Below, piece by piece: positions 1 to 64,000 of a stretch of 64,000 bases of DNA. The position numbers and the translations under genes are program-made. The notes below the pieces were generated by a model that searched no databases, was not told the DNA's origin, and was given only the letters and a program-made list of their open reading frames with translations. This DNA is from Evansella clarkii (GTDB lineage Bacteria > Bacillota > Bacilli > Bacillales > Salisediminibacteriaceae): NCBI RefSeq assembly GCF_002019695.1, contig NZ_KV917376.1, positions 4,718,072 through 4,782,071 on the forward strand, written 5' to 3'. The stretch's first letter is position 1, and each line of letters begins with the position of its first letter.

Positions 1-581
1 ACCAGCATCTGCATTCTCTCAAGGGCCGGCTTTTTCTTGAGCCAGATAAGAGCCAGTAAGATTACTGTTAAGAAACTTATGAGAAAGGGCAGCTGAAAAA
101 AAACAGTCAGGGAGATAACCGCAGATGTAATCCATGGAAGGGGCTGTCCTGATGAAGCGAAGTAAGACTGAAAGTGAGGGAATACCCCCTCTGATAATGC
201 TCCTGCCATTACAAGCAGACCTGTAAAAAGAAATAAAGGATACTGAAGGAGTTTCCTTCCCTTTTGTCTGATATCGTGTTTCTTCTTCAGCAGGAGGCTG
301 CCATTATTGAGGGCACTGCTGAAATCACCTGTCCGTTCAGCAAAATACAAATAACTTATCACATCATTTGTAAAGCCTGCATCACTGAGCTGTTCAGCAA
401 AGTATTCACCAGCCTGCAGGGCGTCATATACTCTCAAAGACCAGTCTCTTGCCGCTCCTGGCTGATACGCTCCTAAGAGCTTTAACGCCTCCCCCATGCT
501 GTATCCTTCTTCAAGAAGAGATCCTAAATGCCGGAGCCATTCTCCTCTTTCCAAATCATTACGGAAGATGTACTTTTTCAT
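1..581 (-). CDS. comGB: ComGB, competence pseudopilus membrane protein (N-terminal part)
   Basis: Partial gene running off the left edge; about 193 N-terminal residues are visible. I translated it from the ATG at 581, which overlaps the comGA stop codon as ATGA, the usual translational coupling in comG operons. The visible part has the GspF/PilC-like pattern: a cytoplasmic helical domain (residues 1-100, with a glycine-rich EEGYSMGEAL stretch) then hydrophobic segments near residues 112-130 and 160-180. In the family this inner-membrane protein is the platform for assembling the ComGC pseudopilus used for DNA uptake. Identity rests on the family pattern plus the comGA neighbour. Confidence 0.88.
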   Translation of the reverse strand, partial: MKKYIFRNDLERGEWLRHLGSLLEEGYSMGEALKLLGAYQPGAARDWSLRVYDALQAGEYFAEQLSDAGFTNDVISYLYFAERTGDFSSALNNGSLLLKKKHDIRQKGRKLLQYPLFLFTGLLVMAGALSEGVFPHFQSYFASSGQPLPWITSAVISLTVFFQLPFLISFLTVILLALIWLKKKPALERMQML

Positions 582-1621
582 TTCAATTCCTCAATTTCCA
601 GAGCTGGTATAAATCCCAGGGCTATCCCTTTATTTACTACCGCCCCCAGCTTTTTTATGTTTTTCCGTGCTTCTGTCTCCCGGCCAGAAAGCGCGTCATC
701 CAGCAAGGTTCCCTGCAGCAGTTCGAAGACTGCGCCTCTTCTTCTGGAGCGGTATTTTTTGCAATATGGAGTGCACTCTTCACAGTACGGACATCTTATT
801 TCTACCAGCCTCTGTGCTGCCACAGCTTTTACAGTATCCCTCAGCTCTTCATTACTGATCCCAAGGTCATTAAGCCTTCTTATAGCGTTTAATGTATCAC
901 TGCTGTGCATAGTGGAAAAAACAAAGTGTCCTGTTAAGGCTGCTCTTACAGCCATCCTCGCAGTTTCACCGTCTCTGATTTCACCAATCATTATGATGTC
1001 AGGGTCGTGGCGCAATAAGCTTCTGAGCCCTTCAGAATAGGTGACTCCGGCTCTTTCATTAATTTCCATCTGTAGAAAATTGTCATGCTTCTGCTCCACC
1101 GGGTCTTCAAGGGTAATAATATTTCTGTTCATTGTGTAAAAGCAGGAATCGAGAAGAGAATATAAAGTAGTAGTTTTCCCGGAACCTGTCGGACCGCAAA
1201 GAATAAACAATCCGGATCTTGACTTGACGGTATTCAGCAGCTGTTCTGCCTGATTAGGAAAAATGGCAAGCGTCTGGAGTTTTTGTCTGTTGTAATAAGG
1301 AAATAACCTGATGACCAGTGTTTCACTGGCTGAAGAAGGAAAGGTGGATAAGCGCATTGCATAAGGGGTATTTCGAAGTAATATTTCCAGAGAACTGTTT
1401 TGCGGACGCCTCCGTTCACCAACATCCATACCTGATAAAAACTTAAGGTGACTTATAATCTTTACCATCATATGGACCGGCAGGCGTTCCATTTCTGTCA
1501 GATGGCCATCGATACGAAATCGTACAACCGCTGTTTTCTCCATGGGGACAAAATGAATATCAGAGGCATTAAATGAGGCGGCGCGATGAAGAATATTTTT
1601 TGATTTTTTTTCAACTTCCAT
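578..1621 (-). CDS. comGA: ComGA, competence pilus assembly/traffic ATPase
   Basis: 347 residues from the ATG at 1621, chosen because AAAGGTG lies about 10 nt upstream; an upstream in-frame ATG at 1657 has no such site. GspE/PilB secretion ATPase. Visible motifs are Walker A GPTGSGKTT, the Asp box ITLEDPVE, Walker B-like DIIMIGEIRDGET and a His box TGHFVFSTMHS. A cysteine cluster CPYCEECTPYC lies near the C-terminus. It powers the DNA-uptake pseudopilus and is normally the first gene of the comG operon, under ComK control. ComGB follows with a 4-nt overlap. I could not identify a convincing ComK box upstream. Confidence 0.95.
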   Translation of the reverse strand: MEVEKKSKNILHRAASFNASDIHFVPMEKTAVVRFRIDGHLTEMERLPVHMMVKIISHLKFLSGMDVGERRRPQNSSLEILLRNTPYAMRLSTFPSSASETLVIRLFPYYNRQKLQTLAIFPNQAEQLLNTVKSRSGLFILCGPTGSGKTTTLYSLLDSCFYTMNRNIITLEDPVEQKHDNFLQMEINERAGVTYSEGLRSLLRHDPDIIMIGEIRDGETARMAVRAALTGHFVFSTMHSSDTLNAIRRLNDLGISNEELRDTVKAVAAQRLVEIRCPYCEECTPYCKKYRSRRRGAVFELLQGTLLDDALSGRETEARKNIKKLGAVVNKGIALGFIPALEIEELK

Positions 1622-1760
1622 AAAGACACCAACACCTTTCTGTATCAATTTTTTCAAACACTAATTTATTCGCTGTCTTTTTACAAATACCTTCTTTTTT
1701 CTGCAAAAAAGTTGAATATTTTTTTAAGTTTTTTCGTACTATATGTAACAGATAAGATAA

Positions 1761-1835
1761 TGGGATGTAGCCAAGCGGTAAGGCAACGGACTTTGACTTC
1801 GTGATACGCAGGTTCGATCCCTGCCATCCCAGCCA
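1761..1835 (+). tRNA. tRNA-Gln (anticodon TTG)
   Basis: 75-nt cloverleaf. The acceptor arm TGGGATG pairs with CATCCCA, the anticodon loop CTTTGAC gives TTG, the T arm contains GGTTCGATCC, and the CCA end is genome-encoded. A single tRNA, on the strand opposite its neighbours, with its own terminator. Confidence 0.96.
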
Positions 1836-1853
1836 TTTTCATGACAAAGAAGT

Positions 1854-1889
1854 AAGCAATGGAGCGATTGCCCCATTGCTTATTTTTTT
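1854..1889 (+). terminator. Terminator after tRNA-Gln
   Basis: AAGCAATGG pairs with CCATTGCTT around a short loop, followed by TATTTTTTT. The T tract reaches the 3' end of the convergent ytxH-like gene. Confidence 0.8.
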
Positions 1890-2418
1890 ACTGATTATTA
1901 GTATTTGCTGTATCTTTACCAGACTCGCTTTCCACCTTAGTGTCTTCAGTTCCCTGGCTTCCTGCCTGATTACTGTATTGCTCAATATCGCTTCTCAATT
2001 TCTGGCTTGTGTCCTCGATTTCAGCCACTACTTTTTCAGCAAGTTCCCGGCCCGCGTCTTTTTCAGTCTCCATTATATTTTTAATATCCTCAGTCAGTTC
2101 AGAACCCATATTAGCTGCTTTATCAGCCACCGATTTATAATCTCCTTTAACACGGCTGAACTGCTCTTTAGCTGCTCTGGAAAGCTCGGAGGACTTATCT
2201 TTAGCAAGCTGAGTATACTCGTTGCTCTTTTCCACTGCAGTGTTTTTGAACTCTACAGTCTTACCTTTAGCCGTGAGCGCCTTCTCGTTTATATTTTCTC
2301 TAAGTTCCCTGCCTGACTTCGGGGCAAGCAGCATTGCTGATGTTGCTCCAATAACTCCGCCAATAATTGCACCGATCAGAAAATCTTTCGTATCCATGCT
2401 GTTACCGTTTTTTCCCAT
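1888..2418 (-). CDS. YtxH-domain protein
   Basis: 176 residues; ATG at 2418 follows GGGAGG at 8 nt. The N-terminus has a glycine-rich transmembrane segment (FLIGAIIGGVIGATSAMLLA) then APKSGRELR, the signature of YtxH proteins, followed by a long charged, amphipathic, probably coiled-coil region and an acidic disordered tail. YtxH members are membrane-anchored general-stress proteins of unknown biochemical role. Single-gene unit, convergent with the tRNA. Confidence 0.85.
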   Translation of the reverse strand: MGKNGNSMDTKDFLIGAIIGGVIGATSAMLLAPKSGRELRENINEKALTAKGKTVEFKNTAVEKSNEYTQLAKDKSSELSRAAKEQFSRVKGDYKSVADKAANMGSELTEDIKNIMETEKDAGRELAEKVVAEIEDTSQKLRSDIEQYSNQAGSQGTEDTKVESESGKDTANTNNQ

Positions 2419-2654
2419 TATAAATAACCTCCCTAATTAAGTATCTCTTCTTTATTACTATACGTTCCTTGTTTTTTCCTTCAATAAACCCCGATTACTT
2501 ATGTACATCAAGGAATTTTTTTCAAATGTTCACAAAATTGTACGGGGCCAGGCCCCCATTTATCACGTAAAGTAGTTTATTATATTGTAAAATACACTTT
2601 TTTATAAAGCTGCCTCTTGTAAATGGACGGCGGTTAAAGGCAGGAGTGAAATTT

Positions 2655-3356
2655 ATGGAACAGCAAACACTAAAAATCACAGGGGTTCTGTCAGACCCTA
2701 CCCGTTTTTCAATTTATCAGTATGTATCCCGCCAGCATCGTGATGTCACTGTTCAGGAAATTGCCGAAACTTTCGAGATCCATGCAAATGTTGCCCGCCT
2801 CCATTTGACTAAACTTGAAGATGTAAACATGCTTGTTTCAGATACGAAAAAAACAGGTAAAGGAGGAAGACCAAGCCGTTTCTACAGACTTTCTGATGAG
2901 GTTGTCAGCTTGCAGTTTCCTTCCCGGGATTACCAGCGTCTTTCGGAGATTGCAATTCAGACTCTCGCCTCCCTTGGAGAAAAAGGCGAACAGGCGCTGA
3001 TTGAAACAGGCAGAACCTTTGGATTTGAAACGGCAAAGGAGTTTGCCGAGAATCTAAACTATAACCCTAGGCTTATGAGCCCCGAAGAAAAAACAGAGAT
3101 TATTCAAAAAATTGCATTGTCACAAGGCCTGAACCCTGAAATTAATTATAACAACGAAACAAATGAAATTTCATTTCGGATTTTCAACTGCACTTATAAA
3201 GAAATCGCCCAGCACCGCCGGGGAATCTGCAAGATGCACCATGCGCTGATCAATGGCATATTCAGCTATTTTTTCGGGGATATTAAGCTTAAAGAAGAAG
3301 CAAACATGTTCGCCAGAAACGCAGCGCCGTGCATGTATTCAACAGTAACTGTATAG
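2655..3356 (+). CDS. ArsR/SufR-like winged-helix transcriptional regulator
   Basis: 233 residues from the ATG at 2655. AGGAG at 2642-2646 gives 8-nt spacing, and the alternative GTG at 2646 overlaps that site. The N-terminal winged helix (about residues 5-75) contains LSDPTRFSIYQYV and EIHANVARLHLTKLEDVNML. A basic wing GKGGRPSRFY follows, and a C-terminal domain carries isolated cysteines (FNCTYKE, GICKMHH, AAPCMYS), like SufR-type Fe-S sensors. A cluster or metal ligand role is inference. The target is unknown; it sits alone upstream of yqgY. Confidence 0.75.
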   Translation: MEQQTLKITGVLSDPTRFSIYQYVSRQHRDVTVQEIAETFEIHANVARLHLTKLEDVNMLVSDTKKTGKGGRPSRFYRLSDEVVSLQFPSRDYQRLSEIAIQTLASLGEKGEQALIETGRTFGFETAKEFAENLNYNPRLMSPEEKTEIIQKIALSQGLNPEINYNNETNEISFRIFNCTYKEIAQHRRGICKMHHALINGIFSYFFGDIKLKEEANMFARNAAPCMYSTVTV

Positions 3357-3479
3357 CTGTTCCTGGCTGATATATTTATTTTTATTTTACAAAGAACTGC
3401 TTTCGTTTTATAATAAGGTGTACTGTTAGCGTCCCATATTATAAAAACTTAAGCAGTTACATAAAAGGAGGGAAGCATC

Positions 3480-3725
3480 TTGGATCGCATGTTCCGTGTT
3501 TGCGGCTTCTGGACTGGTATATTTGCCGTATTATTTTTGGTTGGATCCATGCATGAGATGGCGATTTTGTTCTTCGGGCAGACTGGTGCTTTTATCGCGC
3601 TTAGCTACCTGAAGCTGACAGAAAGAGCTTACATGTATATTTTCGGCGCATACTTAACTTTGTTCTTCGTAGGATTCACGTATTTTTCAACATTCCTGCT
3701 CGAACCAGGAATCGGAGGACATTAA
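3480..3725 (+). CDS. yqgY: YqgY, DUF2626 small membrane protein
   Basis: 81 residues with two or three hydrophobic segments, matching the DUF2626 family that occupies this same neighbourhood in Bacillus. The TTG start at 3480 has AAGGAGGG 7 nt upstream; an ATG at 3489 is the alternative. No function is known. A strong terminator follows. Confidence 0.85.
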   Translation: MDRMFRVCGFWTGIFAVLFLVGSMHEMAILFFGQTGAFIALSYLKLTERAYMYIFGAYLTLFFVGFTYFSTFLLEPGIGGH

Positions 3726-3747
3726 TAGTCCCTTGCCGAAATTATCT

Positions 3748-3783
3748 AAAACCCCCGCCTGGCTGGATCTGGCGGGGGTTTTA
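3748..3783 (+). terminator. Rho-independent terminator of yqgY
   Basis: AAAACCCCCGCC pairs with GGCGGGGGTTTT around an 11-nt loop. Confidence 0.92.
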
Positions 3784-3847
3784 ACGTTTTGGAACTGTAA
3801 AAGCATGTTTTCATGATTTCAAAGACCAGCATTTCGCCAGCCTGACG

Positions 3848-4981
3848 CTATAAAGAATACGGATCTTCATTGAATATTTTATACTCAGCAGACCTCGCAG
3901 TGTTTTTACCGAGTATATTAACCTGGAAAGCCGAGCTAATGCCTCCAGGCTGAACCAGAGACTGTATAGCTCTGTTTTGCCTGAAACTATCGGAAAAAGG
4001 ATGCGGGTCCCTTACCTCCTGAAGAAATTTAAACAATCCCCCATTTACGAGAAATTTATCCTGATTATTATGATAAATAATAGAATAACCTGCATCTTCC
4101 CCAATCTTAATAAAAGCATCCCACTGTACATGAGAGGTAATATCCATTTCTCCAGGCATATCTAAAGGATTATCAACCAGTTGGTGCTTATGATAACCTC
4201 TTAATGAACCCTCTCTCCTCTCAGGCTGAATTAGCTGCTCATTTGTATACCCATAATCGACTGTTACGAGGAGTCCTCTCTTTTGCCATCCGGCAAATTC
4301 CTTAAGCAGTTTCTTCATTTCCAGATTTACTTCTGTGCGGAATCCTTCCGGCAGCTCAGGACCATAATCCTTTATCCAGCTGATAATCTCATCATTTTCA
4401 CAGGCTCTCAACTCTTCTTTCAGGAGAGCTTCTTCCCCTGGAAAAACAACAGCTTCCAGCAGCTCCTCTTTACCCTGTACAACAGAATGGACAGGCAGGG
4501 CATCAATAAGCTCATTGGAAAAAATTATGCCTGAGAAGTCAGGCACAAGATTCCTTGCTGAGGCTGCAGAGGAAACTATCTGAACCTTTTCTCCGTAAGC
4601 TTCGGATATCTTATTAAGTGTGCTACGGTGATAGGGGCTTGCATCGGCAATAATATATATAATATCTTCATACAATTCAGGCACTTCGTCTTTGAAATAT
4701 GAGAGTACATTAGAAGCAAAGCTTCCATCTCCGCCCCCTGCTTCAAAGATGACTGGTGTAAGCTCCTCTTTCTTGAAAACATCCGCAAAAAACCTGGCAA
4801 ATGTCCGTGCGAAGACAGGGTGTACATGGTTGCTCGTATAGAAGTCTCCTGCTTTCCCGAGCTTCGTTTTCTCTTTCATATAATAACCTGTATCCGCATT
4901 ATACAAGGCAGTCCTTATGTATTCAGCATAGCTCCATGGCGGGTCTGTCTGAGCGAGCAGTTTATAAACAATGTTAGTCAT
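3848..4981 (-). CDS. MidA/NDUFAF7-family SAM-dependent methyltransferase
   Basis: 377 residues from ATG 4981, with AGGAG 8 nt upstream. The N-terminus contains the family signature YIRTALYNADTGYYMK and GKAGDFYTSNHVHPVF. The SAM-binding motif is EAGGGDGSFA, followed by IIFSNELIDALPVHSV and LLVTVDYGY. Family members methylate arginine in eukaryotic complex I assembly; the bacterial substrate is unknown. Single-gene unit; the region upstream holds the small RNA on the opposite strand. Confidence 0.88.
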   Translation of the reverse strand: MTNIVYKLLAQTDPPWSYAEYIRTALYNADTGYYMKEKTKLGKAGDFYTSNHVHPVFARTFARFFADVFKKEELTPVIFEAGGGDGSFASNVLSYFKDEVPELYEDIIYIIADASPYHRSTLNKISEAYGEKVQIVSSAASARNLVPDFSGIIFSNELIDALPVHSVVQGKEELLEAVVFPGEEALLKEELRACENDEIISWIKDYGPELPEGFRTEVNLEMKKLLKEFAGWQKRGLLVTVDYGYTNEQLIQPERREGSLRGYHKHQLVDNPLDMPGEMDITSHVQWDAFIKIGEDAGYSIIYHNNQDKFLVNGGLFKFLQEVRDPHPFSDSFRQNRAIQSLVQPGGISSAFQVNILGKNTARSAEYKIFNEDPYSL

Positions 4982-5120
4982 AAATCCATCTCCTGTGTAT
5001 ATCGTTATCATTTAATCAGGCTGAAATCATATTAGTCCTGGTTGCCTCTGGTCACTGTCTTTCTGTCTTCTGTTCAGACCTGCAGCTGGATTTTTTACAC
5101 CAAAAAATAGTTTAACAACA

Positions 5121-5149
5121 TTGACATAGTGTTTATGTCGATTTATAAT
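5121..5149 (+). promoter_or_regulatory. Consensus sigma-A promoter for the 5.2-kb small RNA
   Basis: TTGACA (5121-5126), exactly 17 nt spacer, TATAAT (5144-5149): a perfect vegetative promoter pointing into a region without any gene. The start is expected about 5156-5158. No Fur box is seen around it. Confidence 0.85.
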
Positions 5150-5156
5150 AAATTTG

Positions 5157-5267
5157 TCAGTAGAACAATGAATTTCGGGAGTTCCCCCTCCCCCCTCAAA
5201 AGTTCATTGATACTTGATTAACTCCCCAAACGACCTTTCATTTCCCCATGAAAGGTCAATTTTTTTT
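5157..5267 (+). ncRNA. Candidate trans-acting C-rich small RNA, about 110 nt
   Basis: A perfect sigma-A promoter at 5121-5149 and a rho-independent terminator at 5232-5267 delimit a transcript with no reading frame preceded by a ribosome site. The 5' hairpin is formed by 5166-5175 pairing with 5200-5209 (10 bp including one G-U). It displays a 24-nt loop rich in C (CCCCCTCCCCCCTC). An unpaired linker carries ACTCCCC, and the terminator loop is TTCCCC. Three exposed CCCC modules are the hallmark of Gram-positive sRNAs such as RsaE/RoxS and FsrA, which pair with Shine-Dalgarno sequences. The sequence itself is not one of these as far as I can recall. Confidence 0.72.
5232..5267 (+). terminator. 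Terminator of the small RNA
   Basis: GACCTTTCAT pairs perfectly with ATGAAAGGTC around loop TTCCCC, followed by AA and eight T. Confidence 0.92.
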
Positions 5268-5282
5268 GCACTTTAAGAAAGC

Positions 5283-5360
5283 ATTAAATTTTGCAGTGAA
5301 GCTGCCTCGACGCAGTGAAAAATTTTTAAGGCTAAAGTATAAATGCAACTACGCCTCTGT
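5283..5360 (+). repeat. Short dispersed repeat, copy 1 (shared with 16433-16512)
   Basis: GGCTAAAGTATAAATGCAAC at about 5332-5351, with flanking GAAGCTG..TCGAC..AGTGAA, recurs in inverse orientation near 16433-16512. Function unknown. Confidence 0.55.
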
Positions 5361-5437
5361 CATCGCGAATCTGCGAGTTTTCTTTACCTGAAAACAAGGG
5401 CGCGGCATTCAGAAAAGCGCCCCCATTCAGACAGCTG

Positions 5438-6079
5438 TTACCAGCCAAAGCCGTTAATAAAAGGATTTATTTCTTTCTCCTTGCCAATCTCCGTAACAGG
5501 ACCATGGCCATTTGCTACAATTGTTTCATCAGGCAGACTGAGCATTTTTTCATAAATCGTATCCATGAGTGTCTCATGGTCTCCCCCTGGCAAATCTGTC
5601 CGGCCTACTCCTCCATGAAACAAAACGTCACCAGAAAATATGATGCCCTTTTCTTTCCAGTAATAAGAAACACTTCCTGGAGAATGACCTGGTGTTTCAA
5701 GTATTTGTAAGTGGATTCCTATTAGTGAAATGTCTTTTTCTTTCGAGGACAGAATATGATCAGCCGGACCAGCCTTCACCGGCTCTATCCCCGGAAAGAG
5801 ACCTGACCCGTTAAGCTGTGGATCAGTGAGCCATTCAGCTTCTTTTTCGTGTATGTATACTGGCGCTTTAAAAGTGTCTCTCACGATGTCCACTGCCCCG
5901 ATATGATCGAAGTGAGCGTGTGTCAGCAATATTGCCTTTACAGATATGTTTTCATCTTTCAGCCAGCCCAGCAGCTTTTCTCCATCACCGCCAGGATCCA
6001 CGATAATCCCCTCTGTCCCATCGTAAATGACAAAACTGTTTGTTTGCAGAGGCCCCAGGGGAATTTGTTTCCATTTCAT
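5438..6079 (-). CDS. yqgX: YqgX, MBL-fold metallo-hydrolase (glyoxalase II-like)
   Basis: 213 residues, ATG at 6079 after AGAGGAGG. The metallo-beta-lactamase fold is shown by THAHFDHIG (metal ligands HxHxDH), further ligands in ETPGHSPGS and FSGDVLF, and a C-terminal NGHGPVT. The length fits the compact YqgX/glyoxalase II-like branch acting on thioesters; the exact substrate is unproven. Positional orthologue of B. subtilis yqgX. Confidence 0.88.
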   Translation of the reverse strand: MKWKQIPLGPLQTNSFVIYDGTEGIIVDPGGDGEKLLGWLKDENISVKAILLTHAHFDHIGAVDIVRDTFKAPVYIHEKEAEWLTDPQLNGSGLFPGIEPVKAGPADHILSSKEKDISLIGIHLQILETPGHSPGSVSYYWKEKGIIFSGDVLFHGGVGRTDLPGGDHETLMDTIYEKMLSLPDETIVANGHGPVTEIGKEKEINPFINGFGW

Positions 6080-6342
6080 AATTTATACCTCCTCTTATTA
6101 CACTACTAGTATTGTACTATTTTAAATGCTTACAGGAAAATAATTAATTCTCCCCCTTTTTCAGTCTTTATTCAGCTTTCCCTCGACAAAAGCTAAAAAA
6201 GACAGTAAAATATAATATGTATTTTGTTCTCATAATAAAGAATGATGGCTGATTGTCCATCACTGTATTCCATCTTTCAGAAAAGCAGCATTCTGGAAAC
6301 ATTTACAGAAAAAGGATTACATAATTGAAGGAGGCACAATAA

Positions 6343-6528
6343 ATGGAATTTGGTATCATTACCTTGTTAATTGCCATTTTTGCAGCAATTGGCTTGTTCC
6401 GCGAACTGAAAACGAAAAACTTTTTCGCTGTCGGTTTCGCAGCAGTTACTGTTGCTGTGTTTGGGTGGTTCGCTGTCATGACACTTTACTCTGTAATATT
6501 CACTGGCGGCGGTGGAACAGTAGGATAA
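6343..6528 (+). CDS. yqgW: YqgW, DUF2759 small membrane protein
   Basis: 61 residues with two hydrophobic helices separated by RELKTKNF and a glycine-rich tail, matching DUF2759 and the expected synteny. ATG follows GAAGGAGG. Function unknown. Confidence 0.85.
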   Translation: MEFGIITLLIAIFAAIGLFRELKTKNFFAVGFAAVTVAVFGWFAVMTLYSVIFTGGGGTVG

Positions 6529-6540
6529 AACTTAATTTCA

Positions 6541-6575
6541 AAAAAAAGGAACGGGAAACCCCGTTCCTTTTTCCA
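6541..6575 (+). terminator. Bidirectional terminator between yqgW and yqgV
   Basis: AAAAAAAGGAACGGG pairs with CCCGTTCCTTTTT, with A and T tracts on either side, so it can serve the plus-strand yqgW and the converging minus-strand genes. Confidence 0.88.
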
Positions 6576-6606
6576 TTATTTATAACTTTATCCCGGTTTG
6601 AAACCA

Positions 6607-6939
6607 TTAGGAATTATCCGGGTTCTCTCCCTCATTTATTTTTTCCCTTACAGAACGCAGTTTTCCTTCCATTGAAGAACCAGCTGAGTCCCTGCGGTCA
6701 TCAATTCTGATGTTAGTTGCCGTTCGCTGATGCCCTGACTTGAAAGGCAGTTCATGAATTTCCCTGATTATCTCGAACAGCACATCAATATCTCCTTCAA
6801 TAATTGTACTCATAGGAGTCAGTTCAAATTTTATCGGTTTATCTGTTTTCTTTAACATCTGATGTATTTCCGCTACAGCTCCCGATACACTTGTAGTGTT
6901 TGTTCCAATTGGAATTACCGTAATATCTGCTATTGCCAT
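6607..6939 (-). CDS. yqgV: YqgV, MTH1187-family thiamine-binding protein
   Basis: 110 residues from the internal ATG at 6939, preceded by AAGGGAGG at proper spacing. The opening MAIADITVIPIGT and KFELTPMSTIIEGD are typical of the MTH1187/YkoF-like ferredoxin-fold family that binds thiamine or pyrimidine moieties. It lies in frame at the end of the DUF1385 reading frame. Positional orthologue of B. subtilis yqgV. Confidence 0.82.
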   Translation of the reverse strand: MAIADITVIPIGTNTTSVSGAVAEIHQMLKKTDKPIKFELTPMSTIIEGDIDVLFEIIREIHELPFKSGHQRTATNIRIDDRRDSAGSSMEGKLRSVREKINEGENPDNS

Positions 6940-7701
6940 TTTTGATTCCTCCCTTTTATTAACGTGCGTGCTGCGAGGCATTCTCACTCTTGAAGGAAAT
7001 TCCTTCAGAGCAAGCCGGCGATATGCCCTGACAGCAGTTTTCAAGTGGCGGTCTTCAGGATCTCCAGTGGTCACATACTTCTGAAGCTGGTATGACAGAT
7101 TTAATATCTGTGTATGCAGCTTTGTACCGCCTCTCCTGTTCATCCAGTATGCAGCGGCAGGCAGAAGTATCAGAGACAGAACGGAAGCTGCCTCAAGAGC
7201 TCTGAGCCATGGTACCCCGGCTGCTGATATACCCGCAAATAATATTGGCACCATCAAAAAATAAAGCAGGACTACATTTGTGGAGCAGTACCTGTTTGTA
7301 ATATCCGCCGCCCTGATCTTGTCCATATTTCTTGTGGACACGACCCCTTTATAGCTGAATACTTTATGTTCAGCTCCATGATATTTTTTTAATTCCCGCG
7401 GAAACCAGAAATGTGTTCCAAGCAAAAAATAAATCAGAGTAAATGCCGGCAGTCCGGTCCATCCATCCCATCCGGCAATTGATGCAGCATAAGGAATAAT
7501 TATGAGCAGAAGCCATGTTAAGAAGAAAAAATGAAACCACAGAGGCATGGAGAAGTATAATATTTTCCCTGCATAGGCAAGTGAAAATATATTCAGAGGT
7601 TTCAGCCATGTTTTCGATCTGCCATTCACTTCATGTGTACATGCGATATTACTTTTCCCGATAAATAATATGCCTTTATTAAACGACATTCCTTTTATCA
7701 T
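6607..7701 (-). CDS. DUF1385-like membrane protein in frame with YqgV
   Basis: One open frame of 364 codons. Residues 1 to about 240 form a DUF1385 (YqhQ-like) membrane protein: hydrophobic segments, the signature KKYHGAEHKVFSYKG and a following TN.YCSTNVVLLYF. The remainder is YqgV. No stop separates the two, but a strong internal ribosome site (AAGGGAGG) before the ATG at 6939 means YqgV can be made alone. So this may be a true fusion, or two genes whose first stop has been lost. The start at 7701 has only a weak AAGGGG upstream. Confidence 0.6.
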   Translation of the reverse strand: MIKGMSFNKGILFIGKSNIACTHEVNGRSKTWLKPLNIFSLAYAGKILYFSMPLWFHFFFLTWLLLIIIPYAASIAGWDGWTGLPAFTLIYFLLGTHFWFPRELKKYHGAEHKVFSYKGVVSTRNMDKIRAADITNRYCSTNVVLLYFLMVPILFAGISAAGVPWLRALEAASVLSLILLPAAAYWMNRRGGTKLHTQILNLSYQLQKYVTTGDPEDRHLKTAVRAYRRLALKEFPSRVRMPRSTHVNKREESKMAIADITVIPIGTNTTSVSGAVAEIHQMLKKTDKPIKFELTPMSTIIEGDIDVLFEIIREIHELPFKSGHQRTATNIRIDDRRDSAGSSMEGKLRSVREKINEGENPDNS

Positions 7702-7718
7702 TTAGGTGAACCCCTTTT

Positions 7719-8306
7719 TTACGGAAGCCTCTCAAGACGCTGCAGTTCCCAGTATTTACCGGAACCTTCGTTTAATATGTCTCTGACAGAGACACCTTTC
7801 TGCCCTGTTATATCCGAATCTTCCCAAGTATGATAATAGCTTACTTCAATATATTCCGCTGTGCTGGAAAAATCAGAGAAGGTTATCGTCACTTCACCGA
7901 GTGGTCCGTAATATATATTCTCATCCGCTCTGTTAGGAAACTGTACGAAAATTCCTTCATCTCCCTGTTCAAACTGATCTCTTTCATAAATAATTTCTGC
8001 AGACTGTGTTAACAGGAGCCTGGAATCCATTATCTCAAAATCAACCGGTTCGCCTGCATCATCAACAGGAGTAATTTCTATAAAACCCGCGCCTCTCAGA
8101 CCATCACTCGGGAAATCCCCCCACTGCCAGTTCACCCTCAGTTCTGTTTCACCATTATTGTTTTCTGTCTCAGCCGCCAGCTGGACAAAATTTAAAAGCT
8201 CTTCATTAGTCACCTGTTCCGCTTGGTTTAATGTCATATACCCCATAATGAATAAACCTATCATTACAGTGAGGGGCACGAATAATACGATTTTATTTCC
8301 TCTCAT
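7719..8306 (-). CDS. Membrane-anchored protein of unknown function
   Basis: 195 residues from ATG 8306 (AAGGAG 9 nt upstream). One N-terminal transmembrane helix (IVLFVPLTVMIGLFIMGYMT) is followed by an acidic, beta-rich extracytoplasmic domain with WQWGDFP and YYGPLGEVTITF. I do not recognise a family. It lies 17 nt upstream of the DUF1385/yqgV frame on the same strand, so may be co-transcribed with it and glcK. Confidence 0.65.
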   Translation of the reverse strand: MRGNKIVLFVPLTVMIGLFIMGYMTLNQAEQVTNEELLNFVQLAAETENNNGETELRVNWQWGDFPSDGLRGAGFIEITPVDDAGEPVDFEIMDSRLLLTQSAEIIYERDQFEQGDEGIFVQFPNRADENIYYGPLGEVTITFSDFSSTAEYIEVSYYHTWEDSDITGQKGVSVRDILNEGSGKYWELQRLERLP

Positions 8307-8384
8307 GTCTCTGTTCTCCTTCTCTGCTAAACTTCTTAAAAGAAGGCTGGAGCATATGCCCCAACCTTTCCGGCTCAAAATTTG

Positions 8385-9347
8385 CTATAAATTCTGTTTC
8401 GCAAGCCATGCTGCCCCAATGACTCCTGCATCATTGCCCAGCTGAGCCTCCCTGATCCTTGTTTCCATTGCGATCTTAGGAATGGCATGTCTTTTAAACA
8501 CTTGTTCAATTTTATTAATAAGGTAGTCCCCGGCCTTAGATACACCACCACCGACTACTATCATTTCAGGATTCAGCCCGTTAGCAAGGTTTGCCAGCGC
8601 AAGACCAAGATGAGCAGCAGCGTGATTAACTACTTCCAAAGCTGCATTATCTCCTTCTTTTGCACAATCAAAGACATCTTTAGCAATCAGCCTGCCTGTT
8701 TCTTTATAAAGCGTGCCTAGTTTTCCAGCCGGATCCCGTTCCGCTGCTTTCATACCCTCTCTTGCTATACCTGTTGCCGAAGCAACCGTTTCCAGACATC
8801 CGTGCTTTCCGCAATTACAAGGGCGGCCATCCTCCATCACAGTTGTGATATGGCCGATCTCCCCGGCCATACCACTCATTCCGTGGATAATTTCTCCCCC
8901 TGCAATTATTCCTCCGCCCACACCAGTGCCCAGAGTGATACAAAGGAGATTTTCGGCACCATTACCTGCACCCTTCCACATTTCTCCTGCTGCTGCAAGA
9001 TTAGCATCATTGTCTGTAAAAACAGGCACACTAAGCAGCTTTTCCATTTCATCTTTTAAATAATAATTTTTCCACCCCAGGTTTACAGCTTCATAAATCA
9101 GCCCGATCTCAGTATTTATAAACCCTGGTGCACCGATACCCAGCCCCAGTAACCGTGAAAAATCAAAACCAGCCTCTTTCAATTTAGCAGAAACAGAGTC
9201 GGCGATGTCCTTTACTATGTTCCTGCCTGCATTTGATACGTCTGTATGTATCTCCCATTTCTCAAGGATATTACCTTCAAGGTCAGTTAACGCAAGTTTT
9301 ACAGTAGTTCCTCCTATATCCACTCCAGCCAGCAAATGCTTTTCCAT
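8385..9347 (-). CDS. glcK: Glucokinase, ROK family
   Basis: 320 residues. It phosphorylates glucose with ATP in the cytoplasm. The phosphate-binding motif GVDIGGTTVKLALTDL is at the N-terminus, the ROK signature with zinc ligands is CNCGKHGCLETVASATGI, and the glucose-binding region is LLCITLGTGVGGGIIAGG. Length matches B. subtilis GlcK (about 321). yqgQ lies just upstream, as in B. subtilis. Confidence 0.95.
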   Translation of the reverse strand: MEKHLLAGVDIGGTTVKLALTDLEGNILEKWEIHTDVSNAGRNIVKDIADSVSAKLKEAGFDFSRLLGLGIGAPGFINTEIGLIYEAVNLGWKNYYLKDEMEKLLSVPVFTDNDANLAAAGEMWKGAGNGAENLLCITLGTGVGGGIIAGGEIIHGMSGMAGEIGHITTVMEDGRPCNCGKHGCLETVASATGIAREGMKAAERDPAGKLGTLYKETGRLIAKDVFDCAKEGDNAALEVVNHAAAHLGLALANLANGLNPEMIVVGGGVSKAGDYLINKIEQVFKRHAIPKIAMETRIREAQLGNDAGVIGAAWLAKQNL

Positions 9348-9408
9348 CCTTCTTCATCCTTTTTATGCAGAATACTTTTTTCATGGCAGCAATATGTTTC
9401 TATATTTC

Positions 9409-9612
9409 CTATTGCTTGTCCTTACCTACAGCGAGCCGCTGCTCCTTTTTAATCAGGAGCAGGCTGTCTAGGTATACATCTTTTTCAATTAAGCCAAGCC
9501 GTTCCAGTTCTTTAATCTCTTCTTCCATGAGTTCCAGGTCAGCGGCCCTGTTCCCTGTATAAATGATTGTTCCATATTTTTTTAATAACTGCTGCAATTT
9601 AAAAAAAGTCAC
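9409..9612 (-). CDS. yqgQ: YqgQ, DUF910 small helical protein
   Basis: 67 residues from GTG 9612, 6 nt after AAGGTGG; an upstream in-frame GTG overlaps the ribosome site. Helical pattern FKLQQLLKKYGTIIYTGNRAADLELMEEE typical of DUF910, whose structure is a three-helix bundle. Co-oriented with glcK 61 nt downstream. Confidence 0.85.
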   Translation of the reverse strand: MTFFKLQQLLKKYGTIIYTGNRAADLELMEEEIKELERLGLIEKDVYLDSLLLIKKEQRLAVGKDKQ

Positions 9613-9645
9613 GGTAACCACCTTATATTAAATAACTAGATTTTA

Positions 9646-9850
9646 AATTTTATCGTTGATATTCACTGCAGGACGCTCTTGTCCTGTGGGCATTGCTTCA
9701 AAGAGCGTTACTTCGCCGTAAATGCGTCGATTTGTCTCGACGGTTTCTCTCCGGAGCTACGCTGGCAGTGGAAGAGACAGTCTCGCACCTTTCATGGAAA
9801 TCAACAATGCGCCTAAAATTAACTTCTGCCTTTAATACACCAAATTTTAA
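9646..9850 (+). repeat. GTTGAT-bounded structured repeat, copy 1
   Basis: Intergenic element starting TTTATCGTTGATATTCACT with GGACGCTC, GGGCATTGCTTC, CAGTCTCGCACCTTTC and closing GAAATCAACA. The same landmarks recur near 52.0 and 60.1 kb, and parts near 25.8, 47.8 and 61.0 kb. No gene lies between yqgQ and the next CDS at 9895. Confidence 0.7.
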
Positions 9851-9894
9851 ATCTGACCTGTTAAAATGCAGTGTCTGGTAAAGCTCTGTGTTTA

Positions 9895-10407
9895 TTATAC
9901 CAGCTTAAACAGGGCAAGGAAGATAAAAAAGAACAGTGGAACATAAATAAGCACTGCGCCCAGTCTGAACAGCATCTTTAATTTCCACATTAAAAGCGCC
10001 CCAAGAAACAGCATGCCTGCAAAAACAGGGAGGAATAAAAATAAGAACCATGCTGAGAAGCCAATTATAGCAAAATCGATTCCTATGATAAAGAAGAAAG
10101 CCGCTAATAGGACCCAGTGCAGCCAGCCACGGTATGGAAAATACCCATAGGACGGATGAAACTGGCGGAAAAAGAAGAAGGCTAAACCAAGACAAAAGAG
10201 AATAATAAAAAATTTAGTGAAAAAGACAGGAAGCCAGCTGAAAAATGCCGCCCCTGTTATAATTCCAAACCAGAATGAAATAAAACATACGGCTCCGGCC
10301 ACCATTAAAAATACCGGCAGAGAATACCAAATTTTCACTGTGGCTAAAGTACCTATCGCCATTCCCGCCAGGCTGATAAAAATGAAAAATAAAAAAAACT
10401 GACCCAT
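9895..10407 (-). CDS. Polytopic membrane protein, unknown
   Basis: 170 residues, extremely rich in Phe and Leu, with five or six predicted membrane helices and a short loop RQFHPSYGYFPYRGW. ATG at 10407 follows GAGGGGG. No family recognised; flanked on both sides by repeat elements, so it is an isolated transcription unit. Confidence 0.6.
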   Translation of the reverse strand: MGQFFLFFIFISLAGMAIGTLATVKIWYSLPVFLMVAGAVCFISFWFGIITGAAFFSWLPVFFTKFFIILFCLGLAFFFFRQFHPSYGYFPYRGWLHWVLLAAFFFIIGIDFAIIGFSAWFLFLFLPVFAGMLFLGALLMWKLKMLFRLGAVLIYVPLFFFIFLALFKLV

Positions 10408-10462
10408 ATTACTCGCCCCCTCACAGTATCTTATGACTGGCAGTCCATGATAAGGACAACTA

Positions 10463-10620
10463 ATTTATCCCGATGTAACCGTCCGTATAACTCCCGCCCC
10501 AAAACACGAGATGAAGTGAAGATGTTCAGGCGGGATATAACGGGCGCTAACATCCCGATTGGTTCAGCTAACAATCAGTGGGGATGAACAAAACTCCCAC
10601 TGATTGAAAGTTCACTTTAT
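10463..10620 (-). repeat. bcr1-like 155-bp structured repeat, copy 1
   Basis: On the minus strand it runs from ATAAAGTGAAC to CATCGGGATAAAT. Two hairpins: CAATCAGTGGG with CCCACTGATTG, and an outer pair (GATGTTAGCG.CCGT with ACGGACGGTTACATC) enclosing TCCCGCC/GGCGGGA. Copies 2-4 are at 13783, 19276 and 50152. The flanking ATAAA/ATAAA could be a target duplication. Confidence 0.82.
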
Positions 10621-10709
10621 CGTTTGTAAAGTCTTCCTGAATCCTGTTATACTAACCCACATAAATACGAACACTAAGACCAGCCTGGTAAAGAAGAGAG
10701 GGACATAAA

Positions 10710-11108
10710 ATGTCTAAGAACAAACTGGAAGAAATTTTAGAAAGAGGATTATACGGTACTCCGGAAATCCGCCCGGAAGAACGAAAATTATTCCTCGGCA
10801 CGATTGCAGAACGGGTTCATCTTGCATTGACAAATAACCAGGTACGGAAAAAAGGGCTGTATGAAGAGGCAGTGGAAGTGATGAAGAAAAACAGCGATGT
10901 TCAATTATACATTAACGGATTTTTAAGCTACCCTGCTTACTCTAACTATATCCAGGAAGCAAACAAACACTCCGTCGGTTTTACGATTGTAAATGACGGC
11001 CATCCCACGCCATTAGGAATCGTACTGGCTTCTTCCCGTGCTCTGGATACTCCTGAAGACTTTTTTATTAAAGATGATGAATTTTACAGAGACATGCCTG
11101 ATGAATAA
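10710..11108 (+). CDS. YueI-family protein (DUF1694)
   Basis: 132 residues, ATG after AGAGAGGG. Family pattern: EEILERGLYGTPEIRPEERKLFLGT near the N-terminus and NDGHPTPLGIVLAS near the C-terminus. Cytoplasmic; role unknown. It ends in a bidirectional terminator shared with the convergent spoVAF gene. Confidence 0.85.
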   Translation: MSKNKLEEILERGLYGTPEIRPEERKLFLGTIAERVHLALTNNQVRKKGLYEEAVEVMKKNSDVQLYINGFLSYPAYSNYIQEANKHSVGFTIVNDGHPTPLGIVLASSRALDTPEDFFIKDDEFYRDMPDE

Positions 11109-11153
11109 AAGAAATGCCGTCAGCTCAATATGCTGCCGGCATTTCTTTTTTAT
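11107..11153 (+). terminator. Bidirectional terminator between yueI-like and spoVAF
   Basis: AAAGAAATGCCG pairs with CGGCATTTCTTTTTT; A and T tracts on both sides. Confidence 0.88.
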
Positions 11154-12610
11154 TTGTCCGGATCCATCGGATGGATAGCTCTTGGTCTTCTGTTTTTCAA
11201 AGGCATAGGTGCTCTTAATAAAACATCGCGAAAACCACGGAAATTAAACGGAATAAATGGCCAGAAATATGGTGTGTCGTATACCTTGATAAAGGTGAGC
11301 AGGAAAATCAGTGCTAAAGAACCTGCCATGTAGCCAGGAACATGAAAGAAAGCGGCTATTAAGAGCAGGATTACTCTCATAAGCCGGTTCGCAAGACTCA
11401 TTTCATAACTTGGTGTTGCAAACGTTCCTATTGCCGCCACCGCCAGGTATAAAACGACTTCATGGGAAAATAAACCAACCTCAATCGCAACTTCCCCAAT
11501 CAGTATTGCCGCCACCAGTCCTAAAGCTGTAGCCAAAGCTGACGGAGTATGAATAGCCGCCATCCTCAGCATCTCAATTCCTGCTTCCGCGATAATAAAC
11601 TGTGCAATTAAGGGCACCTGCCCTGTTTCATTTAAACCAATATAAGACAAGCCTTCAGGAAGAAGGTCAGGGTTATCGGCAAAAAGGAACCATAAAGGCA
11701 GCAGAAAAATAGAAGTCCATACTGCTGCAAATCTTACTAACCTGAGAATACTTCCTATGACAGGCTTCTGTCTGTATTCTTCTGCATGCTGCAGATGGTG
11801 CCAGAAAGTAGTTGGAGTAATAATAACACTGGGCGAACCATCTACAATAATTAAAACATGCCCTTCAAAAAGATGGGAAGAAGCTACATCCGGCCGCTCT
11901 GTATACCTTACAAGAGGATAAGGGTTGTAATGCTGTCCAAATATATACTCTTCAATTGTTTTATCCCCCATGGGCAGCCCGTCAGTATCAATCTTTTTCA
12001 GTACTTTTTTAATATGGCGCACTAATGCCGGGTCAGCAATGTCCTCAACATATGTAATACAAAGATCCGTATAGGAGCGTCTGCCGATCCGGAGATATTC
12101 ATTTCTTAATGTCCGGTCCCTCACACGCCGCCGGATCAGCCCGGTGTTAAAAACAAGGGTTTCCACAAATCCATCTTTGGAACCGCGGATAACCTGCTCT
12201 GTATCCGGCTCATCCGGGCCCCGTACCGGATACTCTCTTGTATCCATTAATATTATATTGTCATAACCATCCACTAAGAGAGCTGACTGTCCGGACAGAA
12301 TCTGGATAATTACTTCCTCCAGGTCTGTTGAGGTCTCAAGCTCAATGTAAGGAATTCTCGACTTGATCCAGTAATCTACAAGGTCGACCTCATCAGGCTC
12401 CGCTTTGCTCCTGTTCAATTCTCTTTGAATCTGAGTCAGAGCTACATCTTTCGCAAAGGCATCAACCGTGAATAAGGCCAGTTTTACACCTTTGTATTCC
12501 AGTTCGAGGAAAATGAGGTCAAAGCTTTTGTCGACAGCGAGCTGTTCTTTTAAGTAGGCTACATTTGTACTCAAATTCTTTGCCGCCGCTTTTTTTACAG
12601 GTTCAGCCAT
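11150..12610 (-). CDS. spoVAF: SpoVAF, GerA-family spore germination protein
   Basis: 486 residues, close to B. subtilis SpoVAF (about 490); ATG after AGGGGGTGA. An N-terminal soluble GerA-A domain (about 1-290) contains VRGSKDGFVETLVFNTGLIRRR and NPYPLVRYTERPDV, then PSVIITPTTFWHHLQHAEEYR and five or so membrane helices. It is made in the forespore and sits in the spore inner membrane, where SpoVAF modulates DPA-channel opening in germination. Here it is a single gene rather than part of a spoVA operon; no SpoVA genes are in the window. Confidence 0.9.
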   Translation of the reverse strand: MAEPVKKAAAKNLSTNVAYLKEQLAVDKSFDLIFLELEYKGVKLALFTVDAFAKDVALTQIQRELNRSKAEPDEVDLVDYWIKSRIPYIELETSTDLEEVIIQILSGQSALLVDGYDNIILMDTREYPVRGPDEPDTEQVIRGSKDGFVETLVFNTGLIRRRVRDRTLRNEYLRIGRRSYTDLCITYVEDIADPALVRHIKKVLKKIDTDGLPMGDKTIEEYIFGQHYNPYPLVRYTERPDVASSHLFEGHVLIIVDGSPSVIITPTTFWHHLQHAEEYRQKPVIGSILRLVRFAAVWTSIFLLPLWFLFADNPDLLPEGLSYIGLNETGQVPLIAQFIIAEAGIEMLRMAAIHTPSALATALGLVAAILIGEVAIEVGLFSHEVVLYLAVAAIGTFATPSYEMSLANRLMRVILLLIAAFFHVPGYMAGSLALIFLLTFIKVYDTPYFWPFIPFNFRGFRDVLLRAPMPLKNRRPRAIHPMDPDK

Positions 12611-12786
12611 ATATTCACCCCCTGTCCTTCCTACATTGTTTGCTATTTAAGAAAAAACAATACACTTTTTCCAGCAGCATCTCTAACAAGGCATTAACAG
12701 AAGAATAGCTGGCATACCCCACAACTGCTGCACATATAAGTAAATAAGACAGGCTGCAAAGCGATTTTTGCCGGGGGTGCATATTG

Positions 12787-13686
12787 ATGCAGAGAAAAAA
12801 ACAGCTGATGCTGCTAGTGATTTTATCCGTCTTGGTTACATTTATACTTTTAGTTTTTAATACTCCTTGGTTTTCTTCATCAGCTATGCGAGAATCCTTT
12901 GTATATCATCCCCAGGCTGATGAACGTCTCCTGTTTTCAGAGGCGGAAACAAAGCTTTACATTTCTGATATAAAGGATGAAAATGAATATTCCCTTGAAA
13001 TGGAATATTCAGCAAGACTGAATATTCCTGCCTATTCAATTCATTCGATAGCACTGCTGTTTGAAAATGGCATACTTGTTGACTTTAAGGCAGATAAGGT
13101 GGCTAAAACCGACAATATTGAAGGTCAACTGAATTTTCATGGGAAAGACAGTGGAAGGCACGAAGCGGTTACCTACTACTATGCAGAAAGCAGGTATGGA
13201 GAAAACAGCATTAAAAGTAAGCAAACGATGAGCAGTGATATTATCTATATTACTGATTCACCATTGTCACCACTCACCAGTTTTGAAGTTCCAGGAGATG
13301 AAGAGGAGAAAAAAACAAAACAGCTGCTGGATTCCGTAATTGAACAACAGCTGAATTTTGTATGGGAAGGGTTAACCGAAGAATTTGGTTTAAACGAAGA
13401 AGAATATTTTAAAATCCCGTTAAATGAATTCCCTGAATTTTTGTCCCGGCTGCCGGAGTCTATACAGCCATCTGAAGCAGCCGAGATTACCGGGAGATTA
13501 TGGGAAGGCATTTATAGATATTATATCCTTGGAGCTGATACTTTTACTGATTCCCCTTATAATCCAGCAGGAAATACAATGCCTCTTGTACTTTTACACA
13601 GGAATGGAGGACATTTAATTACAGTTTATGAGACTTCAGAGAACAATAAACAACAAATCCTTCAGCTAATCCCATATGTGCATTGA
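12787..13686 (+). CDS. Membrane-anchored extracytoplasmic protein, unknown
   Basis: About 299 residues from ATG 12787; TTG 12784 is an alternative, both after GGGGGTG. One N-terminal membrane anchor (LMLLVILSVLVTFILLVF) precedes an acidic extracellular domain with no motif I recognise. Divergent from spoVAF, whose start is only about 175 nt away. No signal for lipidation. Confidence 0.7.
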   Translation: MQRKKQLMLLVILSVLVTFILLVFNTPWFSSSAMRESFVYHPQADERLLFSEAETKLYISDIKDENEYSLEMEYSARLNIPAYSIHSIALLFENGILVDFKADKVAKTDNIEGQLNFHGKDSGRHEAVTYYYAESRYGENSIKSKQTMSSDIIYITDSPLSPLTSFEVPGDEEEKKTKQLLDSVIEQQLNFVWEGLTEEFGLNEEEYFKIPLNEFPEFLSRLPESIQPSEAAEITGRLWEGIYRYYILGADTFTDSPYNPAGNTMPLVLLHRNGGHLITVYETSENNKQQILQLIPYVH

Positions 13687-13782
13687 TAAAGAGGGGCTGC
13701 ACTCTGCCCCGGCTTTTATCACATAACATAGGAAATCAGATGGAGCCTCCTTTGCTCCGGGCTCAACATCTCTGTGATACAT

Positions 13783-13944
13783 ATAGTGAACCTTCAATCA
13801 GCGGGGGGGGGGTTTATTCATCCCCCACTGATTGTTAGTTGAACCAATCGGGATGTTAGCGTCCGTTATCTCCCACCTAAACATCTTCGCTTCCACTCAT
13901 GTTTTGAGGCGGAAGTTTTTACGGACGGTTACATCGGGATAAAT
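13783..13944 (+). repeat. bcr1-like structured repeat, copy 2
   Basis: ATAGTGAACCTTCAATCAG to CATCGGGATAAAT, with the same two hairpins as the other copies. It contains a run of ten G not matched in length in the other copies. Confidence 0.85.
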
Positions 13945-13979
13945 TTTACAGACATCCTGAGCTAATGACATACTCTATT

Positions 13980-15548
13980 CTAATCAATATGCTGAGAAAG
14001 TTCGGATTCCAGCTGGTTGTATGCGTCCGATTCAGGCTGGAGCTGGAGAGCTTCTTCCAGCTGTGCATAAGCTTTTTCATAATCCCCTCTCTCATAATAA
14101 ATGAGCGCAAGATTAAAATGAGCTTCATGGAACATCGGGTCTCTTTCAATTGTCCGAAGCAGATTTTCTTCGGCTTCAGCTAATTCGCCCTCATTTGCCT
14201 GGATATACGCAAGCCAAAAATATGCATCTGTTAAAATTATTTCATGGTTTGGTATATCAGCTTCAATAATTGCTTCAAAATATGTCTTTGCTTCTTCCGG
14301 TTCATCATTCTGAATATACTCAATACCAGTCTGTAAGTATGCTGCATAAGACTGTCCGGTCAATTCCTGAGAGTAACCGTAAAATAACAGCGCCCCAAGT
14401 CCGGCTGCCAGCAGTCCAAGTGAAAGTACCCGGCGGCGGTTTTTGTGTTTAGGAAGCCCCATTACCGCTGAAGCCGCAAAACCGCCAACAAGACCGCCAA
14501 TATGAGCACCGTTATCCACCATGGGCACCATAAACCCTATCCCGAGATTTATAAGAAGAATAACGATTACATTCATCCCCATCGTTCGGAAAAATAGCCG
14601 TTTATGCTTTACGCCAAAATAGAGTAAAGCTCCGAAACAGCCGAATATAGCTCCGCTGGCTCCTGCAGACACCTGTTCATTAAAGGCGAAGCTGGCAACA
14701 GATCCTGTCAGTCCTGCAACACCGTAGATAAAAAAGAACCTGGCAGTTCCAAAAATTCTTTCAACCGCCCCGCCCAGATAAAATAAAGCCAGCGAGTTCA
14801 TTAGCAGGTGAAACACGCCAATGTGCAAAAACATAGCACTGAAAAAGCGCCACCATTCCCCCTCATATATGAGCGGGTTAAATTTAGCGCCAAAATTTAT
14901 GAGCGTCTCCGGGCTTGTGGAGGAACCGTACATTTCAACTATAGTAAAAACAGCAAGAATAACACCTAAAATAAGGTATGTCAGAATCGGTTTCCCATAG
15001 AAAAACAGACCTTTTTCCTTTTCGTGGCGTGTATCAGAAGCTCTCTGCACCTCTGATTTTAATACCCTTACGATAGCTTCTTCATCCTCTAACTGTTCCG
15101 GAACCGTAAAATCCGGCATCTCCTTAAGTCTCCACTCTGTAGCCAGAGGGAAGAGCTGCTCCCTGAGGTTTTGCAGGGTCAAAAGGATCGTTCTCTGCTC
15201 GTTCTTGCCCCGGCCGGAAAGCGGCACCGGCTTATCAACCAGCTCCGAGTAATCATCTACCGGTGCATAAACAGACAGGATCACATTAACAATGTTCGCT
15301 GAACGAAGCCCGATTTGTTTTCGAAGCTGTTTACCTCGCTGATATGTTTGTTTAATGTCAGCCCTTAACTCATTACTCCAGTCCAGTTCTTTATAACTAA
15401 GGCGAATAAGCTGAAAAGGCTCTTTCCGGTCATCCTCTATCCAGACCTCGTCTCCGTTTCTCCCAATGTGAACAAGGCGCAAATCTTCCTTTATAACTAA
15501 GTAATGTATAATTTCCCAAAAGCGTAGCTTTAATAAAACTGCGTTCAT
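13980..15548 (-). CDS. gluP: GluP/YqgP rhomboid intramembrane protease with TPR tail
   Basis: 522 residues (B. subtilis YqgP 507). An N-terminal cytosolic domain of about 180 residues is followed by a six- or seven-helix rhomboid core with the catalytic serine in SAGASGAIFG and histidine in NGAHIGGLVGG. A C-terminal extracytoplasmic region has TPR-like repeats (YAAYLQTGIEYIQNDEPEEA, AYFWLAYIQANEGELAEAEE, HFNLALIYYERGDYEKAYAQ). YqgP cleaves the Mg transporter MgtE together with FtsH in B. subtilis. The start overlaps the upstream HAD gene stop by 4 nt, so it is translationally coupled. Confidence 0.93.
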   Translation of the reverse strand: MNAVLLKLRFWEIIHYLVIKEDLRLVHIGRNGDEVWIEDDRKEPFQLIRLSYKELDWSNELRADIKQTYQRGKQLRKQIGLRSANIVNVILSVYAPVDDYSELVDKPVPLSGRGKNEQRTILLTLQNLREQLFPLATEWRLKEMPDFTVPEQLEDEEAIVRVLKSEVQRASDTRHEKEKGLFFYGKPILTYLILGVILAVFTIVEMYGSSTSPETLINFGAKFNPLIYEGEWWRFFSAMFLHIGVFHLLMNSLALFYLGGAVERIFGTARFFFIYGVAGLTGSVASFAFNEQVSAGASGAIFGCFGALLYFGVKHKRLFFRTMGMNVIVILLINLGIGFMVPMVDNGAHIGGLVGGFAASAVMGLPKHKNRRRVLSLGLLAAGLGALLFYGYSQELTGQSYAAYLQTGIEYIQNDEPEEAKTYFEAIIEADIPNHEIILTDAYFWLAYIQANEGELAEAEENLLRTIERDPMFHEAHFNLALIYYERGDYEKAYAQLEEALQLQPESDAYNQLESELSQHID

Positions 15549-16300
15549 GGAGTCTCCCTCCGCCCGAATATCTCCGCTAAATAATCTTTCACATCAGCCA
15601 GTTTCTTAACCGTGGCTGCTGGTCTGTGTGCCGAATCGGGAGATGCTTCTCTCGAATTCAGATATACAGCCTGCCATCCTGCATTTATAGGCCCTTCCAC
15701 ATCATGTTTCCATGTATCGCCCACGTAGAGAAGCTGTTCTGCTTTCAGGCATAATTTATTTTCGGCCAGCTGAAATATTTCTTTCTGAGGTTTTTCAAAT
15801 CCTGCTTCTTCAGAAATAATAGTATTTTCTTTTTTTATCCATTTGTCGGCACCGATTGACTGAATTTTAGCATGCTGTGTTTTTATTTTTCCGTTTGTAA
15901 TAATTGACATGCTGATTTGCTTTCGGGCTAAATATGATAATAATTCTGCCATCGCAGGGAAGGGGGTGCTAAAATCACTGACCACTTTATAATATAAAGA
16001 ATGAAACCTTTCCGAAGCCTTGTCATTGCCTGGAAGATTAAAATTCTTCATTGTTTCGTTAAAGCGAATACGATGATACTCTTTTCCCGAGATTTTCTTT
16101 TTCTCAAACATACTCCAGTACTTGTCGCAGTTATTTTTAAAGATATGAAAAAACTCTTCAGGCTGGATGAGCCTGCTTTTCTCAATCTCTTTCTGAATAT
16201 ATGCGGAGAAGCAATATTTTATCGCCTTTTCAAATGCTTCTTCGTGGCTGTAGAGCGTATTATCCAAATCAAATCCGATTCCTTTAATCCCCACGGGCAT
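15545..16300 (-). CDS. HAD-superfamily hydrolase (phosphatase)
   Basis: 251 residues. Motif I is FDLDNTLYS, motif II IITNGK, motif III around FEKPQKEIF, motif IV YVGDTWKHDVEG: a complete HAD catalytic set with a C1-type helical cap, similar to YjjG/YsaA-like nucleotide or sugar phosphatases. The ATG at 16300 is only 4 nt after GAGG; the GTG at 16294, at 10 nt, is an equally good start. Coupled to gluP by an ATGA overlap. Confidence 0.85.
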   Translation of the reverse strand: MPVGIKGIGFDLDNTLYSHEEAFEKAIKYCFSAYIQKEIEKSRLIQPEEFFHIFKNNCDKYWSMFEKKKISGKEYHRIRFNETMKNFNLPGNDKASERFHSLYYKVVSDFSTPFPAMAELLSYLARKQISMSIITNGKIKTQHAKIQSIGADKWIKKENTIISEEAGFEKPQKEIFQLAENKLCLKAEQLLYVGDTWKHDVEGPINAGWQAVYLNSREASPDSAHRPAATVKKLADVKDYLAEIFGRRETP

Positions 16301-16432
16301 TTCACCTCAGAATAATTATAACAATACGGGAATAATTTTACGATTAATATAAAGAAAGTAAAGAAAACTTGCCGATTGGCAAGCCTTAATAATAAGGATC
16401 TTCGGCAAAGTTCTTCACGTCCTGTGGAAGTC

Positions 16433-16512
16433 AGAAGCCTAGTTGCATTTATACTTTAGCCATAAAATATTCACTATGTCGAATCAGCTTCATAGCTAAT
16501 ATTTTATAATAT
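16433..16512 (-). repeat. Short dispersed repeat, copy 2, with perfect dyad
   Basis: Minus strand carries GGCTAAAGTATAAATGCAAC as at 5332-5351. Adjacent is a perfect dyad: ATAAAATATT with TATG, then CATA with AATATTTTAT. The rest of 16301-16545 shows nothing else recognisable apart from a short CTTGCCGATTGGCAAG palindrome. Confidence 0.5.
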
Positions 16513-16525
16513 CTTAAAGTGTAAA

Positions 16526-16547
16526 AATCCCGGCGGACCGGGATTTT
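16526..16547 (-). terminator. Terminator of yqgO
   Basis: Minus strand ATCCCGG pairs with CCGGGAT, followed by TTTTT; it abuts the stop codon. Confidence 0.75.
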
Positions 16548-16722
16548 AACGAAGGGCCTGAAAAAGCATTTTTTCTCTCAAAGCCGGTATTCTCATGATC
16601 ATGGCGACCGACAGGCGCCTGAGCCATTTTTTCGATAAAAAGATGTTGAGTAACTTGTATTTGTTCCGGTATAAGCTGCTTAAACTGATTACTAAACCTA
16701 CAAAAAACAGAATTCTTCTCAT
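16546..16722 (-). CDS. yqgO: YqgO-like small membrane protein
   Basis: 58 residues, translated by hand: start MRRILFFVGLVISLSSLYRN, one membrane helix, then a basic segment KKWLRRLSVAMIMRIP. ATG at 16722 sits 7 nt after GGAGG and a terminator lies at the stop. It occupies the position between yqgP (gluP) and yqgN where B. subtilis has the small gene yqgO. Identity rests on position, size and topology rather than a remembered alignment. An overlapping 77-residue frame lacks these signals. Confidence 0.72.
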   Translation of the reverse strand: MRRILFFVGLVISLSSLYRNKYKLLNIFLSKKWLRRLSVAMIMRIPALREKMLFQALR

Positions 16723-16804
16723 AGTAAGACCTCCTCCGTATTATCATTTTTAAAAACGGAGCTTTTTATTGATGACAAAATTTGTATTTTCATTTAATAA
16801 ACTC

Positions 16805-16833
16805 AGAAAAACGGCTGCCCCAGGGGACAGCCG
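16805..16833 (-). terminator. Terminator of the thiF-like gene
   Basis: Minus strand CGGCTGTCCCC pairs with GGGGCAGCCG, followed by TTTTT. Confidence 0.9.
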
Positions 16834-16838
16834 CTGCT

Positions 16839-17858
16839 TTACATTCCTATATATTTCGAAAAAACTGTTTTGGCACGGCTGATGTCTTCTGTCCCCTGAA
16901 CAAGCACTCTTCCGTCCGGAAAAATAACAAGAGTTATATCTTCCACTTTGAGCCTTGCCCTTAAAAGGAATGGAGTCTTTTTCGTCTCAGCAACAGGGGA
17001 AAGCCGTTCTTCCCATTCACTTAAGTCCATTTTATGCTTCAGGAGTATTTGCACTGTCTCTCGGCCGCAAAGAGTTGTTACTCCGTCATCTTCTCTTTTT
17101 GTGAGCGCAGGAAAAATTTCCTGGCCGCATGTTTCGCAGCCTTCCCGCCTTTTTCCTAACTGAAGATTATAACTATGGTTGTTCCAGACATCAAATGTAG
17201 TAAGCTCCCCGCGTAATTTTTCCGTGTTTCCTGTTAAATATTTCAGAGCTTCGATTGTCTGCATGCTTGCAGAAATATCAACGACGGGCGCTAGCACTCC
17301 GATAGTATCACATGTCTGGCCGCCACTCCCTCCATCAGGAAAAAGACAGCGGAGACACGGTGTTTCTCCCGGTATCAAAAGTGCGCTCATTCCTCTTGAG
17401 CTCACCGCCCCTCCATAAACAAAAGGAATATTGTATTTATATGACACATCATTGATTAAATATCGTGTCTGGAAATTGTCTGTACCATCCATAATAATAT
17501 CCACACCATCAATAAAATCTTCCATATTGTCCGCATTTATATCAGTGACGTGGCCTTCGATTCTTACTTCACTATTCAGTTTTTTTAGTTTTAATTCTGC
17601 TGCAGCTGCTTTTGGCATATATTTCTCAACATCTTCTTCGTCAAATAACATCTGCCTTTGCAGATTGCTTTTTTCTACATAGTCCCGGTCACAAAAAACT
17701 ACATGGCCGATTCCGGCTCTTACCAGATGGTTTGCAATCACAGTTCCCAGAGCGCCCATACCGATAATCAGTACTTTTGAATCTTTAAGTTTTTGCTGTC
17801 CCTTTTCGCCTATCGGCTTAAAAAGCATCTGTCTCGAATACCTCGTCCAGTCTTCCAT
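16839..17858 (-). CDS. ThiF/MoeB/HesA-family adenylyltransferase
   Basis: 339 residues from ATG 17858 (AGGTG upstream); the longer in-frame start at 17930 has no site. E1-like fold: SRQMLFKPIGEKGQQKL at the N-terminus, nucleotide-binding GMGALGTVIANHLVRAGIG, GTDNFQTRYLINDV, zinc cysteines CLRC and CETC. It adenylates the C-terminus of a sulfur-carrier protein (ThiS or MoaD type) in thiamine or molybdopterin synthesis; no carrier gene is nearby to decide which. A C-terminal extension of about 80 residues looks like a divergent ubiquitin-like or rhodanese-less domain. Confidence 0.85.
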   Translation of the reverse strand: MEDWTRYSRQMLFKPIGEKGQQKLKDSKVLIIGMGALGTVIANHLVRAGIGHVVFCDRDYVEKSNLQRQMLFDEEDVEKYMPKAAAAELKLKKLNSEVRIEGHVTDINADNMEDFIDGVDIIMDGTDNFQTRYLINDVSYKYNIPFVYGGAVSSRGMSALLIPGETPCLRCLFPDGGSGGQTCDTIGVLAPVVDISASMQTIEALKYLTGNTEKLRGELTTFDVWNNHSYNLQLGKRREGCETCGQEIFPALTKREDDGVTTLCGRETVQILLKHKMDLSEWEERLSPVAETKKTPFLLRARLKVEDITLVIFPDGRVLVQGTEDISRAKTVFSKYIGM

Positions 17859-17872
17859 AAGTAACACCTGCC

Positions 17873-18673
17873 TTACGTGAATATTGCCAGACCTGCCAGC
17901 CATACGAATAATACGGCGGAAGCTGTACATATATAATTGACCGCATCATTTGTAACTTTCCGTGACCCTTTAATCAGTCTCGTATTTTTACCGCAATGCT
18001 TCCTTCTTTCTGTTATTTCACTGCATTCTCTGCATTTATATAAGCCCTGGAAATAAGCTCCGGCAATGCTGTCTGCCCATTGGCCTGCAAAACCTGCCAG
18101 TGCGGCCAGCACAAACAGTTCAGGAGAAACGGACAGCTTATCAGGTCCCGTTCCGGCAGCTAATAAAAAATATGCAGCACCTGTGACGAAGACACTTCCA
18201 GCCAGCGCAGCTCCTGTTCCAAGAGCGGTAATGCCTCCTGACTGCCCTGCAGGTACTGGCCGGAGTGTAAATATTCGCACGGGCTGTTTTTTACTTTTCT
18301 TCCCCGCTTCAGTTGCCCATGTGTCACTTGCTGCGGCAGCCAGGGCTGCAACGAATGAAACAGCCCATAAAATATGCCCGGTATATCCATATAAAACAGC
18401 ACAAGCCGCGGCCACCCCTCCATTCGCCCCGACCTGGCCAGCATCCCTTCTTCCACCTTTTTCTTCCATCAAGCTTTCGTTGCTGCTTTTTAAAACCCTT
18501 CCAAGAAAAGTGGATGAAACAAAGAAGACAGCCAGAACTGCCAGCCCGAACAGAGACAGTCCGAAAAGAACAAAAAGCCCGGCAGTTACTGCGGCTATGG
18601 CACCGCTTCCTGATAATGCATCCTTTCTGTATGCCAGGAACGCAAAGAAAATAACCGCAATAAAATAAATCAT
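17873..18673 (-). CDS. DUF92-family integral membrane protein
   Basis: 266 residues, seven or so hydrophobic helices, with DUF92 (TMEM19-like) signatures RKDALSGSGAIAAVTAGL, GQVGANGGVAAACAV, AAASDTWATEAG and GFAGQWADSIAGA. The family includes eukaryotic phytyl-phosphate kinase relatives; the bacterial role is unproven. Starts 4 nt inside the end of yqgN and ends 14 nt before thiF: a three-gene operon. Confidence 0.88.
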   Translation of the reverse strand: MIYFIAVIFFAFLAYRKDALSGSGAIAAVTAGLFVLFGLSLFGLAVLAVFFVSSTFLGRVLKSSNESLMEEKGGRRDAGQVGANGGVAAACAVLYGYTGHILWAVSFVAALAAAASDTWATEAGKKSKKQPVRIFTLRPVPAGQSGGITALGTGAALAGSVFVTGAAYFLLAAGTGPDKLSVSPELFVLAALAGFAGQWADSIAGAYFQGLYKCRECSEITERRKHCGKNTRLIKGSRKVTNDAVNYICTASAVLFVWLAGLAIFT

Positions 18674-19230
18674 TTTTTTATCGCCTTGACCGGTGAAATA
18701 ATATAATTCACAGGTATATCAAAGGAATCATGGGGGAGCTTCCGGACAAGCTGGAAATCATAGCATAGAGAACATGTCTTTATGTCCCTGCCTTCCAGAA
18801 ATCGGTCATAGTAGCCTCCGCCGTAACCTATTCTGTAGCCTTCTTCATCAAACACAAGACCCGGCACAAGCAATAATTCCATCTCTTCAGGGGTTATTTT
18901 CAAAGTTTTGGAAGGTATCGGTTCCTTTAGCCCGTAAAAACTTTCTTCAAGGTCTTCAAAAGAAGAAAACTCATAAAAAATAAGCTGTCTGTTTTCAGGG
19001 AAGCATTTCGGTGCTGCAATTCGCTTATTTTCTTCCCAGGCCTGTTTAATAATGCTGTACGTATCTAATTCATTGCCAACAGAGATCGTGGTACCCACAA
19101 CGTCTGCTTTTTTCCATAATTCTGACGTGAATAGTTTTTCCTGTACCGTTTTTGATTGTTCCTTCATTTCGGCCTGAGAGAGTTCGTTCATCACTTTTTT
19201 TATTTCTTTCCGCCACTGGCTCTTATCCAT
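18670..19230 (-). CDS. yqgN: 5-formyltetrahydrofolate cyclo-ligase
   Basis: 186 residues from ATG 19230 (AGGGTGA 6 nt upstream), the size of the B. subtilis enzyme. ATP-dependent conversion of 5-formyl-THF to 5,10-methenyl-THF. The family signature is LLVPGLVFDEEGYRIGYGGGYYDRFL-type: here VPGLVFDEEGYRIGYGGGYY. The N-terminal KSQWRKEIKKVM carries substrate-binding basic residues. First gene of the yqgN-DUF92-thiF operon. Confidence 0.93.
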   Translation of the reverse strand: MDKSQWRKEIKKVMNELSQAEMKEQSKTVQEKLFTSELWKKADVVGTTISVGNELDTYSIIKQAWEENKRIAAPKCFPENRQLIFYEFSSFEDLEESFYGLKEPIPSKTLKITPEEMELLLVPGLVFDEEGYRIGYGGGYYDRFLEGRDIKTCSLCYDFQLVRKLPHDSFDIPVNYIISPVKAIKK

Positions 19231-19275
19231 CTCACTCACCCTGTTTCCTGTTTTGTCTCCTAAATAGTTTAACAC

Positions 19276-19432
19276 AAAGTGAACCTTCAATCAGTGGGGG
19301 CTTTTATTCATCCCCCACTGATTGTTAGTTGAACCGATCGGGATGTTATCGTCCGTTATCTCCCGCCTGAACATCTTCGCTTCCACTCCTGTTTTGAGGC
19401 GGGAGTTTTACGGACGGTTACATCGGGATAAA
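19276..19432 (+). repeat. bcr1-like structured repeat, copy 3
   Basis: AAAGTGAACCTTCAATCAG to CATCGGGATAAAG. The best-preserved copy: CAATCAGTGGGGG/CCCCCACTGATTG hairpin and CTCCCGCCT/AGGCGGGAG inside GTCCGT/ACGGAC. Confidence 0.87.
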
Positions 19433-19489
19433 GTAACTTGCCAATCAGTGAGTCTGCCCGGCAGTATGAACCAATATATGCAGAAAAAA

Positions 19490-19538
19490 TAAAAAAGAGC
19501 GGCAAAATCTTTGATAAGATTCCTTCCGCTCTCTTTTT
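19490..19538 (-). terminator. Terminator of rpmG
   Basis: Minus strand GAGCGG and CCGCTC arms with an inner AATC..GATT pairing, ending in a T-rich run. Confidence 0.82.
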
Positions 19539-19543
19539 GCTAC

Positions 19544-19693
19544 TTATTTTGTTTCACGGTGCAACGTGTGACGCTTCAATCTCGGGCTGTATTTTTTAAG
19601 CTCTAGACGTTCCGGATTTTGACGTTTATTTTTAGTAGTAATGTAGTTGCGGTCGCCTGTCTCTGTGCAAGCTAACGTTACTTGTACACGCAT
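19544..19693 (-). CDS. rpmG: 50S ribosomal protein L33
   Basis: 49 residues, found by direct translation ([20 protein letters not shown] start, [10 protein letters not shown] end). Only one cysteine is present; the two CxxC pairs of zinc-binding L33 are missing (TETGD and SPRLK), so it is a zinc-independent C-minus type. ATG follows TTGGAGGGATAAAC. The position next to yqgN matches B. subtilis rpmGA. Confidence 0.93.
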
Positions 19694-19784
19694 GTTTATC
19701 CCTCCAACTCTGTCTGTTCTTACTCATACTTTAAAATAATAACAAAATCAGCGGAGAGATTCAAGAGAAAGAAAATTCTGTAAT

Positions 19785-20384
19785 TTAAACTGGTACTTCT
19801 CTTTTTCTTAACAGGCACTGATATTGTAAATGTACTTCTTCTAATTCCTGGAGATTCTCTCCTGAAAAAGACCATTCGTATAAATAACCTGAACTGTTTT
19901 TTTTCATAGAAAAACAATATTCTGTTCCCCAGCCGCTGCTCTGCTTAGAAAGAGGCTGCATATTAAAAGGTTTCCCTTTCAGCCAGTCAACGGTTTCTAC
20001 TTGTACTGTACTGAACTGATTTCCGGTTCCGGAGCTTCCTACACCTCCAAACAGCCGATAATAAACATCATCATATGTAACAAGGGCATTTCGCGTAGAA
20101 GAATAATAAACAAATGGAATGTCACTTGCCGTTTCCACCTTGTAATCTACTAAAATTGAAAAATTGAGATCCTTGCCAGATCTGTTTACAAATACAAGTT
20201 TATTCAATTCATTCTGAACAGGCTTAACAGGCAATTCAAGCCACTTCCAGGCCAGCTTTTCGCTCCAGCCTTCCTGAAAATGGTTGAGCTCCGCAGGTGT
20301 TATACTGATTGTTTCTCCAGACTCCATTTTAATTACATATTCCTTAATAAATCCGGCCTTTATATCCGGGGGCTGTGTTGCCAT
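19785..20384 (-). CDS. Hypothetical protein, soluble
   Basis: 199 residues from ATG 20384, 8 nt after AGGAG. Aromatic-rich, beta-type composition (AWKWLELPVKPVQNELNKLV, FVYYSSTRNALVTYDDVYY, a GVGSSGTGN loop). No signal peptide or membrane segment and no family recognised. Isolated gene followed downstream by rpmG on the same strand. Confidence 0.65.
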   Translation of the reverse strand: MATQPPDIKAGFIKEYVIKMESGETISITPAELNHFQEGWSEKLAWKWLELPVKPVQNELNKLVFVNRSGKDLNFSILVDYKVETASDIPFVYYSSTRNALVTYDDVYYRLFGGVGSSGTGNQFSTVQVETVDWLKGKPFNMQPLSKQSSGWGTEYCFSMKKNSSGYLYEWSFSGENLQELEEVHLQYQCLLRKREVPV

Positions 20385-20932
20385 TATCACCACTCCTTAT
20401 TAATTTTTAAAATGAATGAATTTCATCTATAGACTTTGCATAAAAACAGACGGACATTACTTTTCGATTGAAGCGTAAGACGGCGACTCTTGCGGGAACA
20501 GCGCGAGCTGAAAATCCATTTTTGACGGCTGAACGCCGTCAAAAATTAGTTGAAGCCGTGCCCGCAGAACGCGTCCGTCTGAAGCGTAAATCGAACAATA
20601 AAGTAACATTATAAGATAGTGTTCGTATTAATTATGAAAATCTTGAATTATGAAATTGATTCAAATATAAAATAAAATGCCTGGCTCGTCCTTTTTATTT
20701 AAATATAAATATATGGATTCCAGTATGGGCATAAGTTAAACCTTGAAAGATGCTGTATTACCATCTTACCCACTCTTCGGGACTTGAACAAGAAGGTATT
20801 TTTGTCATAATTTGTTCTATTATCCCCAGGTCGTACAGTTGGATATAGCTTTTATTTTTTCTCCAAGAGGAAGCTGAATGTGCTATAATTATAAATGTTT
20901 GCTGAGAATTAATATTTATCGGAGGAAAGATA
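20385..20932. other. Intergenic stretch holding the MITE and an upstream leader
   Basis: Apart from the MITE at 20413-20663 there is a TATAAT at about 20883, which may be the -10 of the DUF6115 gene at 20933; no good -35 matches it. I see no other gene. Confidence 0.5.
20413..20663 (+). repeat. MITE-like element, copy 1 (full length, 251 bp)
   Basis: Terminal inverted repeats TGAATGAATTTCAT (20413-20426) and ATGAAATTGATTCA (20650-20663). The interior holds the palindromic core common in Bacillus intergenic regions: ACTTTTCGATT, GGCGACTCTTGCGGGAA, TTGACGGC/GCCGTCAA hairpin, CCCGCAGAACGCGTCCGTCT, AAATCGAACA. Copies at 61215-61461 and 53282-53420. Confidence 0.82.
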
Positions 20933-21271
20933 ATGGAATTAATGATTGTTAGTTTATTAGGAGCCGGCTGTTTGTTAATCCTCGTTTCCCTGCTTCAGAA
21001 GGATCCGGCAAAAGAAGTGGAAAAACAGGTGGAAAATGTCTCTATTCAGCTTATGCAGGAGATGTACCAGCTTCGTAAAAAAGTTAGTTTACTTGAAGAG
21101 GAACACATGCTTAGTACTCCTGTACATAAAGCTGAGAATACAGTGGATGAACAGTCTTTATCGAGAGATTATGTCTTATCTCTTCATGAAGAAGGTCTCT
21201 CCGTCGCTGACATAGCAGGGATGACACAATACAGCGAGGAAGAAATTGAAAATATCCTTGCAAACGATTAG
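20933..21271 (+). CDS. DUF6115-like membrane-anchored coiled-coil/HTH protein
   Basis: 112 residues, ATG after CGGAGGAAAG. One N-terminal helix (MIVSLLGAGCLLILVSLL), a coiled coil over residues 25-60 (KEVEKQVENVSIQLMQEM, QLRKKVSLLEEE) and a C-terminal sequence YVLSLHEEGLSVADIAGMTQ resembling a degenerate helix-turn-helix. Topology suggests a cytoplasmic domain held at the membrane. Followed 15 nt later by the MltG-like gene; likely a two-gene operon. Confidence 0.75.
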   Translation: MELMIVSLLGAGCLLILVSLLQKDPAKEVEKQVENVSIQLMQEMYQLRKKVSLLEEEHMLSTPVHKAENTVDEQSLSRDYVLSLHEEGLSVADIAGMTQYSEEEIENILAND

Positions 21272-21286
21272 AAAGGAAGAAGTAAT

Positions 21287-21841
21287 GTGTCTTTAAAATA
21301 TACTTTAAGAGGTACCGGTATCGGATTGGTTGCAGCAGGAGCAGTTATTGCAGGAATTCAATATATGGGAATCACAGAGGCAGATTTCGAGACGGGTGCT
21401 CAAGCCTCAGAATTAAATATTGAGGAAGCGCTTGCCCTTCTGGAAGACCATACGGAATTCTTTGTTATACCTGAGAAGAAATACAATGAGCTTACAACTA
21501 CTCTTTCTGAAACTGAGCTGGAACTCGAAGCGTTAAAGGAAGAAAAGGAAAAAAGAGAAGCTGAAAGCAACGAAGAAGCTGAATCTGCAGAAGAAGGTAC
21601 GGATGAAGAAACGAATGAAGAAGCCCCGGCAATCGTAAACCAGACGATCTTCAGCATTGAAGCAGGAATGAACTCTAAAGATATTGCTGCTGAACTGAAA
21701 GTACTGGAAATCATTGAGGATGAAAGAGAGTTTGAACGATATTTGCTTGATCAGGAAGTGGACCGCTATTTAAGAACAGGGCGTTACCGCCTGGACAGCG
21801 GGATGAGTTTCCAGGAGATCGTCACCGTTTTAACAAATTAA
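21287..21841 (+). CDS. MltG N-terminal-like (LysM-like) membrane protein without catalytic domain
   Basis: 184 residues from GTG 21287, after AAAGGAAG; the nearby ATG reads into a stop. One membrane helix, an acidic coiled linker rich in Glu (residues 70-115), then a C-terminal domain with FSIEAGMNSKDIAAELKVL, FERYLLDQEVDRYLRTGRY, LDSGMSFQEIVTVL, matching the LysM-like subdomain of endolytic transglycosylase MltG. The catalytic YceG region with its glutamate is absent, so it probably binds rather than cuts glycan. Confidence 0.75.
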   Translation: MSLKYTLRGTGIGLVAAGAVIAGIQYMGITEADFETGAQASELNIEEALALLEDHTEFFVIPEKKYNELTTTLSETELELEALKEEKEKREAESNEEAESAEEGTDEETNEEAPAIVNQTIFSIEAGMNSKDIAAELKVLEIIEDEREFERYLLDQEVDRYLRTGRYRLDSGMSFQEIVTVLTN

Positions 21842-21850
21842 AAATGAATC

Positions 21851-21885
21851 AAAAAAAGGAACCCACACTCGTGGGTTCCTTTTTC
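21851..21885 (+). terminator. Bidirectional terminator
   Basis: AAAAAAAGGAACCCAC pairs with GTGGGTTCCTTTTT; serves the MltG-like gene and the convergent pbpA. Confidence 0.9.
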
Positions 21886-21887
21886 GT

Positions 21888-23909
21888 TTATTCTTCATCG
21901 TTATCTTCGCTGACTTCCCTCTCCTGTGGCCCGTTTCTTTCTTCCTGTAATTCAAAATAAGCGTCAAGAGAAGCTCTAGCAATTCCGTTAGCGACACCTG
22001 ATCTTTCCCGGTCCACACCAGGAACGACAACAGTAACGGTCACTTCCGGATTATCATAAGGAGCGTACCCTACGTAGGTCTGGTTGTTAGCTCTCTCTCC
22101 GTCAACAAATACCTGGGCTGTACCTGTCTTTCCAGCTGAACTGTATGAAGCATCAGCAAAGAATCTGGTAGCAGTACCATTAGAACCATTATTTACTCTG
22201 TAAAACCCTTCCTGTACTCTCCTGATGTAGCTTTCGTCCACATCAATTTTATTTAAGACCTTAGGTGCCATTTGCTGTGACAGCCTTCCAAGCTCCTCTT
22301 TTGAGCTGCCAGGTTCCCGTATTTCCTGAACAAGACGAGGCGCGACCCTGTAACCACCGTTTGCTATTGTTGAAATATACTGGGAAAGCTGCATAGGAGT
22401 ATATGTGTCAAACTGCCCGAATGACAAATACAGTAAACGACCTGGTTCGGCCCGGCCTCCGTTAAGGCCTGATGTCTCACTTGGCAGATCTATTCCAGTT
22501 TGGACACCAAGACCAAACTGGGCAAAATAATCCCTCAAAAAGTCGTACCCCGCAAAATAGTTGCCCCAATTTCTCCCTGAGACACCAGGTATATAGCCAA
22601 TCTTCCTCATAGCGACTTCAATCATATAAATATTGGAAGACTGTTCAAGTGCCTGAAGATCGTTTATTCTTCCTAAAGGTCTGTGTGAACTGATATCCGG
22701 GGTATCCGGAAGCTGCACTGTTCTGTCAATGATTGTAGTCCCTGGCGGCATAACGCCGGAATCATAGCCGGCAAGCACAGTAGCCCCCTTTATAGTAGAT
22801 CCCATCTCGTAAGCACTGTTAATGATAGGGAGGGGAGACATGTGTTCGTTATAACCTGCCATTGCGAGGATGTCTCCAGTATCCGGCTCCATCATAACTA
22901 CGTATGCTTCAGGGGTATCAAGAAGAATATCACTTCTTGCATCATTCATTGCCTCTTCCAGAATTTCTTCCACCTCTTGCTGTAATTCCATATCGAAAGA
23001 AAGAATTAAATCATTCCCCCGGCTTCCGAGTCTTTCCTCCGGGTTCCGCAAGAAGTCCCCATCCTGATTCATAAAGTTTTCAAGTTCCCCTTTTCGGCCT
23101 CTCAGCACTGACTCATACTGTGCTTCAAGGTAACTTATGCCGACCTCTTCATTTCTCTCATATCCGTTGGAAAGGAAATAATCCAGGTCATCACGAGGAA
23201 TGGATCCCACCCTGCCGAAAACGCCAGTCAGAGAATCTCCATAAACATATTTCCTTTCAGAATCACGGATGATATCCACTCCTGGTAGCTCTTCCATATT
23301 TTCCATTATCTGTGCAGCTTCTTCATAAGTAATTCCTTGTTTTACTTTATGCGGCAGATTATTATACCCTGCGTTAAATTCTCTCCAGAGAGCAAAAATT
23401 TCCATCTCTTCTCTGGTAAAGGATTCTAATTCACTATCTGTTATTGAATCAATCCTTCTCTGATGAGCATCACTATCACTGAGCCCCTCGGAAGCAGCTT
23501 CTTCCACACTTAGTTTTTCTAAGTATTCGTCAGGATTTAAGATTGACCAATATTCCCTCAAATCCCTGTCCCCAGGGTTGTCGTTTTCCACTGTAATATA
23601 TTCGTTTAATTTTTTTGCCGTTTCAATCATCTCATCCTGTGAAGTCCGCCGGTTTGTATAAGTAACAGTAAACAGCAGCTCATTATCCACAAGTAAATTT
23701 CCAAACCTGTCATACATCAGGCCTCTGGGCGCTTCAACAGGAGAACTGATATTTATAGTTCTTTCAAGCTGTTCTTCAAAATCTTCCCCCTGCACAATCT
23801 GTACTACTCCAAGGCGAAGAATCAGTGCAGAAAACAATACGAAAACAAGAAAAAATAATATATTAAGACGGACAGGCAGATGATTTTTCTTTACTTTCTT
23901 TTCATTCAT
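21888..23909 (-). CDS. pbpA: Class B penicillin-binding protein (PBP2A type)
   Basis: 673 residues from ATG 23909; a TTG nine nt upstream is too close to AAAGGA. One N-terminal membrane anchor, a pedestal/dimerisation domain (APRGLMYDRFGNLL), and a transpeptidase domain with SxxK in GSTIKGA (about residue 371), SxN in EQSSNIYM and KTGTAQ (about 594). It crosslinks lateral-wall peptidoglycan with the rod complex. It lies close to sodA and an MFS gene as in B. subtilis pbpA. The C-terminus is acidic and disordered. Confidence 0.92.
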   Translation of the reverse strand: MNEKKVKKNHLPVRLNILFFLVFVLFSALILRLGVVQIVQGEDFEEQLERTINISSPVEAPRGLMYDRFGNLLVDNELLFTVTYTNRRTSQDEMIETAKKLNEYITVENDNPGDRDLREYWSILNPDEYLEKLSVEEAASEGLSDSDAHQRRIDSITDSELESFTREEMEIFALWREFNAGYNNLPHKVKQGITYEEAAQIMENMEELPGVDIIRDSERKYVYGDSLTGVFGRVGSIPRDDLDYFLSNGYERNEEVGISYLEAQYESVLRGRKGELENFMNQDGDFLRNPEERLGSRGNDLILSFDMELQQEVEEILEEAMNDARSDILLDTPEAYVVMMEPDTGDILAMAGYNEHMSPLPIINSAYEMGSTIKGATVLAGYDSGVMPPGTTIIDRTVQLPDTPDISSHRPLGRINDLQALEQSSNIYMIEVAMRKIGYIPGVSGRNWGNYFAGYDFLRDYFAQFGLGVQTGIDLPSETSGLNGGRAEPGRLLYLSFGQFDTYTPMQLSQYISTIANGGYRVAPRLVQEIREPGSSKEELGRLSQQMAPKVLNKIDVDESYIRRVQEGFYRVNNGSNGTATRFFADASYSSAGKTGTAQVFVDGERANNQTYVGYAPYDNPEVTVTVVVPGVDRERSGVANGIARASLDAYFELQEERNGPQEREVSEDNDEE

Positions 23910-24047
23910 ATATGACAAATTCCTTTCTCAGCATGTAACTTTACTATGACAGCTGCTGTTATAACAACGACAGCATTTAAACTTAGCAAAATCTACAGCA
24001 ACAGCCTTTGCTCCATAATTATTATCAGCGAAAAAGTATTTATGCGC

Positions 24048-24306
24048 AACAATAGACACCTCTGAAAGGTGTCTATTAATGGTTTGCCCGCAATGCGGTT
24101 ATCTTCCAGATTTCACGAACCCGCACTAGGCAGGTGGGTGCCTTCAAAAACATTTCCAGCTTCCTGCCGAAGTACTGAACGTACCATTAACCAGGCATGC
24201 TGTACGTGTTCTAATATTAGGCTCCCAATGTGAATTGGTGTTCGGTTCGAATTAAACTCGAAGTTCACCAACACCGCAGGCAGCATTGTTTTTTCCTAAT
24301 TAATTT
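24048..24306 (-). ncRNA. Candidate structured non-coding RNA upstream of pbpA
   Basis: Roughly 255 nt with its own promoter and no good reading frame. Visible pairings (minus strand): hairpin GGTGTT with AACACC enclosing TTCGA/TCGAA, GGCAGG with CCTGCC, long-range TTAATGGT with ACCATTAA, and ends TGCC.TGCGGT with ACCGCA.GGCA. It closes with an 11-bp hairpin AATAGACACCT/AGGTGTCTATT followed only by a poor T run. A rod with paired ends and a bubble holding CCGAACACC recalls Firmicute 6S RNA, but I cannot confirm that. It could also be a long pbpA leader. Confidence 0.48.
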
Positions 24307-24312
24307 AACAAT

Positions 24313-24340
24313 ATTATATCATATTCATCTGTTTTTTCAA
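24313..24340 (-). promoter_or_regulatory. Sigma-A promoter of the structured RNA
   Basis: Minus strand TTGAAA (24340-24335), 16-nt spacer, TATAAT (24318-24313), just downstream of the MFS gene stop region on the same strand. Confidence 0.7.
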
Positions 24341-24359
24341 TCAATACAATAGTCCTGCT

Positions 24360-25616
24360 TTATCTCTCTTTTTGGACATTAACCGACCCTTTTTTGACTC
24401 CAGGCTGTAAATTTATCTCACGAATGAACCAGTAGATCAGCATATGCCCGGACCCTAATATTGCAAGGGCGAACGGAATTCCTGTCTTTTCCCCGAAAAG
24501 AAGGATAAACACCATTAATATGGCGATAGATATGATCCTCCCGCTGTTAATAAACAGTTCTCTTACTACAATATACTCCACCCTCATTTCTGCTGCCTTC
24601 CAACCCTTTCCAATGACATCGTAAGTAAGGGAAACGTAAGGTACAAGGAGCAGAGGATAAGCTGCTGAGACAATAACTCCGTAAATTATTAAACGGGTAA
24701 ACGACAGTTCAAATAAAATGATAAAAATAGCTGCGTAAAGCACTATACCACCAATCAGAATTGCCTTTTTCCGATAGACAGGCTTCAGGAACCTCCCTAC
24801 ACAATAATAAACGACGAAGGAAACTCCTGATGCAATCAGTCCATATGTACCGATCGCAAGCTCACTTCCGGTTGTCACATATACCCACAGGACTATTATA
24901 AAGATAAAGCTTCCTTCCCGCAGTCCCTGTAAAAAGTTTGCTTTTAAAATTCTTCCCCAGTTTTTGTACTTTTTTCTCAGCCTCATGATTTCCCTCAGGT
25001 GATACTGGCCATCAGCAGCTCTCCGTTTAATGAAAAAACTTAAAATAACAGCCAGCAAAAACATGCCAAGTGAAATACCAAAAATAAGCCGGTACCCTGT
25101 AAGCTTTTCCATATGAGTAATAAGAAACCCAGCACTAAACGGGCCGATCATTCCGGAAAATGATGTTAACAGACCGAGAAAGCCATTAAATATATCCCTC
25201 GTTTCCGGTTCAGTAATTTCAAACGTCAAAATATTGAAGGACAGCCAGTAAAATCCGTACCCGATACCAAGCAGTGAACCAAGCACCAATAAATAGCTGC
25301 CGGCATTTTCTCCAAGAAACAAAACTGTAAAGAAAAATACGGATAAAAATATTACACCAAGACGCAGCACCACTACCCGGTCAATTTTCTTTGCCCACCG
25401 GCCCGCAAGTATAAATGTCAGAAGCTGCAGGACTACGACAGCCAGATTGTATGCCGCAAGGTCCATAAATTGTCCTGATTGTTTCCACAGATATACGTTC
25501 ACAAAAGTATTGGAAAGGGCAACACTTAATGAATATAATCCACCGATTACAAGAAGCAGTATCAGGTCTTTCGTGATCTCCGGCCCGCCTGTAACCGTCT
25601 GTAATAATTTCTTCAT
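24360..25616 (-). CDS. yqgE: Major facilitator superfamily transporter, YqgE-like
   Basis: 418 residues from ATG 25616, about 10 nt after AAAGGAG; a far longer in-frame extension to 25706 has no support. About twelve hydrophobic segments, with the MFS loop motif weakly visible at GRWAKKIDRVVVLRLG. The substrate is unknown. Its place between pbpA and sodA matches B. subtilis yqgE. Confidence 0.82.
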   Translation of the reverse strand: MKKLLQTVTGGPEITKDLILLLVIGGLYSLSVALSNTFVNVYLWKQSGQFMDLAAYNLAVVVLQLLTFILAGRWAKKIDRVVVLRLGVIFLSVFFFTVLFLGENAGSYLLVLGSLLGIGYGFYWLSFNILTFEITEPETRDIFNGFLGLLTSFSGMIGPFSAGFLITHMEKLTGYRLIFGISLGMFLLAVILSFFIKRRAADGQYHLREIMRLRKKYKNWGRILKANFLQGLREGSFIFIIVLWVYVTTGSELAIGTYGLIASGVSFVVYYCVGRFLKPVYRKKAILIGGIVLYAAIFIILFELSFTRLIIYGVIVSAAYPLLLVPYVSLTYDVIGKGWKAAEMRVEYIVVRELFINSGRIISIAILMVFILLFGEKTGIPFALAILGSGHMLIYWFIREINLQPGVKKGSVNVQKER

Positions 25617-25764
25617 TAGAACCGCACTCCTTTTGCAGTAACAATAACTATTGTGCCACTTAGCATGAAAGGATATGCGGTAACTGCAAAAACACACTGC
25701 GTTCATTGTGCCAGTCCATTTTACGGGCAGCTCGAAATAAAATAGACTCTAATTAAGTATAAAG

Positions 25765-26300
25765 CTCTGTTAAACTTTAGTGTTGATTTTCACTACAGAA
25801 CACTCGCTTGCACACAGGCATAAGCACACAACTTCTGCCTACTACATAGCCAATTAAAGAAAAGCGCAAGCGCCTTGGTCACGAGCGGCGCTTTATATCT
25901 GCAACGAGTAACCGCTGCTCCAGTGGTCCAGACACTGCCTCTTCCTCCTCGATTGTATATCCGGTGTTGTTGTTGAGCTAATTGCTGCTCTTTCGTACGT
26001 TTTGTGGCATTGGTCAACCGATTCAATTCCTGAATCAGCTTCAATTCATCCCTTGAGTGAGTGATTCGGAGGACAGCATAATTAGATTGCTGCTTTTTCC
26101 TCTTCATCCAGTACTTCGAGGTGCTTCAGCAGAGAGATGCAAATTCAGGTAGCAGCCTGCCTGAAGTGACCTCGAGTAGCTGTCTCTTCCTCTTCCAGCA
26201 GAGCTTCGATGTGTATCCGTCGAGACAACTCGAAGCATAATCGTGATGAAAACGCTCGTCGCTGGAGCTGGACGACTTATCCACAGAATTAAACTTTTAT
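25765..26300. repeat. Composite of GTTGAT-family repeats (no gene)
   Basis: Begins GCTCTGTTAAACTTTA.TGTTGATTTTCACT, as at 47812. It contains AAAGCGCAAGCGCCTTGGTCA, a hairpin-forming motif common in Bacillus intergenic DNA, and CTCTTCCTCTTCCAGCAG plus GTCGAGACAACTCGA, also seen near 61.0 kb. The order looks like nested or rearranged copies. The 730-nt gap between the MFS gene and sodA holds nothing else I can identify. Confidence 0.55.
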
Positions 26301-26311
26301 AATTTCCTAAA

Positions 26312-26341
26312 TAAAAAAGCTGCCCTGCTAAGGACAGCTTC
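26312..26341 (-). terminator. Terminator of sodA
   Basis: Minus strand AAGCTGTCC pairs with GGGCAGCTT, followed by TTTT. Confidence 0.85.
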
Positions 26342-26346
26342 AGTAA

Positions 26347-26955
26347 TTATTTTGCTTCGTTGTAACGCTTGGAAACTTCTTCCCAGTTAATTACGTTGAA
26401 GAACGCATCCACATAATCAGGACGCTTGTTTTGGTATTTTAAGTAGTAAGCATGCTCCCAAACATCCACTCCAAGGATTGGTGTTACGCCTTCCATGATT
26501 GGAGAATCCTGGTTTGGAGTGCTTGTAACTTCTACTTTTCCTCCTTTAACAACAAGCCATGCCCAGCCGGAACCAAAACGAGTTAAAGCAGCATTTTTAA
26601 ACTCTTCTTTGAACTTATCTAAGCTTCCGAAAGCATTGTTAATTGCATCTGCAAGATCGCCAGAAGGCTCTCCGCCGCCGTCTGGAGACATGATCTGCCA
26701 GAATAATGTATGGTTGTAGTGTCCACCGCCGTTGTTACGTACAGCACCACGAATGTTCTCAGGAACCGCGTCAAGGTTACCAAGTAAATCCTCTAAACTC
26801 TTCTCCTGTAAATCACTGTGACCTTCAAGAGCATCGTTTAACTTTGTTACATAAGTGTTATGATGCTTTCCGTGGTGGATTTTCATTGTTTCTTCATCAA
26901 TATAAGGTGTTAATGCGTCTGCTGAATAAGGTAGTTCTGGTAAAGTAAAAGCCAT
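26347..26955 (-). CDS. sodA: Superoxide dismutase (Mn/Fe type)
   Basis: 202 residues, ATG after AAAGGAGGAGAT. Full-length cytoplasmic SodA converting superoxide to hydrogen peroxide and oxygen. Metal ligands are visible in [22 protein letters not shown] and the signature DVWEHAYY. The motif [11 protein letters not shown] with GSGWAWLV is typical of the Mn form of Bacillus. Confidence 0.97.
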
Positions 26956-27182
26956 TTCATATCTCCTCCTTTAGTAGTATGTAGGTACAGAGCTTATCCG
27001 CACCGTACTGGCAATATTTAATCAAAACAGTTAAATATTACCCTATTCAATCTAAACATTATCAAATATTGAACCGCCTTTCAAATATTTGAACTTGCAA
27101 TAGCACAAAAAACAGGCATAAAAAGTATACCCGCCAAGCCGTAATTTAAATCTGTCTTATCCTTCGAAGCTTCTGGAAATCA

Positions 27183-27509
27183 CTACAGTGATTTCAGCTT
27201 CATCCTGGGATTAAAAATCTGATTATCACTTCTAAGCAGGAAACTTTGCGCCTTGCTGTTAAAATCAATTTTCATGTTTTCATCATAAGCCCACTCATAT
27301 TGTTTTTCAACAGCTAAAGTAAGAATATTTCTGTCAGTTTCAGCAATCAGGTGGCTGTCGTCTGTTTGTTCTGTTTCCAACAGAACAGGAATCCCATTAA
27401 CTGTTCAGCCATCCTCTGTATCATAATGAATCAGAATACTGTTTTTGGAAATGGAAGTACAATTCTTCTTTAACTCTTCCAAAGCAGTGTCAGTGACTTC
27501 TATAAACAC
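27183..27509 (-). CDS. HesB/IscA-like Fe-S biosynthesis family protein with in-frame TGA (Sec or nonsense)
   Basis: 108 codons if read through. GTG at 27509 follows AGGAG at 8 nt. Residues 1-34 end in IHYDTEDG, then TGA (27405-27407), then TVNGIPVLLETE and on to DNQIFNPRMKLKSL, all in the same frame. Family members of the YqkB type have DTEGCGCxVxG here, so TGA sits at a conserved cysteine. A perfect 9-bp hairpin (TGTTCTGTT, loop GGA, AACAGAACA) begins 17 nt after TGA, matching bacterial SECIS spacing. Otherwise it is a pseudogene with a single nonsense change. Confidence 0.6.
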
Positions 27510-27797
27510 ATCTCTCACTCCTGTTAAGTTATTACTTATTGTTATACCCCGGAAAAAAAATCCTGTAATCATTGATTGTAAACTTAATACCATTCCAGGC
27601 CGCAATTACCGATCGTATCATTTTTGACTACATTAAGAAAGTGTTTTGCTTTCTGCCAGGTAATACACGGCTCTCTTTCAGCCTGTCAGACATACGACAG
27701 CTTAACCTCAAATTTTACAATTTATCCTCCACTTATACAAAAAAAAACGATCTGTACGCTCTAAGCATACACACCGCTGGTTCAATGGTTTTAATTA

Positions 27798-27890
27798 TGG
27801 CGGAGGAAGAGGGATTCGAACCCCCGCGGGCTTTGACACCCCTGTCGGTTTTCAAGACCGATCCCTTCAGCCAGACTTGGGTATTCCTCC
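27798..27890 (-). tRNA. tRNA-Ser (anticodon TGA)
   Basis: 93 nt. Acceptor GGAGGAA with TTCCTCC, anticodon loop CTTGAAA, a long variable arm (CAGGGGTGTCAAAGCCCGCG region) and an encoded CCA. Confidence 0.94.
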
Positions 27891-27902
27891 GTGGAATACA
27901 AA

Positions 27903-27979
27903 TGGTGGACCCTGTAGGACTCGAACCTACGACCAACCGGTTATGAGCCGGTTGCTCTAACCAACTGAGCTAAGGGTCC
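27903..27979 (-). tRNA. tRNA with CAT anticodon, probably tRNA-Ile2 (lysidine-modified)
   Basis: 77 nt. Acceptor GGACCCT/AGGGTCC, anticodon loop CTCATAA, encoded CCA. The acceptor and anticodon stem resemble B. subtilis tRNA-Ile(CAT), whose C is changed to lysidine by TilS, rather than elongator Met. Confidence 0.85.
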
Positions 27980-28017
27980 ATTTAGAAAAGTCTTTCATTG
28001 CTTTTCTTTGCATTATT

Positions 28018-28093
28018 GGTAGCGGCGGAGGGGATCGAACCCCCGACCTCACGGGTATGAACCGTACGCTCTAGCCAGCTGAGCTACACCGCC
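28018..28093 (-). tRNA. tRNA-Met, elongator (anticodon CAT)
   Basis: Acceptor GGCGGTG ... CCGCCGC, anticodon loop TTCATAC, T arm GGGGGTTCGATCCCC, encoded CCA; matches the Bacillus elongator methionine tRNA rather than the initiator. First of a Met-Ile2-Ser cluster in transcription order. Confidence 0.88.
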
Positions 28094-28216
28094 ACATTTT
28101 ATTCAGAGACAATGAATATAATAGCATGTCATTCGTTTTACTGTCAACGTTTTTTAATAAATCTTATTTACGTGGAAAACACGGCCACTGTCCAGCCGGA
28201 AATCATCCTGAAAACA

Positions 28217-28256
28217 AAAGCCGGACAGTAACCATATTGGCTTACAGTCCGGCTTT
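28217..28256 (-). terminator. Terminator of the Na/Pi transporter gene
   Basis: Minus strand AAAGCCGGACTGTAA pairs with TTACTGTCCGGCTTT with an inner loop, followed by TGTTTT. Confidence 0.82.
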
Positions 28257-28261
28257 ACTAT

Positions 28262-29899
28262 TTATTCTTCACCAATTACTGCTTCTGCAATATTTACAGC
28301 ATGATCGCCGATTCTTTCCAGGTTACTGATCATATCTGCAAATATTATTCCTGCTGATGGTTCACAACGGCCTTCGTTCAGTCTGATAATATGCTCTTTA
28401 CGAAGCTGCCTTTCCATCTTATCTATCTTCTCTTCTTTAAGAACTACCGCACGAGCTTCGCCAATGTCATCATTCTCAAGAGATTTAATAGCCTGTCCTA
28501 CTGTCTCAATTGTTAAATTGAACATTTCATCCAGATCATTCATAGCATCAGGGGACATCTTCACTTTATTAGCAACTTGATATTCAGCAAGTTCAATAAT
28601 GTTTTCCATGTGATCCCCAATTCTTTCAACATCTCTGACAGTTCCCATTAATGTGGAGTGAATAGCAGAATCATGATCTGACAGAGAGTTAGCGGATATC
28701 TTCACAAGGTAATCTGTAATTTTTCTGTCCAGATTATTAATTGCGTCCTCAAACTGATACGCAAGTTCAGCATGGCGTTTTTGTTTTGTCTGTACGAATT
28801 GAGAAGCTTCAGCAAGCCCCTGTTCAGACAACTCAGCCATACGCAAAGTTTCCTTCTTCGCCTGGCCCAAAGCTATAGAGGATGATTGCTGGATAAGCAC
28901 AGGGTCAAGATGCTGCGCCTTATATTCAATAACATTTTCCTTCCCTGGTATCAGCTTTGTTACTATCAGCGCCAGCACTGCTACGAACGGAAGCTGAATA
29001 ATAACGTTAGAAACGTTAAATATACCATGAGCCACGGCAATGGTCATTTCTGGATTTAACTGCCATGCTGCCTGAATGTATTGCATCATTGCGATGTAAG
29101 GATTAATGACAATCAGAACGATAATTGTACCGACTAAATTAAAAATAACATGGGTTAAAGCTGCACGCTTTGCTGCCAGAGAAGCTCCTAAAGCTGCAAG
29201 CACAGCTGTTATCGTTGTACCTATATTATCCCCGAATAAAACCGGGAGTGCCGCGCTGAGTTCCATAGCTCCCTGAGCATAAAGCTGCTGCAGCAGACCA
29301 ATTGCTGCTGATGAGCTTTGAACAGCTACAGTAAAGATAGTACCAATAAGTACACCAAGAAGGGGATTCTCACTCATCGTTACAGTGAGCTCTGCAAAGA
29401 CATCAAGCTCCCGCAGCGGGTATAAACCCTGTCCCATAAGGTTAAGTCCATAGAATAACGCTCCAAAACCAAAGAATACCTGACCTATATTATTAGCTTT
29501 TTTATTCTTCAGGAAAAAGATCAGGAAAGTCCCTATTGCAATAATAGGTAAAGCATAATCGGATATTTTAAGACCGATAATAAATGCAGTCACTGTTGTA
29601 CCAATATTCGCTCCCATGATAACCCCGATTGACTGCCGAAGAGTCATGAATCCGGCATTAACCAATCCAATGGCAAGAACGGTGGTACCAGTACTCGTCT
29701 GTAGTAATATTGTAACTATAATACCTGCTATAACACCCATTATTGGATTGCTTGTAAATTTATCAAGAACATCCCGCAGCCTGTCCCCCGCTGTTTTTTG
29801 GAGGCCATCACCCATATATTTAATCCCGAACAGGAAAATAGCCAGTCCACCAAAGAACATAAATAGAAGATCTCTTAACGCTACATCCAACAACCTCAT
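28262..29899 (-). CDS. Na/Pi cotransporter family protein with PhoU domain
   Basis: 545 residues. Two inverted Na_Pi_cotrans repeats with the QSS-type motifs LLQTSTGTTVLAIGLV and AVQSSSAAIGLLQQL, plus GANIGTTVTA and GDNIGTTITA; then a C-terminal PhoU-like helical domain (about 350-545). It imports phosphate with sodium. The start is uncertain: ATG 29899 directly follows AAGGGG, so a TTG a few codons in (using GGGGATGAGG) may be used instead. Confidence 0.88.
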   Translation of the reverse strand: MRLLDVALRDLLFMFFGGLAIFLFGIKYMGDGLQKTAGDRLRDVLDKFTSNPIMGVIAGIIVTILLQTSTGTTVLAIGLVNAGFMTLRQSIGVIMGANIGTTVTAFIIGLKISDYALPIIAIGTFLIFFLKNKKANNIGQVFFGFGALFYGLNLMGQGLYPLRELDVFAELTVTMSENPLLGVLIGTIFTVAVQSSSAAIGLLQQLYAQGAMELSAALPVLFGDNIGTTITAVLAALGASLAAKRAALTHVIFNLVGTIIVLIVINPYIAMMQYIQAAWQLNPEMTIAVAHGIFNVSNVIIQLPFVAVLALIVTKLIPGKENVIEYKAQHLDPVLIQQSSSIALGQAKKETLRMAELSEQGLAEASQFVQTKQKRHAELAYQFEDAINNLDRKITDYLVKISANSLSDHDSAIHSTLMGTVRDVERIGDHMENIIELAEYQVANKVKMSPDAMNDLDEMFNLTIETVGQAIKSLENDDIGEARAVVLKEEKIDKMERQLRKEHIIRLNEGRCEPSAGIIFADMISNLERIGDHAVNIAEAVIGEE

Positions 29900-30154
29900 C
29901 CCCTTATTTCAGCATATGACACGTTTTTTCAATACCTTACAAATCATACTTGCAAATTATTAACTTTTTGTTAACCAATTGTAAAGATTTTATTAAGTTT
30001 TTGCCATAGACAATCCTACACTGTTTCGACAAAAAAGCCAATGCTTGTTTGAAAGTTTTCTATCATATAAAATAATAACTGAAAAAAACCAGACTTTGTC
30101 TCACGTTATTAACAAAGAATATAAAACTGGCAATAATAAACAAGGAGTGCAGAA

Positions 30155-30949
30155 ATGAATATATTCCAGCAATTTTTTAAGAGCTTGTATTCTCCGTCCA
30201 CAATATCAAAATTTCGGTTTCAAAAAATAGGTAAATCAATTCTGTATGTATTTTTCCTCATGCTAATAGCTACTATTCCGGCAGCTGTTATACTCGGAGT
30301 GAGCCTCAGCTCTGTATATAACTCCGCAGAGAGACATCTCACTGAAACATTCCCTGAATTTGAAATTCAAAATGGAGTATTAACTGCAGAAACAGATGAG
30401 CCGATAATAATTGAAGAGGACGGTGAGCTGATCATATTCGATCCAACAGGCGAACTGAATCCTAATGACCTGGCAGGGGCCCGGACTGCTATTGGCCTTT
30501 TTGAACGGGAAGCTGCTATCGTAACGGACGGTATACCACAATCAGCAGCTTATAATGAAATTAACATTAATATAACAAGTAACGAGTTAGCTGAATTGCT
30601 TGAAAGTGTAGGTGGTGTATTACCACTTATTATTAGTTTCATAATAGTACTTATGTATATATTTTCTACTGGGATGAAATTTATTGGTATTTTTTCCTTA
30701 TCTTTTATTGCACTGCTCATGAAAAATAGTATGGCCCCGCAGCTTAAATACCGCCATTGCTGGGTTCTTGCAGCCTATACCGTTACATTACCGACCATAC
30801 TTTTTGCCCTTCTGGAAGCAATGCAGATTTTCATTCCATTTTCTTTTACCCTATACTGGGTAACTGCAATCGCAATGATGTATTTTGTACTTAAAGAAAT
30901 ACCTGTACCAAATAGAAGCACAGACGGGGAAGATCTAAGAACTCCTTAA
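30155..30949 (+). CDS. DUF1189 family membrane protein
   Basis: 264 residues, ATG after CAAGGAG. N-terminal FFKSLYSPSTISKFRFQKIGKS followed by a membrane helix, an acidic extracytoplasmic loop of about 120 residues, and four C-terminal helices, the DUF1189 layout (MalF-like). Function unknown. Isolated gene. Confidence 0.85.
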   Translation: MNIFQQFFKSLYSPSTISKFRFQKIGKSILYVFFLMLIATIPAAVILGVSLSSVYNSAERHLTETFPEFEIQNGVLTAETDEPIIIEEDGELIIFDPTGELNPNDLAGARTAIGLFEREAAIVTDGIPQSAAYNEININITSNELAELLESVGGVLPLIISFIIVLMYIFSTGMKFIGIFSLSFIALLMKNSMAPQLKYRHCWVLAAYTVTLPTILFALLEAMQIFIPFSFTLYWVTAIAMMYFVLKEIPVPNRSTDGEDLRTP

Positions 30950-31240
30950 CTGAACTTATGGACCGTGAGTAACCGTATAACCGAAGGATGCTTCACCAAT
31001 TTATTTCGGAACGCTACTTTAGTTCTGGAGCTTTTTTGCATATTTCCTGCTCACTTTTTACAGATACAATTATTATTGCGTGTTAGAGATAAAAGTATGG
31101 TATATTATTCATATTAATGTGTATACCATAAGTATTTTGTTCAGAGGCCGGTCATACTGACAAGACCTTCATCGAATATATAGTTAATAATTACAATTAT
31201 TCAGCGTATAAACATACAGAATAAAAGGAGATATGGGAAT

Positions 31241-31579
31241 ATGATAGGAGAACGAGTAAAAAAGTATCGTTCTGAAGCAGGTATGACTTTAACTGAACTG
31301 GCTGACAGAGCTGGAGTAGCTAAATCGTACTTAAGTGCTTTGGAACGAAACATCCAGACAAACCCATCCATTCAGTTTTTAGAAAAAATAGCTTCCGTGC
31401 TGGATGTCTCGATGGATCAGCTTCTATACGATGAGGAAAACCGAAACACTGGGGATGGAAATTCCGGCCTTGATAATGAATGGAGCAAACTTGTTAAAGA
31501 AGCAATGGATTCCGGGATCTCTAAAGAAGAATTCAGGCAATTCCTTGAATTTAATAAATGGAAAATGAATCAAAAATAA
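31241..31579 (+). CDS. sinR: SinR, biofilm/sporulation master repressor homologue
   Basis: 112 residues, ATG after AAAGGAGA. N-terminal XRE HTH (residues 1-65: MIGERVKKYRSEAGMTLTEL, AKSYLSALERNIQTNPS) and a C-terminal dimerisation hook (EWSKLVKEAMDSGISKEEFR). In B. subtilis SinR tetramers repress the eps and tapA-sipW-tasA matrix operons and are inhibited by SinI through this hook. Unlike B. subtilis, sinI and the tasA genes are not adjacent on the same strand; a SinI gene lies 640 nt away on the other strand. Confidence 0.9.
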   Translation: MIGERVKKYRSEAGMTLTELADRAGVAKSYLSALERNIQTNPSIQFLEKIASVLDVSMDQLLYDEENRNTGDGNSGLDNEWSKLVKEAMDSGISKEEFRQFLEFNKWKMNQK

Positions 31580-31616
31580 ATTAATAAAGGAAATGAATTA
31601 AATTCACTTCCGTTAA

Positions 31617-31648
31617 AATGAGCTGTTAAATACCAGCTCATTTTTTTA
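31617..31648 (+). terminator. Terminator of sinR
   Basis: AAATGAGCTG and CAGCTCATTTTTTT with an AT-rich loop. Confidence 0.9.
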
Positions 31649-31875
31649 TTGCCTTATTTTAGATAAAGGTTCCACATTAAATTTGGCATTTAATTATACT
31701 TTATTGTGTTAATTCTGAAAAGCTTCAAAAAAGTTGTTATTCTTTATAAAGAACAAATAAGATCGTCATCCCTCTCTTTTTCTTCAAATTATTCTTTTTT
31801 ATCCCCCTTTAAATAAAATCCCCTGTGCTATATAATGAACAAAAAGCTGTTTTGTTTTATAAAGGAGGTTTGTCT

Positions 31876-32103
31876 TTGATTGGAAAAGTGATCAGACAGA
31901 AAAGAAAAGAAAAAGGGATTTCCTTATCAGAACTATCCCGATTGACGGGTGTATCAAAATCATATTTAAGCTATATAGAAAGAGGCTTAAAGAAAAATCC
32001 TTCCATTGATGTAACAAAAAAAATCTTCAAGACACTTGATTTACCAATCACACTTCTTGCTTCGCTTGAAGAGAAAAAACCCTTTAAGGAATATCATCAT
32101 TAG
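31876..32103 (+). CDS. Short SinR-like XRE regulator lacking the dimerisation hook
   Basis: 75 residues from TTG 31876, 7 nt after AAGGAGG; the upstream ATG at 31825 has no ribosome site. An HTH closely paralogous to SinR (GKVIRQKRKEKGISLSELSR, SKSYLSYIERGLKKNPSIDV) but ending after the DNA-binding domain with a short basic tail. It might compete with SinR for operators or act as a separate repressor; inference only. Confidence 0.82.
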   Translation: MIGKVIRQKRKEKGISLSELSRLTGVSKSYLSYIERGLKKNPSIDVTKKIFKTLDLPITLLASLEEKKPFKEYHH

Positions 32104-32134
32104 CAGGATCCTTTTTAATATCAAAAAAGATTAA

Positions 32135-32163
32135 AACCTTTTAACAAATGTTAAAAGGTTTCT
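32135..32163 (+). terminator. Terminator of the short SinR-like gene
   Basis: AACCTTTTAACA and TGTTAAAAGGTT form a hairpin followed by TCTCTCT; the T run is imperfect. Confidence 0.6.
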
Positions 32164-32218
32164 CTCTGTCCTGTGCTGGCAGGTGCGATTATGTAGAAGA
32201 AAGCAGACCAGGAGAATA

Positions 32219-32350
32219 TTAAACTTTGGATAAATTTCTCTTGCTTGTTAAGAAAGCCCTGATTTGTTCAGGTGTCAAGCCTATTTCCTTCGCCTCCTTT
32301 AATAAACTCGTCCATTCTGCTTCATAATTCTGGTTCTCTGTTTTTTCCAT
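32219..32350 (-). CDS. sinI: SinI-family anti-repressor
   Basis: 43 residues, translated by hand, start MEKTENQNYEAEWTSLLKEA, then EIGLTPEQIRAFL. This matches the SinI core (EWxxLxxEAKExxxxPEEIRxxL) that binds SinR by mimicking its dimerisation hook. ATG 32350 follows GCGGGGGGAA. Convergent with the two SinR-like genes rather than upstream of sinR on the same strand. Confidence 0.85.
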   Translation of the reverse strand: MEKTENQNYEAEWTSLLKEAKEIGLTPEQIRAFLTSKRNLSKV

Positions 32351-32731
32351 TTCCCCCCGCTCCTCCTCTTCTGCTCTGCTAGGCAGCCCGGCTGTCATAG
32401 ACGTTCCCCATCCTTAGATCCGTAGCTTTGCGTCTCTATTTTTCAATAGATTTGCCCTTATCTAGAGAAGAATGGCTATTAATTCTTAACTTACTAAGAT
32501 TATATTAGTATCCAAATATAAATTTTAGGGAATCTTGTCAGGAAAACAAAAATAGGCTAATAGTCCCGAAATAATTGTTAAACTGACAAAATCCATGTCT
32601 TCGAATTTTTCATTTATTATAAATAAAGATAATTGTATGGCTTTATTTTCATCTCTGTCTTCCATCAAGAGATTTTCGACATTTAGGCGAAAAAAAACCG
32701 GCTACTGGGCCGGTTTTTGCTAATCCTGTCG
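32351..32731. other. Non-coding gap upstream of sinI
   Basis: AT-rich leader and probable sinI promoter region plus the terminator at 32690-32718. I could not pick a clear Spo0A box or SinR operator and see no gene. Confidence 0.5.
32690..32718 (-). terminator. Terminator of the nfeD-like gene
   Basis: AAAAAACCGGC and GCCGGTTTTT with a short loop; symmetric A/T tracts. Confidence 0.9.
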
Positions 32732-33364
32732 TCAATCTGTTTCCGGAACTACAACAATGCGGGTTCCATCAACAGAAATTACTTTTACTTTCTGGTCCGC
32801 CTGTACCCACTGGTTATCTGCAGTAGCGCTGTATAGTTTCCCATCAAGCTCTACTGTACCTGTAGGACGAAAAGGCGTTTTAGTTACCCCCGTTTTTCCT
32901 ATAAGATCTTTGTAGGATTCATTCATAGAATTATAGCCAAGATCACTTGTTAATTTATCTGCCAGTGTCATCTTTGCCCACATATTTCTTGATGGAAAGA
33001 CTTTGGTAAACAGATAAGAAGCGGGAGCCGCTAAAATAAGGGCCATTGCGACTAATATTCCATATATAATCCCAGGAGCAGGCAGCGCCAGACCAAGGAC
33101 CATCAGAAGCAGACCGAGTAATGCGATAGTGCCATCTGTTGTTACCTTCCCATCGAAAATAATCAGTCCAAGACCTACGAGATACAAGAGAACGACCCAC
33201 AAACTATCGGCCGCAGAAAGATGGTACGAAAAATAAATCGCCATAATTACGATCCCAATAACTCCGAACAATCCCTTAGCTCTCACAAACAGCTCTGCGA
33301 AAATAAACAGAGTCCCGATAAATACTACGAAAAAGCCAAAGGAGGCTATATCGAGCAATTCCAT
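32732..33364 (-). CDS. NfeD-family membrane protein
   Basis: 210 residues from ATG 33364 after AAAGGGGG. Four hydrophobic helices (residues 1-120) and a C-terminal OB-fold NfeD domain (residues 145-210: LIGKTGVTKTPFRPTGTVEL, VKVISVDGTRIVVVPE). Short type without the ClpP-like protease domain. Such proteins usually pair with flotillin (FloA/FloT) in membrane microdomains; no flotillin gene is adjacent here. Confidence 0.87.
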   Translation of the reverse strand: MELLDIASFGFFVVFIGTLFIFAELFVRAKGLFGVIGIVIMAIYFSYHLSAADSLWVVLLYLVGLGLIIFDGKVTTDGTIALLGLLLMVLGLALPAPGIIYGILVAMALILAAPASYLFTKVFPSRNMWAKMTLADKLTSDLGYNSMNESYKDLIGKTGVTKTPFRPTGTVELDGKLYSATADNQWVQADQKVKVISVDGTRIVVVPETD

Positions 33365-33473
33365 AAAAAGTCCCCCTTTCAGTACCAATATAGTATAACT
33401 TTATTTTACCAGAAAATAATTATTATGTTTATTTACGTACAAAAGGAGAAAAAGTTTCAGCAGATATATAAAT

Positions 33474-33500
33474 TGGCTGCTTCTGTATATTGAAGCAGCC
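33474..33500 (-). terminator. Weak terminator after the ypuA-like gene
   Basis: GGCTGCTTC and GAAGCAGCC hairpin; downstream on the minus strand only AATTTATAT. Confidence 0.5.
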
Positions 33501-33507
33501 AGCACAG

Positions 33508-34449
33508 TTATAGCTTTATCCGTTCCTCAATCCCTTTTGCTGCATCAATATTTCCGGGAAGTATCGCTTCCGATGAGCTTAACCACCCTCTGATAGCCTC
33601 AATGAGCCTGCTGAAAAAGTCCAGTATTGACTGAATAAGCCCCTGTCCTTCTTCACTGTTTACGAATTCACTTAAGTTATCCCGGATACTGTTAAGCTGA
33701 GTACGAACCTGATCCCAGTCAATATTTAAGTCCTTCATACGATTAAATAACGATACAAGACCGTCAAGTTCACTGTCTGTTAATTCCATCCCCAGTTCAT
33801 TTGCAAGACGCTGAATCAAAGCCCGCAGATCTTCTTCGGTTTCCACATCCTCTTCAGCGATCGCTTCTTTTATTCTGGCCATCAGTTCAGATGCCTGCTC
33901 CACTCCATGCTTTTCTCCTAAATCCGCTGTTTTTACGAGTTCCTCATTAGCGACCTGTTTTTGTTCCTCAGGAATTTCCACATCCGCGGATGCTTCATAT
34001 GCTTTAATTAATCCAGTAAGGGCACCTGTGCCAGACACATCAAATGGTGCTGTAACATATACATCGGCATCCTGGACACCTGCTGTAACAAGAGCATTCG
34101 CGTACATGCCTTCAGAAACCCAGGTAATTCTGTTTGTCTCTACATTTATCCCTTCTCCGGAAGAAAGCAGAGTAATCTTTGATGAAGATAATGCTCTGGA
34201 TCCAATAATATTTGCACTTATATAATTACCCAGGTAATGATGTTCTTCTTCATTACTTACATAAATAATTTCAGTACCTTCCTCTTCAACTCCCATTTCA
34301 TTCAGTAAATTTCCTCTCTGCTCTGCATTCAGATCCTCACCTAATGTCACGACTACCTCACCTGGTACTGCATCGGCAGAAATAACCGATACAAAAAGAA
34401 ACCAGAAGGAAAAGAAAGCAATAACGCCCGTCCACAATCTGTTTTTCAT
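33508..34449 (-). CDS. YpuA-like DUF1002 exported protein
   Basis: 313 residues from ATG 34449, 8 nt after GAGGGG. Sec signal peptide (LWTGVIAFFSFWFLFVSVISADA) followed by VVVTLGEDLNAEQRGNLLNEMG, ITWVSEGMYANALVTAGVQDADVYV and FDVSGTGALTGLIKAYE, the DUF1002 pattern of B. subtilis YpuA (YukJ-like). The C-terminus is helical. Cell-envelope role unknown. Confidence 0.88.
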   Translation of the reverse strand: MKNRLWTGVIAFFSFWFLFVSVISADAVPGEVVVTLGEDLNAEQRGNLLNEMGVEEEGTEIIYVSNEEEHHYLGNYISANIIGSRALSSSKITLLSSGEGINVETNRITWVSEGMYANALVTAGVQDADVYVTAPFDVSGTGALTGLIKAYEASADVEIPEEQKQVANEELVKTADLGEKHGVEQASELMARIKEAIAEEDVETEEDLRALIQRLANELGMELTDSELDGLVSLFNRMKDLNIDWDQVRTQLNSIRDNLSEFVNSEEGQGLIQSILDFFSRLIEAIRGWLSSSEAILPGNIDAAKGIEERIKL

Positions 34450-34797
34450 CTGATGAACCCCTCTCTCTTTCTGAACCATAAATTATTATTTTAGTATGCT
34501 TTTTTAAAATTACCGGCTCTTCAGTCCTCTATAAAAAAACGAAGAGCATTGAGCGAAAAATTCGCCTCTACTTTTTAAGACGGTTCATGCGCTCAAAAAG
34601 TTACAAAGCTCCAAGGATTCCATCCTCCTTGAAAAAAACTTTATTAAACAGTGTAATTATTTCTGTATATGAATATACGGGTTTCCCTGGTGAAGGTTCC
34701 CTAAACAAAAATTAATCAGACATTGTTTGTAAAATCAGTAATATCAACATATGGACAAGCATAGGCTGTATAAAACCTTCAGGAAGGAGCAAGTATA
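34450..34797. other. Non-coding gap between ypuA-like and yqfZ
   Basis: AT-rich. It holds the divergent leaders of both neighbours; a small dyad CAAGGAT..ATCCTCCTTG near 34610-34635. No gene or clear terminator seen. Confidence 0.45.
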
Positions 34798-35166
34798 ATG
34801 CGGCCTGTTCTGGTGCTTGCAATCATTATTCTTTTCATAATAAGTGCTTACTATGACCTGAATAACGGTACTATACCTGATAATCATTATGAGGGCAACA
34901 ATACAACGGTAAATACAGAAGAAAAAAAGGAAGGGAACAATGAAATATCCAGCAGCCAGGACTATCTGGAAGTCATTGTGGAACCAGGCCATACCGTTTA
35001 CGGCATTGTACGGGCATTGCATGATACGGAGCTTACTGTACCACCGTATATAGTTACGGAGGATTTCGAACTTCTGAATCCTGGGACGGAAGCCCACAGA
35101 ATTCAAACCGGACAAGCATACCGCTTTCCTGTATATAATAGTTCAGAATCAGATAATCAGTCATAG
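34798..35166 (+). CDS. yqfZ: YqfZ, LysM-like exported protein
   Basis: 122 residues, ATG after AGGAAGGAG. N-terminal membrane anchor or signal (VLVLAIIILFIISAYYDL), an acidic Asn-rich linker, then a LysM-like module (VIVEPGHTVYGIVRALHD ... LNPGTEAHRIQTGQAYRFP). Precedes ispG exactly as yqfZ does in B. subtilis; function unknown, possibly wall-bound. Confidence 0.8.
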   Translation: MRPVLVLAIIILFIISAYYDLNNGTIPDNHYEGNNTTVNTEEKKEGNNEISSSQDYLEVIVEPGHTVYGIVRALHDTELTVPPYIVTEDFELLNPGTEAHRIQTGQAYRFPVYNSSESDNQS

Positions 35167-35249
35167 TCCTTGCCTCTGGGTTAACTCGCTGATACAATAT
35201 ACAAGGATATTTGTATATAATTATGATTTATTATAAAGGGGCGATCAGC

Positions 35250-36359
35250 TTGACCCAGATTATTCACAGAAAGAATACACGTCCTGTCAAAGTAGGTCCG
35301 ATTACTATAGGCGGCAGTGACGAAGTAATCATTCAAAGTATGACGATGACCAAAACTCATGACGTAGAAGCTACAGTAGCTGAAATTAAGCGCCTGGAAG
35401 AAGCGGGCTGCCAGATTGTTCGTGTTGCCTGCCCGGATATGAGAGCTGCGGAGGCTATTCCGGAGATTAAAAAACGAATCAATATCCCTCTCGTAGTGGA
35501 TATACATTTTGACTATAAGCTCGCCTTGAAGGCAATTGAAGGTGGAGCTGACAAAATCAGGCTTAACCCGGGGAATATAGGGCGCCGGGAAAAAGTGGAA
35601 GCAGTTGTAAAAGCAGCCAAAGAAAAAGGGATTCCGATCCGAATCGGAGTTAACGCCGGGTCCCTTGAAAAACGAATTTTAGATAAATATGGCTATCCTA
35701 CTGCAGACGGAATGGTGGAAAGCGCGCTGCATCATATAAAAATCCTGGAAGATCTGGATTTCCACGATATTATTGTTTCCATGAAAGCTTCTGATGTAAG
35801 GCTTGCGATAGAAGCATATGAAAAAGCGTCCAAAACCTTTGATTATCCTCTGCATCTTGGTATTACAGAATCAGGGACTTTATTTTCCGGCACAATAAAA
35901 AGTGCTGCAGGTCTTGGAATTTTATTAAACCAGGGCATCGGAAGCACTGTCAGGATTTCATTAAGTGCGGACCCTGTGGAAGAAGTTAAAGTTGCCAAGG
36001 AACTTCTTAAATCGTTCGGACTCGCTGCCAACGCAGCTACACTGGTTTCCTGTCCTACATGCGGGAGAATTGAAATCGATCTAATCAGCATTGCGAATGA
36101 GGTTGAAGAATATATACAGAAAATCAATGCGCCGATCAAAGTCTCTGTTTTGGGATGTGCCGTAAACGGCCCTGGTGAGGCAAAAGAAGCCGATATTGGG
36201 ATTGCCGGAGCAAGGGGAGAAGGATTACTCTTCCGCAAAGGTAAAACCATCCGTAAAGTACCGGAAGCTGAAATGGTGGAAGAGCTGAAGAAGGAAATCG
36301 ATAAACTGGCAAAAGAGCATGAAGAGAAACAAAAAGCTGAACTAAGCAGCCAGGAATAA
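35250..36359 (+). CDS. ispG: IspG, (E)-4-hydroxy-3-methylbut-2-enyl-diphosphate synthase
   Basis: 369 residues from TTG 35250, 8 nt after AAAGGGG; a longer frame begins at 35211 without support. The penultimate MEP-pathway enzyme, converting MEcPP to HMBPP with a [4Fe-4S] cluster. Cluster cysteines in SCPTCGR and [16 protein letters not shown]; the TIM-barrel signature [21 protein letters not shown]-like region shows here as [15 protein letters not shown]. IspH is 16 kb away in the same window. Confidence 0.96.
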
Positions 36360-36363
36360 AAAG

Positions 36364-36396
36364 AAAGGCGCACGATTATTCGTGCGCCGTTTCTGT
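36364..36396 (+). terminator. Terminator of ispG
   Basis: GGCGCACG and CGTGCGCC stem with ATTATT loop, preceded by AAAGAAA and followed by GTTTCT; may also serve the convergent gene. Confidence 0.75.
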
Positions 36397-36407
36397 ATTT
36401 GCTTCAT

Positions 36408-37475
36408 TCAGGTAACAAATGGAGCAAAGAATACGCTCATAATAATAGAAAATGCACTTATAGCGATCGCGGTGTAACCCAGACCTTTACTGTTTCTGTT
36501 AACGGTAATAAAACCAAGAACCAGACCTGCTGCGCCAAAAATTACCGGCATGAAAAATAAGGAGACAATAGATAAAGCAACTGCAAAGGTACCTACACCT
36601 TTTCCTTCTGCTGTCTCAGTCTCTGCTTCAGCCCGTGCTGCTGGTTCCTCTTCCACTCTGTCTGCTGTAACTGCAGCTGGAGCAATTTCCGCGGCTGTTT
36701 CTTCAAGATAGTCATCGTTTTCTATGCTGCTTTCAGCTGTTGCTTCTGGTTCTTCTGAAGCACCGAAAATTTCTTCATACTCTTCCTGACGAGCATTGTG
36801 AATTTCTTTATTTTCCTCTGCAGCTGTATAGTTCTGTTGGCTCACCGGCTGCTGTAATTTTTCATACTGCTGATTCATGCTGCTCTGAGCAGCGAATTGT
36901 GCCTTGCCGCCAATCGGCTGCTGCATTGTACTTTGCTTCCCTGATAGTTGCTGCATTGATTCTTTATACTGCTGGTTTATGCTGCTTTGAGTGCCTGACT
37001 GGGCCTGCTGGACACCTGTCATTTGCTGCATGTTATTCTGCTGTCCTGTTGTCTGCTGCAGCGATTTATTATACTGCTGATTCATGCTGCCCTGAGCAGA
37101 CGGCTGTGTCTGGGACTGCAAGCCTCCAGATTGCTGCTGCAGTGACATTTTATATTGTTGATTTATACTGCCAGCTGACCCCTGGTTCTGGCCCGCACTA
37201 TTTTGTTGGGTGAATGGCTGGCTGGCTGACTGCTGCTGATTAAAATTTTGCTGGTTGTTATTCTGCCCATTCGTAGTGCCCGCCTGCTGTGTCATCATTT
37301 TGTACTTCTGGTTTATTGAACTCTGCTGGTTTGCAGAGCCCTGCTGATTGAAGGTGTTCTGCTGATTCATTAAAGACTGTTTATTCATACTTTGCCCAGT
37401 ATTTGAATTTTGGGGATTCTGCCCATTCTTTACTAAATGGAAATTGTACGGATTTTTATTTCCATTCTGCGGCAT
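36408..37475 (-). CDS. Q/N-rich repeat protein with C-terminal DUF4190 membrane domain
   Basis: 355 residues, ATG after AAAGGAGTG. Residues 1-220 are prion-like, dominated by Gln, Asn, Ser, with at least six imperfect units built on S(I/M)NQQY(K/N/E)xxxQQ. An acidic Ala/Glu-rich linker (220-290) leads to two membrane helices (FAVALSIVSLFFMPVIFGAA, YTAIAISAFSIIMSVFFAPF) typical of DUF4190. Topology implies a long cytoplasmic or extracellular low-complexity arm. Function unknown; it separates ispG from yqfW. Confidence 0.8.
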   Translation of the reverse strand: MPQNGNKNPYNFHLVKNGQNPQNSNTGQSMNKQSLMNQQNTFNQQGSANQQSSINQKYKMMTQQAGTTNGQNNNQQNFNQQQSASQPFTQQNSAGQNQGSAGSINQQYKMSLQQQSGGLQSQTQPSAQGSMNQQYNKSLQQTTGQQNNMQQMTGVQQAQSGTQSSINQQYKESMQQLSGKQSTMQQPIGGKAQFAAQSSMNQQYEKLQQPVSQQNYTAAEENKEIHNARQEEYEEIFGASEEPEATAESSIENDDYLEETAAEIAPAAVTADRVEEEPAARAEAETETAEGKGVGTFAVALSIVSLFFMPVIFGAAGLVLGFITVNRNSKGLGYTAIAISAFSIIMSVFFAPFVT

Positions 37476-37681
37476 ATCTTTTTCACTCCTTTACCAGTTG
37501 ATACACTTTTATTATTCCAATGGTATAATGGATTATCTATGACAATGATTTCAAATTAACGAAAAGCCATCCCCTGTCACTTCCTCTTCCGGACTTCTTT
37601 TAAAGAAAATATAGAGGCCATTTATTCCTGGGGGTACCGGCCATGGCTGAGATTACATTAAATAAAAAAAGTGGTGATCAT

Positions 37682-38284
37682 ATGAAACGTCGTTTAGGAA
37701 TCGATATAGACGGCACGGTAACAAGCCCGTCCGCCTTCCTTCCTTACTTAAATAAGCATTTTAATAAAAAACTTACAATAGAGGATATAACCGAATATGA
37801 ATTATCTGCAGCTCTCGGTATAAATAAAGAAGAGTTCTGGAAATGGATGCAGGAGCACGAAGGGAATATTTATCAGGCTGCGGAGCTTGCCATAAATGCA
37901 AAAGTTACATTGACCCAATGGAAGAAAGAACATGAGCTTTATTATATAAGCGCACGGCCAGCGGAATATGGGGAAATTACTAAAAAATGGTTTCATAAAT
38001 ACGAAATCCCATATGATTATATAGAACTTATAGGCAAACATGACAAACTGGCTTCAGTAAGGGAGCACAACATTGAACTCTTCTTTGAAGATAAACACGA
38101 TAATGCATGTAATATTGCTGAAGATTGCCATATCCCGGTAATTCTGATGGATACACCATATAACCGTGACCCTGTCCATCAATTCGTCTACCGGGTGAAT
38201 AACTGGAATGAAGCAAAACAAACAGCGGAAGACATACTCGGCAAAGCCCTCAATATTGAAACAAAAATAAACAGCAAAATTTAA
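37682..38284 (+). CDS. yqfW: YqfW, HAD-type nucleotidase
   Basis: About 200 residues from ATG 37682. Motif I GIDIDGTVTSP, motif II YYISARPAEYGEITKKWF, and FFEDKHDNACN as motif IV with the acidic pair. Resembles the 5'(3')-deoxyribonucleotidase-like YqfW family. A longer version starting at ATG 37643, preceded by GGGGG at 8 nt, would add 13 residues and is possible. Positional orthologue next to zur, now separated by the IS. Confidence 0.85.
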   Translation: MKRRLGIDIDGTVTSPSAFLPYLNKHFNKKLTIEDITEYELSAALGINKEEFWKWMQEHEGNIYQAAELAINAKVTLTQWKKEHELYYISARPAEYGEITKKWFHKYEIPYDYIELIGKHDKLASVREHNIELFFEDKHDNACNIAEDCHIPVILMDTPYNRDPVHQFVYRVNNWNEAKQTAEDILGKALNIETKINSKI

Positions 38285-38297
38285 CAAGCCCAAAATT

Positions 38298-38357
38298 AAA
38301 AGAGGCTGTCCCAAAAGGTCGCTAAATTGCGATCTTTAAAGGACAGCCTCTTTTTGT
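38298..38357 (+). terminator. Hairpin terminator between yqfW and the transposase
   Basis: AAAAGAGGCTGTCC pairs with GGACAGCCTCTTTTT around 28 nt. Bidirectional in form. Its left arm is nearly identical, inverted, to that of the terminator at 40237-40284. Confidence 0.85.
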
Positions 38358-38396
38358 AAGCTTTTTTTAGTTAATTTTTCGAGAGTCGAAGGCCTC

Positions 38397-39992
38397 TTAC
38401 CCTGCCTTTGGCTCTCTTTTTATTTCTTTTTGTTCCTTCAACCTCAGATGTGTTTCCCATTTTAGAAAGTTATGGGCAATACAAAGAAGACCCCATTCCA
38501 GCGTCGTTTTGGAAAGGCCTCTCAGATGGAACCGATTAAAGCCTCGGTTATATTTAATTTGTCCAAAAACCGGCTCTACGTCACACTTTCTCCGCCGGTA
38601 AAGCTGACTTCCTGTTTCTGTCTGAAGCCGTTCCCGAACCTGCCTTCGCTGTTCCTGATTCTTCATGGACACACTAATCGTTTTCGTATCTTTTCCTTTA
38701 GCGCATACTTCCTGGAAAGGACAGCCGTGGCAATCCACGCACCGGTAAACACGTTTGATCGTCGTATAACCGTTTTCTGTTTTTCGATTAGAATTATACT
38801 GAAACGTAAGACGCTTATTATTAGCGCAATTCCACTCGTCTTCCTCTTCATCATATTGGAGGTTCTCCACCCGACCGATCTGATCTTTAAACTTTTTGGT
38901 CTGTTCCTTATCCAGTGTACTGTATTTCACATAGGCTTCTATCTTCTTCTCTTTACAAAAGGAGTAGTTTTCCTCACTTCCATAGCCTGAATCGGCGATC
39001 AGGTTGTTGGGAAGTCGGCGACCGTATTTTTCCAGTAAATCGAAGTGTGGTTTCAGGCAGCCTGGATCTCCAGCTCGCTGATGAAGGCTAAATCCGGTGA
39101 TAAACTGGTTTTCTGTCCCTGTCTGTACATTGTAGCCTGGCTTAAGCTGGCCGTTACGCATGTGGTCATCCTTCATTCTCATGAAACTCGCATCAGTGTC
39201 GGTTTTAGAGTAACTGTTTCGGCCGTTCAGAATCTCTTTTTGCGTCTCATATTTTTCTTTTCGTGGAAGGAGATCCTTTTCAAGAAGGCGCTTCGCCTTT
39301 TTAACCTCACGGTTTTGTGGTGCCTCATCCAGTTTCTCTTCGAGTTCAGTAATGGACTGTTTGATGTCAGCTGAAGTGATTGGGTCAGCCGCTAGTTTCT
39401 CTTGTTCGTCCAACTCTCCTGCGTGATCCTCGTCTTGCCGGATCACCTTCTCTATACCCTGCATAATCTTATGGTACTTTTCGTTGAGCTGGCTGTCGTA
39501 GCGCTCGGTGGCTTTTCGCCAGACGAACGTATATTTATTGGCGTTAGCTTCAACCTTGGTGCCATCAAGGAAGTAGTCTTCTAACTTTACGAGACCATGA
39601 TTCCGAAGGAGATCCACGATAGAAAAGAAAATCTCATAGATAATTTCTTTCATTTTCTCGGAGCGAAAACGGTTAATGGTGCGGAAGTCCGGCTGTTGGT
39701 GGCGAGCCAGCCACATAAAATAAATATTTTCCTTAAGCTGTTTTGCGATTTGTCTGGAGGAGTAGATTTTCTGTGTATAGGCATAGAGGATAATTTTTAA
39801 CATCATTTTCGGATGATAAGGAGGACGTCCGCCCCCGTCATAACACCGATAGAGAATATTCTTATCGAGTTCTTCCACGGCTCGATTGACAATGCGACAA
39901 ACGTGATGGGTTGGGATTTCTACTTCAAGATCCATTGGTAAATACAGCTGATCCATGTTATAATCTTGGAAAGAAATATGATCATGTTTCAT
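38397..39992 (-). CDS. IS1182-family transposase
   Basis: 531 residues, intact. N-terminal DUF772 domain (YCYDGGGRPPYHPKMMLKII-type region: here CYDGGGRPPYHPKMMLKIIL, FRTINRFRS) and DDE core: first Asp in DYFLDGTKVEANANKY, second in NLIADSGYGSEEN, and C-terminal glutamate around CDVEPVFGQIKYNRGFNRF. CxxCxxxxxC-type cysteine cluster CVDCHGCPFQEVC. ATG follows AGGAGGCG. No frameshift or stop, so it could be active. Confidence 0.92.
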   Translation of the reverse strand: MKHDHISFQDYNMDQLYLPMDLEVEIPTHHVCRIVNRAVEELDKNILYRCYDGGGRPPYHPKMMLKIILYAYTQKIYSSRQIAKQLKENIYFMWLARHQQPDFRTINRFRSEKMKEIIYEIFFSIVDLLRNHGLVKLEDYFLDGTKVEANANKYTFVWRKATERYDSQLNEKYHKIMQGIEKVIRQDEDHAGELDEQEKLAADPITSADIKQSITELEEKLDEAPQNREVKKAKRLLEKDLLPRKEKYETQKEILNGRNSYSKTDTDASFMRMKDDHMRNGQLKPGYNVQTGTENQFITGFSLHQRAGDPGCLKPHFDLLEKYGRRLPNNLIADSGYGSEENYSFCKEKKIEAYVKYSTLDKEQTKKFKDQIGRVENLQYDEEEDEWNCANNKRLTFQYNSNRKTENGYTTIKRVYRCVDCHGCPFQEVCAKGKDTKTISVSMKNQEQRRQVRERLQTETGSQLYRRRKCDVEPVFGQIKYNRGFNRFHLRGLSKTTLEWGLLCIAHNFLKWETHLRLKEQKEIKREPKAG

Positions 39993-40077
39993 AAAGAAAT
40001 CGCCTCCTGGTATGGTTTTGGTGTGGTGCTTTAATTATACCAAATGGGGCGATTTCTTTATTTTTCAATTTTATTAA

Positions 40078-40205
40078 AATAGCTCGAAAGAGCGGCAGGC
40101 GGCGACTCCCGCGGGAAAAGCAACGGCTGAAGACCCCGCAGGGCGTTTTTCCCGAGGAGGCTGAAGCGTTGCCCGGGGAACGCGTCCGCCGAGAGCGATG
40201 CGAGC
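40078..40205 (+). repeat. Bacillus-type palindromic repeat core
   Basis: GGCGGCGACTCCCGCGGGAA, GGCTGAAGACCCCGCAGGGC, GAGGAGGCTGAAGCGTTGCC, GAACGCGTCCGCC: the same architecture as the MITE interior at 20450-20600 but without its terminal repeats. Higher GC than the surroundings. Confidence 0.75.
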
Positions 40206-40236
40206 GAACTAATTACATTTACTTCAATTAATTGGT

Positions 40237-40284
40237 AAAGAAAGAGGGTGTCACCAAAAGCTAGGCTTTTGGGACACCCTCTTT
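40237..40284 (-). terminator. Terminator of the znu-zur operon
   Basis: Minus strand AAAAGAGGGTGTCCCAAAAG pairs with CTTTTGGTGACACCCTCTTT; long stem abutting the zur stop. Confidence 0.88.
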
Positions 40285-40694
40285 TAACTGCATTCTTCAC
40301 AGTATCCGTATATTTCAAACTTATGGCCAACTACTCTGAATTTCTCTTCAGGTACTGAAAGAGTATCCATAGGGCATGTATGAATATGCTTTGTTTTTCC
40401 GCATTCAAGACAAATAATATGATGGTGATGATGTTCTGTAGAACACATAAAACGGAATTTTTTTTCACCATCCAGCTCTGTGGACTCCAAAATTCCCAGA
40501 TCTGCAAACAAAGATAAATTTCTGTATATAGTGTCAAAGCTTAAACCGTTATATTTCTTGTGCAGATGTTCAAGTACATCTTTGGCAGCCAGGTATCTTT
40601 TTTCGTCTGAAAAAAGCTGAAGGATATCCTCTCGTTTGTCAGTATGCTTGTATCCATTTTCTTTTAAAAGAATCATCGCTTCTTTAAGGTCCAT
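40284..40694 (-). CDS. zur: Zur, zinc-responsive Fur-family repressor
   Basis: 136 residues from ATG 40694 (AAAGGTGGGG upstream). Winged helix (residues 1-80, GYKHTDKREDILQLFSDEKR, GLSFDTIYRNL), metal-sensing HHHHHIICLECG and two zinc-binding CxxC motifs, CLEC and CEEC. Last gene of the zinc ABC operon, which explains autoregulation through the Zur box at 43313. Equivalent to B. subtilis yqfV. Confidence 0.94.
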   Translation of the reverse strand: MDLKEAMILLKENGYKHTDKREDILQLFSDEKRYLAAKDVLEHLHKKYNGLSFDTIYRNLSLFADLGILESTELDGEKKFRFMCSTEHHHHHIICLECGKTKHIHTCPMDTLSVPEEKFRVVGHKFEIYGYCEECS

Positions 40695-40722
40695 TTCACA
40701 CCCCACCTTTTATCCACAATAC

Positions 40723-41568
40723 TCAGGAAGCAGCCGTTCCAGCCTGGGTTAACCGCTTCACTAAATTTGTGATTATAAGAATAACTACACCGGCTACTAC
40801 GATTACTCCTCCGGTTGCAATATTTAAGTAATATGATAAAGCAATCCCTGCTATCATTGCTGTTTCACCAAAAATAATCCCGAGTATTATAACTTGTTTA
40901 AAGCTCTTTGCTATCTGTATACTCGCGGCAACCGGAAGTGTTACCATCGCGCCCACGAGCAAGATACCAACAACTTTCATGGACATGGAGATGACCAGTG
41001 CGACTAAAACTGCGAAAAAGAAATTCAGTCTGTTCACTGAAATTCCCGTTGTTTCCGCAAACTCCTGATCAAATGATATTGATAATAACTCCTTATAGAA
41101 AGCACCAAGAATAAGCAGTGCTGCAAGTCCGGTAAACATAATGAAAAAGAGATCATTCAGCGTAACTGTTACGATACTGCCAAAAAGATAGCTGTACCAT
41201 TCATTATAACTGCTTTGGGCAAGACTGATAAGCACTGCGCTCAGCCCGATACCTGAAGATAAAATTATCGGAACAGCGAGCTCCTGAAAATGCCGGTATA
41301 TTTGCCGAAGCTTTTCCACTAACAGAGAACCTGCGAGAGAAAATAAAAAGCCTGTGTACAGAGGGTTAACAAAATTTAGCCAGATTACCGCCTGGCTCAG
41401 AAAAACACCAGCAGTAATGCCTGTTAAGGTTATATGTGATAGTGCTTCAGAAATTATCGTAATTCTGCGTACAAGCAGGAAGGCTCCCACGAGAGGGCAT
41501 ATAAACCCAATAATTAATCCTGCTATAATGCCTCTTTCTAAAAAAGTAAGCTGCTGGAGAATCTCCAT
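40723..41568 (-). CDS. znuB: ZnuB-type zinc ABC permease, paralogue 2
   Basis: 281 residues from ATG 41568 (CAGGTGG upstream). Eight or so membrane helices of the ABC-3 family; signatures GFICPLVGAFLLVRRITIIS, SEALSHITLTGITAG and GILLVGAMVTLPVAASIQIAKSF. A paralogue of the preceding permease gene. Zinc is inferred from the Zur box and neighbouring zur. Two permeases may form a heterodimer. Confidence 0.88.
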   Translation of the reverse strand: MEILQQLTFLERGIIAGLIIGFICPLVGAFLLVRRITIISEALSHITLTGITAGVFLSQAVIWLNFVNPLYTGFLFSLAGSLLVEKLRQIYRHFQELAVPIILSSGIGLSAVLISLAQSSYNEWYSYLFGSIVTVTLNDLFFIMFTGLAALLILGAFYKELLSISFDQEFAETTGISVNRLNFFFAVLVALVISMSMKVVGILLVGAMVTLPVAASIQIAKSFKQVIILGIIFGETAMIAGIALSYYLNIATGGVIVVAGVVILIITNLVKRLTQAGTAAS

Positions 41569-41605
41569 ATTTACCACCTGTGTTAATTATTTTTACATTC
41601 CCGCT

Positions 41606-42439
41606 TTATCCTTGCTTTCCCTTCGTTAAAGCAAGCGAAATAAGAAGGATAAGAATATTTACCATAACGATCATTCCCCCTGGAGCCACATCCAGATGAA
41701 AAGCGCTCACAAGCCCTGTGACTACAGATATTTCTCCGAAGATTACCGCATAAACAAACATTTGCCTGAAACCTCTGGCCCATCGTATTGCTGCAGCAAC
41801 AGGAAGTGTCATTAATGATGATACAAGAAGGATTCCAACAACCCTCATGGAAGCGGCAATAACAAGAGCGACCATGACAATAAACAAAGTGTGAAGCACA
41901 CGTTTAGGTATGCCTGAAACAACCGCCTGATCTTCATCAAAACTAAGAAAAAACCATTCTTTATAAAAAAGTATTATCATAATGCTGACTACTATTGTCA
42001 GTATACCGATTAACTGGAAGTCTGACTGACGTATGGCAATCACACTTCCAAATAAATAATTAAACAAATCATTGTTAAAACCGTCTGCGAGAGATATAAA
42101 AACCACACCTGCACCGATACCAGCAGACATAATTACAGGTATTGCCAGCTCCTTATAATATCTGTATACATTGCGGAGCCTTTCAATAAATAGCGCACCG
42201 CCAACTGAAAAGGCCATGCCCATGTATAATGGATTCAATCCGGCAAAAAAAGGATAATACCTTCCAAGCAGAAGACTGAATGCAATACCTGACAATGTTA
42301 TATGTGAAAGAGCATCAGATATAAGAGAAAGACGTCTGACAACGAGAAAAACACCCAGAAAAGGTGCCATAAAGCCAATCATCAGACCTGTATATAAGGA
42401 ATAGGTTAAAAAGTCATACTGAAAGAAAACCTGAATCAT
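41606..42439 (-). CDS. ZnuB-type zinc ABC permease, paralogue 1
   Basis: 277 residues, ATG after GGAGG within a 4-nt overlap with the ATPase gene. ABC-3 permease: GFMAPFLGVFLVVRRLSLIS, SDALSHITLSGIAF, GILLVSSLMTLPVAAAIRWA. Clearly homologous to the next gene, suggesting a tandem duplication that has diverged. Confidence 0.88.
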   Translation of the reverse strand: MIQVFFQYDFLTYSLYTGLMIGFMAPFLGVFLVVRRLSLISDALSHITLSGIAFSLLLGRYYPFFAGLNPLYMGMAFSVGGALFIERLRNVYRYYKELAIPVIMSAGIGAGVVFISLADGFNNDLFNYLFGSVIAIRQSDFQLIGILTIVVSIMIILFYKEWFFLSFDEDQAVVSGIPKRVLHTLFIVMVALVIAASMRVVGILLVSSLMTLPVAAAIRWARGFRQMFVYAVIFGEISVVTGLVSAFHLDVAPGGMIVMVNILILLISLALTKGKQG

Positions 42440-43248
42440 TGAGGAGCGCCTCCATCATACTCGTGGTGATGGTGGTGGTCATGATTGTGAGTTAGAACCT
42501 GCACGTCATGTCCATACAGTGCAGACATCATTTCCTCCTGCTGGAACTCAAACTCCTGTGCTCCACCATGGAAATGTAAGAACTTATTTATACAGGCTAC
42601 ATCTGTAACATACTCTGACATAGCTCCAATATCATGTGTGACAAGTATGAGTGTGATTCCCTTTTCCTCATTAAGCTGTTTAAGCATTGTATAAAAGTTA
42701 TTCACGGAGCGGGCATCCACCCCTACTGTAGGCTCATCCAGAATAAGCAGGCTTGGCTCGCTGACCAGTGCCCGGGCAATAAAGACACGCTGCTGCTGGC
42801 CGCCGGAGAGCTGACCGATATTCTGGTTAATATAATCTTCCATCCCTACCTGTTCTATCGCTTCGATTATTTTTTCTTTATGTTTTTTAGTAAGGAAACG
42901 GAACATTCCTATTTTCCCGTATAGACCCATGGAAACAACTTCATAAACAGTAGCGGGAAAACCACTGTTAAAACTGTTTGCTTTTTGTGATACAAAACCG
43001 ATCCGGCTCCAGTCTCTGAACTTATTTAATGGTTTTCCAAAGATTTTAACCGACCCCTTCTGCGGGGTAAGTAAACCGAGAATACTTTTAATTAATGTGG
43101 ATTTTCCGGATCCATTAGGTCCTACCAAGCCTAAAAATGAACCTTCATCTATCTTCAGATTAATATTTTCAATAGCGTTACGGCGCCCATAGGAATAGGA
43201 TAAATTTTCAATTTCCAAAACGTACGGTCTTTCTTTCTTTCTCTCCAT
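42436..43248 (-). CDS. znuC: ZnuC-type zinc ABC transporter ATP-binding protein
   Basis: 270 residues, ATG after ACGGAGGAAC. Walker A GPNGSGKST, signature LSGGQQQRVFIARAL, Walker B LLILDEP, H-loop LVTHDIG. The C-terminal tail is histidine-rich (THNHDHHHHHEYDG), likely a zinc-sensing or storage extension. First gene of the operon znuC-permease-permease-zur; no substrate-binding lipoprotein gene accompanies it. Confidence 0.92.
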   Translation of the reverse strand: MERKKERPYVLEIENLSYSYGRRNAIENINLKIDEGSFLGLVGPNGSGKSTLIKSILGLLTPQKGSVKIFGKPLNKFRDWSRIGFVSQKANSFNSGFPATVYEVVSMGLYGKIGMFRFLTKKHKEKIIEAIEQVGMEDYINQNIGQLSGGQQQRVFIARALVSEPSLLILDEPTVGVDARSVNNFYTMLKQLNEEKGITLILVTHDIGAMSEYVTDVACINKFLHFHGGAQEFEFQQEEMMSALYGHDVQVLTHNHDHHHHHEYDGGAPQ

Positions 43249-43312
43249 TTGTTCCTCCGTTTTTTATTTATCAGTGGCCCATTTCTGTCCGGATTAAGAA
43301 CCACTTTTACTA

Positions 43313-43333
43313 CAATAAGAATGATTACGATTT
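43313..43333 (-). promoter_or_regulatory. Zur box of the znuC operon
   Basis: Matches the B. subtilis Zur box at 16 of 20 defined positions. One half-site, AAATCGTAAT on the minus strand, is perfect; the other is degenerate (ATTCTTATT). It lies just downstream of the start expected from the promoter at 43347-43375, a position suited to blocking transcription. Confidence 0.8.
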
Positions 43334-43346
43334 ATTATCTCATCGT

Positions 43347-43375
43347 AGTATAACTTACAGCTTTCCTTTTGTAAA
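43347..43375 (-). promoter_or_regulatory. Sigma-A promoter of the znuC operon
   Basis: Minus strand TTTACA, 17-nt spacer, TATACT, placing the start near 43340 inside the edge of the Zur box region. Confidence 0.78.
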
Positions 43376-43477
43376 TAAACAGGCTTGCTGTTTTATTTTT
43401 GGAAGTATAGTGTACTATTAAACCATAGTTGTATTATGTTCTGCTTGTGTTCTTGAAATATGCCAGAGGTGAAAAAT

Positions 43478-44401
43478 ATGCACCATAAAAATATTGGAGT
43501 AATAGATGCAGGCTCCAATTCAATAAAGCTTGTTATATTTCGTGCAAAAGACGAAGAACGTTTTTTGCTGACAGAAAAATATACGGTTAATGCAAAAATG
43601 GGAAGTTATATAAACAATAACGGAATGATAACAGAGGAAGGCATTTCTGTGCTGCTGAAAAGCCTTAAGGAGCTAGCGGGCACTGCTTTAAAGGCCAATC
43701 TTGCTGTTTTAAGAATAACAGCAACTGCAGCAGTACGTAATGCCCGGAACTGGAAAGAAATTAAAGCAGCAGCCGAAGAGCTTATTGAGCTACCTTTTGA
43801 GGTACTGAATGAAAGATCGGAAGCTTATTATGGTTACTTAGCAGTTAAACATTCTGTTCCCGTGAGAGATTGCATTATTGCCGATCTTGGAGGGGGAAGT
43901 ACAGAAGTCAGTTTAATGAAGAGGGGGGAATTTTTCCATTTCCACAGCTTTCCTTTCGGCACCTTGACCTTACAGCAAAAATTCACATGCACTATTTCAG
44001 GGGAAACAAACATCGTGGAGATGAGGAACTGGATCATGGAACAATTTTACCAGCTTTCATGGCTTAAAGATATTAACCTTCCTGTAGTCGGAATAGGTGG
44101 GAGCGCAAAAGCAGCCGGGAAAATATTAATAAAGAACAGACTGGAGTCAGTTCCCGGGCTCCATTTATGCACTCTATCAATAACTGAGATTCAGCAGCTG
44201 AATGCTCTGCTTCTCCCTCTTTCCTTAAAAGAACGGAGAAAAATAAAAGGGCTGCCAAAAAAAAGAGCTGCCGCGATTGTTCCTGCTTTAACGGTTTTCG
44301 AGGAGCTTGTTAACTGCTCAGGGGGGCATTCTTTCATCATCAGTGAAAATGGGCTTAGAGAGGGCATTATGTTTGAGGAACTGGCCAGCGACCTGGGTTA
44401 A
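43478..44401 (+). CDS. Ppx/GppA-family exopolyphosphatase
   Basis: 307 residues from ATG 43478 (AGAGGTG upstream). ASKHA fold: N-terminal IGVIDAGSNSIKLVIF, ERSEAYYGYL, IIADLGGGSTEVSL (phosphate-binding), and VGIGGSAKA. It hydrolyses polyphosphate or pppGpp. Length matches the short Ppx form without the C-terminal HD domain. Isolated gene divergent from znuC. Confidence 0.9.
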   Translation: MHHKNIGVIDAGSNSIKLVIFRAKDEERFLLTEKYTVNAKMGSYINNNGMITEEGISVLLKSLKELAGTALKANLAVLRITATAAVRNARNWKEIKAAAEELIELPFEVLNERSEAYYGYLAVKHSVPVRDCIIADLGGGSTEVSLMKRGEFFHFHSFPFGTLTLQQKFTCTISGETNIVEMRNWIMEQFYQLSWLKDINLPVVGIGGSAKAAGKILIKNRLESVPGLHLCTLSITEIQQLNALLLPLSLKERRKIKGLPKKRAAAIVPALTVFEELVNCSGGHSFIISENGLREGIMFEELASDLG

Positions 44402-44408
44402 AGAGCAT

Positions 44409-44456
44409 AAAAAAAGCAGCGCATATCCGGATAATACTGCTGGAAAATGCGCTGGC
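44409..44456 (-). terminator. Terminator of the SLT gene
   Basis: Minus strand CAGCGCAT and ATGCGCTG arms with an internal loop, followed by seven T. Confidence 0.82.
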
Positions 44457-44489
44457 CAGGGATCATGGTTTATCTGTCCACTTTGACTT

Positions 44490-45212
44490 CTATGAACCGC
44501 TTCCAGTTACAACAAGGGAGTTATCTTTGGCGTTCTCCTGAATTTCCACAGCATACCAGCTTTTCGCATTACCATTTTTTTCGATGTATTCTTTCATTCC
44601 GTAGATGCCTCGATGGTACGCTGTTAACGCATGATCCCAGTCTCCAAACTGATCATATAAAAAGTCAAGGTACACAACAGAGAGCTGAATGGAGTAATAT
44701 GGGTCAAACAACATTTCATGCTCATAGTGAAGGCCAGCCATGTCAGCTATCCAGGGGCCAGTATTTTCCATAAACTGGGCCATCCCATATGCATGTCCAT
44801 ATTTAGTTTCCGGCCCCACCGCTTCAGGGTCAAAGGTGCCTCCAGTTTCAACCTTCAGAAGCTCATACACGATGAGTGGGTCAATGCCCCTTCTTTCCGC
44901 TTCTAATGCCATAAAGGTTCCCCAGTCCTGCCGGAACCTTCCCTCGCTTTCCTCATAGAGATATTCCGCAACATATTTAGCATTCATCCAGGCATCATAC
45001 CCTGCCTGCTTATATTCCTCGGGAAGGGACCTTGCGTATCCTTTAATTCTTTCTATTTCCAGTGCATGTTTAGTTTCCGCTTTCAGATCTTCTTTCTTCA
45101 CTTCTATTATTTCCAGCTCATCCTGCAATTCAGCGTAGTTATTTCCGAGCTGGAAAGAATATATACCTATAACTACTAAAATAAATGACAGTAAATAGAC
45201 CGTCGTTTTCAA
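44490..45212 (-). CDS. Lytic transglycosylase-like (SLT/lysozyme fold) protein
   Basis: 240 residues from TTG 45212, 7 nt after GGAGG; a longer frame has no site. N-terminal membrane anchor, a coiled-coil (ELQDELEIIEVKKEDLKAE), then an SLT-like domain: GIDPLIVYELLKVETGGTFD with the catalytic Glu in KVETGG, GHAYGMAQFMENTGPWI, DPYYSIQLSVVYLDFL, HALTAYHRG. It would cleave peptidoglycan outside the membrane. Confidence 0.87.
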   Translation of the reverse strand: MKTTVYLLSFILVVIGIYSFQLGNNYAELQDELEIIEVKKEDLKAETKHALEIERIKGYARSLPEEYKQAGYDAWMNAKYVAEYLYEESEGRFRQDWGTFMALEAERRGIDPLIVYELLKVETGGTFDPEAVGPETKYGHAYGMAQFMENTGPWIADMAGLHYEHEMLFDPYYSIQLSVVYLDFLYDQFGDWDHALTAYHRGIYGMKEYIEKNGNAKSWYAVEIQENAKDNSLVVTGSGS

Positions 45213-45297
45213 GTCTTTTCCTCCTCCGTCCACTGTAAGACCCATTCGGCCTTACATGTAAGCCTTTCATATTCTCCCTAAACAAGTTTGAAGAAAT

Positions 45298-45328
45298 AAA
45301 AAAGGGCAATCGCTTTACACGATTACCC
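45298..45328 (-). terminator. Terminator of the mntB-mntC-like operon
   Basis: Minus strand GGGTAATCG and CGATTGCCC stem, followed by TTTTTTA. Confidence 0.85.
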
Positions 45329-45410
45329 ATTTACCCGTTTATATAAAAACAAAACATGCGGCCAGGCGGTTTTTTATTCCATTAGCTGTCCAAGTCCTTG
45401 CTGCTCAGCT

Positions 45411-46277
45411 TTAACTGCTATGCTGCACAGACCTGAAATACCTGGGGATAATACCTTGTTTTGGTGAGAAAAAGAATGCTGCCGCGAAAAGGACCGAAGC
45501 TACAAGGACAATCGCCGCTCCGGATGATATATCATAAATAACTGAGAAAAACAGCCCGGAAACGGCTGAAATCACTCCTGTAACAGCCGAAAGTACAAGC
45601 ATGACAGAAAATCTTTCAGTAAGGAGATATGCTGTTGCCCCTGGCGTAATCAGCATAGCTACAACGAGAATTATACCAACAGTCTGCAGAGATGCAACTG
45701 TTACGAGAGACAAAAGCAGCATAAGCATGTAATGAATAAATCTTACAGGAAGCCCGCTTGCTTTTGCCATTGTTTCATCAAAAGTACTTAATAATAACGG
45801 GCGGTAAAATAATATCACCATCAAAATGACAAATATGCCGATGCCTAAAGTAATCCATAAATCAGCCCTTGAAACAGCCAGGACATTACCGAACAGAATA
45901 TGCCATAAATCAACACTCGTTCCCTGAAGCCCAGTGATCATAGCGATCCCCAGAGCAAACATGGCGGTGAACATTATTCCAATCGCTGAGTCTTCCTTAA
46001 CCTTGCTGTTCCTGGTAATATAACCTATCGACAGAGCAGTCAATACCCCTGTGATAACCGCACCAATGAAGAAGCTTGCTCCAAGCATATAAGCGATTAC
46101 CACTCCTGGAAGAACAGCATGAGATATAGCATCTCCCATTAAGGCCATCCCTCTTAAAATAATAAAGCAGCCGATTACACCGCAAATCACGCCCACAAGA
46201 ATAGCAGCGAATAATGCATTCTGCAGATAAGGGTAGCGAATCAGCTGGTCAATAAACAGTAGAATCTGATCGATCAA
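45411..46277 (-). CDS. Metal ABC permease (MntC-like, ABC-3 family)
   Basis: 288 residues. Signatures GVIGCFIILRGMALMGDAIS, HAVLPGVVIAYMLG and GIILVVAMLITPGATAYLL; eight to nine helices. Starts 4 nt inside the ATPase gene. It resembles manganese/iron permeases (MntC/SitC) more than the two zinc permeases nearby. No partner binding protein is encoded here. Confidence 0.88.
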   Translation of the reverse strand: MIDQILLFIDQLIRYPYLQNALFAAILVGVICGVIGCFIILRGMALMGDAISHAVLPGVVIAYMLGASFFIGAVITGVLTALSIGYITRNSKVKEDSAIGIMFTAMFALGIAMITGLQGTSVDLWHILFGNVLAVSRADLWITLGIGIFVILMVILFYRPLLLSTFDETMAKASGLPVRFIHYMLMLLLSLVTVASLQTVGIILVVAMLITPGATAYLLTERFSVMLVLSAVTGVISAVSGLFFSVIYDISSGAAIVLVASVLFAAAFFFSPKQGIIPRYFRSVQHSS

Positions 46278-47032
46278 GGGTTCACCACCACCATCTCTTT
46301 ACCCTCTTTAATTACCGCTGTGTTACCTTTGTAAGCTCTCTGTATATTTGAAGAAGAGTATACTTCGTCAACTTTTCCTGCATGAATTAATTCCTGATTA
46401 AGAAGGACGAGCTGATCAAAATACTTCTCTACCTTGCTTAAGTCATGATGAATGACAAAAATAGTTTTTCCTTCACTGCTTAAGCTTCTCAGAAGATTGA
46501 TAATGATCTCCTCAGACTTTACATCGATACCTACAAATGGTTCATCAAGGAAAAATAAGTCGGCGTTTTGGGTGAGTGCTCGTGCGATGAAGACACGCTG
46601 CTGCTGGCCGCCTGAAAGTTCACCTATCTGCCGTCCAGAAAATTCTTCCATTCCGACCTTCCTCAAAGCTTCTGCTGCTTTAGCTTTATCTTTCCTGCTT
46701 GCTAATTTATACCATGGAATATGCATATACCTGCCCATCAGCACCACATCTTCCACCCGGACAGGGAAATCCCAGTCAATCATACTCCTCTGTGGCACAT
46801 ACGCTATATTCTTCCTCATACTTTTTACAGGTTTTCCGAAAAAACTGACGGATCCGCTGCTTCTCTCCAGCCCAAGCATCGCCTTCATTAGCGTTGATTT
46901 TCCCGCTCCGTTAGGCCCGATCACTCCGACAATAGAGCCCTCATCTACTGAAAAGCTTACATTTTTTAAGGCCGTGTTTCCGTGATAATTTACCGAAAGA
47001 TTTTTTACCTTAATAGTACCTGGGTTATTCAC
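46274..47032 (-). CDS. Metal ABC transporter ATP-binding protein (MntB-like)
   Basis: 252 residues from GTG 47032, after GGGAGGAGTG. Walker A GPNGAGKST, YVPQRSMIDWDFPV (typical of Mn/Fe family members), signature LSGGQQQRVFIARALTQ, Walker B LFFLDEPFVGI. Co-transcribed with the permease. Manganese specificity is inferred from the MntR-like box upstream and the DWDFPV motif. Confidence 0.88.
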   Translation of the reverse strand: MNNPGTIKVKNLSVNYHGNTALKNVSFSVDEGSIVGVIGPNGAGKSTLMKAMLGLERSSGSVSFFGKPVKSMRKNIAYVPQRSMIDWDFPVRVEDVVLMGRYMHIPWYKLASRKDKAKAAEALRKVGMEEFSGRQIGELSGGQQQRVFIARALTQNADLFFLDEPFVGIDVKSEEIIINLLRSLSSEGKTIFVIHHDLSKVEKYFDQLVLLNQELIHAGKVDEVYSSSNIQRAYKGNTAVIKEGKEMVVVNP

Positions 47033-47292
47033 TGTTTATTCACTCCTCCCTGTTCAAACTCTCTCATCATGCTATTCATGTTTAATTTATCTCTGCAAAT
47101 TTCACTCAGACGGTGCTGTCAAAGCCTCCCAGCGCAGACAGGACCTGATACTGCAAGCCTCAAATTAATATCTCAGACTTTTAATAATTGATCGTGTTTA
47201 ATATATGTCGCAAGCTCAATGATTGTGCGTAAATTCGAAAATTTTTCCCTCGAATCAAAAAGTTGGTCTAAGGCAAAACTCCCCTTTATTCC
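47033..47292 (-). other. Long 5' leader of the mnt-like operon
   Basis: Promoter to start codon is about 250 nt. It contains a candidate 16-codon leader frame ATG (about 47079) ending at the operon start, and a GTGCTGTCAAAGCC..segment with modest dyads. I do not see the conserved yybP-ykoY Mn riboswitch core. Confidence 0.4.
47262..47279 (-). promoter_or_regulatory. Candidate MntR box
   Basis: Minus strand GTTTTGCCTTAGACCAAC. The left half equals TTTGCCTTA of the B. subtilis MntR operator; the right half is only partly matched (AAC). It lies about 13 nt downstream of the -10. Confidence 0.55.
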
Positions 47293-47321
47293 ATTATAAA
47301 ACTCTTCATTGAATTTTTCAA
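47293..47321 (-). promoter_or_regulatory. Sigma-A promoter of the mnt-like operon
   Basis: Minus strand TTGAAA (47321-47316), 17-nt spacer, TATAAT (47298-47293). Confidence 0.8.
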
Positions 47322-47454
47322 TAAGAAGGGATAAAAGCAGCTTTTTATTTCTGTCTCATAGGGGGATTGTGTAACATTTTTTTTGTTTTCCCATATTTAT
47401 AAAGTGGATGCCCAGATTGCAGGAGAATAAATTTTACCGGGAGGGGGAACTTTA

Positions 47455-47730
47455 TTGAATCCGGTTATTCGCAAAATTGTTAATCAGAAAATAAGAGAAC
47501 TTACAGTAAAAGAAATTATCAGACTTGCAAGGGAAAACAATATAAACATTACAGTAAAGCAGGCAAAAGAAATATTCGCTGTTTTGCAGGAACAACCTTT
47601 TGACATCGGGAATAAAAATACGGTTTTAAAAGTGAACAGACGGTTAAAACAGCTGGATCCTTCCTTATATAAAAAGGCAAGAAAACTGTTAAAGCCTTAT
47701 GAGGCTTATCTTGATTACTCTCTGGACTAA
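47455..47730 (+). CDS. yqfT: YqfT, DUF2624 family protein
   Basis: 91 residues from TTG 47455, after GGGAGGGGG. Basic, helical (KIVNQKIRELTVKEIIRLAR, YKKARKLLKPYEAYLDY), matching DUF2624. Lies next to nfo in convergent orientation. Function unknown. Confidence 0.83.
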   Translation: MNPVIRKIVNQKIRELTVKEIIRLARENNINITVKQAKEIFAVLQEQPFDIGNKNTVLKVNRRLKQLDPSLYKKARKLLKPYEAYLDYSLD

Positions 47731-47739
47731 GAAAAAAGG

Positions 47740-47788
47740 AAAAAGCAAGGAGAAACCAGCCAAACGCTGAATTTCATCCTTGCTTTTT
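47740..47788 (+). terminator. Terminator of yqfT
   Basis: AAAAAGCAAGGA pairs with TCCTTGCTTTTT around a 25-nt loop. Confidence 0.85.
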
Positions 47789-47811
47789 CATTAGCTGTTT
47801 TAAATTTCGCT

Positions 47812-47880
47812 CTGTTAAACTTTAACGTTGATTTTCACTTCGGCACGCTTGCTGCAATCAACAACGAGTAAAATTAACAG
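47812..47880 (+). repeat. Minimal 69-bp GTTGAT-family element
   Basis: Bounded by CTGTTAA and TTAACAG, with CGTTGATT near the left and AATCAACA near the right end; only CACTTCGGCACGCTTGCTGC remains between. Appears to be a core-deleted derivative of the elements at 52.0 and 60.1 kb. Confidence 0.65.
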
Positions 47881-47909
47881 TAACCTTTATCAAAGCCTTA
47901 AACTTAAAA

Positions 47910-48803
47910 CTATACAAGCTCCAGTAACCGGTCTTTTAATGCAGTATCAAATTCCCTGTTGCGAATCATTTCAATTTCATGTTTGTACGGGGCTTTTTTG
48001 TTTTTCTTATCCGTGCCTATATATGGTGTTTCAAGAATCTTAGGAACATCGCTGAAAGCTTCATGATAGAGAATCCGCTCTAATGCCTCGAAACCAATAT
48101 GGCCGAAGCCAAGATTTTCATGGCGGTCTTTGCGGGAGCCCCTTTCATTTTTACTGTCATTAATATGAAGAACTTTAAGCCGGTCAAGCCCTATCGTTTC
48201 ATCAAACTCCTTTACTACATTGTCCAGATTGTTAACTATATCATAGCCAGCATCATGAACGTGGCACGTATCAAAGCATACGGATAGCTTTTCGTTATGT
48301 GTGACTCCATCGATTATTTTAGCGATTTCATCAAAAGAACGGCCGCATTCTGACCCCTTTCCTGCCATTGTTTCGAGAGCAATTTGCACATCCTGGTCAG
48401 GGTCAAGCACCTCATTAAGGCCTTCAATTATTTTTTCAATCCCTTTATCAGCCCCTGCGCCAACATGAGCGCCAGGGTGCAGAACAATCTGCTTAGCTCC
48501 GAGAGCTTCCGTGCGGTCAATTTCACTTCTCAGGAAGTTTACTCCAAGTTCGAAAGTTTCTTTCTTTGTCGTGTTAGCGATATTAATAATATATGGCGCA
48601 TGTACCACTATATGTGAAATTCCATTTTCCCCCATATGTTTCTGACCAAGCTCAATGTTCAAATCCTCAATCGCTTTTCTTCTCGTATTCTGCGGTGCTC
48701 CTGTATATATCATAAATGTTGTTGCGCCGTATGAAGCTGCCTCTTCACTCGCTGCCAGGAGCATTTTCTTTCCGCTCATAGATACATGTGAACCTAATAA
48801 CAT
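47910..48803 (-). CDS. nfo: Deoxyribonuclease IV (AP endonuclease, EndoIV)
   Basis: 297 residues from ATG 48803 (GGAGGAAAAAG upstream), equal to B. subtilis Nfo. Tri-zinc TIM barrel: [71 protein letters not shown]. It repairs abasic sites, mainly in spores. Follows cshB on the same strand with a 31-nt gap. Confidence 0.95.
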
Positions 48804-48834
48804 TTTTCTTTTTCCTCCCCCGGCGAAACAGACT

Positions 48835-50130
48835 TTACTTCTTGTTGTTCCGCTCAATTCTTCGTTTTCTTCTTTCTTCCTTTTCCTGTTTAAATCGTGC
48901 TTTCTTTTTGTAACCTGGTTTTACTTTTTTGGGTTTCGCTACTGCTCTGGCTGCTTCTCCAGTTTCCTTTTTCGGCTGGGGCCGCTTTCGCTTTTCCAGA
49001 TCCACCCATTCATCTTTCTTTAACTCTTTATATACAAATTTGATTCCCTGTTTTTCAAGCTTACTGACAGGAAGCTGGTCTTCCCGGCCAATAAAAGTAA
49101 CGGCAATACCATCCCACCCTGCGCGGGCGGTTCTTCCTACCCGGTGAACATAATACTCAAGCTCTTTAGGCAGTTCGTAGTTGATAATATGGCTGATTCC
49201 TTTTACATCGATCCCTCTGGCGACAAGATCTGTAGCCACCAGGTACTGCACTTCCGCATCCTGAAGGCGTTTCATTACTTTCTTCCGCTGCCTCGGACTG
49301 ACTCCTCCATGGAGAACGTCTGCATTAAGTCCTGCAGCCTGGAGTGCTTCAAACACTTCGTCAGCCGTCTCTTTTGTATTTGTAAAAATCACTGCCAGAA
49401 ACGGGTTAAGCTTTTTCAGGACCGGTATTAACAGCTGTTTTCTGTCCTTATCTCTGTCAGGAACAAGCCAGTGTTCAATCTGCTTAGGAGACACATTTTC
49501 CGGCTGCACTTCCACCTGACGGGGATTTTTCATATATTTACGGAGAAACGGCTTCAGCTTTTCCGGTATCGTAGCGGAAAAAACCATCATTTGAACTTCC
49601 TTTTTCATTTTTGAGGCAGCCCGGTCTACATCTTCCAGGAATCCCATGTCAAGCATCTGATCTGCTTCATCTACTACAAGCATATCCACATGGTAAACAT
49701 CGAGTGCTTTCTCATCAATCATATCCGCAATACGGCCAGGTGTGCCTACAATAATATGAGGCTTATGTTTCAGCTTTTCGATCATCCTTTGTCTGTCTGT
49801 TCCTCCGGTAACTAATTGTGAACTGATTGCCTTCTCAGAAAAACGGGTGAGTTTTGTCAGTTCATCATAAAGCTGAGTTGCCAGCTCCCTTGTTGGAGCT
49901 GTAATGACAGCCTGTGTCTCTTTTCTGTCAGGGTTTATTCTGTGGACTGCAGGAATCATAAATGCATATGTCTTCCCGGTTCCAGTCTGAGATTGCCCGA
50001 TCACATCCAGGCCGTTTTTAATAGCCGGAATTAAACGTTCCTGAATTTCCGTAGGAAGGTCTATGTTTTGCTCCATTAAAGCTTGAATTAAAAATGGCTG
50101 CAATTCAAATCGATTAAAGTTATGCTCCAT
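48835..50130 (-). CDS. cshB: CshB, DEAD-box RNA helicase
   Basis: 431 residues. Q motif [20 protein letters not shown].., Walker [28 protein letters not shown] (DEAD), SAT in VFSATIP, and [10 protein letters not shown]. Highly basic C-terminal tail ([18 protein letters not shown]). Cold-shock-related helicase working on RNA secondary structure and ribosome assembly. Position next to nfo as in B. subtilis yqfR. Confidence 0.94.
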
Positions 50131-50151
50131 CTTATTTCATCATCCTTTTCA

Positions 50152-50307
50152 ATAAAGTGAAACTTCAATCAGCGAGGTGTACTTCCCCCGCTGACTGTTA
50201 GCTGAACCAATTCCGATGTTAGCGTCCGTTATCTCCCGCCCGGATATCTATGCTTCCACTTATGTCTGTGAGGCGGAGGGTTTACGGACGCTTACATCGG
50301 GATAAAT
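50152..50307 (+). repeat. bcr1-like structured repeat, copy 4
   Basis: ATAAAGTGAAACTTCAATCA to CATCGGGATAAAT. The most diverged copy, with several compensated and uncompensated changes (CAGCGAGG, CCCGCTGACTG). The 354-nt gap between cshB and yqfQ holds nothing else clear. Confidence 0.83.
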
Positions 50308-50484
50308 AACCCGTCCGTACATATTATTGCACTAATTATATATTTTAGCATGAATTGGGAAGATATAGCTACTGGCTGTTCCTGTGAGGTTTGTTTTTTA
50401 ATAATTTTGTTTTTGCCCATACATATTATTGACTGTTGCATATACCTATCATGAGAGATCTTGTAAATCGAAAGGATGTTTCTC

Positions 50485-51282
50485 ATGTTCGGACCAAGAC
50501 CCTTTCCTCCAGGCCCAGCTCCTCCAGGCGGACTGTTTGGCGGTGGTTCCTTCCTTGGCCCGCAGGCCTCTATGCTTCCTCAGACAATGGCCCCTGTGCA
50601 GCAGGCCGGACAGGGGGCAGGGCTGCTATCCCGCTTATTAGGCGGCGGATCCTCATTGGGCGCTGCCGGACCTGCAGGCTCAGCTGCTACCAGTGCAGTT
50701 GGAAGTGCAGGAGCAGCTGGCGGCGGATTAACCGGATTGATGGGTTTCGTGGAGAACACCCAAAAGGCGATCCAGGTTGTACAGCAATTTGCCCCAATGG
50801 TCCAGCAATATGGTCCTCTTGTAAAATCTTTGCCTCAGCTGCTATCTTCCATGAGCTCTTCTGATGATGAAGAAGAAGAGGATGAAGAAATTAATGAAGA
50901 GGAAACTGCGCCGGACGAGGAAGAAGCGGAAGAAGACACTTTAGAGAATCCTGGTGAAGATGATTCAGAAGATGAAGATGTTAGTAAAGAAAAAAACGAC
51001 GGAGAAGATAAGAATAAAAGCAAACCGCCAGCAAAGAAAAAAAACGCGTCAGGTGATGTCAGAAAAAAAAGTAAGCAAAATAAACAAAACGCTGCAAAAA
51101 AGAAAGCTGCTGTAAAAGAAAAAAAAGAAGGCGTTACTTCCAGCACTAAAAGCAAAAACGACATAAGCAATAAAAAAACAGGAATGTCTGCAAAGAAACA
51201 AAGCCGAAAACGCCCTCAAAAAAATACAAAGAAGCCAGACAGGAGTATCGGGAATTCTCCTGCGCCGAAACTTTATATTTAA
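50485..51282 (+). CDS. yqfQ: YqfQ (VrrA-like) low-complexity protein
   Basis: 265 residues from ATG 50485, 6 nt after AAAGGATG. N-terminal Pro/Gly-rich MFGPRPFPPGPAPPGGLF, a hydrophobic Gly/Ala helix region (residues 40-115, GLTGLMGFVENTQKAIQVVQ), then an acidic block and a Lys/Ser-rich basic tail. YqfQ of B. subtilis is a spore coat-associated protein between cshB and ispH; the polyampholyte tail is longer than usual here. Confidence 0.82.
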   Translation: MFGPRPFPPGPAPPGGLFGGGSFLGPQASMLPQTMAPVQQAGQGAGLLSRLLGGGSSLGAAGPAGSAATSAVGSAGAAGGGLTGLMGFVENTQKAIQVVQQFAPMVQQYGPLVKSLPQLLSSMSSSDDEEEEDEEINEEETAPDEEEAEEDTLENPGEDDSEDEDVSKEKNDGEDKNKSKPPAKKKNASGDVRKKSKQNKQNAAKKKAAVKEKKEGVTSSTKSKNDISNKKTGMSAKKQSRKRPQKNTKKPDRSIGNSPAPKLYI

Positions 51283-51458
51283 TCCAGCCTCCGTAGTTTG
51301 CAGGCTGGATTTCCCTGCTTTTTCTTTTCTTTTTTTATGAAGTTCGACACTGTTTTTTCTCTGTTTTTCATTGACTATTAGGGGATTACATAGTAAAATT
51401 TTAAATTTAATTCATTTTATGATACAATATAGATACTATTGTATTTGGAGGAATGCTC

Positions 51459-51953
51459 ATGTTTAATGTCGGTGATCACGTAGTTTACCCTTACCACGGA
51501 GCAGGAACGATTCAGGATATTGAGGAAAAGGATATCTTAGGGCAAAAGTTAAATTACTTTGTTGTATACTTTCCTCTTAACCATGTCACATTAATGCTTC
51601 CGGAAAACAGAATTGATTCATCAGGGCTTCGAAAAATTATACAGACTAAAGAAATAGAGGAACTGGCTACAGCATTGAAGCCGGCGGAAGATAATGCCTC
51701 CAAGAAGGATGCAGCGAGACCATACTCCAAAGAAAATGAAACACTATTGAAATCAGGATGTATTCTCGATGCAGCAGCAGTAATATCAAACCTGACATCA
51801 AAAGAAGGCGAGAGAACAAACGGCCTGCATATGGAGGACCGCAAAAACCTTGATCGCGCAAAACAATTTATTGTGAGTGAACTTATGCTCGTTAAAAACA
51901 TTACTGAAGAAGAGGCATACAGATTCATAAGCGACAATTCAAAAGGCGCCTGA
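51459..51953 (+). CDS. CarD/CdnL-TRCF-like RNA polymerase-interacting protein
   Basis: 164 residues from ATG 51459, 7 nt after GGAGG. N-terminal CarD_CdnL_TRCF RID domain: FNVGDHVVYPYHGAGTIQDI and LNYFVVYFPLNHVTLMLPEN. The C-terminal half is helical. Family members bind the RNAP beta subunit and modulate sigma-A transcription. Sits between yqfQ and ispH, where B. subtilis has no such gene. Confidence 0.88.
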   Translation: MFNVGDHVVYPYHGAGTIQDIEEKDILGQKLNYFVVYFPLNHVTLMLPENRIDSSGLRKIIQTKEIEELATALKPAEDNASKKDAARPYSKENETLLKSGCILDAAAVISNLTSKEGERTNGLHMEDRKNLDRAKQFIVSELMLVKNITEEEAYRFISDNSKGA

Positions 51954-51977
51954 CTTCTGGATATAGTATAAAAAGGC

Positions 51978-52150
51978 TATGTTAAAGATAATTCTGTGTT
52001 GATTGTAGCATAAGGAGGCGAGACGCGCCTTCGGGAATAGCATTAGCTGAAGACCCCCTCGGAAGCCAAAAAGGCTTCCGAGGTAGCTGAAGCAATGCCC
52101 GAGGCAAACGAGCGTCCTGTTGCGGAAATCAACTTTAAGGTTTAACTAAG
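51978..52150 (-). repeat. GTTGAT-bounded structured repeat, full copy
   Basis: Minus strand: GTTAAACCTTAAAGTTGATT, GGACGCTCG, GCCTCGGGCATTGCTTCAGC, a CTCGGAAGCC/GGCTTCCGAG hairpin, GTCTTCAGCTAATGCTATTC, CCCGAAGGCGCGTCTCGC, CAATCAACA. Fills the gap upstream of ispH. Confidence 0.78.
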
Positions 52151-52273
52151 CTTTAAAAGTGGTCTTTCGCATCCTTGCGAAAGACTGTTTTGTTGTCTGG
52201 ATTGTAAAATCAGATCTTAAAGCTTTATAATAGACCTATATTATAAATAGTGTTTTTGTTAGGAGGAATCACA

Positions 52274-53239
52274 GTGGAAGTCATTAAAATTTCTCCCCGC
52301 GGTTACTGCTACGGTGTCGTTGACGCCATGGTACTTGCCAGACAGGCGGCGGAAAATCTTGATTTGCCAAGACCGATCTATATACTGGGTATGATCGTTC
52401 ATAATAAACATGTAACTGATGCATTCACAGAAGAAGGAATTACTACCCTTGACGGGCCGAACAGGCTGGAAATATTAAAGAAAGTCGATAAAGGAACAGT
52501 CATCTTTACAGCTCACGGAGTTTCTCCGGAAGTCAGGAAGCTCGCAAAGGAAAAAGGGCTTACGACCGTTGACGCTACTTGTCCCGATGTTACAAGAACC
52601 CATGACCTTATCCGCGAAAAAAAAGCGGAAGGCTATGAAATTATTTATATCGGCAAAAAAGGCCATCCTGAACCGGAAGGAGCAGTTGGAGTAGCTCCCG
52701 ATATCGTTCACCTCGTAGAAAAAGAAGAGGATGTAAGGGCGCTGAATATTAACTCTGATAAAATCCTTGTAACAAACCAGACGACAATGAGCCAGTGGGA
52801 CGTGTCACATCTGATTAACAGCTCCATTAAAAAATATCCTCATGCTGAAGTCCATAACGAGATCTGCCTTGCGACTCAGGTAAGACAGGAAGCAGTCGCT
52901 GAACAAGCCAAAGAGGCTGATCTCCTTCTTGTTGTCGGGGATCCTAAAAGCAACAACTCGAACCGCCTTGCCCAGGTTTCTAAAGAAATTGCCGGCACAC
53001 AAGCATACCGGATCGCAAATTTAAACGAACTCAATCTGGAATGGCTGAAAGGTGTTAATAAAGTGGCGGTTACCGCAGGAGCAAGTACACCTACTCCGAT
53101 CACAAGGGAACTCATTAAATTCCTTGAACAATTTGATGAAGACGACCCGCATACATGGGATGCCACCAGCACAGTCAAGCTGACAAAAATACTCCCTAAA
53201 GTAAAAAAGAAAAGCACCGATAAAAAAGCGGTGAATTAA
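52274..53239 (+). CDS. ispH: IspH, 4-hydroxy-3-methylbut-2-enyl diphosphate reductase
   Basis: 321 residues from GTG 52274, 7 nt after AGGAGG. The last step of the MEP pathway, producing IPP and DMAPP with a [4Fe-4S] cluster: cysteines in [13 protein letters not shown] and [20 protein letters not shown] and [13 protein letters not shown] are conserved. Equivalent to B. subtilis yqfP. Confidence 0.95.
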
Positions 53240-53245
53240 TAAAAA

Positions 53246-53276
53246 ACCAGCCAGTATAATCTGGCTGGTTATATTA
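53246..53276 (+). terminator. Terminator of ispH
   Basis: AACCAGCCAG pairs with CTGGCTGGTT, followed by ATATTAAT; strong stem, weak T run. Confidence 0.7.
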
Positions 53277-53281
53277 ATATA

Positions 53282-53420
53282 TGAACCAATTTCATAATTA
53301 AAGATGATCATACTTTTTCTGAAAATAGTATTGTGTTATTCGATTTACACTTCAGACGGACGGCAATCGAAAAGTAGTGTTCGCCTTTTTTTTATTCTGA
53401 GCCTATATGAAATTCATTCA
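53282..53420 (-). repeat. MITE-like element, copy 3 (core deleted, 139 bp)
   Basis: Ends TGAACCAATTTCAT (53282-53295) and ATGAAATTCATTCA (53407-53420), oriented opposite to copy 1. Both flanks of the full element are present (CGATTTAC.CTTCAGACGGAC next to CAATCGAAAAGT) but about 110 nt of palindromic core are missing. Confidence 0.8.
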
Positions 53421-53423
53421 TAT

Positions 53424-54542
53424 TTATAAAAATTTAAAAGGATCTGTATTTATTTTTGAGCTGATAACTTCTGTCTCATAGTTGTTTTCCTTTATAAAGC
53501 CATCAAGAATCCGCTTTACTCCATCCTTCATTATTTTTTCGACGTTATGGCCAGGATCCACCATAGCCAGTCCTTCGAGCATCGCATCATGGGCAACGTG
53601 GTAATACACGTCCCCTGTTACAAAAGCATCCGCTCCTTTAAAAAGAGCTGCGGAAACATACTTATTCCCGTCTCCGCCCAGTACGGCAACTTTCTTTATC
53701 AGTTTATCAAGATCTCCTGTCACTCTTACCCCATCTACTTCATAAGCAGCCTTTACATGGCCGGCAAATTCCTTCAGGGTCATTTCCTCCTTCAGACGGC
53801 CAATGCGACCCAGACCATACTTGTCTCCCGGAACAGCAAGCTCATAAATATCATAAGCCACTTCTTCGTATGGATGAGAATTAATTACAGCGCGAATAAC
53901 CTTTTTTTCAATGGAAGCCGGAAAGACTGTTTCAATTTTCACTTCATCCACATATTCCATTTTCCCTTGTTCGCCGATAAATGGATCTGTTCCTTCACCT
54001 GGCCTAAACGTACCTGTCCCCTTCGTATTAAAAGAGCAATGGCTGTAGTTACCAATAAAGCCTGCACCTGCATTCCCCAGTGCGCCCCTCACTTTGCCAG
54101 CTTCGTTTTCCGGTACAAAGACGACAAGCTTCTTAAGGGAGTCCTCAAAAGTTTCCGCCAGCACTTCTGTTTCTTCAAGGCCTAGAGCTTCTGCCATTAA
54201 ATCATTAACACCCCCCGGTGCTACATCCAGATTAGTATGGGCGGCATAAACGGTAATGTCATTTTTTATCAGTTTTTCAATAGTCCGGCCGTATGTCTGA
54301 TCGGTACGTAAAGCTTTTATTGGCTTAAAAATAATTGGATGGTGAGCGATAATTAAATCCACTCCTGCTTCGACAGCCTCGTCAACCACTGGTTCGATCA
54401 CATCAAGAGCAATCATTACTTTTTTAACCTTTTTATTTAGTGTACCGATCTGCAGACCTATTTTGTCCCCTTCCACAGCATATGCTTTAGGAGAAAAACT
54501 TTCAAAAGCCTGGATCAATGTCTGCCCGTTTGCGATTTTCAT
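53424..54542 (-). CDS. yqfO: YqfO, Nif3-like dinuclear metal-centre protein
   Basis: 372 residues, the long Bacillus form: two NIF3 halves (DLIIAHHPIIFKPIKALRTD, AAHTNLDVAPGGVND; and DAFVTGDVYYHVAHDAM, VDPGHNVEK) separated by an inserted PII/CutA-like domain (about 130-230, KLVVFVPENEAGKVRGALG). Annotated in databases as GTP cyclohydrolase 1 type 2; the physiological reaction is unclear. Overlaps trmK by 4 nt. Confidence 0.92.
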   Translation of the reverse strand: MKIANGQTLIQAFESFSPKAYAVEGDKIGLQIGTLNKKVKKVMIALDVIEPVVDEAVEAGVDLIIAHHPIIFKPIKALRTDQTYGRTIEKLIKNDITVYAAHTNLDVAPGGVNDLMAEALGLEETEVLAETFEDSLKKLVVFVPENEAGKVRGALGNAGAGFIGNYSHCSFNTKGTGTFRPGEGTDPFIGEQGKMEYVDEVKIETVFPASIEKKVIRAVINSHPYEEVAYDIYELAVPGDKYGLGRIGRLKEEMTLKEFAGHVKAAYEVDGVRVTGDLDKLIKKVAVLGGDGNKYVSAALFKGADAFVTGDVYYHVAHDAMLEGLAMVDPGHNVEKIMKDGVKRILDGFIKENNYETEVISSKINTDPFKFL

Positions 54543-55246
54543 GTTAATTCCTCCTTTATCCAGCCAGCTTTTTTTTCAACTTCCTTTTTTCTATCCAGAA
54601 GTTCACCCGAGTCCGAAGCTTTATCAAGCTGTATTCGAATATTCTCCAGCTGTCTTAATTCCCTGTTCCACTTCTTTTTAAAAGCAGAATTCTTTTCTTT
54701 CAGCAGCAGCGGGCCGAGCCATATTTCTTTTTCAGTATTTTCGCTGTACAGAGCAAGAGGATCACCTTTTTCCGCTGTAAGGATTTCATAGATATGCCCG
54801 TCCTCTTCCATGATCGCTTCCTGCGTAAGCTTCCACTCATTTTCAATGAGCCACCGGCGTACAGAATCAGCAGCTACATTAGGCTGTAAAATGAGCTTCC
54901 TGACAGCCTCCAGATTCTCTTTGCCTTCTTCGAGGATCTGGCTTATAAGCGGTCCACCCATCCCTGCGATAACTACAGTGTCGGGTGCCTCTCCTTTAAT
55001 AACAGAAAGCCCGCTTCCAAGCCGGGGTTGAATCTTATTTTCCAGGCCGTGCTTCTTAACCTGTTTAATGGCTGATTGCAGCGGGCCTTCATTTACCTCT
55101 CCAGCGATCGCTTTTTTAGCAATTTCATTTTTAATAAGGTAAACAGGAAGATATGCGTGATCCGAACCAATATCGGCAACATATGCTTCTTTATCAACAA
55201 ATGAAGCAACTTTTTCCAGTCTCTTTGATAGTTTAATTTCGGCCAT
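54539..55246 (-). CDS. trmK: TrmK, tRNA (adenine(22)-N1)-methyltransferase
   Basis: 235 residues from ATG 55246 (AAAGGTG upstream). Rossmann methyltransferase: VADIGSDHAYLPVYLI (SAM motif I), VVIAGMGGPLISQILEEG and LILQPNVAADSVRRWL typical of TrmK/YqfN, followed by a C-terminal coiled coil. Methylates A22 in the D loop of tRNAs such as tRNA-Ser. Operon with yqfO as in B. subtilis. Confidence 0.93.
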   Translation of the reverse strand: MAEIKLSKRLEKVASFVDKEAYVADIGSDHAYLPVYLIKNEIAKKAIAGEVNEGPLQSAIKQVKKHGLENKIQPRLGSGLSVIKGEAPDTVVIAGMGGPLISQILEEGKENLEAVRKLILQPNVAADSVRRWLIENEWKLTQEAIMEEDGHIYEILTAEKGDPLALYSENTEKEIWLGPLLLKEKNSAFKKKWNRELRQLENIRIQLDKASDSGELLDRKKEVEKKAGWIKEELT

Positions 55247-55370
55247 TTTATTCACCTTTGGTTTTAAGTTTGTCTTTTCCCTATGTACTCTTTATATCTT
55301 TATATTTATTGCTCCACTTCATGCCTTCTTCAGAAGAGTTCCTGTGAGATATTTCATGAATTAAGATAGC

Positions 55371-55399
55371 AAAAAAGAAGGATAAACATCCTTCTCTTT
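55371..55399 (-). terminator. Terminator of cccA
   Basis: Minus strand AGAAGGATG and CATCCTTCT-type arms with TTTATC loop, ending TTTTTT. Confidence 0.82.
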
Positions 55400-55409
55400 G
55401 TCCTGGTAT

Positions 55410-55778
55410 TTATTCTGTTTCTGTAATAAGATACTCCGCAACTGCCTCTGCTTCTTCTCCTGATACAAGGCCTGGTGGCATTGCACCTGGACCTTCAGCA
55501 ATGATATTCACGATATCTTCCTGAGAAAATCTGTCTGCAGCGTCAGTTAAAGCCGGATTTCCATCAAGGTTTTCTCCGTGGCAAGCGGCACAGTTCCCGA
55601 TATATACGTGTTCACCTAGTTCATACGGGCTGTCAAAGTTCTCGGCAGCTTCATTGTTCTCACCGTTCTCGCCAGCCATATCATCACCAATATTAAGGCC
55701 GATAAAGGAAAGAATGATTATGAGACCAATGCCCAGTACCGCTGTGATACCAAATGGATAAAGGGGTTTCCCTTTCAT
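55410..55778 (-). CDS. cccA: Cytochrome c550
   Basis: 122 residues, ATG after GAAGGAGG. N-terminal membrane anchor (FGITAVLGIGLIIILSFIGL), an acidic Asn/Glu linker, and a c-type domain with the heme site CAACH and axial methionine in GAMPPGLVSG. Membrane-bound electron carrier towards cytochrome caa3. Location between trmK and sigA as in B. subtilis. Confidence 0.94.
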   Translation of the reverse strand: MKGKPLYPFGITAVLGIGLIIILSFIGLNIGDDMAGENGENNEAAENFDSPYELGEHVYIGNCAACHGENLDGNPALTDAADRFSQEDIVNIIAEGPGAMPPGLVSGEEAEAVAEYLITETE

Positions 55779-55949
55779 AACTATGTACCTCCTTCTGACT
55801 TAAAGAAATTACTGTTGCTTAAAAGTTGTGAGCTTGTAAGAAGTCAAGCTAATGTATATTGTACTTCAAATTCCTCTTTTAGAAAAGTAAAATAAAGAAA
55901 ATCCGAAAAGCATTGCTATTTGTTGTCAATTGTTGTCGATTAAAGCCTT

Positions 55950-56666
55950 TTACTTTAGCAGCCCGCTCATCAATTTAGGATCATCTGAAATAATCCCGTC
56001 CACTCCCGCTGCCTGGCAGCGAAGCGCCTCTCTCGTACTGTTAACATTGTAAGTTCTTACTGTATGGCCGTTTCTGACCCATGATCTGTAAAATTTAGCA
56101 TAATAATAAGAATGCCTGATATGGATGGAATCCGCATTGACAGTTTTCCTGTATCCGCTGATACGAATAATTGGCGTTTTCGTCAGAAGCGCCGTCTCAA
56201 TAGAAGAGTTACGTTCTTTAATATACGGGAGGTAAGAATGGGCAAAAGTAGAGATAACCACCTTTTTCTCGGTTCTGGTACCGTGTATTACAGCAAGGCA
56301 GCTGTCTAAAAACGCCTCGTAATTATCTTTCTGCTCTTTTAATTCTACATGCATAGTTATATTTTTCTCTTTTACCCACAATAATACTTCCTCGAGGGAA
56401 GGAATTTTTTCTCCGCGAAACTGTTCGCCAAACCAGCTTCCGGCATCAAAATTACGCAGTTCTTTAAAAGTAAACGAATTTACATTTCCTTTTCCGTCAG
56501 TGGTCCGGTCTATTTTGCTGTCATGAATAACGACAGGAATATGATCCCTCGTAATCTGAACATCCAGTTCGATACCATTTATTGAATACTCTGCAGCAGA
56601 TATAAACGCTGCCATAGTATTTTCAGGTGTGTAACGCTTATTCCCCCGATGGGCAATTATTTTCAT
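55950..56666 (-). CDS. Glycerophosphodiester phosphodiesterase (GDPD)
   Basis: 238 residues from ATG 56666 (AAAGGGTG upstream). Catalytic motifs IIAHRGNKRYTPENT (HR, E), GIELDVQITRDHIPVVIHD and HVELKE; C-terminal GVDGIISDDPKLM. Cytoplasmic form without signal peptide, releasing glycerol-3-phosphate from glycerophosphodiesters. A further in-frame extension upstream is not supported. Inserted between cccA and sigA relative to B. subtilis. Confidence 0.9.
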   Translation of the reverse strand: MKIIAHRGNKRYTPENTMAAFISAAEYSINGIELDVQITRDHIPVVIHDSKIDRTTDGKGNVNSFTFKELRNFDAGSWFGEQFRGEKIPSLEEVLLWVKEKNITMHVELKEQKDNYEAFLDSCLAVIHGTRTEKKVVISTFAHSYLPYIKERNSSIETALLTKTPIIRISGYRKTVNADSIHIRHSYYYAKFYRSWVRNGHTVRTYNVNSTREALRCQAAGVDGIISDDPKLMSGLLK

Positions 56667-57000
56667 TCCACAGCACCCTTTACATCGATTGATTACTAAG
56701 ATAAAAGCATCTATATTCTTTTTTTGTTCTACAGCTATCTTTGGCAACATAAGAAAAAAATAAGGACCTGTATTTTCAGCAGCTGCATTCCATTGTATAC
56801 TGTTGCCCTGACTGAATCTGTTCCCCAAAGTCAAGTATTAAAAACATATTTTAATCAGCTGCGCTTTTTCATCAGTTTGCATTAACCGATGAAAATGAGT
56901 ACAATAAGTTACAACAATGTCAGCGCTTACAAAAAAGACCGGGTTACTATTAACAACTAAAAAAACAAGGAGCCTGACAAATGACAGGCCCCGTGAATTT
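56667..57000. other. Non-coding gap between gdpd and sigA
   Basis: Holds the sigA terminator (56958-56994) and the GDPD promoter region; nothing else evident. Confidence 0.5.
56958..56994 (-). terminator. Terminator of the dnaG-sigA operon
   Basis: Minus strand GGCCTGTCA pairs with TGACAGGCT-like TGTCAGGCTCC, followed by TTGTTTTTTT. Confidence 0.85.
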
Positions 57001-58119
57001 TTATTCCAGGAAGTCTTTCAGGCGCTTGCTTCGGCTTGGGTGCCGCAGCTTACGTAACGCCTTTGCTTCGATTTGACGGATTCGTTCCCTTGTTACACCG
57101 AATACTTTCCCCACTTCTTCGAGTGTACGAGTTCGGCCGTCATCCAGACCAAATCGTAAGCGAAGCACATTTTCTTCACGGTCTGTAAGAGTATCCAGAA
57201 CATCTTCCAGCTGTTCTTTTAACAGCTCATAAGCCGCTGCATCAGATGGAGCCAGAGCTTCCTGGTCTTCAATAAAGTCACCAAGATGAGAATCGTCTTC
57301 TTCTCCAATTGGTGTCTCAAGCGAAACAGGTTCCTGGGCAATTTTAAGGATCTCCCTCACTTTATCAGGGGTCAGATCCATTTCTTTCGAAACCTCTTCA
57401 GGTGTTGGTTCACGCCCAAGATCCTGCAGCAGCTGCCGCTGTACCCTGATCAGCTTATTGATTGTTTCAACCATATGAACCGGAATCCGGATCGTTCTCG
57501 CCTGGTCTGCAATCGCACGGGTTATTGCCTGGCGAATCCACCATGTAGCATACGTACTGAATTTGTATCCTTTATTATAATCAAACTTTTCCACTGCTTT
57601 AATCAGGCCCATATTCCCTTCCTGAATTAAATCAAGGAAAAGCATGCCTCTTCCCACATACCTTTTAGCGATACTGACAACGAGACGCAGATTGGCTTCC
57701 GCAAGACGCCGTTTAGCCTCTTCGTCACCGTCTTCAATTTTCTTTGCAAGTTCAATTTCTTCCGTAGCAGATAATAAAGGCACACGCCCGATCTCTTTTA
57801 AATACATACGGACAGGGTCATTTATTTTAATTCCCGGAGGAACACTTAAATCGTTCAGATCGAATTCTTCCTCTTCCTTTTCCACTTGCTGGAGACTTGG
57901 CACAGCTTCTGTTTCATTTAAAATCTCTACTCCCTGCTCACCAAGATACTCAAAAAATTCATCCATTTGTTCTGAATCCTGATCAAAAGCGGCAAGGCGT
58001 TCGGTAATATCGGTATAAGATAAGACCCCCCGTTTTTTACCCAGTTCCACTAACTGTTCTTTTACCTGATCGATGGTAATGTCACCTTCCGCCATCGGAC
58101 GCAATGGTTTGTCTGCCAT
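57001..58119 (-). CDS. sigA: RNA polymerase primary sigma factor SigA
   Basis: 372 residues (B. subtilis 371), ATG after GGAAGGAGGGG. Region 1.1 at the N-terminus, region 1.2 [19 protein letters not shown], region 2 [20 protein letters not shown] and [17 protein letters not shown], region 4 [20 protein letters not shown] and [20 protein letters not shown]. Housekeeping sigma that recognises the TTGACA/TATAAT promoters in this window. Downstream of dnaG by 47 nt: the classical macromolecular synthesis operon without rpsU here. Confidence 0.97.
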
Positions 58120-58166
58120 GCGACCCCTCCTTCCTGAAATTCAAGCCAACTTCCACAATTTTCGCT

Positions 58167-59978
58167 TTATATCTTTTTTAACGCTTGCTCCATTTTAATT
58201 ATATCCATAGCTATCGAGGCTGCTTTGTTAAAATCTCCGGCTTCTTCAGCCTCTTTCCTTGCTGTTTTCAGCTGTTCGATTTCAAGGCGCTTTGGATACT
58301 TCTTAATTTGTTTTATATAATCGTCCAGTTCCTGCTCAGACATTTCAGTGTTTATAGTCATCATCGCAAGTTCTGTTGTGATCCTTTTCAGTTTTTCATC
58401 CTCCATCCGTTCAATGAACAGAGACGGGTCGGGAGAATGGCCTTCTCCGTAAAAGCTGTACAGGTGAGCGGCTATCGCCTGATACTCATCTATATTAAAG
58501 GTTCCGCCAACCTGATCCTGCACCTGGGCAGCCACACTGTCACTGTGCAGCATATGGGCAAGCAGAAGCCGTTCTGCATTTTCATGGGCCAGCTTTAATT
58601 TTTTTTGCGGTTTCATCGCATAAGATCCTGCAGCTGACCTGATTTCCCGTTTTTCTTTCTTTTTCTGGGATTTAAAAATCTGGTGCTGTTCCTGCTTTAG
58701 CGCTTCAAGGGATATATTAAATTCCTCAGCAAGCTGACGGATATAATGATCCCGCTCGACCGCTCTCTCAAGCAGGCTGATTTCTTTTAGTACAGTATGG
58801 ATATAGTCCATTCTTTCGCCTTCATCAAGCAGATTTCTGCCCCGGCGAAAATATTGGAACTTAAAAGCCATTAAAGTCATACTTTGTGAAATCACCTGGC
58901 TGCTAAATTGCTCAGGCCCGTTTTGCTGAATATAATCATCCGGGTCATAACCTTCCGGCAGCCTTGCCACCCTGACCTGAAGTCCGGCCTCTTCAAGAAT
59001 TACAGCATTTTTAAATGTCGCGTTCTGGCCTGCATCATCGCCGTCATAGCAGATGATCACCTTATCAGCATTACGCCGGAGCATTCTGGCGTGATTTTCT
59101 GTAAGTGCAGTGCCCAGGGCTGCCACTCCATGTTGTATACCCGCTCTCCATGCCGAGATAACATCCACGTAACCTTCAAACAACACTGCCTCGCCCTTTT
59201 TTTTAATTGCCTTTCGCGCCTGATGAAAATTATACAGAATCTCGCTTTTTTTAAAGAGAGCTGATTCAGGGCTGTTCAAATACTTAGGATTGCCTTCACC
59301 AAGTATCCTTCCGCCAAAGGCAACTGCTTCCCCGTTTTTATTCCATATTGGGAACATTATTCTGTCTCTGAAACGGTCAAATGATTTCTTGTCAAAATCA
59401 CGAACTGCCAGAAGACCGGATTCAGCCATATCTTTTAGAGAAAAATTCCGCTTTTCTAGGAAATTAGTCAGCAAATCCCATGAATCGGGAGCATATCCAA
59501 TTTGAAAAGTATCAATCGCCTCTCTCGTAAACCCTCTTTTTCGCAAGTATTCCCTTGCATCCCTTCCTTCATCAGTGGCTGTAAGAATGTGGTGATATAA
59601 TTTTGCAGCCAGCGTATGGCCTTCAATCCAGGGTTGTAACGTCTCGTCTTTTTTACCTGAATTTCCTGCAGCCTCTTCTGCTTCCGGAACCGATATATTC
59701 ACTCTTCGGGCAATCTTTGCGACCGATTCACTAAAGGAAAGGCCGTCTGTTTCCATAAGAAAAGAAAAGACATTCCCTCCCGCTCCGCATCCAAAGCAGT
59801 GATAGAGCTGTTTATCAGGTGATACCGAAAAAGAAGGGGTTTTCTCTCCATGAAAAGGGCAAAGACCGGTGAGGTTTCTGCCTTGCTTTTTCAATTGAAC
59901 ATATTCACTGATAATATCCACAATGTCCACGGATTTTCTGATTTCTTCGATTTTCTCTTCGGGAATTCGTGGACTCAA
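58167..59978 (-). CDS. dnaG: DNA primase DnaG
   Basis: 603 residues. N-terminal zinc finger LCPFHGEKTPSFSV .. YHCFGCGAGG, Toprim centre with KVIICYDGDDAGQ, and a C-terminal helicase-binding region. Synthesises RNA primers at the fork with DnaB-type helicase. First gene of the dnaG-sigA pair. Confidence 0.97.
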   Translation of the reverse strand: MSPRIPEEKIEEIRKSVDIVDIISEYVQLKKQGRNLTGLCPFHGEKTPSFSVSPDKQLYHCFGCGAGGNVFSFLMETDGLSFSESVAKIARRVNISVPEAEEAAGNSGKKDETLQPWIEGHTLAAKLYHHILTATDEGRDAREYLRKRGFTREAIDTFQIGYAPDSWDLLTNFLEKRNFSLKDMAESGLLAVRDFDKKSFDRFRDRIMFPIWNKNGEAVAFGGRILGEGNPKYLNSPESALFKKSEILYNFHQARKAIKKKGEAVLFEGYVDVISAWRAGIQHGVAALGTALTENHARMLRRNADKVIICYDGDDAGQNATFKNAVILEEAGLQVRVARLPEGYDPDDYIQQNGPEQFSSQVISQSMTLMAFKFQYFRRGRNLLDEGERMDYIHTVLKEISLLERAVERDHYIRQLAEEFNISLEALKQEQHQIFKSQKKKEKREIRSAAGSYAMKPQKKLKLAHENAERLLLAHMLHSDSVAAQVQDQVGGTFNIDEYQAIAAHLYSFYGEGHSPDPSLFIERMEDEKLKRITTELAMMTINTEMSEQELDDYIKQIKKYPKRLEIEQLKTARKEAEEAGDFNKAASIAMDIIKMEQALKKI

Positions 59979-60008
59979 TGTTAAATCACCAGCCTTTTTT
60001 CAGTAGGC

Positions 60009-60175
60009 TTTGTTAAAATTTGCTGTTGATTTCCGTTTCAAGGTACTTGCTTGCCTCGGGCATTGCCTCAGCTCCTCGGGAAAACCGCCCTGCGGGATCT
60101 TCGCCTAATGCTATTCCCGAAGGCGTCTCGCACCTTTTCACTACCATCAAACATAATCTTTAAAAATCAACATTG
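60009..60175 (+). repeat. GTTGAT-bounded structured repeat
   Basis: TGTTAAAATTTGCTGTTGAT, TTGCCTCGGGCATTGCCTCA, CTCGGGAAAACC, TCTTCGCCTAATGCTATTCC, CGAAGGCGTCTCGCACCTTT, TCTTTAAAAATCAACA. Fills the gap between dnaG and yqxD, so yqxD-dnaG transcription crosses it. Confidence 0.75.
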
Positions 60176-60226
60176 GCCTTCAATGTTTTTTCAATAAGGA
60201 TGGCGTATATAGTTTCGCCCTCTCCG

Positions 60227-60694
60227 TCAAAATTCCTGCCAATTTGACAGAACTTTTTCTAATTCTTTAATAAAAGTTTCCCTGTCTTCTGAAGTAAGCT
60301 TTTTTGGACCTTTTGTCTTTTTCCCCGCCCGGCGGAGTTTGGCTGACTGGTACCTTGAGTCAAGCAGATAATCGATTTGCTGATTTGTGACCTGTCTGCC
60401 TCGTGAATTGAGAACAGTTACACCTTTTCCGAGGAGCAGGCTGGACAGCCCAAGATCATCAGTCACAGCGATCTCGTCTTTGTTTATTTCATTCGCAATC
60501 TTCAGGTCAGCAGCTTCCTTATCCTGGTCAACTGTCAGCTGAACTACAAAGTCAGGAAATTCTCCTTTCCGGATATGAGCATAGGAAGAAACAAATACTA
60601 CAGCAGCCCTATAATTTTCCGCTGCTTTCAGAACTTCGGGAACAACAGGGCAGGAATCTCCATCGACAAAAATCTTTGGTTTATTCTTTTGCAT
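60227..60694 (-). CDS. yqxD: YqxD/YaiI family protein (DUF188, PIN-like)
   Basis: 155 residues. DUF188 signatures: KIFVDGDSCPVVPEVLKAA, TVDQDKEAADLKIANEI, DEIAVTDDLGLSSLLLGKG, LNSRGRQVTNQQIDYLL. Acidic residues in DGDSC and TDDLGL suggest a PIN-like nuclease fold. Precedes dnaG as in B. subtilis. Function unknown. Confidence 0.9.
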   Translation of the reverse strand: MQKNKPKIFVDGDSCPVVPEVLKAAENYRAAVVFVSSYAHIRKGEFPDFVVQLTVDQDKEAADLKIANEINKDEIAVTDDLGLSSLLLGKGVTVLNSRGRQVTNQQIDYLLDSRYQSAKLRRAGKKTKGPKKLTSEDRETFIKELEKVLSNWQEF

Positions 60695-60964
60695 ATCTTT
60701 CTATTCTACATCCTTTTAGATATTCCTTCTTTCCCGCTTCTTCTTATCAGAATAAAACTCATTTTAAACTCATTTACTATCTTTACCAAAAAAACGAGAA
60801 AAAGTCTTGACATTTACATTTTATTTGTTCTACTTCTCTTTATGCCCAATTTCAATGAAAAATATATGAAATCACAATATTTCATTATATAGTAACAACT
60901 GGGTATACGCTATAATTTTGCTCACAATTTTTATGGAATTATGGAAGTCACTTATAAATTAATA

Positions 60965-61205
60965 AATTATGCTCTTGATTCTTTAAAAGACACGCGCTTT
61001 CCTCGGGCGTTGCCTGGTTCCATGTCTCAGAGTATCGATCTGGAGCAGTGTCAGTCGAGATAACTCGTAATAATTCAAGATGCGTTGGTCGTTGCTTTTC
61101 CCGATCGGCAAGAGCATCGCTCCCCCGCAAATGCATCGATTTGGCTCGATGTATGCTCTGTGTAGCTGATCTGGCAGAGGAAGAGTCAGTCTCGCGCTTT
61201 TACCT
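60965..61205 (+). repeat. Diverged structured repeat related to 9646-9850
   Basis: Shares CCGCAAATGCATCGATTTGG and CTCGATG, CTGGCAGAGGAAGAG, CAGTCTCGCGC with the copy at 9.7 kb; preceded by CTTTCCTCGGGCGTTGCC. Confidence 0.6.
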
Positions 61206-61214
61206 AAAAACAAC

Positions 61215-61461
61215 TGAATGAATTGCATCGATAGGCTTTATATAACAAAAGCCGAACATGACTTTTCGATTACAGCGTAAGACGGCGACTCTTGCGGGAA
61301 AAGCGCGAGCTGAAAATCCATTTTTGACGGCGTCAGCCGGGCAGAAATTAGTTGAAGCCGTGCCCGCAGAACGCGTCCGTCTGAAGCGTAAATCGAACAA
61401 CCAAGTAACTAAGATAATGTCCTCGTCAAAGTTGAAAATCGTGAATTATGAAATAAGTTCA
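61215..61461 (+). repeat. MITE-like element, copy 2 (full length, 247 bp)
   Basis: Ends TGAATGAATTGCAT (61215-61228) and ATGAAATAAGTTCA (61448-61461); interior nearly identical to copy 1 over about 150 nt (GGCGACTCTTGCGGGAA, GAGCTGAAAATCCATTTTTG, CGCAGAACGCGTCCGTCTGA). The internal hairpin is altered (GACGGCGTCAGCCGGGCAG). Confidence 0.82.
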
Positions 61462-61502
61462 ACTACTTATAAAAAATCAGCATCCACCATAAAAAGAGCT
61501 AA

Positions 61503-61548
61503 TAAAAAACAGCACAATTCATTATATGAAGTGTGCTGTTTTTTATAT
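61503..61548 (-). terminator. Terminator of the ccpN-yqfL operon
   Basis: AACAGCACA and TGTGCTGTT arms with inner TTCATATAATGAA, T tract on both strands. Confidence 0.85.
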
Positions 61549-61549
61549 C

Positions 61550-62374
61550 TCATTCTTTATTATTCTGAATCATGTGATAAATAAGGTTTGCTGTTTCCTC
61601 CACAGCTTTATTTGAAACGTCAATAACATCACAGCCGATTCGCTCCATAATTTTCTTGGAGTATTCAAGCTCCTCCTGGATTCTCTTTACATTAGCATAA
61701 TTCGCTTCTGCTTTCAGTCCCAGTGCTTTCAGACGTTCTGTCCTGATACTGTTTAACTTCTCAGCTGTTATATTCAATCCGATGACTTTTTCTTTCGGGA
61801 TTGCAAAAAGCTCATCAGGTGGCTCTACTTCAGGGACAAGAGGGATATTCGCGACTTTAAGGCGCTTATGGGCCAGATACTGGGACAGCGGTGTTTTGGA
61901 TGTTCTGGAAACCCCCACCAGTACAACATCAGCTCTCAGCACTCCCCGCGGATCCCGTCCATCATCGTATTTTACCGCGAATTCAATCGCTTCTACTTTC
62001 CTGAAATATTCCTCATCCAGTGCATGAACTAAACCTGGCTCGTTCCTTGGGTCTTCGTCCACCCTTGTCTGGAGCAAGTTAATCATAGGGCTCAGAATAT
62101 CATATACAGGTATATTTTTTTCCCCTGCTTTTCTTGTCAGATGTTCGATTAACTCTGGTAAAACAAGTGTAAAAGCAATAACCCCGTTATTTTCTTCTGC
62201 CTGTATAATCACTTCATCGATAGTAACTTTTTCTTCTACATAAGGTACTCTTCTGATCTCGGTATTTGAGCCATTGAACTGGCTGGCAGCAGCTCTGACA
62301 ACTAACTCTGCCGTTTCACCTACGGAGTCAGATACAACATATACGATTGATTTTTCACTCACAGGATAATTCAC
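61550..62374 (-). CDS. yqfL: YqfL, pyruvate,phosphate dikinase regulatory kinase/pyrophosphorylase (DUF299)
   Basis: 274 residues. N-terminal [20 protein letters not shown]-loop [15 protein letters not shown] and [16 protein letters not shown]: the PSRP/PPSR family that phosphorylates and dephosphorylates PPDK or PEP synthase in other bacteria. In B. subtilis YqfL modulates CcpN. The start is a GTG at 62374; its AAGGGT site is very close, so the GTG four codons later may be used. Confidence 0.92.
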
Positions 62375-62397
62375 ACCCTTCTCCCGGCCGCTGAATT

Positions 62398-63039
62398 TTA
62401 TTGAATTTCATCGTTAGCGATACTGACAAAAGCTTTTGTTATGTTTGTTTTTGTAATCCTGCCGATGACTTCAAGTTTCTGAATGCCTTCCTTTTCTACT
62501 TCCTTTACAACAGGAACGCTGTCTATTTGCTTACTGATCAGTTTGGTTGCCACATCAATCAGGAGATCGTCAGGGCTGCAGCTGGTGATATTGGGCATTC
62601 GCGTCATAATGATACTGACCGGTACTGATTCTAAGTCCTGCTTCCCCATACTCGCCCTCAACAGGTCTTTCCTGGAAAGAATACCGGTAAGGCTGGATTG
62701 TCCGTCTACAACAAACAACGTGCCTACATCTTCTAAAAACATATTCACAATGGCATCATAAACTGAAGCTGATTCGTTAACGACCACCGGCATAGATTGA
62801 AAATCTTTTACTGTTAATTTCTTTATTCTTTCAGTCAGCAACTGCGAGCCAGTTTTACCGGTATAAAAATAACCTACTCTTGGTCTTGCATCCAGGTAAC
62901 CAGCCATTGTCAAAATAGCAAGATCAGGACGTAATGTCGCTCTTGTCAGGGACAATCTCTCAGCGATCTGGTCCCCGGTAATAGGTCCGTTATCTTTTAC
63001 TATTTGCAGAATCGTTTCCTGTCTGTTATTTAATTCCAT
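62398..63039 (-). CDS. ccpN: CcpN, repressor of gluconeogenic genes
   Basis: 213 residues from ATG 63039 (GAGGGCGGTG upstream). N-terminal HTH ([48 protein letters not shown]) and two CBS domains ([40 protein letters not shown]). Represses gapB, pckA and sr1 on glycolytic media in B. subtilis. Operon with yqfL, 23-nt gap. Confidence 0.94.
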
Positions 63040-63151
63040 ATCTTCACCGCCCTCTGCCAGAGGCAATTATCAAATTAGCCAGCGCTTCTGATTTTTCACT
63101 TTTTCCGTCCCGCAGCACAGTTTGTTTAAACCACCTGTTTAACAACAGTTT

Positions 63152-64000
63152 CTATTCTTCCCCATGAAAAACTATTGACTGGAAATCAGCAAACCTGGTG
63201 ATTAAATCTGCTGTGTCATTCATTTGAGCAAGCCTGTTTCGCTTAATCTCCGGATTGTCCGCCATAACCATAATATTATCAAAATATTTATGGATAACAG
63301 GTTCAAGGCTTCTTAGTTCCTTATATGCATCTTCCACATTCCCCTGCTTTAACAGATCACTAACTTTATCGCCGATTTTCAGCCTTAACTCCTGTAATTG
63401 TTTTTCTTCTTCTTCCTTGAGTAAAGCCGTATTGATTGTTCCCTGATTATCGCCTGCTTTTTTAGCAATGTTTGTAACACGGCTGAATGCTTCAACAGCA
63501 TTTTTGAAATCCGGTTCAGCCAGCTGGTTCATCAGGAAGCTCGCCTTAGTGAACAGAAGTTCTAAATCTCCTGTATTGGTTTTTAAAACCGCGTCAATTA
63601 CATCATAACGCACACCTTGTTCCTGAAGCAGACTTTTAATCCTGAGCTCAAGAAAGTCTTTGAGTTCATCCATGACTAATTCCGGGCTTCGTTTTAAATG
63701 ACCTCTTTTTTCGGCAAGGTTAATAGCATCCTCAAGCACATCAAAAATATTAAGCTCCCAGTTTTGAGAAAGAATAACCTGAACAATGCCTGCTGTCTGC
63801 CTTCTAAGGCCATGGGGATCCTGTGAACCAGTAGGCTTTAAACCAATGCCAAAACTGCTCACAACTGTATCAGCCTTATCTGCCACACTGATAAGTGCGC
63901 CCGTTCTCGTTGCCGGCAGTTTGTCACCAGCCTGTTTTGGGAGGTAATGTTCGTAAATCGCTGCTGCCACTTCTTCCTCTTCTCCTGACAGCACAGCGTA
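63152..64000 (-). CDS. glyS: Glycyl-tRNA synthetase beta subunit (C-terminal part)
   Basis: Partial: about 282 C-terminal residues; the frame is open to the right edge (it continues Y A V L S G E E E E). GlyS signatures ISVADKADTVVSSFGIGLKPTGSQDPHGLRRQ-type region, here GIGLKPTGSQDPHGLRRQTA, and the C-terminal anticodon-binding DALR-like helices ending MNDTADLITRFADFQ. With GlyQ it charges tRNA-Gly. Followed by ccpN as in B. subtilis. Confidence 0.94.
   Translation of the reverse strand, partial: YAVLSGEEEEVAAAIYEHYLPKQAGDKLPATRTGALISVADKADTVVSSFGIGLKPTGSQDPHGLRRQTAGIVQVILSQNWELNIFDVLEDAINLAEKRGHLKRSPELVMDELKDFLELRIKSLLQEQGVRYDVIDAVLKTNTGDLELLFTKASFLMNQLAEPDFKNAVEAFSRVTNIAKKAGDNQGTINTALLKEEEEKQLQELRLKIGDKVSDLLKQGNVEDAYKELRSLEPVIHKYFDNIMVMADNPEIKRNRLAQMNDTADLITRFADFQSIVFHGEE

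Follow-up and report, generated by a model that had tools for sequence, protein, structure and literature searches.

The described regulators closest to the small RNA considered here are RsaE/RoxS, FsrA and CsfG. In the portions of the published accounts consulted, RsaE/RoxS (RF01820) of Bacillus subtilis and Staphylococcus aureus is 115 nt long, carries several C-rich motifs, is itself controlled by regulators of respiration and redox state (ResD, Rex) and binds Shine-Dalgarno (SD) regions (PMC4409812, PMC5419742, PMC8464778, PMC9217828), with its C-rich motifs pairing with SD sequences (PMC9217828, PMC4409812). FsrA of Bacillus subtilis, as excerpted from its description, is an 84-nt RNA whose C-rich regions are proposed to pair with ribosome binding sites and whose targets include sdhCAB, citB and resA; its C-rich regions 1 and 2 play no part in the pairing demonstrated in vivo to date (PMC8464778). 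CsfG of B. subtilis, again as excerpted, has three C-rich regions predicted to be single-stranded (PMC4409812).

The RNA described here is of similar size. Its gene lies at 5156..5267 (+) of a 64,000-nucleotide stretch of Evansella clarkii DNA (the window), in a 426-nt gap between two genes that are both on the opposite strand. We infer a transcript of about 111 nt, starting about 7 nt past the -10 box and ending in a T-run. The original prediction, made from the letters of the window, had claimed a free-standing small RNA with a perfect TTGACA-17-TATAAT promoter, a strong terminator and several exposed C-rich segments, and each of these claims held. The sigma-A promoter (5121..5149, +) has TTGACA at 5121-5126 and, 17 nt on, TATAAT at 5144-5149, matching the consensus at 12 of 12 positions, and is the sole perfect one among 10 promoter-like sites in 4000-6500. 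TTGACA is present in all 40 tabulated loci with this form of the RNA (the long form), next to a -10 box that is TATAAT or a variant. The intrinsic terminator (5232..5267, +) has a 10-bp stem (5232-5257) closed by a C-rich UUCCCC loop and followed by a T-run to 5267; double changes are found at 10 of its 11 pairs. The locus is a stand-alone, non-coding gene with its own promoter and terminator and a conserved C-rich seed predicted to be unpaired, which are the marks of a trans-acting C-rich base-pairing sRNA.

Folding of 5157-5275 gave a predicted free energy of -30.1 kcal/mol (z -5.4), a value reached by none of 200 shuffled sequences. The predicted 5´ stem-loop (5158..5217, +) comprises an outer helix and an inner helix, CAAUGAAUUU/AAGUUCAUUG, with compensatory changes in the outer helices across families, and is topped by an apical hairpin, GGGAG-UUCCCC-CUCCC (5177..5192, +), that is unchanged in 33 of 33 sequences. 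In this hairpin the SD-like GGGAG (5177-5181) pairs with CUCCC (5188-5192) at a probability of about 0.98-1.0 and so masks part of the C-run, and the loop presents UUCCCC (5182-5187). Also exposed in the predicted fold are CCCUC (5193-5197), directly after the apical stem, the anti-SD motif ACUCCCC (5221-5227) in the 99.6% conserved linker GAUUAACUCCCCAA (5216..5229, +) and UUCCCC in the terminator loop (5242-5247); the unpaired probability is at least 0.99 from U5218 to C5227, and near 1.0 at the exposed C-rich positions. The linker and terminator-loop motifs are as the original prediction placed them. The 10-bp hairpin that it proposed to display CCCCCTCCCCCCTC needs correction, since GGGAG/CUCCC closes part of that stretch and it is the rest of the C-run that is exposed. 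An alternative fold, GGGAGUU/AACUCCC, was set aside as the resting state because its energy is -22.8 vs -30.1 kcal/mol. The GGGAG masking segment is one of four features that go beyond the original prediction, the others being an operator-like palindrome over the -35 box, a fixed synteny and a short form of the RNA elsewhere.

In an alignment of 33 sequences fitted to the model, 16 of 32 base pairs showed double changes, of which the terminator accounts for 10 and the outer helices for 4; none of 500 shuffles did as well, and sliding controls were far lower. The unfitted 19-sequence family alignment gave 7 of 32, all in the terminator. The GGGAG/CUCCC helix never changes among the 33 sequences, and covariation therefore cannot speak for it.

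Conservation follows the C-rich parts, in a comparison fixed beforehand that the original prediction passed. Across 20 relatives (the window's own genome and the near-identical L002 left out), identity to the window was 88% for the transcript, 99% for the C-rich core and 99.6% for the linker, and 29-33% for the flanks. A DNA search found the sRNA once per genome in all 9 genus genomes and in 22 of the 35 from the family, our own included. With a covariance model built from 19 of the 22 family sequences, 299 order genomes yielded 18 hits, 17 of them real on reading: 14 come from four additional families, and the rest are our own copy and those of two other family members. A wider model run on a class sample of 398 returned the window's own copy and one chance match; these searches use strict filters, and a real long form, L103, was missed. 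A pattern scan of named genomes, many of them the same as in the genus, family and order searches, gave 23 stretches, 22 of which are the sRNA on reading and one of which, on a MAG contig, is a chance match. The hosts belong to Evansella, Salipaludibacillus, Alkalihalobacterium, Alkalihalobacillus, Alteribacillus, Anaerobacillus, Salisediminibacterium and Texcoconibacillus, with one genome labelled Litchfieldia and two unclassified Bacillus; going by their names, we take them to be mostly alkaliphiles or halophiles. Five matches (L040, which is the eighteenth order hit, L063, L070, L197 and L198) were discarded on reading as chance. No earlier report of the sRNA was found by title or start of abstract in the open-licence PMC literature. 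That the sRNA gene is genuine, widely conserved and missing from Rfam is almost certain.

The gene keeps its place. In 36 of 36 long-form loci (L001-L022, L026-L039) the sRNA lies between a methyltransferase gene and an MBL-fold hydrolase gene, both on the opposite strand. By family match these are, in the window, a SAM-dependent methyltransferase (Methyltransf_28; 3848..5011, -) and an MBL-fold hydrolase (5438..6079, -), the latter referred to here as YqgX. A DUF2626 protein (family match; 3480..3725, +) is a further syntenic neighbour, and it is the known neighbour on that side at the named loci L068, L074 and L077, where the methyltransferase is absent.

How does this RNA relate to the described regulators? 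The original prediction held it to be unrelated in sequence to those known, and for RsaE/RoxS this was borne out. No Rfam 15 family, RsaE/RoxS included, matched the sRNA locus at gathering level in the scan of the window, and RF01820 (cut-off 79 bits) gave no match in the window at gathering level, in 5000-5450 at E<=5 or in our own genome at E<=0.01. Scanning 5000-5450 against Rfam at E<=5 produced three hits that fall well short of gathering and were taken as chance, including IR_84 (E 0.74), which overlaps the sRNA on the other strand. At E<=1 the loci of nine relatives gave ten weak hits, all below gathering and likewise taken as chance, among them an rnk_pseudo match (E 0.61) that overlaps the short RNA in L096. 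On the predicted fold, UCCCC-type motifs able to pair with SD sequences are exposed, a likeness to RsaE/RoxS in the way of working only; the two RNAs differ in locus, and the sRNA promoter has no Rex-type site. FsrA and CsfG are set apart by their descriptions and not by sequence comparison: FsrA is controlled by Fur, whereas no Fur-box-like site is found at the sRNA promoter, and CsfG is, in the excerpted account, sporulation-specific and perhaps induced by oxidative stress (PMC4409812), whereas the sRNA promoter is of the sigma-A type. These two site searches covered the surroundings of 5100-5267 with up to three mismatches. The motifs used were a Fur box and a Rex-type TTGTGAA-N6-TTCACAA.

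A shorter RNA occupies the same place in other families. We read the locus in 30 hand-picked genomes that had given no model hits, nine of them from the 13 hit-free family genomes. In seven of these we saw an RNA with C-rich motifs behind a similar promoter, namely the long form in L103 and a shorter kind in six others (L093, L095, L096, L098, L111 and L115); a simple scan of the other 23, including all nine family genomes, revealed no such RNA. An exact short-form pattern matched 11 of the 398 class genomes, including three from the set just described. All 11 of these loci adjoin DUF2626 or the methyltransferase, and 10 include the hydrolase, the eleventh being incomplete. In total the short form is found in 14 genomes of seven families, and typically consists of AGTAGCTTAACTATATCCCCTCCCATTAT...AACATCCCCCA plus a terminator, with the C-rich motifs kept and GGGAG not seen. 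The apparent homology of the short and long forms rests on position, promoter palindrome and C-rich motifs, and not on an alignment score.

The two forms differ in the company they keep. We ran the RsaE model on 40 genomes, comprising 23 of the 37 long-form genomes seen, 9 of the 14 short-form genomes and 8 family genomes without the sRNA. RsaE scored above the cut-off in 8 of the 9 short-form genomes, with the ninth under it at 2.3e-9, and in none of the 23 long-form or 8 sRNA-free family genomes. Two weak matches in long-form genomes (E about 0.001-0.002) are chance on reading, and of 14 named control genomes B. subtilis was the only one to match. In all nine short-form genomes tested (one with RsaE below the cut-off), the short-form homologue and RsaE lie at different loci. 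The sRNA is therefore not RsaE, and in this sample the long form and RsaE do not co-occur. This falls short of showing replacement, given that the RsaE-negative genomes share ancestry and that eight relatives lack both RNAs. We offer as a tentative and rather doubtful scenario that an ancient short C-rich RNA, still present at one locus in RoxS-bearing genomes, gained the hairpin with GGGAG as a built-in SD mimic in alkaliphilic lineages and there took over from RoxS/RsaE, which did not turn up in these genomes, as a respiratory-regulon sRNA of Bacillales controlled by a so far undescribed respiration regulator that binds AACACT-N8-AGTGTT. A further C-rich sRNA that is conserved over many relatives, keeps to a single locus, occurs in genomes where the RsaE search came up empty and appears linked to respiration genes would allow the idea that one metabolic sRNA can substitute for another to be put to the test. 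Many of these bacilli are alkaliphiles with unusual energy coupling.

The case for a respiratory link starts at the promoter. An operator-like inverted repeat, TTAACAAC-N8-AGTGTTTA (5112..5135), is centred on the -35 box; its left arm is degraded in the window's genome, and relatives carry variants of TTAACACT-N8-AGTGTTAA. Among long-form promoters AACACT-N8-AGTGTT is exact in 15 of 40 and CACT-N8-AGTG is present in 19 of 40; the latter is found in 7 of 14 short-form promoters. Across 21 chosen genomes the full palindrome occurred at 31 sites vs 8 for the reversed pattern, with matches within one genus not independent. Ten of the 31 are sRNA promoters. The others include four sites before resA (G023, G026, G029, G030), one before a resB gene with no intervening resA ORF (G024), three before cydD (G002, G006, G007), one before odhA (G002), one before nuoA (G005) and two beside coxB-like genes (G025, G026), in divergent gaps where the other gene encodes an ABC-transporter ATPase. 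CydD and OdhA could be read only in part, as the loci stop within these genes, and so score under their cut-offs. In our own genome, a looser palindrome (two mismatches) matched at 7 sites vs 1 for the control. One is the sRNA, and of the other six, two are before nuoA and odhA and four lie elsewhere; the nuoA site is 57 bp upstream of TATAAT, not over the promoter.

This recurrence suggests a respiratory regulon, though the repeat might instead be no shared operator at all, the respiratory matches arising by coincidence or through different regulators. The 8 control matches fit such a reading, as do the variable position of the site relative to the promoter from gene to gene and the 9 of 21 non-sRNA sites that are not at respiratory promoters. 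Against it, the same operons were matched in different species (res five times, cydD three, coxB-like genes twice), and the palindrome arms are preserved at the sRNA. We consider coincidence rather unlikely, and lean slightly towards control of the sRNA by a respiration-linked regulator. In that model a transcription factor recognizing AACACT-N8-AGTGTT would gate the strong sigma-A promoter, with repression the likelier mode since the site covers the -35 box. Because the same kind of site stands before nuoA, odhA, resA and cydD and near coxB-like genes, production of the sRNA probably depends on the respiratory or redox state. The palindrome may also serve as a DNA motif for finding a respiratory regulator in these bacilli.

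One neighbour is a weak candidate for the operator-binding protein, namely an HTH_20 regulator (2646..3356, +) that is distantly SufR-like. Of 22 named long-form loci, 18 have it close to the sRNA, L068 shows none and the remaining three do not extend far enough to decide. It was also found once beside DUF2626 without the sRNA (L102), and no operator-like site precedes its own gene at up to three mismatches. On the SufR model the HTH protein scores 30 bits (E 3.7e-7) against a cut-off of 178.8. SufR itself was set aside as the operator-binder for want of such a site at the HTH gene and because the SufR site given in the excerpted literature, CAAC-N6-GTTG, is unlike the palindrome (PMC8593673, PMC11995493).

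Two side observations concern the same palindrome. In three Evansella-group genomes (L149, L177, L178), an ORF that reads as a LuxR-type response regulator stands just before cydD, next to the palindrome. Two of the nine non-respiratory sites, L147 (1501-1520) and L179 (991-1010), from genomes G029 and G025 of genus g6, fall just 3´ of an ETF-QO ferredoxin-like gene, between convergent gene ends and directly after TATAAT; they possibly mark a second small RNA under the same regulator.

As to what the sRNA does, we think it likely that it acts by C-rich pairing with start sites. The exposed segments (loop UUCCCC, linker ACUCCCC and terminator loop UUCCCC) would base-pair with the G-rich SD sequences of a group of mRNAs and so keep ribosomes from binding, the mechanism reported for RoxS/RsaE, and GGGAG may hold back part of the C-run, to be released only by a stronger partner. 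Such SD blocking is likely on the basis of anatomy and precedent. For the fuller picture of a trans-acting, RoxS-like, respiration-linked sRNA that blocks SD sequences, our confidence is somewhat lower, if still on the favourable side.

The best single target candidate, nuoA, was retained only as a weak one. Its start site, GGAGGGGAGTG, outdoes all 51 window starts chosen by a simple rule in pairing with the linker; the reversed linker binds nuoA almost as well (-12.8 vs -14.6) and reaches -15.1 at a window start, and for C-run binding 4 of the 51 window starts are at least as good. Of 18 family genomes with the sRNA (own included), 14 have GGAGGGGAGTG before the nuoA start, as do 2 of 4 nuoA-bearing relatives without an sRNA match and none of 5 long-form genomes from other families; the motif is thus not specific to sRNA-bearing genomes. 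The gene itself was found in 22 of 22 searched sRNA-bearing relatives and 4 of 8 without the sRNA, along family lines. The linker complement GGGGAGTTAATC, with at most one mismatch, gave 22 hits, among them the sRNA itself, vs 15 with the sequence reversed; none of the remaining hits is at a convincing start site. We also noted an ORF start at window 48803 (-), preceded by GGGGGAGG, that showed strong pairing with both C-rich segments in the duplex scan.

A different partner can be imagined, with the C-runs bound by a G-rich sponge or a protein, or with GGGAG capturing other C-rich sRNAs. The invariance of GGGAG and its partner in 33 of 33 sequences, without compensatory change, would suit such a role, and a G-rich sponge of B. 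subtilis, RosA, binds RoxS and FsrA according to the excerpted review (PMC8464778). Yet GGGAG is almost fully paired in the predicted fold, and the short forms do without it while keeping the C-rich motifs. We therefore judge action mainly on another RNA or protein distinctly unlikely, and prefer pairing with mRNA start sites.

That the RNA might be a short mRNA, or a dual-function RNA, for a small peptide (M-N/I-F-G-S-S-P-S-P...) is very unlikely. A 17-codon ATG ORF from 5168 does cover the conserved C-rich part. In 22 sequences, our own included, it is not kept, in agreement with the absence of coding signal claimed originally, and was rejected: the frame is broken or ends elsewhere in many of them, small indels in the A-run alter the C-terminal part, L007 and L018 have the ORF out of frame, and in L016 it is only two codons long. 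The ATG has no SD before it, and the short form differs in sequence. That the sRNA is a 3´ UTR or attenuator of a neighbouring gene, for which its place in the 426-nt gap might speak, is barely credible given that both neighbours are on the opposite strand and that the promoter is its own, perfect and conserved.

Elsewhere, the window holds a Fur-box-like site with one mismatch, TGATAATCATTATGA, at 34878-34892, as well as two structured RNAs above the Rfam gathering score, a 6S RNA at 24081-24285 (-) and a c-di-GMP-I riboswitch at 32379-32466 (-).
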